Below, piece after piece: positions 1 through 36,891 of a stretch of 36,891 nt of DNA. The position numbers were made by a program, and so were the translations under genes. Below the pieces are notes generated by a model that saw only the letters and a list, made by a program, of their open reading frames with translations, was not told the origin of the DNA and made no database searches. The first letter of the stretch is position 1. Every line of letters begins with the position of its first letter. The stretch spans positions 1-36,891 of the forward strand of contig QCPB01000013.1 of assembly GCA_003209795.1 (NCBI GenBank), read 5' to 3'. The stretch is from Prochlorococcus sp. AG-436-C05. GTDB taxonomy: Bacteria; Cyanobacteriota; Cyanobacteriia; PCC-6307; Cyanobiaceae.

Positions 1-665
1 ATTACCAACACTCCTTTTTTTTTTAAATTTGAGATAAGACTTTTACTTAAATGTAAACCTGCTGTTGGGGCAGCAACTGCTCCTGGATTACTTGCATACT
101 CAGTTTGATAACTATTCTCATGAAAAGACTCTTTTTCTGTACTTTTTATATATGGAGGAAGTGGAATCTCTCCATATATTTCAAGGAGTTTATTCATTGA
201 ATTCAGATCATTTATATTTGCTGGGAACTCAATAAATCTACCTCCAGTTTCTTCATCAACGCCAGAAATATTCAATTTAATATTTTGTGCCAAGGGGGCT
301 GTTAAACTTAATTTTCTATTTATTTTTAATTTCTTAGCAGGCTTTGCCAAACATAGCCACGTAGATTCATGAGATTTCTCCAAAACTAATAATTCGACTA
401 TTCTTCCATTTTCTAATTCAACCTTTAACCTTGCCTTCATTACCTTTGTATCATTAACAACAACCAGATCTCCCTCTCTGAATTCATCTACAAGATTCTT
501 GGTGAATTTATTAGTTGAGAAGTCTTCTTCTAACGCACTATCTCTTACTATCATCAATCTAGATTCGTGCCTAATCTTAGAAGGTTTACTAGCAATTAAT
601 GATGTATCAAGAAAGTAATCATATGCTTCAAGCTTATGATCTATTTCTTGATTATTAATTTTCAA
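1..665 (-). CDS. queA: S-adenosylmethionine:tRNA ribosyltransferase-isomerase, 3' part off the window
   Basis: QueA transfers and isomerises the ribosyl part of S-adenosylmethionine onto 7-aminomethyl-7-deazaguanine at position 34 of GUN-anticodon tRNAs, the penultimate queuosine step. The visible ~220 N-terminal residues contain family segments such as HESRLMIV, GDLVVVNDTKVMKARL, GEIPLPPYI and PGAVAAPTAGLH. No ATG starts this frame. An in-frame TAA lies at 672-674, followed by TTG at 669-671 and again at 663-665, so a TTG start is implied. The start is only about 6-12 nt after the pdhC stop, which suggests co-transcription. The gene is cut by the left edge. The identity is firm; the exact start is not. 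Confidence 0.9.
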   Translation of the reverse strand, partial: MKINNQEIDHKLEAYDYFLDTSLIASKPSKIRHESRLMIVRDSALEEDFSTNKFTKNLVDEFREGDLVVVNDTKVMKARLKVELENGRIVELLVLEKSHESTWLCLAKPAKKLKINRKLSLTAPLAQNIKLNISGVDEETGGRFIEFPANINDLNSMNKLLEIYGEIPLPPYIKSTEKESFHENSYQTEYASNPGAVAAPTAGLHLSKSLISNLKKKGVLV

Positions 666-677
666 ATGCAATTAAAT

Positions 678-2045
678 CTAGGATACAAGTATCTCTGGCT
701 CATTTTCAATTAAATAAGATAAGTCTTTTAAGAATGAAGCTCCATCAGCTCCATAAATTACTCTATGATCAGCGGTTAGATTCACTTGCATTATTTTTTT
801 AACCGATATAGAACCATCACTATTAGCAACAACTGTTGGCTTCGAAGATGCTATAGCTAAAATAGCTCCGGTACCAGGAGGAAGTATTGCATCAAATCTA
901 TCAACTCCAAACATTCCTAAATTAGACAACGTAAAGGTTCCAGTTGAGTATTCATCAGGTTCTAATTGTTTTGCTCTTGATCTTTTTACAAGATCTTTCC
1001 AAGCTCTAGATAATTCAAATAAATCAGTATTGCAAGGTTCTTTTAATACTGGAGTTATTAACCCACCATCTTCCATAGCTACAGCTACAGCAATATTGAT
1101 ATTTTCTGGATAAGAGATTCCATTTTCTGAGAAACTTGAATTAACTTGAGGATGTTTCTTAAGTGTCTTTGCAACTGCCTTTACTAGTAAGGCAGTCATA
1201 GTAACCCCATTCTGTTTTACCTTTTTGTAGAAATTATCCAACTTATCAGTGTTAATAGAGTATCCAACCCTAAAACATGGAACATCTAAACTAGACTCCA
1301 TATTTTTATTTACCGCTTTTTGAAGAGTGTTAAATTGAACAGTTTCGCCTGGATTACCAAAACTCTTCCCAGATGTTTCTGATTTACTTTCAACTCGAAA
1401 ATTTGCACTAGAAAGGCTGGCAGGGGAACTACCTTCTCCTATCCATGGGATAGAGACAGGTTGTCCATTAGCTTTTAAAACATCATCAGCCTGAATCCTA
1501 CCGTGGGGTCCAGACCCATGAATTTTTGCTAAGTCAACACCGATTTGAGTAGCCAGTTTCTTTGCTCTTGGAGATGCTATTACCCTAGAAGAATTATTAT
1601 TTGTAGAGGCATTAACTGTATCCCTATTAAATGTGGAAGGAGCCTTTTCACTTTTAACGATCACTTTTAGCTCTTCTTTTTTATTAGTTTTATTGTTGAT
1701 TTTAGGGTTTTCTTCAGTCTTTTTACTCGCTAAGTCAACTTGCCCTGAATTAGAAACTTCAGGCTGATTGGAAGTGTTTTGTTCTTGAACTGAAGCTATC
1801 TCATCCTCATTTTCGACAATAAGCCCGATAGTTTCGCCTACTGGTGCAGTACTACCAGCAGGCATTAACACTGCTGCAAGATATCCATCTTGGAAAGATT
1901 CAACATCCATATCTGCCTTATCCGATTCCACTACCAAGACAGATTCTCCTCTTTCAACCTTATCTCCAGGATTTTTCAACCATTCCACAATCTTGCCTTC
2001 TGTCATAGTAGAACTTAACGCAGGCATGAATATTTCGTGAGACAT
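678..2045 (-). CDS. pdhC: Pyruvate dehydrogenase E2, dihydrolipoamide acetyltransferase
   Basis: This is the E2 core of the pyruvate dehydrogenase complex; it transfers the acetyl group from E1 to CoA and feeds acetyl-CoA into lipid synthesis. Domain order: one N-terminal lipoyl domain (residues 1-78, lipoyl lysine K43 in ESDKADMDVES), a Lys/Glu/Asn-rich linker (80-150), a peripheral-subunit-binding domain (about 154-191, ASPRAKKLA and GSGPHGRI), and the acyltransferase domain ending in DHRVIYGADG with H427. The spacing YGADG in place of the common VDG is the form I know from cyanobacterial and plastid E2. At 455 aa it is complete. queA follows at once, and lipB, which would supply its lipoyl precursor, lies two genes upstream. 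Confidence 0.96.
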   Translation of the reverse strand: MSHEIFMPALSSTMTEGKIVEWLKNPGDKVERGESVLVVESDKADMDVESFQDGYLAAVLMPAGSTAPVGETIGLIVENEDEIASVQEQNTSNQPEVSNSGQVDLASKKTEENPKINNKTNKKEELKVIVKSEKAPSTFNRDTVNASTNNNSSRVIASPRAKKLATQIGVDLAKIHGSGPHGRIQADDVLKANGQPVSIPWIGEGSSPASLSSANFRVESKSETSGKSFGNPGETVQFNTLQKAVNKNMESSLDVPCFRVGYSINTDKLDNFYKKVKQNGVTMTALLVKAVAKTLKKHPQVNSSFSENGISYPENINIAVAVAMEDGGLITPVLKEPCNTDLFELSRAWKDLVKRSRAKQLEPDEYSTGTFTLSNLGMFGVDRFDAILPPGTGAILAIASSKPTVVANSDGSISVKKIMQVNLTADHRVIYGADGASFLKDLSYLIENEPEILVS

Positions 2046-2251
2046 AAGAAAATTGCTATTACATTGGTTTTTAGGGATTATCTACCAAACTGTCTACAGT
2101 CTTAATGGTTAGGGACCCTTTAAACTCTTGAACTTATTATACGAAATCATGTTCATGCTGGGAACTCTTCAAACTAAAGAAAGTAATATTCTTGATCGGC
2201 AGCAATTAAGACCTTTTATAAAAATTTTGTTTGTAAAAAGGATAATTTTAT

Positions 2252-2695
2252 TTAGTTATTATCTATAGATTGAATAATTCCATCTTTAACTATTATTGAG
2301 ACTTGCATCTTTTGAATAAGATTATCCCCAACACTAACATCACAGAAACTATCCACTTGCCCTTGATCAACAATTTCATCCATTTTTAAATCACGAACTT
2401 GACTCTGTTGTTGAAGTAGATTTCTTTTTTGTTCTTCAATCTCATTCCTTTTTGCTGCAACTTGTTGCTGCACTTGACTAACCTGTTCTTGAACTCGAGG
2501 ATCTAAAGGATTTACTGATTGGGATCTAATATTATTAACTATTTGCTGACCCTCTTGTTCTAATTGTGATAATTGTTGGTCAATGTTAGAAATTGCTTTA
2601 CTTAATTCCTTTTCAGCATCTTCTTTCCAAGTTGGGGTAACTATAGCTTTTATAGCTATTGAACGTTTAATAGATATTGAGTTTTTTGTTTCCAT
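2252..2695 (-). CDS. YlqD-like coiled-coil protein
   Basis: 147 residues. A short beta-like N-terminus (SIAIKAIVTPTWKEDAE) is followed by a long Gln/Glu-rich coiled coil (about 25-105) and a C-terminal segment (VGDNLIQKMQVSIIVKDG). This layout matches the YlqD family (PF11068), found in Firmicutes and cyanobacteria and without an assigned function. There is no signal peptide or membrane span, so it is probably cytoplasmic. It lies 33 nt downstream of the acyl-CoA synthetase gene on the same strand. The family call rests on pattern resemblance only. Confidence 0.7.
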   Translation of the reverse strand: METKNSISIKRSIAIKAIVTPTWKEDAEKELSKAISNIDQQLSQLEQEGQQIVNNIRSQSVNPLDPRVQEQVSQVQQQVAAKRNEIEEQKRNLLQQQSQVRDLKMDEIVDQGQVDSFCDVSVGDNLIQKMQVSIIVKDGIIQSIDNN

Positions 2696-2728
2696 AAAAA
2701 ATTAAATTACATTTTTAATATAGAGAAT

Positions 2729-4678
2729 TCAAATGAGATTTTCCTTTTTAATTTGTTTTTCATACATACTGTCTATTTGTGATGAATATAGCTTTTCTAT
2801 TTCTTTTCTTTTCTGCTTAAGAGTTTGAGTTAATAAACCATTTTCTAAATTGAAAGCATCAACAAAATAACAATCTAAAATTTGTTCCTCAGATCTTGAA
2901 CCTAATCTACTTTTAAGCAAATTGTTGATTTGCGATTTAAAAAATGAACGAGCATTTTTATTTAAATTTAATTTTGTGAGATCTTTCTCTAAAAATTTAT
3001 TTTCTACCAATTCAATATTGGGAACAACAATAGCAGTCAAACATTTTTTATCTTGGCCGACCAATTGAATCTGATTAATAAATTCAGAACTAAGAATTTC
3101 AGTTTCTAAAGGATTAGGTTCTATATTTTCACCACTAGAAAGAACTATTGTATCTTTGGCTCTTCCTGTTATAAAAAGAGATCCATTCGGTATTAGAAAA
3201 CCTAAATCTCCAGTATCAAACCAACCATCATTTGATAAAACATCTTTTGTAGCCAAATCATTATTTAAATAACCTTTCATAACTTGAGGTCCTTTAACAA
3301 GGATTTTACCTATCTCTCTAAACTTCAAAATCTTTTTTTTATCTTCATTTACTATTTTAACTTCTGTAAATTTCAAAGGCTGACCAGAAGATCCCCTTAC
3401 ATTTAAGTCCCTTCTTCTGCAAGTTAATACTGGACTTGTTTCTGTTAATCCATACCCCACTAAAACATCTATACCTAAAGATTCAAAAAACAAATCCACA
3501 TGTTCTGGAAGAGCTCCGCCTCCGTTAATTGGAAATTTCAGTTTTTCTCCACATAATTGTCTAAGGATACTTGGCCATAAAAAAATAGTGGACAATTTAT
3601 GCAAAGGGAATCTGACAGAGAAAGAAAATAATAGGGGTATTTTGGCAATTAAAGTTGTTTGATTTATATCTAAATTATTTATCTTTCTAAAATTCTTTTT
3701 AACAACAGAACTATTCTTTATCAAAAACTTTAAAAGTTTCTGTTTCTTAGATGGCATTTTTTTTAAAGCCTGAAAAAAACCGTCATGTATTGCTTCCCAT
3801 AATCTTGGTACAGTAGCCATTACAACAGGTTTGATTTGTGTAATATCGTCTTTCAAAAATTTTGGAATTGTATAAAATTGAGTACACCCACAGGAAAAAA
3901 AGAAGTATTCTGCGCTTCTTTCATAAGAATGCCAGATAGGTAATACACTTAAAACAGAAGTACCTGGATGTGGATCAGCAATGTAGGCTAGATTTATTAT
4001 TTGATGTAAGAAATTTGCATGGGTCAAAGGGACTCCTTTTGGTTTACCTGTTGTTCCAGATGTATATAGTATTGTGGCAACATCATCAATTTGGAGCTTA
4101 TCTTTTTTAACAACATTATTTTGAGAATTTTCTTTTTCTCCTCCTTTAAGAAATTCACTCCAACTAATTAAATTTTCAAATTGTTCATCTTCTAGATTAA
4201 TTATAAATTTAAGCTTTTTTTTTAATTCTTCTTTTTGGTTTAACTTCAACCAAGTATCCTTAGATTGTACTATTAGACCAACTGAATTAGAGTGTTCAAT
4301 AATATAGTCCAATTCTACTGATGGAGAATTAATACCTCTTACAGCATTTATAGCTCCTAAGCGCATTAAACCTTGATCAGCTATTAACCATCTTGGCGAA
4401 TTTTCAGATATTACAGTAACGACATCACCTTTTACTAATCCATAATTTATAAAAGATTTAGAGACTTTCGTGATCAAATCGGCCAATTCAGAATAAGAAA
4501 ATTTTTCTTTATTTTTACCCCTTAAATCACTTACGGCTAAGATATCACCACATTTGAATTTTAAGTACTCCCATATTTGGTCTACATGAATAAGTTTCTC
4601 TATTTCATTTCTATTACTAGTAAATTTATAATTTCTAGAAAGAGATTTGTCGCCACGACAATATGCTAAATCATTCAT
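2729..4678 (-). CDS. Long-chain acyl-CoA/acyl-ACP synthetase (AMP-binding)
   Basis: An ANL-superfamily enzyme that activates free fatty acids by adenylation and passes them to CoA or, in cyanobacteria, usually to acyl carrier protein for recycling. The AMP-binding P-loop is YTSGTTGKPKGVPLTH (about residues 205-220). Further signatures are VPRLWE, GGGALPEHV, GYGLTETSPV, DGWFDTGDLG and the hinge region around TGRAKDTIVLSSGENIEP. The length of 649 aa is normal for the long-chain group. It is 30 nt downstream of lipB. The sequence alone does not separate CoA from ACP specificity; ACP is the more likely acceptor because cyanobacterial members usually act as acyl-ACP synthetases. Confidence 0.9.
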   Translation of the reverse strand: MNDLAYCRGDKSLSRNYKFTSNRNEIEKLIHVDQIWEYLKFKCGDILAVSDLRGKNKEKFSYSELADLITKVSKSFINYGLVKGDVVTVISENSPRWLIADQGLMRLGAINAVRGINSPSVELDYIIEHSNSVGLIVQSKDTWLKLNQKEELKKKLKFIINLEDEQFENLISWSEFLKGGEKENSQNNVVKKDKLQIDDVATILYTSGTTGKPKGVPLTHANFLHQIINLAYIADPHPGTSVLSVLPIWHSYERSAEYFFFSCGCTQFYTIPKFLKDDITQIKPVVMATVPRLWEAIHDGFFQALKKMPSKKQKLLKFLIKNSSVVKKNFRKINNLDINQTTLIAKIPLLFSFSVRFPLHKLSTIFLWPSILRQLCGEKLKFPINGGGALPEHVDLFFESLGIDVLVGYGLTETSPVLTCRRRDLNVRGSSGQPLKFTEVKIVNEDKKKILKFREIGKILVKGPQVMKGYLNNDLATKDVLSNDGWFDTGDLGFLIPNGSLFITGRAKDTIVLSSGENIEPNPLETEILSSEFINQIQLVGQDKKCLTAIVVPNIELVENKFLEKDLTKLNLNKNARSFFKSQINNLLKSRLGSRSEEQILDCYFVDAFNLENGLLTQTLKQKRKEIEKLYSSQIDSMYEKQIKKENLI

Positions 4679-4708
4679 ATTTAAAACTTTTAAAAGCTTT
4701 TTATTTTT

Positions 4709-5359
4709 CTATTTTGGTACAAAATTAAAATTAAATTCTTCCTTAATGACTTTTTTAACAATTCTCTTAACTTTTTCAATAGTTATATTATCTTTGTAAT
4801 CAGTCATATTTGCCATAATACAATCTTTAATTCCACAAGGCACAATCTTATTAAAATTAGATAATTCACAATCAACATTAATTGAGAATCCATTGATTGT
4901 TACCCATCTTTTGCATCCAATACCAATTGAAGCGATTTTCTTATTCCCTATCCAAACACCTGTTAGACCTTTTTTAGTATTGCTATTAATATTAAAACTT
5001 CCAAGAATTTTTATAATAGTTTTTTCAATTTTTCTTAAATACCAATTTAAATCCTTGTTAAAATTTTTCAAATCTAAAACCAAATAAATCACTAATTGTC
5101 CTGGCATATGGCATGTTACCTCTCCTCCTCTATTGATTACAAAAACATCATATTTATTATCATTTAATGAGAATAGCAAATTATTATAGTTAGAACCTCT
5201 CCCCAAGGTGAAACAAAGCTGATGTTCTCCTATCCAAATAAAATCTGAATTTAATTTACCTGAAATTAAAGCTTCTCGATATTCATTTTGTAATTTATAA
5301 ACGTCATTGAAAAATGAAATTTTATCAGGTATTTTAATTATTGCTGTTCTTTTAATCAT
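4709..5359 (-). CDS. lipB: Octanoyl-[ACP]:protein N-octanoyltransferase
   Basis: LipB moves octanoyl groups from ACP to lipoyl-domain lysines, including those of E2 and GcvH; LipA then inserts sulfur. Family signatures are GRGSNYNN (53-60), [14 protein letters not shown] (77-90, with Met where HGPGQ is most common), [18 protein letters not shown] with candidate catalytic Lys141, and IVPCGI with the acyl-thioester Cys175. The length of 216 aa is typical. It heads a minus-strand run with the acyl synthetase, the YlqD-like gene, pdhC and queA. It is divergent from the hibernation-factor gene across a 43-nt gap, so both promoters must be compact or overlapping. Confidence 0.95.
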
Positions 5360-5402
5360 ATTTAAGTAGATTTAGGAAGTAAGAAATATTTTTAGATTTG
5401 TT

Positions 5403-5987
5403 ATGAAAATTTTGATCCATGGTAAAAATCTTCAACTTACGGGAGCTTTAAAAGAATATACAGAAGCAAAGATAGAAAAAGCAACGCATCATTATAAGGA
5501 TATCGTTAAAGAAGCAAATATTCACTTATCAATAGAAAAAAATCCTAAAGTTCCATTCCAAACAGCAGAAGTTACAATTTTTGCTAATGGTACTGTTATA
5601 AGAGCTGAAGAAAAAACTGAGAATCTCTACTCAAGTATTGATTTGGTTTCTAATAAACTTTGCAGGAAATTACGAAAATATAAGGAGAGAAATAATAAAG
5701 CAATAAACAATAATTCTTTAAAGACTAAAGATTCATTATTAAATGACAATGAGGGATCTAATTCTTTATTTAAAGATTTCTTCAAAGAAGGAACTGAAGC
5801 AATTTTACCTGAACCTTGTATTAAAAATAAATACTTCAAGATGAATCCAATTTCATCAGAAGAAGCACTTAAACAATTAGATTTAATTGATCATAATTTT
5901 TATTTTTTTCGCAATAAAAAAAATAATGAACTTCAAGTTATTTATAAGAGAAATCATGGCGGTTATGGATTGATTCAGGCTAAATAA
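5403..5987 (+). CDS. lrtA: Long-form ribosome hibernation promoting factor (LrtA)
   Basis: Binds the 30S subunit and promotes inactive ribosome dimers under darkness or starvation; the cyanobacterial gene was named light-repressed transcript A. The N-terminal S30AE domain (about 1-105) has MKILIHGKNLQLTGALKEY and RAEEKTENLYSSIDLV. A variable linker (105-145) follows. The C-terminal domain, with MNPISSEEALKQLDL, FFRNKK, VIYKR and GYGLIQ, marks the long, dimer-forming type. 194 aa is the expected long-form length. The DeoC-like gene begins 8 nt after the stop, and recO follows without a gap, so the three are probably one transcript. Confidence 0.94.
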   Translation: MKILIHGKNLQLTGALKEYTEAKIEKATHHYKDIVKEANIHLSIEKNPKVPFQTAEVTIFANGTVIRAEEKTENLYSSIDLVSNKLCRKLRKYKERNNKAINNNSLKTKDSLLNDNEGSNSLFKDFFKEGTEAILPEPCIKNKYFKMNPISSEEALKQLDLIDHNFYFFRNKKNNELQVIYKRNHGGYGLIQAK

Positions 5988-5995
5988 TCTAGAAA

Positions 5996-6655
5996 ATGTC
6001 AAATATTGAATATGAATTAAATGAGAAGATACATGGAATTATTATTAATCCCTATTTAAAGTGGGATAGTTTCATATCAACTTGTGATCTAATTAAAAAA
6101 TATAATATTAGAAATATATCTACTTCACTGAATTATCTTAGCTATCTAAGAAATTCTTTGAATAACTATAAGGTAAATATAAACGCACTTATTTCATATC
6201 CATTTGCAGATTTACCAATTTCTTTTATTGAAGAATTTGTTGGTTTTGCAAAAGATAAAGGGGCAAATGGGATAGAGTATATGCCTAACTTTATTAATCT
6301 ATCAAAGAGAAATACAGATACTTTTGGTCTGGAGATTGAAATGGTACAAAGCTCTCAGATACCTGTAACTATTATCATTAATAAGTCAAGATTAGAAAAA
6401 GAACTTTTTGTAAAAGCGATAGAAATATCGCTAGAATTGGGAATAAAAAGCTTTCAATTCGGTGATGGGTTTGGCCCTCCTATTTCAGCTCTAGATGTCG
6501 ATGAGATATTAAAAATAATTAGCAAAAAAAGCCTTATAAAGATTGTAGGAGGGATAAAAAGACTTACTCAAGTTATTGATTTATTTGATTCTGGGATTAA
6601 CTGCGTTGGGACTTCAAATTTTAGCGATATTTTCGAAGAAGTCAGAATTATTTAA
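5996..6655 (+). CDS. deoC: DeoC-like aldolase-fold protein with degenerate active site
   Basis: Overall pattern of deoxyribose-phosphate aldolase, a TIM barrel that makes acetaldehyde and glyceraldehyde 3-phosphate: KDKGANGIEYM (86-96), IKIVGGIKRL (181-190) and CVGTSNFSDI (203-212). In active DERA the Schiff-base lysine lies in a (I/F)KTSTGF motif. Here the aligned stretch is KSFQFGDGF (151-159), placing Gln154 at the lysine position. The second active-site lysine (K201 in E. coli) appears kept as Lys182. The aldolase reaction is therefore doubtful and a changed function is more likely. It sits between lrtA and recO, and its stop codon abuts the recO ATG. The fold call is good; the enzyme activity is not supported. 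Confidence 0.75.
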   Translation: MSNIEYELNEKIHGIIINPYLKWDSFISTCDLIKKYNIRNISTSLNYLSYLRNSLNNYKVNINALISYPFADLPISFIEEFVGFAKDKGANGIEYMPNFINLSKRNTDTFGLEIEMVQSSQIPVTIIINKSRLEKELFVKAIEISLELGIKSFQFGDGFGPPISALDVDEILKIISKKSLIKIVGGIKRLTQVIDLFDSGINCVGTSNFSDIFEEVRII

Positions 6656-7438
6656 ATGACAGGGGAAAACAGGTTAGAAGGTCTTTGTATTAAAGCAACT
6701 CCATTGGGCGAGAATGATAGATTAATAACTATTCTTACAGATAATTTAGGTATTTTTAGACTAGCAGCTCCTGGTGCCAGACGCCCAAAAAGTAGTCTTG
6801 CCTCAGCTTCTCCATTAAACTATTTAAGTATGCAGATTTTCGGCAAAAGAAGTCTTAAATCAGTACGGCAAATTAAAATTATTAAAAGCTATAGTGGTCT
6901 GGGAAAAAATATTGAAACTCTTGCAGCCGCTCAGGCAATAACTGAACTAACATTTTTATTAGTAGGGAATAATGATAAGCAACAAAATTATTTATCTTGT
7001 GTTCTTGCTCATTTGGATAGAATTTATTTATACGAAATGCCAAAAGAAGAAGAAGATATTAAAATGCTCTCAATGAGTATTCAATCTCTAATCCATTTAT
7101 TAGCAATCGGAGGGATTAATTTACCTATATATCATTGCTGTAAAACAGGATCAAATATTATCCCTCCTTTAGGAAACTGGGAATGGGAGTGTTATTTTTT
7201 ACCAAATGAGGGTTTCTCAACTATTGAAGATTCGCAAAGTATACTCAAAATAAATGCATCAGAAGTTGCGCTATTACAGAGACTACTTTTCCCAGAATTA
7301 CCAATAAAGTCAAACGGAGAATTATTAGGACCTAAAAAAGTTTGGCTTAAAATATTATTAATTATTGAAACTTGGATCTTTGCTCATTTAGACAAAGAAC
7401 TATCTTCACTAAAAATGATGAGAGAACTATACATTTAA
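6656..7438 (+). CDS. recO: DNA repair protein RecO
   Basis: RecO helps load RecA onto SSB-coated single-stranded DNA in the RecFOR pathway and anneals complementary strands. The N-terminal OB-fold contains EGLCIKATPLGENDRLITILTDNLG (residues 7-31, given in part: GENDRLITILT) and APGARRPKS. The rest is helical, as usual for the C-terminal domain, with a CC pair in YHCCKTGS where many homologues carry a zinc site. The length of 260 aa is normal. The ATG directly follows the TAA of the DeoC-like gene, indicating translational coupling. Confidence 0.93.
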   Translation: MTGENRLEGLCIKATPLGENDRLITILTDNLGIFRLAAPGARRPKSSLASASPLNYLSMQIFGKRSLKSVRQIKIIKSYSGLGKNIETLAAAQAITELTFLLVGNNDKQQNYLSCVLAHLDRIYLYEMPKEEEDIKMLSMSIQSLIHLLAIGGINLPIYHCCKTGSNIIPPLGNWEWECYFLPNEGFSTIEDSQSILKINASEVALLQRLLFPELPIKSNGELLGPKKVWLKILLIIETWIFAHLDKELSSLKMMRELYI

Positions 7439-7523
7439 TATTTTCTTATACTATTAATAAATTTTAAAATTACGATGTTTGGAACATTGACTGTTAACTT
7501 AATAAATAGTTCAGTAAATTAAT

Positions 7524-8690
7524 GTGGTTAATGTTGCCTGGTTAGGTAAAAAATCCCCTTTTTGCGGAAATGTAAGTTACGGGAATTCAACCACTAAGGA
7601 ATTAAAGGGTAGAGGGCATAAAGTCAGTTTTATTCATTTTGATAATCCCTCTAATTCAAATGCAAAAAACCCATTATTCCTTGCCAATGATCCTGAAGTA
7701 AGTCTCCCATATCTAATAAAGTCTCAGGTTTATACAATCCCTTCTCCCAGAGCAGAAAAAGAATTAAAAATTTCATTAGAAAGGTTAAAGCCAGATATAG
7801 TGCATGCTAGTTTAACTTTATCTCCTTTAGACTTTAGGCTTCCTGCACTTTGTAATCAAATTAATGTACCACTTGTAGGAACATTCCACCCAGCATTTGA
7901 TATAAAGAACAGAAATTTAACTGCAAATACTCAGCAACTGACTTATCAACTTTATGCTCCCTCACTAGATAAGTTTAATAGGATAATTGTTTTTTCAGAA
8001 ACACAGAAAAAAATTCTTGCAAAATTAGGAGTTAATAAAGAAAAACAAATAGTTATTCCAAATGGTGTTGATGAAAATATTTGGAAACCTTTGACCAGAA
8101 TAAATAAAAAACATTATGCAGTGAGAAAAAAACTTGGAGATGGAAGAATCTTTTTATATATGGGCAGAATTGCTAATGAAAAAAATATCGAAGCACTTTT
8201 AAGAGCTTGGCGGAACACAAAAACCTATAATTGCAAATTAGTTATTGTTGGAGATGGACCAATAAAACCAACTCTTGAAAACAGTTTTTCTAACCTAAGC
8301 GAAGATAAATTAATATGGTGGGGTGCGGAAATGGATTTAGAAACTAGAGTTGCAATAATGCAAATAGCAGAAGTATTTTTTTTACCAAGCTTAGTAGAAG
8401 GTTTATCTCTATCACTTTTAGAAGCGATGGCTACTGGCACTGCCTGTGTAGCCACAGATACTGGAGCTGACGGTGAAGTTTTAGATAATGGAGCAGGTAT
8501 AGTTATCTCAACTGATAATGTAAGCACGCAACTAAAAACAATAATTCCTATTTTGGTAGAACACTCTACATTTACAAAATCTCTAGGAGAAAAAGCGAGA
8601 GCCCGTGTAATAGAAAGATATACAATTAGAAAAAATATCGATGCTATTGAAAAAGTTTATATAGATTTAAAAAATTCTTTTAAAAATTAA
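7524..8690 (+). CDS. Family 4 glycosyltransferase
   Basis: Retaining GT-B glycosyltransferase, 388 aa, starting at GTG 7524 (no in-frame ATG nearby). The N-terminal Rossmann domain holds the glycine-rich GNVSYGNSTTKEL and PDIVHASLTLSP. The C-terminal domain starts near IPNGVDENIWKPL, continues with YMGRIANEKNIEALLRAW and IVGDGP, and carries the EX7E motif with E292 and E300 in VEGLSLSLLEAMATG. Donor and acceptor cannot be read from sequence; the GT4 family includes sulfolipid, sucrose-phosphate and surface-polysaccharide enzymes. It is preceded by 85 nt without a gene and overlaps the convergent proC stop by 4 nt. Confidence 0.88.
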   Translation: MVNVAWLGKKSPFCGNVSYGNSTTKELKGRGHKVSFIHFDNPSNSNAKNPLFLANDPEVSLPYLIKSQVYTIPSPRAEKELKISLERLKPDIVHASLTLSPLDFRLPALCNQINVPLVGTFHPAFDIKNRNLTANTQQLTYQLYAPSLDKFNRIIVFSETQKKILAKLGVNKEKQIVIPNGVDENIWKPLTRINKKHYAVRKKLGDGRIFLYMGRIANEKNIEALLRAWRNTKTYNCKLVIVGDGPIKPTLENSFSNLSEDKLIWWGAEMDLETRVAIMQIAEVFFLPSLVEGLSLSLLEAMATGTACVATDTGADGEVLDNGAGIVISTDNVSTQLKTIIPILVEHSTFTKSLGEKARARVIERYTIRKNIDAIEKVYIDLKNSFKN

Positions 8691-9505
8691 CGAAATTCTT
8701 TACTTCTATTACTAGCAGAAACTATTGATTCAATTAAGGCTGACCTTAAATTCTTTTTTTCTAAAACCCTCAAGGCAGAAATAGTTGTTCCACCTGGGGA
8801 AGTGACCATATTCCTAAGGTCGGCTGTTGTTAAATTGTTCTGTTTTATTAAACTGATAGTTCCTAAAATCATCTCCATAACAAGCTCTTCTGAAAGTGTT
8901 TTTTGTAATCCACCGCTTAATCCTCCATCGCTTAAGGCTTCAATAATTAATGCAATAATTGCAGGCCCCGATGACGTTAAGGCCAGAAATGTATCAAGAT
9001 AATCTTCAGTAAATTCGTAAATTTTACTAGAATTTTTAAATAACTTTTTTGTAAATTGTTTGTGATCTTCTGAAATATCCTCACCCCAGGCAATGCCAGT
9101 TAAACCTTTGCCCACAGTTATTGGAATATTTGTAACGACTCTCACACATCTATGATTTGGAAATCTTTGGATAAGTTTATCTAGAGAAACTCCAGCTAAA
9201 ATTGAAACTAATAAATTGTCATTTCTTTTATGATTATCTATATCTAACTCATTGATTTCTTTAAGCTGCTGAGGTTTTACTGAAAGAAGTTTGACTTGAC
9301 AGCTCCAAATTAAATTCGCTTCTTTAGAATTTGCCTGAAAAATATTTACATCATATTTAAAATTTTTTTTAATATTCTCTAAACTTTCTTTGGAATTTAC
9401 TAAACAATAAATATCTTCTGGATTTATTAATTTTTTAACTAATAATGGAGTTATTATAGCCTTTGCAATATTTCCAAAACCAATAACTGCTATTTTAATA
9501 GTCAC
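8687..9505 (-). CDS. proC: Pyrroline-5-carboxylate reductase
   Basis: Last step of proline synthesis, NAD(P)H-dependent reduction of pyrroline-5-carboxylate. The N-terminal Rossmann motif is VIGFGNIAKAI. The C-terminal signatures are SSGPAIIALIIEALSDGG and TSPGGTTISALRVLE. 272 aa is typical. The start is GTG at 9505, only 7 nt after the sepF stop, so the two form one transcript. The convergent glycosyltransferase gene overlaps its end by 4 nt. Confidence 0.95.
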   Translation of the reverse strand: MTIKIAVIGFGNIAKAIITPLLVKKLINPEDIYCLVNSKESLENIKKNFKYDVNIFQANSKEANLIWSCQVKLLSVKPQQLKEINELDIDNHKRNDNLLVSILAGVSLDKLIQRFPNHRCVRVVTNIPITVGKGLTGIAWGEDISEDHKQFTKKLFKNSSKIYEFTEDYLDTFLALTSSGPAIIALIIEALSDGGLSGGLQKTLSEELVMEMILGTISLIKQNNLTTADLRNMVTSPGGTTISALRVLEKKNLRSALIESIVSASNRSKEFR

Positions 9506-9512
9506 AAATTAA

Positions 9513-10085
9513 TTATGAATAGGCACGTAATTTAGAACTTCCCCAGGCTGGTTGTGGAGTTGTATTTTTTTCTAAACTATTTTGTGATGTATTTTGTATT
9601 GGAACACTAGAAGGGGAAGCCTCTTCTGGGAAAGAACTAGTTACATTTACACAACTTGGAGCAAAAAGAAAAATACTTTCTCCTATTCTCTCTTGATGAC
9701 CATCAATAGCATATGTTCCTCCTGCTACAAAATCAACTGCTCTTTGAGCTTGATCAGGGTCCATCATAGTTAAGTTAAGAATTACTGTTTTTCTCTCTCT
9801 TAATGCTTGAATAGCTTGAGGCATCTCATCAAAGCTACGTGGTTCCATCAAACTTAAATCAGAAGTATTTGAGATCCCAGGCATGCCAACAACCTTTGAT
9901 GATCTATTTTTATTCATAAATTCGAATGGGTTTGAATTTACAAGAGCATTTGAGTTCCTTTGATTTTGTTTAAAATCATTTATCTCATTAAATTCATCTT
10001 CTGAAGCATAATCAAACTCATCGAAGTCATCATCGAGATAATCATCACCTGCTACAACTGCCTTTAATCGCGAAATAAGTGACAC
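9513..10085 (-). CDS. sepF: Cell division protein SepF
   Basis: SepF (Cdv2 in cyanobacteria) binds FtsZ, tethers it to the membrane and shapes the septum. The N-terminal amphipathic membrane anchor is [11 protein letters not shown]. An acidic linker follows ([13 protein letters not shown]). The core domain (about 78-160) includes [32 protein letters not shown] and IFLFAPS. The C-terminus ends in a short Pro/Ser-rich tail. The start is GTG at 10085. A 167-nt gap separates it from pipY upstream, so it probably has its own promoter. proC follows in tight spacing. Confidence 0.95.
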
Positions 10086-10252
10086 GTCTAAATCCTCTTG
10101 AAATTAATTACTAAGGTCTAAGAACCTCAAGCAATAGATCCATTTTTTTTTGAATGAATCAACTACCTATACTTAAATAACGTTACTTGTCGTTTACTGC
10201 AAGTTTATAAACAAAATTTTTATAAAAATAAAAATACTTAATGCCTTTATAA

Positions 10253-10891
10253 CTACCTTATCCTATCGCCAAAGATAATGGATCCTAATCTTATCCAAGT
10301 AGCTCCAGAATCAACAGCCTCCTGCCAATCTTTTGACATTCCCATTGAACATTCAGGAAGGTTTAGTGAATCTGCTAGGGACCGACATTTTTCAAACAAC
10401 TCTTTATTTTCTCGCGAACTTAATCCTTTGGGATTGATAGTCATTAAACCAGTTATACTTACATTCTTAAATTCTTGAATTTCTAACCATTTTTCTATTA
10501 ATAATTCAGGTTCAAAACCCCCTTTATTTGGATCATCACTTAACTTAACTTGCAACATTATTGATGGATGTTTCATTTCTTCAAATGAAACATTAGAAAT
10601 CTTTTCTAATTTTTCATAGGAATCAACTGAATGTATATATTTAAAATTCTGCACTATCTTTCTAATTTTATTGCTCTGTATTCTTCCAATAAAATGCCAT
10701 TTTATCTCTTTAAGGTCTTTTAAAACTACTTGCTTTTGAAATCCTTCTTGAAATTTACTCTCACCAAAATCCTTTTGACCTAGATTATTAATGATTTTAA
10801 TTTCTTTACTTTTAAATCCCTTACTCACTGCAAGTAAATTTACAGTTGATGGAATTAAATTCTTAATTTTTAAGTAATTTTCAATGTTCAC
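10253..10891 (-). CDS. pipY: PLP-binding homeostasis protein (YggS/PipY family)
   Basis: Single-domain PLP-binding TIM barrel that controls the pyridoxal phosphate pool and indirectly amino-acid balance. The PLP lysine is K24 in LLAVSKGFKS. Further signatures are FGESKFQEG, WHFIGRIQSNKI, GLMTINP, LPECSMGMSKDW, and GATWIRLGSIIFG at the C-terminus. It starts at GTG 10891, 3 nt downstream of the pipX stop. The pipX-pipY pair is conserved in cyanobacteria, and this arrangement fits their linked role around PII signalling. Confidence 0.95.
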   Translation of the reverse strand: MNIENYLKIKNLIPSTVNLLAVSKGFKSKEIKIINNLGQKDFGESKFQEGFQKQVVLKDLKEIKWHFIGRIQSNKIRKIVQNFKYIHSVDSYEKLEKISNVSFEEMKHPSIMLQVKLSDDPNKGGFEPELLIEKWLEIQEFKNVSITGLMTINPKGLSSRENKELFEKCRSLADSLNLPECSMGMSKDWQEAVDSGATWIRLGSIIFGDRIR

Positions 10892-10894
10892 ATT

Positions 10895-11161
10895 TTATAA
10901 AAAAGTTTGTGCGAATAAGTTTTTCCATTTAGATAAATCTTCTGACCCTTCTCTTCTAGCTCTTTGTAAATTCAATTCAGATTGATTACGAGCATCCAAA
11001 TAAGGTATAACTTCGAAAAAGACCTCTCTCTGTTTAATTTCTACTAGAAAAAACATTTTTTGGGCATACAAAGTAGCATAAATATCTCTTCCATCGTTAC
11101 CAGGAGAGACTTGATACAACATTCCAAATGTTGGATGATTTAAATAACGCTCTGAACTCAA
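10895..11161 (-). CDS. pipX: PII-interacting protein X
   Basis: Small Tudor-like protein that switches between PII (GlnB) and the nitrogen regulator NtcA, coactivating NtcA when 2-oxoglutarate is high. The 88 residues show the family pattern: YLNHPTFGMLYQVS, LYAQKMFFLVE, FEVIPYLDARNQ and the C-terminal helices with LNLQRARREG. The start is TTG 11161; the only nearby ATG is out of frame. It lies 18 nt after ecfT and 3 nt before pipY. Confidence 0.96.
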   Translation of the reverse strand: MSSERYLNHPTFGMLYQVSPGNDGRDIYATLYAQKMFFLVEIKQREVFFEVIPYLDARNQSELNLQRARREGSEDLSKWKNLFAQTFL

Positions 11162-11179
11162 ACTTAAACATTAGTTTAT

Positions 11180-12094
11180 TTATAATGCACCATACAGTTT
11201 TCTAAGAAAAATTGCTATGAATATAAAACATATCGATAATGTATTTATAATAAAGGTTAGGGCTGTTGTTTTTTGAAAAGTTCTAAATCTATTCGTATTA
11301 ATAAGAATTTTTTTCTTAGAAAGTAATGCATCTGCTCCTTGTTCAATCCTTAAAAATATATTTAAAAATAATCTTTCTATTAATGTTATTAAGACATTAA
11401 TAGATTTCTTTAGGCCTAGCTGTCTAAAATTTATTGATCTTAAAGAAACTGATTTAATCAAATTTTGGAATTCTTCCTGAACTAAAGGAATAAAGCGAAG
11501 AGCTATTAATAATTGAAAAAGCCACTTATCAATAGGCAAACCAATTTTCCTAAAAGGTTGCATAAACCAACTTAACGCCCAAACTATATTTTCTTGAGAT
11601 GTTGTTAAAAGCATCAAATTAACACTATGAACTACCGTAAATATTAAAGTTGAGGTTTTTATTCCTACTTCAAACGCTTTCTTAGATAAGTTATATGAAC
11701 CAAAACTTATGAACCCTATTCGATTGGGGGGGATTTCTAGAATATTCCAATTTTTATTACTTGCCAAAATTACTTGCAATTCATTTGGATTTCTAAAAGA
11801 GCTTTCAAGTGAATGAATATCAGAAGCCGCTAGTAATGATAAGAATCCAATTAACAATGATAAGGTTAATAGAAGAGAAACTGAACGCCACCAAACTCTT
11901 GCGGGTAATAAACTAAAAAAAGTAATCAATAATAAGCAAAGAACTAAACTTAATCTCCAAAAAGGACCTGACCAAATTGGTGTAAGGAGAAATATAAATA
12001 CCGCAATTATTTTCAACCTACTATCAATAATTCTTAACCAGCTTCTATTCCCATCGACATATTGTCCAATAGAAAATTTAGTAATTATATTCAT
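11180..12094 (-). CDS. ECF transporter T component (CbiQ/EcfT family)
   Basis: Integral membrane coupling subunit of energy-coupling-factor importers for vitamins or metals. There are several hydrophobic spans: around 30-75, 85-95, 140-160, and the last at about 280-300. A cytoplasmic helix carries the family's Arg-rich coupling region (LRFIPLVQEEFQ, then SVSLRS). I place the start at ATG 12094, which overlaps the der TGA by one nt (TGATG); a TTG lies one codon upstream. No ATPase (EcfA) or substrate-binding (EcfS) gene is in the window, so the substrate is unknown. Der upstream and pipX downstream are unrelated in function. Confidence 0.82.
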   Translation of the reverse strand: MNIITKFSIGQYVDGNRSWLRIIDSRLKIIAVFIFLLTPIWSGPFWRLSLVLCLLLITFFSLLPARVWWRSVSLLLTLSLLIGFLSLLAASDIHSLESSFRNPNELQVILASNKNWNILEIPPNRIGFISFGSYNLSKKAFEVGIKTSTLIFTVVHSVNLMLLTTSQENIVWALSWFMQPFRKIGLPIDKWLFQLLIALRFIPLVQEEFQNLIKSVSLRSINFRQLGLKKSINVLITLIERLFLNIFLRIEQGADALLSKKKILINTNRFRTFQKTTALTFIINTLSICFIFIAIFLRKLYGAL

Positions 12095-13470
12095 CAATCT
12101 TTTTGAATTATTTCAATATTTTTTCTTGATATCTCTTTATCTAATGCCCTTTGCTGCTTTCCTCTCCAAAGTAAGATTATGGGTGTACCGTCAAAGCCTA
12201 AATTGCTTCTAATTTGTTTTTCTATATACCTTCTATACGTTATTCCGAATAATTTAGGATCATTAACAAAAAGAGTAAACGTGGGAGGCTGATTCTTAAC
12301 TTGAGTACCATAATATAGTCTACCTTGCTTTCCACTCCTTTTTGTGGGCGGACTTTTCCAACCTAAAGACTCCTTAAGCACTTCATTAACAACAGATGTT
12401 GTAACTCTTCTTCTATGCTGAGTAACAGCATTAAGCGCATGCTCAAAAATATTCTCCACTCTTTGTCCTGTTAAAGCTGAAATAAAAATCATTTTTGACC
12501 AATTTAAGAAATATAATTTTGATCTAAGTTCTTTTTCTACTTGATAGATTGTAGAACTGTTTTTTTCTACAAGATCCCATTTGTTGACAACAATTACACA
12601 AGCTCTACCTTGCTCTTCTATTCGTCCTGCCAACTTTTGATCTTGATCAGTAACTCCATCTATTGCATCTATTACTAATAAGCAAACATCGCTTCTATCT
12701 ATAGATTTAAAAGCTCTATTAATCCCAAAAAATTCAGTACCATATTTAACATTCTTCTTTCTCCTTATTCCTGCAGTATCTACGATTTTCCATTGATGGG
12801 AATTCTTTTCAATAAGAGTATCTATTGAATCAGTAGTAGTTCCACTAATGTCACTTACAATTGCTCGTTTTTCTCCGCAAATTGAGTTAAGCAAACTAGA
12901 TTTCCCAACATTTGGCCTACCAATAATTGACATCATTATTTTATCTTCTTCATCTTGAATATTAGAATTTTCAGGAAGTGAATTAATAACAAAATCAAGA
13001 AGGTCGCCAGTACCAGAACCATGAATAGCAGAAACAGCGTAAGGTTCACCTAATCCAAGTTTCCAAAATTCAGAAGCCAAAGAAATTCCCAGAGTTATAG
13101 ATTCGCACTTGTTAACAGCAACAATTGTTTTACAATTAGAATTCCTTAACCATTTAGCTATTGATAAATCACCATCAGTTACACCCTGATTTCCATCAAC
13201 TACAAATAAAGCGATAGAAGCCTCTTCCAATGCCAAATATACTTGTGAGCGAATCTCAGGGAGGAATTCACTATCATCATCAAAGACTAGTCCTCCTGTA
13301 TCAACTATTTGAAACTCTTTCCCTCCCCAAGAAGCTTTTTGATAAGTTCGGTCTCTTGTAACTCCAGGCTTATCAAAGACAATCGCATCATTACTTTGGC
13401 ATAATCGATTCACCAAAGTAGATTTTCCAACATTAGGTCTTCCGATAATTGCTATTGAAGGAAGAGTCAA
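12094..13470 (-). CDS. der: Ribosome assembly GTPase Der (EngA)
   Basis: Double-GTPase for 50S maturation. First P-loop GRPNVGKS at 10-17, switch PGVTRDR and DTGG; second P-loop GRPNVGKS at 184-191 with SGTTTDS and DTAGIRRK. G4 motifs are NKCE in domain 1 (Glu replaces the usual Asp, as I recall for cyanobacterial Der) and NKWD in domain 2. A C-terminal KH-like domain follows ([20 protein letters not shown]). The start is TTG 13470; a strong Shine-Dalgarno AGGAG lies 7 nt upstream and decides it. 458 aa is standard. Confidence 0.96.
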
Positions 13471-13543
13471 TTATTATCTCCTGATAAACTAATATCTAAT
13501 ACAACTATACATTCAATATTATCTTTTAATTTAAACAAACTAT

Positions 13544-14029
13544 TCATTTGATATCAGGATCTCCATAATGTCCTTTTACTGGATTAGAAGAAGGAGAAGA
13601 TAATTTAGGTAAGTAATTAGTTTCATCAATATTATATCTAGATTCAATAGCCCAATAAATCAACCAATTGACTGCTGTTGCTCTTCTAGTTCTCCTTGGA
13701 TATAGTTCGTTAATCTTATAACCTCCAAAATTAAGAAATTCTTTTAAACTTTGCTTGTTTTCCTTTGGTATTGAGCGAGTAAGATGAATTGATGCAGGTC
13801 GCTCTGAAATAATTTGAGGAGCACGAACAAATTTCTCTGACCAATATGAGGGGGTCAATGGACTTGATGTCCAATCATTTAAAGAAAGATTTTTAGTATA
13901 AAAAAGTCTTTCCCATACCAATTCACAAACAAAGATATCGCTAACTTTATCTTCAAGAACCAAAAATAATAGTTTCCTACTTATTGGCCAAGAGAATTGA
14001 TTTTTAAAGAAATTTTCTTTTTTATCCAT
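13544..14029 (-). CDS. DUF1823-like conserved cyanobacterial protein
   Basis: 161 residues without membrane spans. The most conserved-looking parts are LVLEDKVSDIFVCELVWE, RPASIHLTRSIPKENKQ and YPRRTRRATAVNWLIYW, which match my memory of the DUF1823 family (PF08853), widespread in cyanobacteria and of unknown function. The ATG shares one base with the cobI TAA (TAATG), so its translation is coupled to cobI. A 73-nt gap separates it from der. Confidence 0.75.
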   Translation of the reverse strand: MDKKENFFKNQFSWPISRKLLFLVLEDKVSDIFVCELVWERLFYTKNLSLNDWTSSPLTPSYWSEKFVRAPQIISERPASIHLTRSIPKENKQSLKEFLNFGGYKINELYPRRTRRATAVNWLIYWAIESRYNIDETNYLPKLSSPSSNPVKGHYGDPDIK

Positions 14030-14799
14030 TAATTTAATCTTATTAAAATCAAAGAGAAATAAGGCATAATATCCGAATTATATTTTGATGCATTTTGGAT
14101 AACTTGATCAGGCATACCTACATTCAAAGCAATTAAGCATTGCTGGATAATATGCTCTTTTTTTAAGATTTCTTTGACATAATTCCATCTCTTCCCAACT
14201 TTCATTAATGCCAATACCGTTTTATTGCCTCTAATATTGCTTATTAGAGATATTAATTCCGATTCAGAAGAAGGGCATTCTTTGATTATCAAAGTCTCTC
14301 CCTTTTTTACTAAATCAAAATTACTTAAAGCTGATGTTGCAGAAAGAGATGAGATGCCAGGTATAGTTTTGGTGACTATTTCAGGGAACCTTTTTTTTAG
14401 TATTCTTAGAATATTAGAGGAGCTTGCGAAAAGCGAAGTGTCCCCAAGACAAAGTAAAACAACTGATTCGTAATTTCTTATAAATTCCACAATCATCTCT
14501 ACAGCATTAGACCATATTTCATCAGGGTCAAATCCCTTCCTCGCCATTGGGAAGATGATAGGTATTTTTTTCTTAAATTTGATATGTTCCCTAACTATTT
14601 CTGCTGACAAACTCTTCTTATCATCACTTGAAATGGGGAAAAGTATAACTTTCGAGTTTTTAATTGCTTTTACTGCAGCAATGGTTAATAGTGAAGGATC
14701 TCCAGGTCCAACCCCAACAATAGTTAATGATGGCAAATCATATTTATAACCTAGAAATCTATTTAAATATTTTTTTATTCTCATAATTATAAAATTCAT
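14029..14799 (-). CDS. cobI: Precorrin-2 C20-methyltransferase
   Basis: SAM-dependent methylation of (cobalt-)precorrin-2 at C20 in corrin ring synthesis for B12 (pseudocobalamin in marine picocyanobacteria). The tetrapyrrole-methylase fold shows VGVGPGDPSLLTIAAVKAI, VLLCLGDTSLFASSS and TIPGISSLSATSA. The open frame extends to ATG 14877, but that would overlap miaE by 68 nt. ATG 14799 (or 14784) leaves 10 nt or more to the miaE stop and places the VGVGPG motif at a normal distance, so I prefer it. It shares one base with the next gene. Confidence 0.9.
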   Translation of the reverse strand: MNFIIMRIKKYLNRFLGYKYDLPSLTIVGVGPGDPSLLTIAAVKAIKNSKVILFPISSDDKKSLSAEIVREHIKFKKKIPIIFPMARKGFDPDEIWSNAVEMIVEFIRNYESVVLLCLGDTSLFASSSNILRILKKRFPEIVTKTIPGISSLSATSALSNFDLVKKGETLIIKECPSSESELISLISNIRGNKTVLALMKVGKRWNYVKEILKKEHIIQQCLIALNVGMPDQVIQNASKYNSDIMPYFSLILIRLN

Positions 14800-14809
14800 T
14801 GAAGATTTT

Positions 14810-15418
14810 TTAACTATGTACCCTGGGCATAATAAAAGTCTTAGATAGAATTCCTGACTCGACTTTAGATAATTCATCTAACCTTTTATAGGTTTCTTCT
14901 TTAGGAAATTTAGTCTTCGCCAATTTCCAATAAATGCCAAAATGTCTTGCTTCACTTTCAAGCAAAGACTCATAGAGATCCTTAAAAGATTTTTTTTCAG
15001 AATTCAAAGCAAGTAAACTTAATCTTTCATGACTTCTTGCTTCTATAAGGCCTGCTATTAAGAAACTATCCAGCATCCTATTAGGTTCTTCTTTCCTAAT
15101 ACTTTTAGCAAGTTCACCACCATAGGGAGGAGGCTTTATAGCTTTAAGAGAATGCCCAAGATCTTTTAAAAAATAAAGTATTTTTTCAAAATGTTCTAAT
15201 TCCTCTCTGGCTATTGGACTCAAAACTTCTGCTAAATTAGGTTCTGATGGATATCTAAACATTATTTGGATTGCTACTCCTGCAGCTTTCCTCTCACAGT
15301 GTGCATGATCAATTAAAATCTCTATCGGATTTGATAAGGCTAAATGGATCCATTCATCTGAGGTTAATGATGATAAATGTTTAATATGGGAAGAAGGTCT
15401 TTTAAAATCTACTAACAT
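14810..15418 (-). CDS. miaE: tRNA-(ms2io6A37) hydroxylase MiaE
   Basis: Non-haem diiron enzyme that hydroxylates ms2i6A37 in tRNAs reading U-starting codons; it needs oxygen. The ferritin-like helices bear the expected ligand motifs: DHAHCERKAA (Glu42), REELEHF (Glu73, His76), EARSHER (Glu126/Glu131) and ESEARHF (Glu156, His159). At 202 aa it is full length. It starts 3 nt after the aroQ stop and precedes cobI in one minus-strand run. Confidence 0.93.
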   Translation of the reverse strand: MLVDFKRPSSHIKHLSSLTSDEWIHLALSNPIEILIDHAHCERKAAGVAIQIMFRYPSEPNLAEVLSPIAREELEHFEKILYFLKDLGHSLKAIKPPPYGGELAKSIRKEEPNRMLDSFLIAGLIEARSHERLSLLALNSEKKSFKDLYESLLESEARHFGIYWKLAKTKFPKEETYKRLDELSKVESGILSKTFIMPRVHS

Positions 15419-15421
15419 GAA

Positions 15422-15859
15422 CTAATTATTTTTTAAGTATTTAATAATGCCGTCAAGAGCGAGAGAATAACTTGATATCCCAAAGCCACTGATAATTCCA
15501 ATTGCTTTATCTGTAAGAAAAGATTCTTTGCGAAATGCTTCTCGACTAAAAATATTTGAAATATGTAATTCTACAAATGGAATTTTTGATCCAATTAAGG
15601 CATCTCTAATTGAAATTGAAGTATGAGTAAAAGCTCCAGCATTTATAAGTATTCCGTGAATACTCGCAACAGAATCTTGAATTTTATCAACTATCTCGCC
15701 TTCATGATTACTTTGAAAACATTCAAGTTTAATACTATGTTTTTGTGCAACTTTGGTTAAATCTTTTTCGATATCACTCAAGGTTTTATTCCCATATATC
15801 TCAGGTTCTCTTGTACCCAACAAATTTAAATTTGGACCATTTATCAATAAAATATTCAT
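15422..15859 (-). CDS. aroQ: Type II 3-dehydroquinate dehydratase
   Basis: Third shikimate-pathway step, dehydration of 3-dehydroquinate by the dodecameric type II enzyme. Family motifs are [20 protein letters not shown] with active-site Tyr22, [28 protein letters not shown], and PFVELHISN with His. The frame opens two codons earlier at TTG 15865, but ATG 15859 places the conserved [10 protein letters not shown] at the N-terminus as usual, giving 145 aa. It is the first gene of the aroQ-miaE-cobI-DUF1823 run, and faces away from the tRNA pair. Confidence 0.95.
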
Positions 15860-15960
15860 CAGCAATAAAGTCTTTTCTTTTAAATGCTATCTACAAAGAA
15901 ACAAAAAAACCAAAACATTTTCACACAAAGTGACCATTAACTGATAAGTTCAATTAGTGG

Positions 15961-16042
15961 GGGTCGGTGCCCGAGTGGTTAAAGGGGGCGGACTGTAAAT
16001 CCGCTGGCTCTGCCTACGTTGGTTCAAATCCAACCCGGCCCA
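15961..16042 (+). tRNA. trnY: tRNA-Tyr (anticodon GTA)
   Basis: The acceptor stem pairs GGGTCGG with CCGGCCC (one G-U). The anticodon stem-loop is GCGGA-CTGTAAA-TCCGC with anticodon GTA. A long variable arm (class II) and T-arm GTTGG-TTCAAAT-CCAAC follow. The 3' CCA is not encoded beyond the discriminator A. G34 makes it a queuosine substrate, and A36-A37 suits the MiaA/MiaB/MiaE modification, both encoded in this window in part. Confidence 0.97.
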
Positions 16043-16052
16043 CTTTAATATT

Positions 16053-16124
<72 letters not shown>

Positions 16125-16396
16125 CTTGCTAAGGGTATTGATAACCAAGGGATTTTAATTATCGCCAGAATAAATCGATGAGAATATATAAATAGGATTA
16201 AGAGTCTAATTTTTGTTTCTGAATCTAAATATCTAGAGGTGCATTAAATAGAAGATAACTCTAAAATTCTAAAAGCAATAAAATCTATCTGGATAACTTG
16301 TTAATTGTTATAAATATGAACCCAACTTATTCAAATCTTGCATTTTTCTTTATATTTAAGTAAGAATATACAAACCATTAGAAACTATATTTTTTA

Positions 16397-19300
16397 ATGC
16401 CTGAAGCTAATAGTCGTAAATATTTAAGATATAAAACGGCCGAGTTAATAGAGGCTGGAGAAACTTTTCTAAAGGAAAATAATATTAAAGAACTTAAAGA
16501 AATTGAATATGAAATTAATTTTAGAAAAAGACCATATACTGCAAGAATGTTGGTAGATATTAAAAAAAAAATAAGTTTATTTTTAGAAAATAATACTAAA
16601 GCAAATAAAATCACTACCAAGAGCTCAACTAATAATGAAATTATTAATTTAGAAGATGATTCTCAAGAAAATATTCTTCCAATAAAAGATGAAATTGAAT
16701 TAAATAATAATTATTCATCAAATGAAAGAAAATCCAAAGAAGCGGAATTAAAAGAAAAAGATAAGAATGAACTTAATAATGAATTTGAGGACGAAAATTT
16801 AAAACTTACTTCAATAGATTTATTAATTCCAGAGGGTTTTAATTCAATCAAAGAATATTTACAAAACAAGTTGGAGAATACAAAATCTTCCGAGGAATCT
16901 GATTATAAAGAAAAAGAAATATCTGACTTTAAAACTACAGAAAATAAAAAAAATATTTTAAAAAGATTTGAGTATTGGGCAGAACAATTAGTTGATTTAA
17001 CAGGAAAAAATGATTTGATTTGTTTTAGACAGACTAAGAACTCTTCTTATATTCCTTCTGAGGAAATTGTTCAGTCTCTTTTAAGTGGAAATTCTATAAG
17101 TGTATCTGAGTTAGAAGAACTTGAAGCAGAAGGGAATATTAAGGGTTCAGTAAAAGATGCGATTGAAAATTTTGATCAGTTTGGAATAGAAGTTTTTAGC
17201 TTGATATCAGGTTTTGCTATTTGGGAATCCGATCTTATTAATAATGCCTATTCTCCATTACTTTATTACAAATTATCTATTAATAATCCAAAGGAAAGAA
17301 GAATAAAAAATATCACATTCTCAATTAAAAATAATGAGCCTGAAGTTAATCCCGCCTTAATTCTTTATCTTAAAAGAAAGATGGGTGAGGAAATTAACGA
17401 AGACTTATTGAAGTTAGCACAAGTTGAAGGAGAGAAAATGGTAAGAGCTTATTTATTAGAAGAAATATCAGATGAATTGCAATTCCGGATTGAAGATGGT
17501 TATGCGATGAAAAATCTAAGATATTTAAAATTTCCCATGGTCAAGGATCTTTTATCAGCTGGAGATGCATTAATGAATAATATCCTAATTAGAGCTTTAA
17601 CAGGAGATGAAAAATCAATAAGAGGATTAAGAGATGATGTCAAAGAAATTGACATATCAGAACCAGACTATATTTCTCCAGAGAATGAATTTCTAGTATT
17701 AGATGCAGATTCAAGTCAACAATTTGCTATTAATGCAGCTTTAGAAGGACAGAATCTTGTAATAGAAGGGCCTCCTGGAACAGGTAAAAGTCAAACTATT
17801 ACAAACTTAATTTCAAGTTTTATAGCGCAAGGTAAGAGTGTTCTTTTTGTAGCAGAAAAAAGACCTGCAATTGATGCAGTAAAGAAAAGAATTAACAAGG
17901 TTGGATTAGAAGATTATTTTCTTGATCTGCATTCAATAGACTCCTTTATAAAAAAGCCTGCTGAATCATTTAGGAATCAATTTGAATTCATAACTGAATA
18001 TATAGAGAAAGATGTACTTCAAAATAATGATTTAACGAGATCAAGGGATATTCTGGTCTCAAGATTTGATGCTATGAAAGACGATAATAATATTTGGAAT
18101 ACAACTTATAAAGATGTTCTTAATTTAGCTATCGAAGCAAAGAAAGATAATGATTATGCTTATAGAATTGATGAAAATGAAATAGATAATCTAAATCCAA
18201 AGGTATTAAAAAATTTAGAAAATTTGTTATCTGAACTTTCAAGATATTCAATGAATATATTTGCAAGTCTTGCATTCCCCATGAGGAAATCATTTCTTGA
18301 ATCAAAAATTAAGACTCCTAATCATATTCAACAGATAATTAGTTCGATAGATAATATTAAAAAACATCTTATAAAAGTTGATGGATGGATATCTTTTCAG
18401 GAAAATTGTGATATTAATTACAAAGATTCATTAGAAAAAATTTATCAACTAGAAAGTTCTATAACCGAAGTATTAGCAAACGAAATATTAGATTTAAGTA
18501 AAGATTATTTCCTTGAGAAGGAAAAATTAGATTATCTAAAATTAACTTTTAATAAAAATATAATCTTCAGATGGTATTCATATTTAAGAGATAAAGAATA
18601 CAAAAATTATTTATCCATATTTAAAAAAATTATAAATAAAGGGCAACCTAAAAACTATGAAAATATTTTAAAAGGTTTAAATATTTTAGAAAGCAAGAAA
18701 ATTCTTGATCTAAGAAAAATAAAAATAATTAATTTTGAGGCTGATATTTTTAAGGAAATAAATACTTTATTTAATAATTTAAATGTCCTTAATCAATTTA
18801 TTGACGAGGAATTAGATGAGAAATCTAATATTGAAAAATTGAAGAAAACGATTTCGATTTTACTTAGACATAGAGATATACTTCCAAATATTATTAAAGT
18901 CAATGAATTGTTAAATAGCCTATTGAATTTTGGTTTATCAGAAAATGGTCTATTTGAGGAAATATTAATTGACTTTGAAAATAATATAGATGACAAAAAA
19001 ATATTTAAGAGAACTTCATTAGCTTGGTGTGAATCAGTAGAAGAATTAATGAGAATTAATAATCCTGAAATTGCTTCTTTTGAGAGAGATTATCTAGATG
19101 ATGTAGTTGAAGAATTTAGAGAAAATGATCAAAAACATATAGAAAATTCGTTTAAAAGAATAAGTACAATTTTGAATAATAATGCTTCAAAGGCCTTAAA
19201 TGATTACCCAAATGAGGCACAAATTTTAAGACAGGAATTGTCAAGGTCAAGAAAATTTAAACCTGCAAGGGAATTATTTGAAAAAGTTTCTAATTTTGCA

Positions 19301-20638
19301 AAAAAACTCAAACCTTGTTGGGCAATGAGTCCTTTATTAGTTTCTAAAGTGATGCCATCTAATGAACCTTTTTTTGATGTCGTTATTTTCGATGAGGCCA
19401 GCCAAATAGTTCCTCACGATGCAATAACTTCAATACTTAGAGGTAAGCAGACAATAGTTGCAGGAGATTCTAAGCAATTATCACCAACCTCAACTGCATT
19501 TTTTTCATCTAGTGGAGATAGTGATCAAGGCAATGATTTTAATCATGACGAGTTTAGTGCTGCTGATGAAACTGAGTCACTATTAGAAGCAGTTAAACAA
19601 GCTTTACCTCCAGTTTATGGAACAAAAACTCTCTTGTGGCATTATCGATCCGAAGATGAAAGACTAATATCTTTTTCTAATTGCCACCCAGAACTTTATA
19701 ATAAAAAACTTATAACAGCTCCATCAGTAACATCTGCTCCACCTTTTAAATACCATTTATTAACTGGTGAATTCAAAGAAATCAGTGGAGTTTCTCCTGA
19801 GGCTGAATGTAGAAAAACTATCGAATTGGTTATTAATAATTTAAGAAATAAGTCCGAAGAAAGTGTTGCTGTAATAGCATTTGGGATAGAACATGCTAGA
19901 AGGTTAAAAAATGAATTCTCTAAACAAGTAGGAGAAGAGAATGATTTAGTTGATTACCCAGAAGATAGACCTGAAGAAAAATTCATTATTAGACATTTAG
20001 AAAATATTCAAGGAGATGAGAGAGATGTTATTTTCTTATCTACTGGTTATGGTCCAAAAAGTCAAAATAGCTTGCGACAATTTTTTGGTCCTTTAAATTA
20101 TGATAACCCTAAATTATTTGGTCTAAGAAGATTAAATGTAGCAATAACAAGAGCCAGAAAAAGAGTAGAAGTTATTTCTACAATTGATCCATATAAATAT
20201 GACGATAATCAATTAGGTCAACAAGTTAGTAAAAAAGCTTTTATCCAATACTTGAGATACGTAAAAAGTGAAGGATCAGATTTAGGGGATTTGTCAATAA
20301 ATCAAGTCCCTATGAATCCATTTGAGCAAGATATTTATGATTCTTTAGTAGAAAGAGGAATTGGATTAGTTCCTCAATATGGAGTTTCTGGTTACAGATT
20401 GGATTTTGCAGTGCAACATCCCGAAGAAAAAGGAAGATATGTATTAGCTTTAGAGGCAGATGGTGCATCCTATCATTCTTCCGAAACAGCTAGAGATAGA
20501 GATAGAATTAGACAATCACACTTGGCAAAACTTGGATGGAAATTTCATAGGATATGGTCCCAAAGATGGTTCAAAAATAAAGAAGAAGAAATTGAAATTG
20601 CTTTAATAGCTATTAAACAAGCAATTAAATACTTTTAG
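16397..20638 (+). CDS. DUF4011-like / SF1 helicase / MTES_1575 (Vsr-like) nuclease fusion
   Basis: 1413 residues. A low-complexity, charged N-terminal stretch runs to about 185. A DUF4011-like start (FEYWAEQLVDLTGKNDL, from 191) follows. The SF1 helicase core is split: Walker A GPPGTGKS 458-465, a long helical insertion about 520-960, Walker B with D999-E1000 (VIFDEASQ), motif III GDSKQL 1023-1028, HYRS 1082-1085, GDERDVIFLS, and motif VI NVAITRAR 1247-1254. The C-terminus is a PD-(D/E)XK-type nuclease: RLDFAV with D1336, ALEADGASYH with E1353 and D1355, then RDRDRIRQ and GWKFHRIWSQRWF. All motifs are intact, so it should be an ATP-driven nuclease acting on DNA or RNA. Similar architectures include the phage-defence gene reported as hhe. 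No partner gene adjoins it. The ATG lacks a clear Shine-Dalgarno sequence. Confidence 0.88.
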   Translation: MPEANSRKYLRYKTAELIEAGETFLKENNIKELKEIEYEINFRKRPYTARMLVDIKKKISLFLENNTKANKITTKSSTNNEIINLEDDSQENILPIKDEIELNNNYSSNERKSKEAELKEKDKNELNNEFEDENLKLTSIDLLIPEGFNSIKEYLQNKLENTKSSEESDYKEKEISDFKTTENKKNILKRFEYWAEQLVDLTGKNDLICFRQTKNSSYIPSEEIVQSLLSGNSISVSELEELEAEGNIKGSVKDAIENFDQFGIEVFSLISGFAIWESDLINNAYSPLLYYKLSINNPKERRIKNITFSIKNNEPEVNPALILYLKRKMGEEINEDLLKLAQVEGEKMVRAYLLEEISDELQFRIEDGYAMKNLRYLKFPMVKDLLSAGDALMNNILIRALTGDEKSIRGLRDDVKEIDISEPDYISPENEFLVLDADSSQQFAINAALEGQNLVIEGPPGTGKSQTITNLISSFIAQGKSVLFVAEKRPAIDAVKKRINKVGLEDYFLDLHSIDSFIKKPAESFRNQFEFITEYIEKDVLQNNDLTRSRDILVSRFDAMKDDNNIWNTTYKDVLNLAIEAKKDNDYAYRIDENEIDNLNPKVLKNLENLLSELSRYSMNIFASLAFPMRKSFLESKIKTPNHIQQIISSIDNIKKHLIKVDGWISFQENCDINYKDSLEKIYQLESSITEVLANEILDLSKDYFLEKEKLDYLKLTFNKNIIFRWYSYLRDKEYKNYLSIFKKIINKGQPKNYENILKGLNILESKKILDLRKIKIINFEADIFKEINTLFNNLNVLNQFIDEELDEKSNIEKLKKTISILLRHRDILPNIIKVNELLNSLLNFGLSENGLFEEILIDFENNIDDKKIFKRTSLAWCESVEELMRINNPEIASFERDYLDDVVEEFRENDQKHIENSFKRISTILNNNASKALNDYPNEAQILRQELSRSRKFKPARELFEKVSNFAKKLKPCWAMSPLLVSKVMPSNEPFFDVVIFDEASQIVPHDAITSILRGKQTIVAGDSKQLSPTSTAFFSSSGDSDQGNDFNHDEFSAADETESLLEAVKQALPPVYGTKTLLWHYRSEDERLISFSNCHPELYNKKLITAPSVTSAPPFKYHLLTGEFKEISGVSPEAECRKTIELVINNLRNKSEESVAVIAFGIEHARRLKNEFSKQVGEENDLVDYPEDRPEEKFIIRHLENIQGDERDVIFLSTGYGPKSQNSLRQFFGPLNYDNPKLFGLRRLNVAITRARKRVEVISTIDPYKYDDNQLGQQVSKKAFIQYLRYVKSEGSDLGDLSINQVPMNPFEQDIYDSLVERGIGLVPQYGVSGYRLDFAVQHPEEKGRYVLALEADGASYHSSETARDRDRIRQSHLAKLGWKFHRIWSQRWFKNKEEEIEIALIAIKQAIKYF

Positions 20639-20901
20639 TAAATATAAATATTTTTCCTAAAAAATTTATGGTCTTCTTTTAAAGAATATCTTTTAGCTTC
20701 CGAATTAAGTTTAAATTAAAAATATTCAATATCATTTGTCTTCCTGTAGCTCCTTCGAATTGTTTAAAAGCTTAATTTTGGCAAATAGATTCACTAAAGG
20801 TTATCGAATTTTTATAAACTTGATTATCAATAATTTATTCTTTCGATTCTTAATCACTTTTCTTTTAATTAAGATATATTTAACAACGATTATCTTTATT
20901 A

Positions 20902-21093
20902 ATGCCACTATCATCATACCGAATGCACAGAATATATCTTGCTGCGACTATGAATTATGGTCTAGGTTCAGATGATCCTGAAGAGTTGGCCTACTACAAT
21001 AGAATCAGAAAAGAGATTGAAGATATGAAAAAGGACCCAGTTAAAAAAGGGATACCCCTTAATTTGGATACCCCTGAAGGAATGGATAAATGA
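20902..21093 (+). CDS. Small conserved-looking acidic protein
   Basis: Not recognised. Up to 63 residues from ATG 20902, or 47 from ATG 20950. The C-terminal part (GLGSDDPEELAYYNRIR, then MKKDPVKKGIPLNLD) is charged, soluble and more GC-rich than the flanks, which favours real coding. A possible -10 (TATATT) lies near 20875. Its TGA overlaps the ATG of the next small gene (ATGA), so the two are probably co-translated. Confidence 0.5.
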   Translation: MPLSSYRMHRIYLAATMNYGLGSDDPEELAYYNRIRKEIEDMKKDPVKKGIPLNLDTPEGMDK

Positions 21094-21185
21094 ATCTCAA
21101 TACTTTTTTATTTATTGATGGAAGTCTGATGCTTATTGGTCTGCCTTTGCTGATGATTCTTAAAGGCAAAAAACAGACTCCCTGA
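21090..21185 (+). CDS. Small membrane peptide coupled to the upstream gene
   Basis: 31 codons, starting at an ATG that overlaps the previous TGA by 4 nt. One hydrophobic span (SLMLIGLPLLMILKG) is followed by a basic tail. It ends 4 nt before the convergent SIMPL-gene stop. Function unknown. The overlap and the hydrophobic pattern are the only support. Confidence 0.4.
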   Translation: MNLNTFLFIDGSLMLIGLPLLMILKGKKQTP

Positions 21186-21189
21186 GCTA

Positions 21190-21972
21190 CTACTTAACTG
21201 CAAAAGTCACTCCCATAACGGCAGTGATATCTTTCTTGATAGTAGTTGTATCGTAAGAACCCCAGCTACTTACTCTCGTAGAATTTGGAACTGTTATCTG
21301 GAAAACTCCAGTATTCACTTTCTTTAGACCCCCCACTTTAGAACCTGCCTGAAGAGCAATAGCCTCAGCTCTTATTCTTGCATCCTTTGCAGCCTTGGCG
21401 AGCATATCCACTCTTTTATCAGGAAGCCTGGAATATGTGTACTCGGGAGAGCTTGGTCTTACCAAAACACCTTCGCCAAGAAGTTCAGTTATCTTGCTAT
21501 GGGTTTTTTGAATTCGATAAACATCATTGCTCTGGATTTCAATTCTTTGATAGGTAATCCATTCCGTTCTGATGATCTCATTGGTCTTGGGATGCTTGGT
21601 TACATATTCTTTTATACTTGCCGGTCCAAGATAAACTTCTTGTTTGATACCATCCTCAATTCCATTGGCTTGAAGGAAATTCATAGTCTTTTTCATTGAC
21701 TCTTTATGCTTATTAAATGAGTCAATCTGAGTCTTTCCTGTAGCCCTCACTTGAACGGACCATTTAGCAATATCACTCTCAAAACTTTCAGTACTTGCAC
21801 CTGTAACAGTGATGGAATTCTCAACCATCCTGAATCCTCTCACAAGGACTGTTGAGGCGCCTATAAATCCTCCGAAAGATAATACGGCCATTGCGAAAAC
21901 AAGTGGCGGCGTGCGGCGTATAACACTCAATGAATCGCCTGGGAGTGAACTGAGTCTCTTAATAATTCTCAT
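21190..21972 (-). CDS. SIMPL-domain (DUF541) protein
   Basis: 260 residues. An N-terminal membrane anchor or uncleaved signal (LVFAMAVLSFGGFIGAS, about 24-40) is followed by a periplasmic SIMPL domain: SITVTGASTESFESDIAKWSV (in part ITVTGASTE), WITYQRIEIQS, and AKDARIRAEAIALQAGSKVGG, the signature C-terminal helix (in part ARIRAEAIALQAGSKVG). The family includes periplasmic proteins of unknown function and BP26-type oligomers. Its codons are richer in G and C than the surroundings. A 298-nt gap without a clear gene lies upstream. Confidence 0.87.
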   Translation of the reverse strand: MRIIKRLSSLPGDSLSVIRRTPPLVFAMAVLSFGGFIGASTVLVRGFRMVENSITVTGASTESFESDIAKWSVQVRATGKTQIDSFNKHKESMKKTMNFLQANGIEDGIKQEVYLGPASIKEYVTKHPKTNEIIRTEWITYQRIEIQSNDVYRIQKTHSKITELLGEGVLVRPSSPEYTYSRLPDKRVDMLAKAAKDARIRAEAIALQAGSKVGGLKKVNTGVFQITVPNSTRVSSWGSYDTTTIKKDITAVMGVTFAVK

Positions 21973-22206
21973 TGTCTATATGTATGTGTTTAGGAGCTTT
22001 TTAACAGCTGAACCGGAAGAAAAATTTTAGAAAATACCCGACTTTTAATCCTTCAGTTCTATCTTGCCATTAAATTAAACATTTAAGTTTGATGTGCCAA
22101 TTACAGAGTCGGTAACTTATATTGCCAAATCAAATAACGGTTCGCAAGAAGTATTTTTGTATTAATCAATTAGCCTGAAGAACAGGATAAATTCCACAAA
22201 CATTTC

Positions 22207-22275
22207 ATGGAGGGATTTTCAAGAAGATTTGGTATGAGACCACTTCAAAGGTGGAAGAATGGAGGAAGCAAATAA
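22207..22275 (+). CDS. Possible 22-residue basic peptide
   Basis: Open frame with Arg, Lys and Trp (FSRRFGMRPLQRWKNGG) in the otherwise empty stretch 21973-22320. There is no convincing ribosome binding site. It could be a true micropeptide, a remnant or chance; the balanced composition compared with the AT-rich surroundings is the only argument for it. Confidence 0.2.
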   Translation: MEGFSRRFGMRPLQRWKNGGSK

Positions 22276-22320
22276 ATGGGTAATAGAATTTTTTAAATTT
22301 AAAGATTCCTATAGATAAAC

Positions 22321-22698
22321 TTATGCCGAATAAGTACCATCACATTCTCTTTGGGCTGCAGCCAATAAAATTTCACTTAAAACCTTTTCAATCATGTATG
22401 CACTTTTTATCCCATTGCATTTTTGGTTGTTAATCGCCTTAAAATCATTTTTGAGACAATTAATATATTCACAACAACCGCATCTAATATCTATTTTCTT
22501 ACCTCTATAAACTTCCAAGGCTCTAGCAAAAATCCATTGCTGAACTGAAATATTTTCCCAGCCATCAAAATTAGACCACTCCTCAAAATCCTTATCAAGA
22601 ATATCTGTTAATCCTTCTACCTCTAGTAAATATGTTAATAGAGCTTCTTTTCTTGATTCCTCTTTCATGCCGATTGTTTTTATAGAATCTTCTTTCAT
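22321..22698 (-). CDS. Unknown protein with a cysteine cluster
   Basis: 125 residues from ATG 22698; the frame is also open from TTG 22716. It is helical and acidic. A basic/Cys segment, IDIRCGCCEYINC (C-x-C-C-x4-C), is followed by NNQKCNG and a final CDG, which could bind a metal. The central part (WENISVQQWIFARALEVYRG) looks well conserved in style. No family was recognised. It stands alone, with a 688-nt AT-rich gap upstream. Confidence 0.6.
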   Translation of the reverse strand: MKEDSIKTIGMKEESRKEALLTYLLEVEGLTDILDKDFEEWSNFDGWENISVQQWIFARALEVYRGKKIDIRCGCCEYINCLKNDFKAINNQKCNGIKSAYMIEKVLSEILLAAAQRECDGTYSA

Positions 22699-22776
22699 TT
22701 CTGATAAATTGAGCAATTTATTCTATAATCTATTAATAAATTTTTAATAAGAATCAACTATAAAAAATTCTTTTCC

Positions 22777-22823
22777 AATTAAAAAAAATAAGAATTAATT
22801 AAAAAAAATAAGAATTAATTAAA
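22777..22823. repeat. 20-bp tandem repeat
   Basis: AAAAAAAATAAGAATTAATT occurs twice without a mismatch at 22781-22800 and 22801-22820. The periodicity extends a few bases each side, about 2.3 copies in total. It lies in non-coding DNA upstream of the cysteine-cluster gene. Confidence 0.9.
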
Positions 22824-22833
22824 TCAATAAAAA

Positions 22834-22899
22834 TTACAATTCTAATCTTTTAGAAGATTTAACTAATTTTTTATAAAGGTCTTCAGAGATAGGTTGCAT
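22834..22899 (-). CDS. Possible 21-residue peptide
   Basis: Minus-strand ATG 22899 to TAA 22834, with a basic helical sequence (SEDLYKKLVKSSKRLEL). It lies inside the gap 22699-23404, which is otherwise extremely AT-rich. Coding is uncertain; it could also be the end of a lost gene. Confidence 0.22.
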   Translation of the reverse strand: MQPISEDLYKKLVKSSKRLEL

Positions 22900-23066
22900 A
22901 ACTTTAGAATAACTTTTTTTGAATTACTTACTTTTAACTTTTTTTTACACCTCAAACTATGCGAATAATTACCTAAATTTATTTAAAAACTATTTAGAAT
23001 TTATAAATCTATTCTATAGATAAATTATCTTCAAAGTCGATCTAGATATATTTATATTTTCAACAA

Positions 23067-23210
23067 TTAAGCACAAATAACTGATAAATCTACAAAGTTC
23101 TTATCTTCGTCAGCTAATTCAGTAATAATCCTATTAAGCCATTCAGAGGTGCTTTCGCAGTAACCAACATTTAATATAGTTTTTTGTTTATTTGTTCCTT
23201 CTTTAAGCAT
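23067..23210 (-). CDS. Small unknown protein, 47 aa
   Basis: ATG 23210 to TAA 23067. The amino-acid use is balanced (ILNVGYCESTSEWLNRI, ELADEDKNFVDLSVICA), unlike random AT-rich DNA, so it is probably coding. It has two cysteines, no membrane span and no visible Shine-Dalgarno sequence. It lies 195 nt downstream of thiD on the same strand. The rest of the 22699-23404 gap shows nothing I can name. Confidence 0.5.
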   Translation of the reverse strand: MLKEGTNKQKTILNVGYCESTSEWLNRIITELADEDKNFVDLSVICA

Positions 23211-23404
23211 AACAATAGTCTTTTTTTATAAATTAGTCTTTAAAAAATAAAAGGGAATGAGTCTTAATTACTATCGATTAAAAAAATTATTATTTAATAA
23301 AAATTTAAAAACTTGTCCTAACAATACAAAATAATACTATTGCAAATCAATTTTATTTTTTAAACCTCATGAGGATATTGCTTCTAGTTCTTATTTTTTA
23401 AATT

Positions 23405-24187
23405 TTATTGATAATGTCCTAGAGGTCCTGGTCCAGATCCAATTTTATAAGATTTTTCCAGGGACTTTACAATAAATAATTTTGACTTTTGTATAGAGTC
23501 TATCAACTCGAAACCTAATGCCCTATAGCTACAAATTGCAGCACTTAATGTGCATCCACTTCCATGTGTATTTTGGGTATTAACAAACTTATTAAAAAAC
23601 CAATCTTTTCTGCCATTTGCATCAAGAAAGAAATCTCTACCTTTCATCCCCTCCAAACCGCCACCTTTTATTAATACGGCTTTAGCTCCTAGTCCAATAA
23701 TTTTCTTTGCAGCTTTCTCGATATCTTCTTTATTATTAATTTTCATATTAGATAATAGATTTGCTTCAAAAATATTTGGAGTTACCAACTCTGCAATTGG
23801 CAAAAGTAATTTTTTATAGGCATTAATTGCAGAATCTTCAAGCAATTTAGAACCAGTTCTAGTTACCATTACTGGGTCAATTATTTTAGGAATAGGATAA
23901 TTTCTTAACCTTATAGCGGTATCAATAATGATCCTTTCATTAAGTAACATGCCAGTTTTTAAAGCATTAATAGTAAAATCATCTACTAAAGTATCCATCT
24001 GACTTAATAAGGTATTACTATTTACTTCCTCTACACATTTCACCTCAATACTATTTTGAGCTGTAATACATGTAATTACAGAACATCCATGTACTTTAAG
24101 TGCCATAAAGGTTCTAAGATCAGCCTGAATTCCGGCACCTCCACCAGAGTCACTACCTCCTATTGAAAGTGCAATTTTTGAATACAT
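23405..24187 (-). CDS. thiD: Hydroxymethylpyrimidine/phosphomethylpyrimidine kinase
   Basis: Phosphorylates HMP to HMP-P and then HMP-PP for thiamine assembly. Ribokinase-fold signatures are the N-terminal SIGGSDSGGGAGIQADLRTF, CVEEV, DPVMVTRTGSKLL and the anion-hole motif NTHGSGCTLSAAI near the C-terminus. 260 aa is typical and there is no ThiE fusion. It is 41 nt downstream of tenA on the same strand, a classic salvage pairing. Confidence 0.95.
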   Translation of the reverse strand: MYSKIALSIGGSDSGGGAGIQADLRTFMALKVHGCSVITCITAQNSIEVKCVEEVNSNTLLSQMDTLVDDFTINALKTGMLLNERIIIDTAIRLRNYPIPKIIDPVMVTRTGSKLLEDSAINAYKKLLLPIAELVTPNIFEANLLSNMKINNKEDIEKAAKKIIGLGAKAVLIKGGGLEGMKGRDFFLDANGRKDWFFNKFVNTQNTHGSGCTLSAAICSYRALGFELIDSIQKSKLFIVKSLEKSYKIGSGPGPLGHYQ

Positions 24188-24228
24188 AATTTTAATATTT
24201 CGAGTTTAAAAAGAATTATATAAACTAA

Positions 24229-24852
24229 TTAGAAATCTGAATATGCCTTAAAAAAATCAAGCTCTAATTCCATTGCCCTTTTGTATAAATAATTTGCATG
24301 ATTAATATCAAATGAATCTTGATAGCTATCAATAAGGTTTTCAAGCGACTTTGCTAAGTTTTCAAAATTCTTATCAGAGTATGTAATTATCCATTCCTTA
24401 TATGTATTATCGTAACCCATATTTGACAGTCTTTGACCTATCCAAGAGTAAAGACGCATACAGGGTGTCATAGCAAACATTATTTCAATTGCACTTAGTT
24501 TTTTAGAAACATCATCTAGAAAATCAGTATAATTTTTAGTAGCGGGTTTTATGTGGTTATTAGACAAATCAATATCCCATTCTTCTGCATAAGTTTCATG
24601 TAGGATCAGTTCCTCGGATACTCCTATTAAAAGTTGACTTAAAGTCCTTATTGAATATTTATCTTTAGATTTAGAAACTGCCAAACCATATGCCTTTGCA
24701 AAGGTTTCCAAAAAGAAATAGTCTTGAGCTAAATATTCTTGGAAAATATGTTTAGGAAGGTTTCCACTTTTTAGACCTTGCACAAATTTTGTATTTAAGC
24801 TAAGTTCAGCTAGCTCGTAATTACTATCCCAAAGTTTCTCAGTTATTGGCAT
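24229..24852 (-). CDS. tenA: TenA-family aminopyrimidine aminohydrolase (thiaminase II)
   Basis: TenA hydrolyses amino-HMP, a thiamine breakdown product, to HMP. The fold's key residues are at the positions seen in the Bacillus TenA: Asp44 and Tyr47 in LAQDYFFLE, Tyr108, Cys131 in FAMTPCMRLY, Tyr135, and Glu195 near the end (YKRAMELELDFF). The kept cysteine points to the Cys-type (TenA_C) class. 207 aa. Together with thiD it would recycle pyrimidine from degraded thiamine. Confidence 0.9.
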   Translation of the reverse strand: MPITEKLWDSNYELAELSLNTKFVQGLKSGNLPKHIFQEYLAQDYFFLETFAKAYGLAVSKSKDKYSIRTLSQLLIGVSEELILHETYAEEWDIDLSNNHIKPATKNYTDFLDDVSKKLSAIEIMFAMTPCMRLYSWIGQRLSNMGYDNTYKEWIITYSDKNFENLAKSLENLIDSYQDSFDINHANYLYKRAMELELDFFKAYSDF

Positions 24853-24960
24853 TTTATTATTATTTTAAATAGCTAAACAAATTATTTAATATTATTATCT
24901 TATAAAAAATAAGATTTCTTTAAAAGGAAATCTCAATTAAATCAATTATTATTAGTAATT

Positions 24961-25134
24961 ATGTCTGATAGATTTGAATGGGATGATACCAATAGTTCAG
25001 GTATTTGGTGGAGTACAAATGTAAGCATTCGAGATGAATGTATTTTACTTAAAGAAGATACTGAATGTGATGACTCTGATATTGTTCAATTACTTAGAAG
25101 TATTGCACAAAATATTGAAGATAACGGACTATAA
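24961..25134 (+). CDS. Small acidic protein, 57 aa
   Basis: ATG 24961 to TAA 25134. The sequence is acidic and Trp-rich at the start (FEWDDTNSSGIWWSTN), then DECILLKEDTECDDSD and a terminal helix. The composition argues for real coding. It lies divergent from tenA (108 nt) and convergent with proline iminopeptidase. No family recognised. Confidence 0.62.
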   Translation: MSDRFEWDDTNSSGIWWSTNVSIRDECILLKEDTECDDSDIVQLLRSIAQNIEDNGL

Positions 25135-25170
25135 TTTTATTTGCCAAATTATAAAATATTAAAAAGTATT

Positions 25171-26112
25171 TTAAAGCTTCTTTACAGCTTCTATTAATTG
25201 TTTAGTAATTCCTTCTTCACTCATAGAATGTCCAGCATCATCAACAATAATTAACTGGGAATTTTTTAATTTTTTATTAAGGTCCCATGCACTTCTAACT
25301 GGGCATACAACATCATACCTTCCTTGAATAATGGTTGTTGGTATTGATTCTATGGTTTTGATATTTTTCAAAATAAAATTATCCTCTAAAAAAATATTAT
25401 TTATGAAATAATGGCATTCAATTCTTGCAAATGCATCTGAGAAAAGATTAGCTTGCCCTTTACCAAAATCTAATTCTTTTTTAATGAGATGACTTGTAGA
25501 AAGTTCCCATTTTGTCCATGCAGCTGCAGCTTTTGATCTAAGTTCAGCATTTGATGAGGTTAAATATTTATAAAATGAACTTATTAAATCTTCTCTTTGA
25601 TCCTGAGGTATTACAGAAATATATTCTTCAAATTCTTCAGGAAATATTTCACTTGCACCATACTGATAAAACCATAATAATTCAAATTTTCTACATAAAA
25701 ATATTCCCCTTAAAGTCAAACTTAGAACTCTTGAGGGATTTTTTATTGCATAAATAAGTGCAAGAGTAGAACCCCATGATCCTCCAAACAAATGCCAATT
25801 ATCAATTTGTAATTCTTTCCGTAATTTCTCAATATCATTAACTAAATCATTAGTAGTATTTTCTCTTAATTCTGAGAAAGGAGTTGATGAACCACAACCT
25901 CTTTGATCAAACTGAATAATATCAAATTTTTCTGGATTAAAGTATCTTCTATATCTTGGCTGACTACCGCCTCCAGGACCTCCATGAAGAATAATTATTT
26001 TTTTACCCTCTGGATTACCAGATCTTTCCCAATAGATTGAATGAATATCACTAACTTGTAAGAAACCCTTTTCTCTTCTCTCTATATTTGGAAACAAAAT
26101 TTGCTCTTTCAT
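25171..26112 (-). CDS. pip: Proline iminopeptidase (S33 alpha/beta hydrolase)
   Basis: Removes N-terminal proline from peptides. Signatures are the oxyanion motif LHGGPGGGSQP (42-52), FDQRGCGSSTP, the nucleophile elbow GGSWGS with Ser112, Asp267 in GRYDVVCP and His295 in DDAGHSMSEEG, which completes the triad. 313 aa is the usual length for the monomeric bacterial enzyme. ATG start at 26112. It is cytoplasmic, with no signal peptide. Confidence 0.94.
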   Translation of the reverse strand: MKEQILFPNIERREKGFLQVSDIHSIYWERSGNPEGKKIIILHGGPGGGSQPRYRRYFNPEKFDIIQFDQRGCGSSTPFSELRENTTNDLVNDIEKLRKELQIDNWHLFGGSWGSTLALIYAIKNPSRVLSLTLRGIFLCRKFELLWFYQYGASEIFPEEFEEYISVIPQDQREDLISSFYKYLTSSNAELRSKAAAAWTKWELSTSHLIKKELDFGKGQANLFSDAFARIECHYFINNIFLEDNFILKNIKTIESIPTTIIQGRYDVVCPVRSAWDLNKKLKNSQLIIVDDAGHSMSEEGITKQLIEAVKKL

Positions 26113-26176
26113 TTTATAAATATAATTAATGATATTAAGAAATTATTTTTGTATACTTAATATATATAATTAAAAA

Positions 26177-26240
26177 AAAAGATAAAGTAAGACTATTTAA
26201 ATTGACACTAAAAAGGACTGCAATTACAGTCCTTTTTATA
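26177..26240 (+). ncRNA. Candidate short RNA ending at an intrinsic terminator
   Basis: A perfect -10 box TATAAT (26165-26170) is followed about 40 nt later by the strong hairpin at 26211-26236, with no open frame between. That spacing would yield an RNA of roughly 60 nt. The hairpin is bidirectional, so the RNA could also come from the other strand. There is no similarity to a known cyanobacterial sRNA that I can confirm. Confidence 0.3.
26211..26240 (+). terminator. Strong intrinsic terminator
   Basis: The stem AAAAGGACTG (26211-26220) pairs perfectly with CAGTCCTTTT (26227-26236) around a 6-nt loop CAATTA, and a further T follows. The symmetric A/T tracts let it act on both strands. It is not at the end of any protein gene: pip starts about 100 nt to the left on the minus strand. 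Confidence 0.85.
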
Positions 26241-26781
26241 ATTTGTGTATTTCCTACTTTCAATATTTTAAAAAACATCAAATAAAGTTCATTTACTCAT
26301 GAGCTTTAAGAATGTCGATTCGGGGATTATTCTCGATAATTTTAGTTCCTTATGTCGCCAGTAATTATAAAGCGAAGTCTTATCAGACTAATTGATTGAA
26401 CTTAGATTTTCGATTAATCCCATACTCAGGAATACGCTTCCTTTTCTTTGGAATTTGCTAAATTTCAGGCGGACTATCAATCATAAAAGATTGCCTCCGA
26501 ACTCAACACTTATAAGTTACTATTATTTCTATTTCCAGTAAATCCGTAAATATGCTGATTTACTTTTACCAAAATCTGTAAGAGGATTTTAATGATCCAT
26601 TGTTTAAAGCAATTATTATTTGAAAATAGCAAAGTGTGAGTTTAATCTGCAATTATTCTTATAATGGAATATATAAAGTTTAGTAAATCTTCTAAATAAC
26701 TAGATTCGATTAAACCTTTTAAATTTATTTAAATCACTATTCCTATAAAAATTGAATCAACAGAGAATTATTATTTAAATT
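26241..26781. other. Gene-free stretch with several hairpins
   Basis: No convincing open frame. From about 26290 to 26510 the base composition is more balanced than the flanks, and local stems occur: CGGGGATTATTCTCG, AGTCT-TATC-AGACT, AGGAA-TACGC-TTCCT followed by a T-rich run (about 26432-26452), and CAATC-ATAAAA-GATTG. This looks more like a structured RNA or a gene remnant than plain spacer. The final part (26540-26781) is AT-rich with nothing to report. Confidence 0.3.
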
Positions 26782-26877
26782 ATGGATTTCATCAAAAAAA
26801 ACAAAATTCTTACTTTTATGGCAATAATCGCATTACTATCATTTACTTTAGAAAAAGCAGGTGTAATTCATCCATAA
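26782..26877 (+). CDS. Small single-span membrane peptide, 31 aa
   Basis: ATG 26782 to TAA 26877: a basic N-terminus (MDFIKKNK), one hydrophobic helix (ILTFMAIIALLSFTL) and a short polar end. The type is common in Prochlorococcus, but the function is unknown. The 240 nt that follow up to the CPBP gene are AT-rich and empty. Confidence 0.5.
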   Translation: MDFIKKNKILTFMAIIALLSFTLEKAGVIHP

Positions 26878-27119
26878 AATACTTTAAAAATATCATCTAA
26901 CAAGTTTTATCTAATTTATTCATAACCATCATCTACTACTGCAACAAGTTAGTAAAGGATATAAAGCCTAGTAAAAAAGATAAGAAAAATCAAAACTTTT
27001 ATAAAGATTTGTCTCATCTCTTGAAAAATACAATTATGGTAAAAAGAAAAAGATAAAACTAATTCAATAACTATTTAAGATTTTAAGCGGCCAAGGAGGG
27101 TCAACTAACAATAAAAATA

Positions 27120-27968
27120 ATGCCAAGTTTAATAAAAATATTTTTAAAAAGTTTTTTGCATACATTTTTAATTGTATTTTTCATATTATTTCTTTATTTG
27201 ATAGGAAGGGTAATGGCACAGCCATTATTATTAATGAATTTTGAAAAAGAAGAGTTATCATTAATAGGAACGATTTTTACATTCTTTATTTTCATATTCC
27301 TCCTCCCCTATTGGTTCAAAATCAGGTGGAACATAACAAATACTTGGACAATACTTGGTATAAATAAAAACAATTTTTTGGGAAACATTTCCCAATTTTC
27401 TAAAGGTATTTTATTCTCACTAGTTCTAATAAGTTTAATTTTGTTTCCTATCTTAAATAGTGATTACATAGATTGGACCGGAGAATTAACCCCAGAAGTA
27501 TTAAGACAATCAATTTTTTATATATTATGTCTTGGCTTTGCAGAAGAACTTTTTTTTAGGGCTTGGCTTTTTGAAGAATTGAAATTGCAATATGGAATAA
27601 AAATAGCATTAATTGGACAAGCATTAGTTTATAGTCTTGTCCATTACATATCAGATACCAGTTTTTTGAACATTCTTGGATTACGTTTAGGATGGTTTTT
27701 ACTAGGAATCCTTCTTAATTTAATAAGAATAAAAGATAGAGGTTCTTTGTGGAAATGTATTGGCATTCATGGAGGACTAGTTGGTATTTGGTATTTTTCA
27801 AATGAAGTTTTATTTAACATTACATTTGATGCACCTTCATATTTAGTTGGACCTTTTACTGAAAACCTATCCAACCCATTAGGAAGTTTGTGGGGAATTT
27901 GCCTATTGCTATTATTATGTATTTTTTTTGCAAGAAAATCCAAGAAACTCATTTTCCCAATCACTTAA
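27120..27968 (+). CDS. CPBP-family intramembrane metalloprotease
   Basis: A multi-spanning membrane protein of 282 aa (hydrophobic segments near 12-30, 48-66, 95-112, 130-150, 160-178, 185-203, 215-232 and 258-275). The CPBP/CAAX-protease motifs are present: EExxxR with E142, E143 and R147 (AEELFFRAW), His175 in SLVHYI and His217 in IGIHGGL. The family includes prenyl-protein proteases, bacteriocin-immunity proteins and SRPBCC-linked plastid proteins; the substrate here is unknown. ATG 27120 after a purine-rich AAGGAGGGTC stretch about 20 nt upstream. Confidence 0.88.
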   Translation: MPSLIKIFLKSFLHTFLIVFFILFLYLIGRVMAQPLLLMNFEKEELSLIGTIFTFFIFIFLLPYWFKIRWNITNTWTILGINKNNFLGNISQFSKGILFSLVLISLILFPILNSDYIDWTGELTPEVLRQSIFYILCLGFAEELFFRAWLFEELKLQYGIKIALIGQALVYSLVHYISDTSFLNILGLRLGWFLLGILLNLIRIKDRGSLWKCIGIHGGLVGIWYFSNEVLFNITFDAPSYLVGPFTENLSNPLGSLWGICLLLLLCIFFARKSKKLIFPIT

Positions 27969-28039
27969 TTTAGATATAAATACTGATTGTTTTTGATTTG
28001 ATAATTGTCAGATTAAAAGTAGATTAAATACATACATAA

Positions 28040-28213
28040 ATGAACTTAGAGTCTGGCTTAAGATTTATTGTTTTTTTAATAATTTTTGGATTTACAAATT
28101 ATTTTCTGATGTTAAAAAGATATGAAAAAGACTTAAGAAAAAGAAAATTTATACAAAAGACTAAGATATCTAACTTATACCCTAAAGGTACTTTTATTAA
28201 TTTAAAGATTTAG
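28040..28213 (+). CDS. Small membrane protein with basic tail, 57 aa
   Basis: ATG 28040 to TAG 28213. A hydrophobic helix (FIVFLIIFGFTNYFLML) is followed by a highly basic segment (KRYEKDLRKRKFIQKTK), giving an N-out/C-in or tail-binding layout. Same strand as the CPBP gene, 71 nt downstream. Unknown function. The following 28214-28390 is AT-rich, with an (AATT)n run near 28360-28377. Confidence 0.52.
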   Translation: MNLESGLRFIVFLIIFGFTNYFLMLKRYEKDLRKRKFIQKTKISNLYPKGTFINLKI

Positions 28214-28390
28214 AAGTTTTTTTAAAAAATAATTAATTAGTTTTGGAATTATTTTGCGCATGATTTTTTAGATATTATTTATTTTATAAATTCTTTTTTA
28301 GATTAATATACATTTTTCTAAATTCTGAAAATAAAATTCTCCTTTATAATCTAAACAATTAATTAATTAATTATTTTTTTATAAATTTAT

Positions 28391-28639
28391 TTACCATTTA
28401 GGATTTGTTTTTTCCCAACCTTCTTCTATAAGATTTTTCCAAAACAATCTTGCTTCCTCAATATTCATTCTTTTTCTCGTTTTCATTAATGGAGGCTTTT
28501 CACCATGAATACCCATTATAATTCCCTCTTCAATAAATATATAATCAATAGGCTTATCTCCATTTCCATAATCTTTATAAAAACGAATTACTCCCACAGA
28601 ATTTGAGTCAATTAACCAGAAATCATTTTTGTTACTCAT
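28391..28639 (-). CDS. DUF1651-like protein
   Basis: 82 residues. The tail has conserved hallmarks of DUF1651 (LMKTRKRMNIEEARLFW, then LIEEGW), a family found almost only in marine picocyanobacteria. The N-terminus (DFWLIDSNSVGVIRFY) also fits. Function unknown. It is divergent from the small coiled-coil gene at 28874 across a regulatory-looking 230-nt region. Confidence 0.78.
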   Translation of the reverse strand: MSNKNDFWLIDSNSVGVIRFYKDYGNGDKPIDYIFIEEGIIMGIHGEKPPLMKTRKRMNIEEARLFWKNLIEEGWEKTNPKW

Positions 28640-28762
28640 TATTTGAATTAATTCAGCTCATAGAAACCAAATGAAAGATTTCTAAAACAGCAAAGCAAAG
28701 TAGAATTTCTTTTTACATTAAAACATTTATTAAAATATGATCGGTAAATACTGGCCGGTTCT

Positions 28763-28822
28763 GTAAGGTAAACCGAAATTCGGTGTATTTGCCGTATAAT
28801 TCTCTACGGTTTTTATCCTTAC
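28763..28822 (+). promoter_or_regulatory. Promoter with nested inverted repeats
   Basis: A perfect -10 TATAAT lies at 28795-28800. The palindrome ACCGAAATTCGGT (28772-28784) covers the expected -35 position at a 17-bp spacer. An outer imperfect inverted repeat, GTAAGGTAAACCG (28763-28775) against CGGTTTTTATCCTTAC (28807-28822), brackets the whole promoter. This arrangement suggests repressor control of the gene at 28874. Confidence 0.5.
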
Positions 28823-28873
28823 AAATTTTAAACATTTATAAGATATTTATTGTGTACTAATTCAAAGGTCACT

Positions 28874-29107
28874 ATGTATTCAATGTTTGATCTTCTTTTT
28901 GAAACCCCTTCATATCCTCAAATATATGTGATTTCTGATAGAGAAATGAAGGAACTAAAGAAAAACCAACATCAAGAAGAACTTGATGAAATTACAAACC
29001 AAAGGACAAGACTTGAAGATTCTTTTAAAGCTCAAATGAAACATCTTGAAGAAAGAGAAAAAGAACTCAAAAAAGAACTAAAAGTACTTTCTTCTTCTAA
29101 AAAATAA
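28874..29107 (+). CDS. Small coiled-coil protein, 77 aa
   Basis: I start it at ATG 28874, because AAAGG lies 5 nt upstream at good Shine-Dalgarno distance; the frame is open back to TTG 28850. The N-terminus MYSMFDLLFETPSYPQIYV resembles the start of some small picocyanobacterial proteins. The rest (about 22-75) is a charged helix, probably a coiled coil (ELDEITNQRTRLEDSF, HLEEREKELKKELK). It is followed by a clear terminator at 29138. No function known. Confidence 0.68.
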   Translation: MYSMFDLLFETPSYPQIYVISDREMKELKKNQHQEELDEITNQRTRLEDSFKAQMKHLEEREKELKKELKVLSSSKK

Positions 29108-29137
29108 ACAATAAATTAATAAAAAGATTATTCAATT

Positions 29138-29162
29138 AAAGACGGTTTTTAACCGTCTTTTT
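29138..29162 (+). terminator. Intrinsic terminator of the coiled-coil gene
   Basis: A perfect 10-bp stem, AAAGACGGTT with AACCGTCTTT, loop TTT, and trailing T residues. It starts 31 nt after the stop at 29107. It may also act on the minus strand. Confidence 0.9.
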
Positions 29163-29226
29163 ATTTCTCCTAATTTTTAAAACAATGCGCGAAAGCAATC
29201 ATTTATAAAACATCCTATTTAATTTC

Positions 29227-29499
29227 CTAACTATAAAAAAATAAAATTTCTTTTTCTTTCAAACCATCCCAACCAGACTCAATTAATAATTTATTTAAAG
29301 TCTCTTTATCAAAATGCTTAGATCCAGTTTTAACACACCTATTCCTCATTGATTTTTTAACTCCACTTCTTTGTCTTTTATTTTCCTCATTCATAATTCT
29401 GTTATAAAGCTCAAGCATTTTGGGAGGAATTGGAGTGCCGTCAAGATCTACTCCCTTCCCAATTGCAGCATCAACAGCTTGCATTCCCATTTTTTTCAT
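29227..29499 (-). CDS. Conserved-looking small protein, 90 aa
   Basis: Not recognised as a named family. Segments such as AVDAAIGKGVDLDGTPIPP, YNRIMNEENKRQRSGVKKS (in part) and NKLLIESGWDGL suggest a soluble, basic protein. The start is ATG 29499, with ATG 29490 three codons later equally possible. It is 70 nt downstream of the bcp stop on the same strand. Confidence 0.65.
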   Translation of the reverse strand: MKKMGMQAVDAAIGKGVDLDGTPIPPKMLELYNRIMNEENKRQRSGVKKSMRNRCVKTGSKHFDKETLNKLLIESGWDGLKEKEILFFYS

Positions 29500-29569
29500 A
29501 AATTAAATTTATCACTGAAAACCATGTTAAAACAAAGGAGATAAATCTAAGGCATTTCTAATAATTACT

Positions 29570-30019
29570 TCACTGATTTTGAATCTCTTTAAGGACTCTA
29601 ATAGCCTCTTTGATGTGCTGAGGACCATTCAACAAGTCTCTGAAAATATGTTTAACCATAGCATTTCTATCAACAATATAGGTCACTCTGCCATCCATAA
29701 AGCCTAATACCTTAGGTACATTAAAAGTGTTTCTTAGAGAATTATCAATATCACAAAGCAGGGGATATTGTAACTTATTTTTATTAGCGAATGCCAAATG
29801 ACTTGAGGTGCTCCCATTACTTACTCCCCAAACTTCTGCACCTAAAACTTTAAAAAGGTCGTATTTATCTCTAAATCCGCAAACTTCTATAGTGCAACCT
29901 GGTGTATCATCTTTCGGATAAAAAAATAAAACAAGAGGTTTTTTTAATCCTCTATTAGTTCTTTGAATACCATTTTGATCCATTAAAGAAAATTCTGGTA
30001 TGTTATCTCCAATCTGCAA
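29570..30019 (-). CDS. bcp: Peroxiredoxin Q (BCP family)
   Basis: Thiol peroxidase that detoxifies hydrogen and alkyl peroxides, important in organisms that lack catalase. The peroxidatic Cys42 and resolving Cys47 are in the classical PGCTIEVCGFRD motif, after FFYPKDDT. Further signatures are GVSNGSTSSHLAFANK and YPLLCD. The length of 149 aa is normal. The start is TTG 30019, which places IGDNIPEFSLMDQNG where the family begins. Confidence 0.94.
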   Translation of the reverse strand: MQIGDNIPEFSLMDQNGIQRTNRGLKKPLVLFFYPKDDTPGCTIEVCGFRDKYDLFKVLGAEVWGVSNGSTSSHLAFANKNKLQYPLLCDIDNSLRNTFNVPKVLGFMDGRVTYIVDRNAMVKHIFRDLLNGPQHIKEAIRVLKEIQNQ

Positions 30020-30229
30020 AATAATATTTATAAAAACTCATTTTAAATGGAATGATCATTTAAATGTGGCTTTAAACCAAAATAAATTAAATGAAATTTA
30101 CTTGTATTCTTTAAAAGATACTTAAAGATTATTTAAATTTACTCTTGTAATTTTATTATGAAGAATTATGGGATTGATATAAAACTAACAAATTTTTCAT
30201 AACAGATCCAAAAAAATAAATTGCAAAAA

Positions 30230-30310
30230 ATGAAAAGAGAATTTCCAGTAATTATTAAATTATCCGCTTCCGAAAGAAACAAAAATCTTTTTTATAAAAC
30301 AAAAAAATAA
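30230..30310 (+). CDS. Possible 26-residue basic peptide
   Basis: ATG 30230 to TAA 30310 (REFPVIIKLSASERNKN). It lies in the gap 30020-30584 upstream of the 47-residue gene. The evidence is weak, as A-rich DNA readily opens such frames. The rest of this gap to the left (30020-30229) is AT-rich, with nothing recognisable. Confidence 0.2.
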   Translation: MKREFPVIIKLSASERNKNLFYKTKK

Positions 30311-30350
30311 AAATCAAGATAACATATGTTTTTAATAAAAGAATAATTTA

Positions 30351-30494
30351 GTGAAAATAAAAAAAATAATCAACGAACACAAAAGATTTATAAATTGGTA
30401 TCAAAGAAAATTTAATTTAAGCGATTATCAATTACTTTGGCTTGTTTTTTTTAAAGGCGTAATACTTACAATAATAATTCTCAAATTTCTATAA
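30351..30494 (+). CDS. Small membrane-anchored basic protein, 47 aa
   Basis: GTG 30351 to TAA 30494. A basic helical head (KKIINEHKRFINWYQRK) is followed by a hydrophobic tail (LLWLVFFKGVILTIIILKF), so it is likely C-terminally membrane-anchored. It lies 90 nt upstream of tatA on the same strand, and joint transcription is possible. Unknown function. Confidence 0.5.
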   Translation: MKIKKIINEHKRFINWYQRKFNLSDYQLLWLVFFKGVILTIIILKFL

Positions 30495-30584
30495 GAGTAA
30501 CAAAGCTATTCTAAAAGTGATAATTTCAGATGATTTGATTATATTTAATAATAGATATACTTATTAATTTAATATTTTTTAATT

Positions 30585-30875
30585 ATGAATATCTTTGGCG
30601 TAGGTTTACCAGAAGTTACTGTAATTCTGATTTTAGCTCTTTTAATTTTTGGCCCTAAAAAGCTACCGGAATTAGGAAAACAGCTTGGTAAAACATTGAA
30701 AAGTCTTAAAAAAGCATCGAATGAATTTCAAAATGAAATTGATCAGGTTATGAATGAAGAAGAAAAAGAGGAAATACCTAAAACTTTAGAAAGTAATCTT
30801 AAGAACAAAATTCCCCAAGAAAATAAAGAATTAGAGAAAAAGGATTTATCAAAGCCAGAAAACAACAATAACTAA
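30585..30875 (+). CDS. tatA: Sec-independent translocase protein TatA
   Basis: Forms the pore-like element of the twin-arginine pathway for folded proteins at the thylakoid or plasma membrane. The N-terminal transmembrane helix is GLPEVTVILILALLIFGP, followed by the hallmark FGPKKLPELGKQLGKTL amphipathic helix and an acidic/basic C-terminal tail (about 50-96). 96 aa is typical for TatA/E. It is one nt apart from the next gene (30877), so the two are co-transcribed; TatC is not in the window. Confidence 0.94.
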   Translation: MNIFGVGLPEVTVILILALLIFGPKKLPELGKQLGKTLKSLKKASNEFQNEIDQVMNEEEKEEIPKTLESNLKNKIPQENKELEKKDLSKPENNNN

Positions 30876-30876
30876 T

Positions 30877-31272
30877 ATGATAAAAAGACCAATTACTCCT
30901 ATTGAAGAATTTGAAAGAGCCTTAGATAAAGCAGAACTTACTAACGAGGAAATTGAATTAATTGAATATATTAGATACACAAGCATTTTTACTCAGCCTG
31001 GTCTTGTTAAAGAATTAAAGAGACCATCAAAACCTCCTCTTTTAACGGTTCTCTGTCAAATATGCAGAAAAATTGGTTCAGGTATGCCAGATCATTTTAA
31101 GAAAGTAATTAATTGGTCAATGCAAATGAGTGAGTACAATACAAGATGGGATGCCCATTTAATTTGTGCAGAAGCACTAAATGTTGACAATATTCCACTA
31201 AGTCCAACTTATGGGACATGTTTGTTTGATGTTCTTGTTGTTCACAAAGAATTATTTCTTGGTTTTGATTGA
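30877..31272 (+). CDS. Conserved unknown protein co-transcribed with tatA
   Basis: 131 soluble residues. Segments with a conserved look are FTQPGLVKELKRPSKPPLL, LCQICRKIGSGMPDHF and NTRWDAHLICAEALNV. It contains a CxxC (LCQIC) and further cysteines, but no clear metal site. No family recognised. It starts one nt after tatA, which suggests coupled expression, not necessarily a Tat role. Confidence 0.7.
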   Translation: MIKRPITPIEEFERALDKAELTNEEIELIEYIRYTSIFTQPGLVKELKRPSKPPLLTVLCQICRKIGSGMPDHFKKVINWSMQMSEYNTRWDAHLICAEALNVDNIPLSPTYGTCLFDVLVVHKELFLGFD

Positions 31273-31282
31273 ATCAAACTAA

Positions 31283-31600
31283 TTAATCATCTACAGCGAC
31301 TGAATCTGTTTCTATTACTTGAGTGAAATAATCTTTCCTTCTTTTATTTTCAATCCAATTATTAATAAAACTAACTAGGGGCAATGAAACTCTATAAATA
31401 AAAATCGAAGTTGGCAAAACGCTCAATACCCCAAAAACAGGGCTTTTAAATAGTAATCTTCCTCCCTTAATGTTAAATAAAATAATAAAAGCAGAAGGGA
31501 CTAGAACTTTAATTACTGTTTTAAAAGCTTCAAGCCAACCAACTCTATAAGTCCACCATATTAAAATAAGTCCAATTACATAAATAAATAAGTAAGTCAT
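31283..31600 (-). CDS. Small multi-span membrane protein, 105 aa
   Basis: Hydrophobic segments about 1-20 (YLFIYVIGLILIWW), 28-45 (VIKVLVPSAFIILF) and 55-82 (FGVLSVLPTSIFIYRV), then a charged tail (WIENKRRKDYFTQ). Convergent with the tatA run, with 10 nt between stops. Function unknown. Confidence 0.65.
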   Translation of the reverse strand: MTYLFIYVIGLILIWWTYRVGWLEAFKTVIKVLVPSAFIILFNIKGGRLLFKSPVFGVLSVLPTSIFIYRVSLPLVSFINNWIENKRRKDYFTQVIETDSVAVDD

Positions 31601-31695
31601 AAAAAATAGTATAGTAACGATCTATTTATCTTGTTCTTATATTGACAAAAGATTTTTACAAATTCTTTAGACTTAATTAAACAAAACTATTTGGG

Positions 31696-31911
31696 ATGAG
31701 TTTTTCTGAAATCAGGCGATTTTTACAAAAGATGCAGTCAAACAATCACTTAAAAGAGAAGGTAACATCATCGGCCACTGCGGATGATGTGGCACTTATA
31801 GCTCAAAGACTTGGCTATAATTTCTCTGGTGATGATCTTTTGAGATTTAACGGTCAAAAAGTCGATAAAGTCACTGTAAGAAAAGTTGAGCATCCTGGGG
31901 AATATCACTAA
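31696..31911 (+). CDS. Nif11-like peptide
   Basis: 71 residues with the Nif11 pattern: SFSEIRRFLQKMQSN, LKEKVTSSATADDVALIAQRLGY (in part ADDVALIAQRLGYNFSGDDL), and a C-terminal HPGEYH. Nif11 domains serve as leader peptides of modified peptides in some bacteria, but this one has no cysteine core and no Gly-Gly cleavage site. It is probably one of the stand-alone picocyanobacterial members. It lies 95 nt after the divergent membrane gene. Confidence 0.78.
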   Translation: MSFSEIRRFLQKMQSNNHLKEKVTSSATADDVALIAQRLGYNFSGDDLLRFNGQKVDKVTVRKVEHPGEYH

Positions 31912-31913
31912 TT

Positions 31914-32411
31914 TCAAGATTTAATCCATATTGCCAGTCCTCCTCCTCTACCTCTTGCACACATCCAATTATCTACTTTACTAATTCCTATTAGGGAGAA
32001 GAAAGGCATTTCCTTTTCTTTAGGTTTTTTAATTGACTTATTAATTATTGAAAAATTGCCAATATTAACTTTGAAGTTGTCAAAGTAAAATGGCAATAAA
32101 GGCCTTAGGCCTTTTAATGAGGCACTACCAGTAAAAATAATATTTAATAGACCACAACTAATTGAATTTTTTATTTCAAAATTTAGATTATTTTCTGAAT
32201 CTTTTTTATTTAACTCCAGTCTTGCTGAGAAAACTTGAAGAATCGAGCTGGAAAAGTTATCTATTTCATCTGATCCATTCTTACATACATACTGAAACAT
32301 CCATATTCCTAACAATTCCTCATAAACTATTCCACTTCCTTCTTTTTGAGAATTCCTCTCTAATTGTTTTATGTCTTTGATCTTAGGCAAATCTTTAGTA
32401 ATAGGTTTCAT
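31914..32411 (-). CDS. Possible PAP/fibrillin-like lipocalin protein
   Basis: 165 residues with no membrane span. The pattern ELLGIWMFQYVCKNG, SARLELNKK, FTGSASLKG and final GRGGGLAIWIKS resembles short cyanobacterial relatives of plastid-lipid-associated proteins (fibrillins), which bind lipids near thylakoids. The call is tentative. It converges with the Nif11-like gene with 2 nt between stops. Confidence 0.5.
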   Translation of the reverse strand: MKPITKDLPKIKDIKQLERNSQKEGSGIVYEELLGIWMFQYVCKNGSDEIDNFSSSILQVFSARLELNKKDSENNLNFEIKNSISCGLLNIIFTGSASLKGLRPLLPFYFDNFKVNIGNFSIINKSIKKPKEKEMPFFSLIGISKVDNWMCARGRGGGLAIWIKS

Positions 32412-32576
32412 CTTAAAAGCTCAACAATAAACAATATATTAAATAATTTGTTTCATAAAACCCGTATCAAACGAGATACAAAACTTATGTTTGTGTCTAA
32501 ATATTTCTAAAAAATAAAAAAGTTGACACACATAAGGAACATTTTCTCGTTATTATATTTACATAAAGTTATTTTT

Positions 32577-32690
32577 ATGATGGATTTCATTTCTAAACAT
32601 CAAGTACGCCTACCTCTTAAATTTGTTCCTTACATTTTTTTTATAGCAGTTGTACTTAGCATAACAACATCAACAAATACATTTATCTAA
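32577..32690 (+). CDS. Small single-span membrane protein, 37 aa
   Basis: ATG 32577 (or the adjacent ATG 32580) to TAA 32690. A short basic N-terminal part is followed by a hydrophobic helix (FVPYIFFIAVVLSITTS). A TTGACA at 32523-32528 and a TATTAT at 32551-32556 are possible promoter pieces, but their spacing (22 bp) is too long for a standard pair. Unknown function. Confidence 0.48.
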   Translation: MMDFISKHQVRLPLKFVPYIFFIAVVLSITTSTNTFI

Positions 32691-32833
32691 AAGAGCTAAA
32701 TTTAAAAGATATTAATTCTGAATATTTGTAAGATAATGACTTATCAGCAAGCTGAGCATATGCCGCTGAAAACATTATTGGTAAAAAAGCATTTAAAATT
32801 CTCCTTAAAAAAATAGAACCATATAAGAAATAA
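32690..32833 (+). pseudogene. Possible degraded small gene
   Basis: The frame from 32690 reads like coding sequence (KELNLKDINSEYL, then AYAAENIIGKKAFKILL) but is broken by TAA after the first part and by TGA after DNDLSAS. No other frame covers it convincingly. It could be a decayed gene of the small-protein type that fills this region. Confidence 0.28.
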
Positions 32834-32872
32834 CAAGAAAAGAAGCTAATAATTTCAACTTTTAGCTTGCAT

Positions 32873-32974
32873 ATGATTTTCTTATCCGTCCCTGAAGCTT
32901 GGCATCTAGTTGGCACATGGTCAGAGAAACTACCAAGTGAATCAAGTCTTATAGGGATGGGAAAAAGAAGCTAA
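32873..32974 (+). CDS. Possible 33-residue peptide
   Basis: ATG 32873 to TAA 32974. Two Trp, His and a mixed composition (LSVPEAWHLVGTWSEKLP) are unusual for chance reading in AT-rich DNA. It has no clear ribosome binding site. Function unknown. Confidence 0.33.
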   Translation: MIFLSVPEAWHLVGTWSEKLPSESSLIGMGKRS

Positions 32975-33089
32975 TAATGACTCTAAATTCAATATTTTTA
33001 CCGCTTTCCTTAGCTATCTCATATTACTTATTTAATCGTTTTTCTAAAAAAAATCAAAAAAGTCTAAGGATAAACTTAGTTTGAAAGTT

Positions 33090-33377
33090 TTATTTAGCTG
33101 AACTTCTTCTAACTACCTTCCTTCCAGTAGAAGTATCAACAGTGCTTGAAGCTTCCTTTTCTTTTGTTTGAGTATCATCTGGATCACTCTTATCCATTTC
33201 TGCACAAACACCAACTACCATTGCAGCTTGCATTTGATCTGGCAAGTCTCCAATAGTCAACAAGGCCTTTAAAACCAATTGAAGTCGGGTTTGCCGATCA
33301 ATTTCTGGTCTTAGTTTTTTTACAGTATTCCAGAGTTCTTGGGTAACTTCTTTTAAAAGTTCACGATCTACAGCCAA
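33090..33377 (-). CDS. Conserved-looking soluble protein, 95 aa
   Basis: Start TTG 33377, supported by AAAAGG 7 nt upstream. A helical core (ELLKEVTQELWNTVKKLRP, LVLKALLTIGDLPDQMQ, AAMVVGVCAEMD) is followed by a low-complexity Ser/Thr/Lys tail (about 65-95). The core has normal codon use for a core gene. No family recognised; DNA- or protein-binding cannot be claimed. Confidence 0.68.
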   Translation of the reverse strand: MAVDRELLKEVTQELWNTVKKLRPEIDRQTRLQLVLKALLTIGDLPDQMQAAMVVGVCAEMDKSDPDDTQTKEKEASSTVDTSTGRKVVRRSSAK

Positions 33378-33466
33378 ATTAAAACCTTTTTGTCTTTTTA
33401 CTAATCTAACAAAAAATCTGATCTCTTAAAATACTATTCAATAAAAAAGAGTTAGTTGAAATTTTT

Positions 33467-33673
33467 CTATGCGAATATAAGTTGCATTTGCTTATGTAAT
33501 GCACTCTTATCTGGGAGATCATTGTTTTTTTTATTCTTTTTAAAAGTAAAAGCTCTGAAATACTTCTTTTGGCATTTTATGGGAGTATTTATAAACTCGT
33601 CACTTTTACTGACTAGAGAATTCCACTCTTTTGAATTGAAAGTGGCATAAGGAGAAGATGAAAGAGTTTTCAC
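33467..33673 (-). CDS. Small unknown protein under a LexA-like box, 68 aa
   Basis: GTG 33673 to 33467: a Lys/Phe-rich soluble peptide (SSSPYATFNSKEWNSLVS, KKYFRAFTFKKNKKNN, LPDKSALHKQMQLIF). No family recognised. Its start follows the -10 TATACT (33687-33682) by 8 nt, implying a nearly leaderless mRNA, and the -10 lies within the palindrome at 33679-33717. The location directly behind a possible SOS operator is the best support for it being real. Confidence 0.52.
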   Translation of the reverse strand: MKTLSSSPYATFNSKEWNSLVSKSDEFINTPIKCQKKYFRAFTFKKNKKNNDLPDKSALHKQMQLIFA

Positions 33674-33678
33674 AATTT

Positions 33679-33717
33679 AATAGTATACATGTACTATAGT
33701 AGTACGTATATACTATT
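33679..33717. promoter_or_regulatory. 39-bp near-perfect palindrome with two LexA-like boxes
   Basis: Two 18-bp arms around a TAG spacer differ at only two positions. Each arm holds a 16-bp near-palindrome (TAGTATACATGTACTA and TAGTACGTATATACTA). Each fits the published cyanobacterial LexA box RGTACNNNDGTWCB with one mismatch. Each arm also contains TATACT facing outward, so divergent promoters would lie inside the operator. Confidence 0.6.
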
Positions 33718-33722
33718 TTGCA

Positions 33723-33794
33723 ATGTCTCTCTTGAGCCTGTCAAAGGTCTTATTTTTATTCAATAAAGTTAACTCTTCTTATCTAAGTTATTGA
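33723..33794 (+). CDS. Possible 23-residue peptide from the divergent promoter
   Basis: ATG 33723 lies 8 nt after the TATACT at 33709-33714, mirroring the gene on the other side. The short Leu/Ser-rich product (SLLSLSKVLFLFNKV) may be chance; listed because of the symmetric spacing only. Confidence 0.2.
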   Translation: MSLLSLSKVLFLFNKVNSSYLSY

Positions 33795-33972
33795 ACTTAT
33801 AAGTTTCTTAAATATATTAATGTATAATTGCTTGCCAATTAAGATTTAGTTTGAGGGTCAGAAAACTTTTCTCGCTAAAAACCCTGTAAAAAGAAAAATT
33901 TGTTGAAATTCGCATTGACAAGATTTTTTTAGTAAACCCACCTATAAAAGGATTAATCATTTAATTCTAAAA

Positions 33973-34281
33973 ATGCTTTTAAGTAATCAAAAAAGATTAA
34001 AGATTCAAGGGATAATTAAAAGGATTTTAAGAGATCAAGAAATTTCATTAGAAGAGAGAATATATGTTGAGAAATTTGCACAGCATAATTCAACTATTTC
34101 CCTCTGGTTAAAGACAGCCAATAACATCAGAAGGAATGGCGAGAAAAGTGAAAATGGTATTGACAAACTTTTACAATCACTTGGAATTGAAGGGTTAGAT
34201 AAAGAAAATCACTTTAATCCAAATGAAGATGATATATCAGACTGGTTTGGTGGTGCTCCTGATTGGCTTAAAAGGAGTTGA
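33973..34281 (+). CDS. Conserved-looking soluble protein, 102 aa
   Basis: ATG 33973 to TGA 34281. A helical N-terminal part (RLKIQGIIKRILRDQEISL, EERIYVEKFAQHNSTISLW) is followed by an acidic C-terminus with DDISDWFGGAPDWLKR. I recall similar hypothetical proteins in picocyanobacteria but cannot name a family. The upstream stretch 33795-33972 has TTGACA (33915) and TATAAA (33943), too far apart (22 bp) to be a standard pair. Confidence 0.66.
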   Translation: MLLSNQKRLKIQGIIKRILRDQEISLEERIYVEKFAQHNSTISLWLKTANNIRRNGEKSENGIDKLLQSLGIEGLDKENHFNPNEDDISDWFGGAPDWLKRS

Positions 34282-34295
34282 GAAAACTAGAAGTT

Positions 34296-34409
34296 TCATC
34301 TAATCCAGGCCGCATTATACAAATATAGACTAAGTAGAGAAATAAAAGCCCAAAAAATCCATGGTAAAAATTTAATAGGAACTATATATTTTTTAGAAAA
34401 TGTATTCAT
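34296..34409 (-). CDS. Small single-span membrane protein, 37 aa
   Basis: ATG 34409 to TGA 34296: a basic head (NTFSKKYIVPIKF), then a hydrophobic helix (LPWIFWAFISLLSLYLY) ending in NAAWIR. It is convergent with the 102-residue gene. The Trp/Tyr-rich helix argues for real coding. Unknown function. Confidence 0.45.
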   Translation of the reverse strand: MNTFSKKYIVPIKFLPWIFWAFISLLSLYLYNAAWIR

Positions 34410-34545
34410 AAAGATTTTTCTTTTAGATTATTTCTTTCTAAGCATTTTTAGAATAGGTTTAATTGCTCTATTTAAAAAATATTAAAATACAAATTTTTAA
34501 GAGAGCTAAAACCTAATTAAGTTAATAAACTTAAATCATCAATAT

Positions 34546-34686
34546 CTAAGCCACTTTATTGTCAATTTTGAATGAAAAATTTACTATCTTAGAACTCTCT
34601 TCTTCTGTCTGATTCCAAAGTTTTATAAGTCTCTCTAATTCATCAATCCTCTTTTTAGCATTTGCAATCTTTTCAGCTGATTTCAT
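34546..34686 (-). CDS. Small coiled-coil protein, 46 aa
   Basis: ATG 34686 to TAG 34546. A charged helix with heptads (EKIANAKKRIDELERLIKL) is followed by a polar tail. Its ATG overlaps the TGA of the next upstream small gene by 4 nt (ATGA), suggesting translational coupling. Confidence 0.52.
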   Translation of the reverse strand: MKSAEKIANAKKRIDELERLIKLWNQTEEESSKIVNFSFKIDNKVA

Positions 34687-34871
34687 ATAAAACTTTTATC
34701 TATACCAATTAATGCATGAAAAAATTTTTTTTCAAGGGCAAGGGAAGATTGATAAGATAAATATTTTTGATTAAAGAACATTTTTGCCAGGCTATTAACT
34801 AAACAGAAAATCTTAAAGGAATGAAAAAGATGAGGAGATAAGTTATCGATTGATAGATTTTTTTCAGCCAC
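34683..34871 (-). CDS. Small unknown protein coupled to a coiled-coil partner, 62 aa
   Basis: GTG 34871 to TGA 34683: NLSIDNLSPHLFHSFKIF, LVNSLAKMFFNQKY and LEKKFFHALIGIDKSF. Moderately hydrophobic, with no clear membrane helix. It overlaps the coiled-coil gene by 4 nt, and its start is 23 nt from the divergent gene at 34895. No family recognised. Confidence 0.42.
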   Translation of the reverse strand: MAEKNLSIDNLSPHLFHSFKIFCLVNSLAKMFFNQKYLSYQSSLALEKKFFHALIGIDKSFI

Positions 34872-34894
34872 ATAGAATTGATTATTAATCTATC

Positions 34895-35089
34895 ATGGTT
34901 TTTTATTATTTTTTTTCAAAAAATGCCTTTGATATCAACATCAAAATTCAAGAACACGCATTTATTACTTACTCAAAATATACAAAATATCAAAAGCAAT
35001 CCAATCAGAAAACAAAAGAACTTAGCCAAGATGAATTAAATAATCATCAAGAAATCAATACAGATTTATCAATTCTAACTTCAGTTTAA
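34895..35089 (+). CDS. Small unknown protein, 64 aa
   Basis: ATG 34895 to TAA 35089. An aromatic N-terminus (VFYYFFSKNAFDI) is followed by a polar Gln/Lys-rich helix (KYQKQSNQKTKELSQDELNN). It overlaps the convergent NDH-like gene by 4 nt. It may be real, but the compositional evidence is modest. Confidence 0.42.
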   Translation: MVFYYFFSKNAFDINIKIQEHAFITYSKYTKYQKQSNQKTKELSQDELNNHQEINTDLSILTSV

Positions 35090-35520
35090 GTTAGAGCTGA
35101 AAGATCCATCAACAATACTGATAGCATTAATGAGGAGGAAATTAAGCCAAGACCTATCATCAATGATACGTAACCTTTTTTCCTTGGCAGTTTGTAAAAC
35201 AAACCTCCAATTATAATTATCATTATTAATGAGAAAAAAATTATTATCTTTTCACTAACCAAATTTAAATGAATTACCAAATTCGTTTTTTCGAAAAATC
35301 CAAGAAAATCAGATAAGAAAAAATCTCCTTCTATTTTCTTGAAATAATAGAACGAGCTTATAAAACAAGGAATTAATAAAGATAATGAAATAATTGCAGT
35401 AACTGGCTTTGTCAATCTGTTTATTGTTCTATTAAAACTTGCCAGTAAAACAAAAACAAATAAAGCCGCTACCATTGGCAACAAAGGTATAAGGATTGAT
35501 ATATTTAATGAGTTCCCCAC
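35086..35520 (-). CDS. Short NDH-1-like membrane protein
   Basis: 144 residues with four hydrophobic segments (ISILIPLLPMVAALFVFVL, then around 42-60, 85-110 and 115-140). The N-terminus resembles that of NdhF/NuoL-type proton-channel subunits of NADH/plastoquinone complexes, but the protein is only about a quarter of their length. It reads as an intact short gene with no continuation past its stop. It may be a specialised complex I accessory or an independent membrane protein. Confidence 0.5.
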   Translation of the reverse strand: MGNSLNISILIPLLPMVAALFVFVLLASFNRTINRLTKPVTAIISLSLLIPCFISSFYYFKKIEGDFFLSDFLGFFEKTNLVIHLNLVSEKIIIFFSLIMIIIIGGLFYKLPRKKGYVSLMIGLGLISSSLMLSVLLMDLSALT

Positions 35521-35670
35521 GAGTAAAGTTAGTATCTATTTTAAAATTTTATATTATTTTAAAGCGTTATTTTGTTAAGTAAGATTTATTTTAAAAATCT
35601 ATATGTAATTATTACCTATTGCATTCTGTGTAAATTAATACCAAAATTGAAATAGTACCTTACAGATGAA

Positions 35671-35772
35671 ATGCTAGCTATCTCTGAAATTATTCTTGCA
35701 AGTGCTATTTTTCTAGGAATTGTATATTGGGAAGTTAGATTCCTATACGCCAAAACTACAGTTGCCAAATAA
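35671..35772 (+). CDS. Small single-span membrane protein, 33 aa
   Basis: ATG 35671 to TAA 35772: a hydrophobic helix at the N-terminus (LAISEIILASAIFLGIVYW) followed by a short basic tail (EVRFLYAKTTVAK). It has the size and shape of small photosystem or cytochrome b6f subunits but does not match one I know. The 150 nt before it are AT-rich and empty. Confidence 0.5.
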   Translation: MLAISEIILASAIFLGIVYWEVRFLYAKTTVAK

Positions 35773-35862
35773 TTTTCAGATAAACTCAGGAGAGGGAGAA
35801 AGGCTACATAAAATTTAAATAAAATTTAAGAATTTAAATTAACAAAAAAAGCGTTGAATATG

Positions 35863-35978
35863 AGAGAATAAACACAAATAAATTCTAGTGTTCTCATGAG
35901 AGAAGTTCAAAGTTCAAATAGTAGTTCAACACAGCAGCAGCAGCAGCAGCAGCAATCCTATACAGAGAATAAACACAA
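35863..35978. repeat. 15-bp direct repeat pair flanking the CAG tract
   Basis: AGAGAATAAACACAA occurs exactly at 35863-35877 (before the gene) and at 35964-35978 (inside it). The pair brackets the start of the polyglutamine gene and could allow deletion or duplication by slippage or recombination. Confidence 0.85.
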
Positions 35979-36030
35979 CTGTGCCGAAAGTGAGAGGCTT
36001 TATCTCGAGATGAAAGAAAGTTGGCTTTAA
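35896..36030 (+). CDS. Polyglutamine-tract small protein, 44 aa
   Basis: ATG 35896 to TAA 36030. A Ser-rich head (REVQSSNSSST) is followed by eight glutamines (Q13-Q20) and a balanced tail (YTENKHNCAESERLYLEMK). The tail's composition argues for true coding. The ATG sits in the loop of a small hairpin (TTCTC-ATGA-GAGAA, 35891-35904), which could limit translation. Unknown function. Confidence 0.52.
   Translation: MREVQSSNSSSTQQQQQQQQSYTENKHNCAESERLYLEMKESWL
35932..35952 (+). repeat. (CAG)7 microsatellite inside a small gene
   Basis: Seven perfect CAG triplets followed by CAA encode eight Gln in frame. GC-rich triplet repeats are out of character for this AT-rich sequence. Length changes would keep the reading frame. 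Confidence 0.95.
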
Positions 36031-36150
36031 ATCCTCTAAGAATGAATCGATCTATTTTTATAATTTCTAAAATTTAATTCTTTTTTTAGCAGTAATTAAT
36101 ACTTTTTTATTTTTCTTACCCTCTAAATTTATCTTAGTTGCAAAAAAAAA

Positions 36151-36285
36151 TTGATTAAGAATTCAAAGCAGTTTGAAATAATAAACGGAAGAATTGCCAT
36201 GGGAGGATTACTATATCTAGTATTTACAAAATTAGTATCCAACCGTGCTGACATCCTAGATAAACTAAAAGATTACTTAATTTAA
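36151..36285 (+). CDS. High-light-inducible-protein-like (degenerate HLIP)
   Basis: The frame contains FEIINGRIAMGG, matching the ExxNGRxAMxG chlorophyll-binding motif of HLIP/SCP proteins, which bind pigment and protect photosystem assembly under light stress. There is no ATG before the motif; TTG 36151 gives 44 aa, whereas ATG 36199 would cut the motif in two. After the motif the helix is short and polar (LLYLVFTKLVSNRADILD), unlike the usual hydrophobic GF-x-TGQ end, so it may be a divergent or decaying copy. Confidence 0.58.
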   Translation: MIKNSKQFEIINGRIAMGGLLYLVFTKLVSNRADILDKLKDYLI

Positions 36286-36437
36286 AAACAGTTTTTAGGA
36301 GTATCTCTTCCTATACAAGGATCCTTCAAAAATTAAGAATGCTGCAATTAAAGCAATTTGATTAAATTCGATTTTATGCTTAAATTTCTCGAATTTGCAA
36401 ATCAACCCAAAGGTAGCACCACAAAATAATTCATCTA

Positions 36438-36453
36438 TAGTACATATATACTA
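36438..36453. promoter_or_regulatory. LexA-like box with embedded -10
   Basis: TAGTACATATATACTA differs by one base from each of the two boxes at 33679-33717 (compared on the best strand). TATACT (36447-36452) is a -10 for the DUF3104 gene whose GTG lies 14 nt further on. The pattern fits RGTACNNNDGTWCB with one mismatch. Confidence 0.5.
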
Positions 36454-36466
36454 CTGCCTATTTATT

Positions 36467-36727
36467 GTGTGTTCGACAGCTTCTGAGTTTCTTTTAGTTA
36501 AACCTGGTGATTATGTAGTAATTAAAAATGAAGAAAATTGCCAGGATACTACAACAGGCCAAAATGGTTATTGGATTGGACATGTTATTAACTGTATTGG
36601 AGGAGCAAGAAGTCCCAATTCATGGACCTTGTTTCAAGTAGCAAATATTGATAACGGAGAAATTATCATAATCAACGCCGATATCGTAGAAAGAATTTTA
36701 AAAACTTCTGAAGATTCAACTCATTAA
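36467..36727 (+). CDS. DUF3104 family protein
   Basis: 86 residues from GTG 36467; the frame is open from TTG 36395, but that part would cover the promoter box and is unlike the family. The features LLVKPGDYVVI, GYWIGHVINCIGGARSP, TLFQVANIDNGEI and INADIVERIL match DUF3104, a small beta-rich family (SH3-like in pattern) nearly confined to Prochlorococcus and Synechococcus. Function unknown. The short leader behind a LexA-like box suggests stress control. Confidence 0.78.
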   Translation: MCSTASEFLLVKPGDYVVIKNEENCQDTTTGQNGYWIGHVINCIGGARSPNSWTLFQVANIDNGEIIIINADIVERILKTSEDSTH

Positions 36728-36795
36728 TAATAGAATAAAGTTGTTAGAATATAGAGATATCAAAAGAAAAAATAAATTTAACATTTTAGAGGTAA

Positions 36796-36891
36796 TCATC
36801 CCAACTCCAAGCAAGCGAGTCCGTATACTTGATTCATCGGGCATAGAGGTTGAAGACCTTTATACATTCTATAAGTTTTTGATATCTCCTC
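36796..36891 (-). CDS. Possible partial gene entering from the right edge
   Basis: The minus-strand frame from the edge to TGA 36796-36798 reads SKTYRMYKGLQPLC and NQVYGLACLELG, with codons richer in G and C than the neighbours. The plus strand is also open here (36740 onward: VIIPTPSKRVRILDSSG), so the coding strand cannot be decided. Either way the gene continues outside the window. Confidence 0.3.
   Translation of the reverse strand, partial: EEISKTYRMYKGLQPLCPMNQVYGLACLELG

What the first reader, a model, noticed from the sequence alone, without database searches (positions are those of the whole stretch)
16397..20638. Lone 1413-residue helicase-nuclease directly behind a tRNA pair: candidate defence gene
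Seen: intact SF1 motifs (Walker A K464, D999-E1000, GDSKQL, NVAITRAR), a DUF4011-like N-terminal segment and a C-terminal PD-(D/E)XK-type nuclease (D1336, E1353, D1355) of the MTES_1575/Vsr-like type, 272 nt after tRNA-Thr. Known: DUF4011-helicase-Vsr proteins include the single-gene phage-defence system named hhe, and tRNA genes are common insertion points for islands. Inferred: this is an accessory nuclease-helicase that may act against phage. What is unusual is the isolation (no methylase, integrase or partner), the very long helical insertion between helicase halves (about 520-960), and its presence in a streamlined genome.
Basis: partly seen in the sequence, partly recalled or inferred. 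Interest (0 to 1): 0.75.

Follow-up and report, generated by a model that had tools for sequence, protein, structure and literature searches.

The report
Defence helicase-nuclease in tRNA hotspot
A large DNA- or RNA-cutting motor protein in a Prochlorococcus genome belongs to a known family of candidate anti-virus genes and sits in a spot behind a tRNA gene where mobile elements have repeatedly left such genes.

Summary
The 1413-aa ORF is real and the stated motifs are in place. It is a PDC-S37-like DUF4011/SF1-helicase/MTES_1575-nuclease (PADLOC PDC-S37 E 6e-210, Hhe 3e-114), below NCBIfam's cut-offs for Hhe and ProA. It is accessory: 20 of 266 same-genus genomes carry it or a relative, at several sites. 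Eight of those 20 lie in the trnT-thiD interval, a hotspot that in other strains holds a tyrosine recombinase about 112 nt behind trnT, trnT duplications, methylases, Mza-like genes and a type IIG enzyme. The 'isolation' is probably secondary: the 272-nt leader still aligns with the element's left end up to the old integrase start, where the frame stops. The 'very long insertion' is a family trait. New here: the first ~67 residues form a fast-evolving module also found on three Mokosh-like helicase proteins and lacking in two sister orthologues, so it is shuffled between two defence classes. Most likely function: a single-gene anti-phage or anti-mobile-element nuclease whose SF1B motor feeds nucleic acid to a C-terminal Vsr-like nuclease. 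Activity is inferred, not shown.

The parts
15961..16043 (+). tRNA-Tyr (gta)
   Evidence: ARAGORN
16053..16125 (+). tRNA-Thr (ggt), the anchor of the hotspot; copied whole or in part 10.5-17 kb downstream in 6 of 20 fetched genomes
16138..16267 (+). Scar of the trnT element's left end and integrase start (former GTG codon at 16239, third codon TAA)
   Evidence: Local alignment scores 57, 61, 45, 73 to the arms of G041, G042, G199, G104 against maxima of 40, 35, 36, 37 in 1000 shuffles each; best place in the window for 8 of 8 arms. Codons read by eye from the sequence; the script line printed them one base out of frame
16397..20638 (+). PDC-S37-like helicase-nuclease, 1413 aa
16397..16597 (+). 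N-terminal module, residues 1-67, also on three Mokosh-like helicase proteins
16598..16945 (+). Acidic linker (by eye), residues 68-183, among the fastest-evolving parts
   Evidence: sequence; dN/dS
16982..17365 (+). Degenerate DUF4011 region, about residues 196-323 (placed by offset from L098)
   Evidence: PF13195 in L098 residues 25-152; Walker A positions
17708..18031 (+). SF1 helicase motifs I-Ia, about residues 438-545
   Evidence: AAA_11; Foldseek Ighmbp2, Sen1, Dna2
18032..19186 (+). Helical insertion between motifs Ia and II, about residues 546-930 (low-confidence model)
19187..20296 (+). SF1 helicase motifs II-VI, about residues 931-1300
20321..20596 (+). MTES_1575 PD-(D/E)XK/Vsr-like nuclease, residues 1309-1400
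   Evidence: PF18741 E 3e-32; helix, three strands, helix, strand, helix in the model
20895..21187 (+). DNA conserved with a trnT site lacking the gene (G141), marking the approximate right edge of the variable insert
21190..21972 (-). SIMPL (DUF541) gene, right neighbour; lies between trnT and its copy in six relatives
23405..24187 (-). thiD-like kinase, conserved anchor on the far side of the hotspot

Best explanation
The gene is a PDC-S37-like single-gene defence candidate carried into the trnT hotspot by a tyrosine-recombinase (tycheposon-like) element whose integrase has since decayed. Shown by sequence: family, intact catalytic residues, patchy distribution, several locations, hotspot, integrase scar. 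Inferred: the Upf1/Dna2-like SF1B motor loads on exposed nucleic acid of an invader (replicating phage DNA, or its RNA), translocates 5' to 3' and delivers it to the C-terminal Vsr-like nuclease; the helical insertion and the DUF4011 region hold the nuclease in check or read the substrate; the variable N-terminal module tunes recruitment or regulation.
For: PDC-S37 E 5.7e-210 and Hhe E 2.6e-114; MTES_1575 E 3e-32. K464, D999, E1000, D1336, E1353, D1355 invariant in 12 of 12 and 15 of 15 selected homologues. In 20 of 266 genus genomes. Eight of the 20 lie in the trnT-thiD interval; G141 and G142 have an 87%-identical orthologue elsewhere, while behind their trnT lie only SIMPL after 540 nt (G141) or other cargo (G142). 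Integrase in 48 of 266 genomes; of the 33 of these with trnT coordinates listed, 29 have it close behind trnT (25 at 109-115 nt), 12 of the 29 broken or partial. 7 of 13 genomes chosen for contiguity, not for this gene, have a PADLOC-type gene within about 18 kb behind trnT. dN/dS 0.05-0.12 in helicase and nuclease in three comparisons with the window gene. Foldseek best hits Ighmbp2, Sen1, senataxin, Dna2.
Against: No phage assay. Scores are below NCBIfam's cut-offs for Hhe (511 vs 2000) and ProA (677 vs 1500). A DUF4011 gene is a core flanking gene in every P. aeruginosa isolate of one study (PMC10250203, passages), so the domain alone does not mean accessory defence. Only 2 of 50,697 phage records match. 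PADLOC models of methylases and helicases can also match non-defence proteins. In G192-G141 the nuclease dN/dS is 0.18, and in the near-identical pair G141-G142 it is 2.3 on very few changes. The structure model is of moderate quality (mean pLDDT 61, insertion mostly under 50) and Foldseek TM-scores are low (about 0.23 over the query).
Confidence: 0.7

Rival explanations
1. Accessory DNA-repair or recombination helicase-nuclease (Dna2/RecD-like) kept for stress, not for defence.
For: Foldseek finds Dna2 and Upf1-like helicases; strong purifying selection in the core.
Against: Found in 20 of 266 genomes at several locations; methylases, Mza-like and type IIG genes occupy the same site in other strains; best family matches are defence candidates.
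Confidence: 0.12
2. The protein acts mainly against rival mobile elements (plasmids, other trnT elements, satellites) and protects the island, phage being incidental.
For: 415 of 72,556 plasmid records have a match at E 1e-5 or better, none covering 80% of the query; the 15 listed cover 55-65%. Relatives lie beside the trnT integrase.
Confidence: 0.13
3. Selfish or decaying cargo without present function.
For: The integrase beside it has decayed to a scar.
Against: Open reading frame, invariant active sites, whole-gene dN/dS 0.18-0.21 in four pairs of window-type orthologues.
Confidence: 0.05

Closest known systems
PDC-S37 (PADLOC-DB candidate)
   Same: Best match, 698 bits; same order of DUF4011 region, SF1 helicase and MTES_1575 nuclease as its Prochlorococcus relatives
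   Different: Extra 183-residue N-terminus; shorter motif I-II insertion than the six distant Prochlorococcus relatives with both motifs; DUF4011 too diverged for its HMM
Hhe (NF042953, PADLOC Hhe)
   Same: 511 bits, best stretch residues 602-1402; named by NCBIfam as a DUF4011 anti-phage protein
   Different: Far below the equivalog cut-off of 2000 bits; profile is 1797 positions long against 1413 aa here
ProA (NF058533, anti-phage protein)
   Same: 677 bits, best stretch residues 782-1409
   Different: Below the cut-off of 1500; the one paper search on it listed nothing relevant
Mokosh (MkoA/MkoC)
   Same: SF1 Upf1-like helicase; three MkoA/MkoC-like proteins of the same family of cyanobacteria carry the same N-terminal module
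   Different: PLD domain (Pfam-scanned in the G174 protein only) instead of MTES_1575; P0001 itself matches MkoA weakly (E 5e-17)
Tycheposons
   Same: Cargo behind a tRNA with a tyrosine recombinase and tRNA duplications in relatives
   Different: In the window the recombinase is gone; the original description was not available, only passages citing it, which do not say whether tRNA-Thr is one of its seven tRNAs

Membership tests
PDC-S37-like / DUF4011-helicase-MTES_1575 proteins | SF1 helicase with intact motifs I, II, VI | tested here: met
PDC-S37-like / DUF4011-helicase-MTES_1575 proteins | C-terminal MTES_1575 nuclease above the curated cut-off | tested here: met
   110.9 bits vs cut-off 38.2
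PDC-S37-like / DUF4011-helicase-MTES_1575 proteins | N-terminal DUF4011 | tested here: inconclusive
   Not listed for P0001 at E up to 10; above cut-off in orthologue L098 (38.1 vs 22.2 bits)
PDC-S37-like / DUF4011-helicase-MTES_1575 proteins | Best defence-library match is PDC-S37 | tested here: met
   E 5.7e-210, (this library gives no curated cut-off)
Hhe | NCBIfam equivalog cut-off of 2000 bits | tested here: not met
   511 bits
ProA | NCBIfam equivalog cut-off of 1500 bits | tested here: not met
   677 bits
Hhe | Demonstrated phage restriction | not testable with these tools
   needs plating
Tycheposon-like element | Anchored behind a tRNA gene | tested here: met
Tycheposon-like element | Tyrosine recombinase present | tested here: not met
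   Only a scar in the window (best tblastn hit E 2.3, elsewhere; scar); present in relatives at the same site
Tycheposon-like element | Duplicated tRNA segment at the far end | tested here: not met
   None above shuffles in 20639-21189, 21973-23404, 24853-25170 or 26113-27119; present in 6 of 20 fetched genomes

The most novel reading that the evidence does not exclude
The ~67-residue N-terminal module with its acidic linker is a swappable sensor or adaptor that picocyanobacteria bolt onto different defence helicase-nucleases (PDC-S37-like with a Vsr-like nuclease, and Mokosh-like with a PLD domain), so that two defence classes share one trigger; its rapid evolution reflects conflict with cyanophage or with the trnT elements that carry it.
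Probability: 0.3. Interest if true: 0.7.

Novelty: new variant of a known kind. Interest (0 to 1): 0.5.

Why it matters
The trnT-thiD interval of Prochlorococcus reads as a defence hotspot, with stages from an intact integrase element to bare cargo with an integrase scar, and it gives a list of candidate cyanophage-resistance genes to test in a streamlined genome. The shared N-terminal module links two classes of defence helicase-nuclease and can be tested by swapping it between them in a laboratory host.

Tried and rejected
Rejected: a required partner. A 151-aa plus 355-aa pair (hydrophobic N-terminal segments, by eye) lies next to the gene or its distant relative in 8 genomes, and 9 of 16 genomes with the 355-aa gene also have an S37 relative (Fisher p 9e-8). 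But the pair also stands in 7 genomes without an S37 relative; 0 of 14 other loci checked, the window included, hold the 355-aa gene and 1 (G217) holds the 151-aa gene; the window's genome has a 54% copy of the 355-aa gene on another contig. Rejected: a trnT duplicate in the window stretches tested. Rejected: a readable integrase in the window. Led nowhere: the AlphaFold model of residues 1-440 (mean pLDDT 35); paper searches for PDC-S37 and ProA; the viral-contig scan with the single protein (none). G009, G049 and G018 could not be placed relative to the hotspot.

Paper searches (10 of 882 listed; 15 of 22 listed) showed no title or abstract start about this trnT hotspot; only listings were seen, and a paper outside the library is not excluded.

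Limits: genome-search figures rest on draft, partly incomplete genomes (6 of 87 at least 90% complete carry a relative). Pfam and PADLOC scans covered selected ORFs of the hotspot. In G039, G060, G209, G050 and G002 no large ORF lies between trnT and the thiD neighbourhood and none was scanned; three ORFs scanned in G120 gave no PADLOC hit. In one search, shorter matches of 12-18 nt to trnT or its 40-nt downstream flank in G060, G015, G209 and G050 were not counted as duplications. In one search the domain limits follow the numbering of the first gene of each pair, so they shift by a few residues in G192-G141 and G141-G142.
Full report
Observation. The protein carries an MTES_1575 nuclease (E 3e-32) and split AAA_11/AAA_12 helicase domains. 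In PADLOC the best family is PDC-S37 (E 5.7e-210), then Hhe (E 2.6e-114). NCBIfam gives ProA 677 bits (cut-off 1500) and Hhe 511 bits (cut-off 2000), so it is neither by those curated standards. DUF4011 is not listed for this protein but is for its relatives. That PDC-S stands for a single-gene phage-defence candidate is recalled, not from a call.

Organism. The four named contigs with an 83-87% identical gene are Prochlorococcus single-cell genomes: AG-363-P06, AG-436-O11, AG-402-K10, AG-409-A22 ('single-cell' is recalled from the names).

Anatomy. The motif I to motif II distance is 541 residues here, 541-543 in the close relatives with both motifs, and 903-933 in the six distant Prochlorococcus relatives with both motifs. 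Among viral-contig relatives it varies widely, from 255 in a weak 22%-identical one to over 900. The insertion is thus a family trait. In the AlphaFold model (984 residues, 15 sequences, mean pLDDT 61) much of the helicase and nuclease scores about 60-90 and the insertion is helical with pLDDT mostly under 50. Foldseek best hits are Ighmbp2, Sen1, senataxin, Dna2 and Upf1, with low TM-scores; that these are SF1B helicases moving 5' to 3' is recalled. The six catalytic residues are invariant in 12 of 12 and 15 of 15 selected sequences.

Distribution. With E at most 1e-20, 20 of 266 genus genomes have a match: 12 of a close group, the window's genome included (the other eleven at 44-87% identity), and 8 distant (31-34%). 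In an earlier search 18 of 99 relatives matched at E at most 0.001, weak helicase-only matches included. Of 72,556 plasmid records 415 match at E 1e-5 or better, none over 80% of the query; of the 15 listed, 13 are annotated DUF4011 or DUF3320. Of 50,697 phage records 2 match. By profile 37 IMG/VR loci match, 16 of them reaching past residue 1390 and so into the nuclease.

Locations. In the window and G192 the gene lies co-directional, about 270 nt behind trnT. In G181, G160 and G199 it lies convergent about 3 kb behind trnT, after the integrase (broken in G181) and two small genes. G299 shows the same order, with the gene split over two contig ends. In G104 a 34%-identical relative starts 1145 nt behind trnT, after a truncated integrase. 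In G217 a relative lies between thiD and SIMPL, the trnT end being on another contig. That is 8 of 20. G141, G142 and G264 share another site; G033, G057 and G251 a third; G003 and G276 a fourth; G236 shares right-flank genes with G141 and G142. G009, G049 and G018 were not placed.

The hotspot. I fetched trnT-downstream DNA of 20 genomes: 7 because they carry the gene or a relative, 13 for contiguity. Of the 13, 7 (G041, G042, G146, G208, G024, G015, G220) have at least one protein matching PADLOC at E at most 1e-10: PDC-M33A, type II methylase, MzaC, MzaE, type IIG, or MkoA-like. In G220 the far edge of the island was not reached. A 330-aa ORF about 112 nt behind trnT is a tyrosine recombinase (PF00589 E 6e-19; PHROG integrase E 2e-42). 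It occurs whole or in part in 48 of 266 genomes. Of the 33 of these with trnT coordinates listed, 29 have it close behind trnT, and 12 of these 29 are broken or partial; the other 15 were not placed this way. Copies of trnT of 41-74 nt (in G181 of 17 plus 23 nt) lie 10.5-17 kb downstream in 6 of the 20 genomes, and SIMPL lies between trnT and its copy in all six.

The scar. The 272 nt between trnT and the gene align from 16138 to 16267 with the element's left arm (scores 57, 61, 45 and 73 against G041, G042, G199 and G104; maxima of 1000 dinucleotide shuffles 40, 35, 36 and 37). For 8 of 8 arms tested this is the best place in the window on either strand; for G199 the margin is small (45 against 39). 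By eye, the integrase start GTG CAT is kept at 16239 and followed by TAA. A protein search finds no integrase in the window, and no trnT copy was found in the stretches tested. The simplest account is that an element delivered the gene and its integrase then decayed; a different element sharing the same left arm would also fit.

Selection. Between the window gene and G192, dN/dS is 0.18 overall, 0.05 in the nuclease, 0.10-0.12 in the helicase parts, 0.19 in the insertion, 0.56 in residues 1-67 and 0.50 in the linker; against G141 the values are 0.20, 0.08, 0.06-0.10, 0.33, 0.31 and 0.52; G142 is similar. G192-G141 gives 0.21 overall and 0.18 in the nuclease. The near-identical pair G141-G142 gives 0.40 overall and values above 1 for N-terminus, linker and nuclease, on very few changes (all).

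The N-terminal module. Residues 1-67 are found in 9 S37-like proteins, while G003 and G276 orthologues match only from residue 184 on. With the window sequence alone (74 aa) the G174 protein already matches at E 4.8e-7 in a genome without an S37 relative. A profile of 8 rows (one of them the G174 protein) matched 12 of 266 genus genomes and 3 of 338 class genomes at E at most 0.001, the window's own genome counted in both. Besides the S37-like carriers, G174, G254 and G540 have it at the start of 1138-1157-aa proteins. The G174 protein has AAA_11, AAA_12 and PLDc_2 domains; the other two are 52% and 41% identical to it; all three match MkoA and MkoC best in PADLOC. The hits in G269 (51-aa frame, E 1.9e-4) and G530 (337-aa frame, E 5.5e-4) are weak and not interpreted. 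The module's structure could not be predicted.

In print. Hhe and Mokosh are listed among defence systems with an SF1/SF2 helicase (PMC12278908, passage), and hhe was deleted as a candidate defence gene in E. coli ECOR17 (PMC9391042, passages). By its abstract as listed, Hachiman couples a sensor helicase to an effector nuclease (PMC12278908, search listing), a model for how such a pair can work. Tycheposons were seen only through passages of a paper on Methylophilaceae (PMC10872708).

Verdict. A member, in a new variant, of a known kind of candidate defence protein, at a tRNA-anchored defence hotspot.

Noticed in passing
L083:2472-4147; also L081, L082, L100, L101, L104, L105, L107, L111-L116, L118: A 151-aa plus 355-aa gene pair recurs as island cargo, often tail-to-tail with the S37-like gene and also without it; the pairs scanned (L083, L101) had no PHROG or PADLOC match, and the L083 pair no Pfam match. 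Role unknown.
   Followed up: partly
L167:4238-7654, L182:1163-4630, L183:1052-4525: Mokosh-like helicase proteins with the same N-terminal module as the window gene.
   Followed up: yes
L111:13237-14391 (G164), similar-length ORFs in L112 and L116: A SLFN_AlbA_2 protein of 384 aa with a 449-aa gene behind trnT: a further kind of cargo at this site (only the L111 protein was scanned).
   Followed up: no
L095:6156-11348 (G120): A 1730-aa ORF behind trnT with no PADLOC match at E 1e-10; unidentified cargo.
   Followed up: no
L099:4518-6242 and L098:13684-15429: Next to the S37-like gene in G003 and G276 lies a trypsin-TPR protein (scanned in L099 only) with matches to LmuA and RT-protease models: possibly a further defence gene.
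   Followed up: no
window 21190-21972: The SIMPL (DUF541) gene lies between trnT and its copy in six genomes and was not found in the fetched interval of G060, G209, G050 and G002, so it behaves as island cargo.
   Followed up: partly
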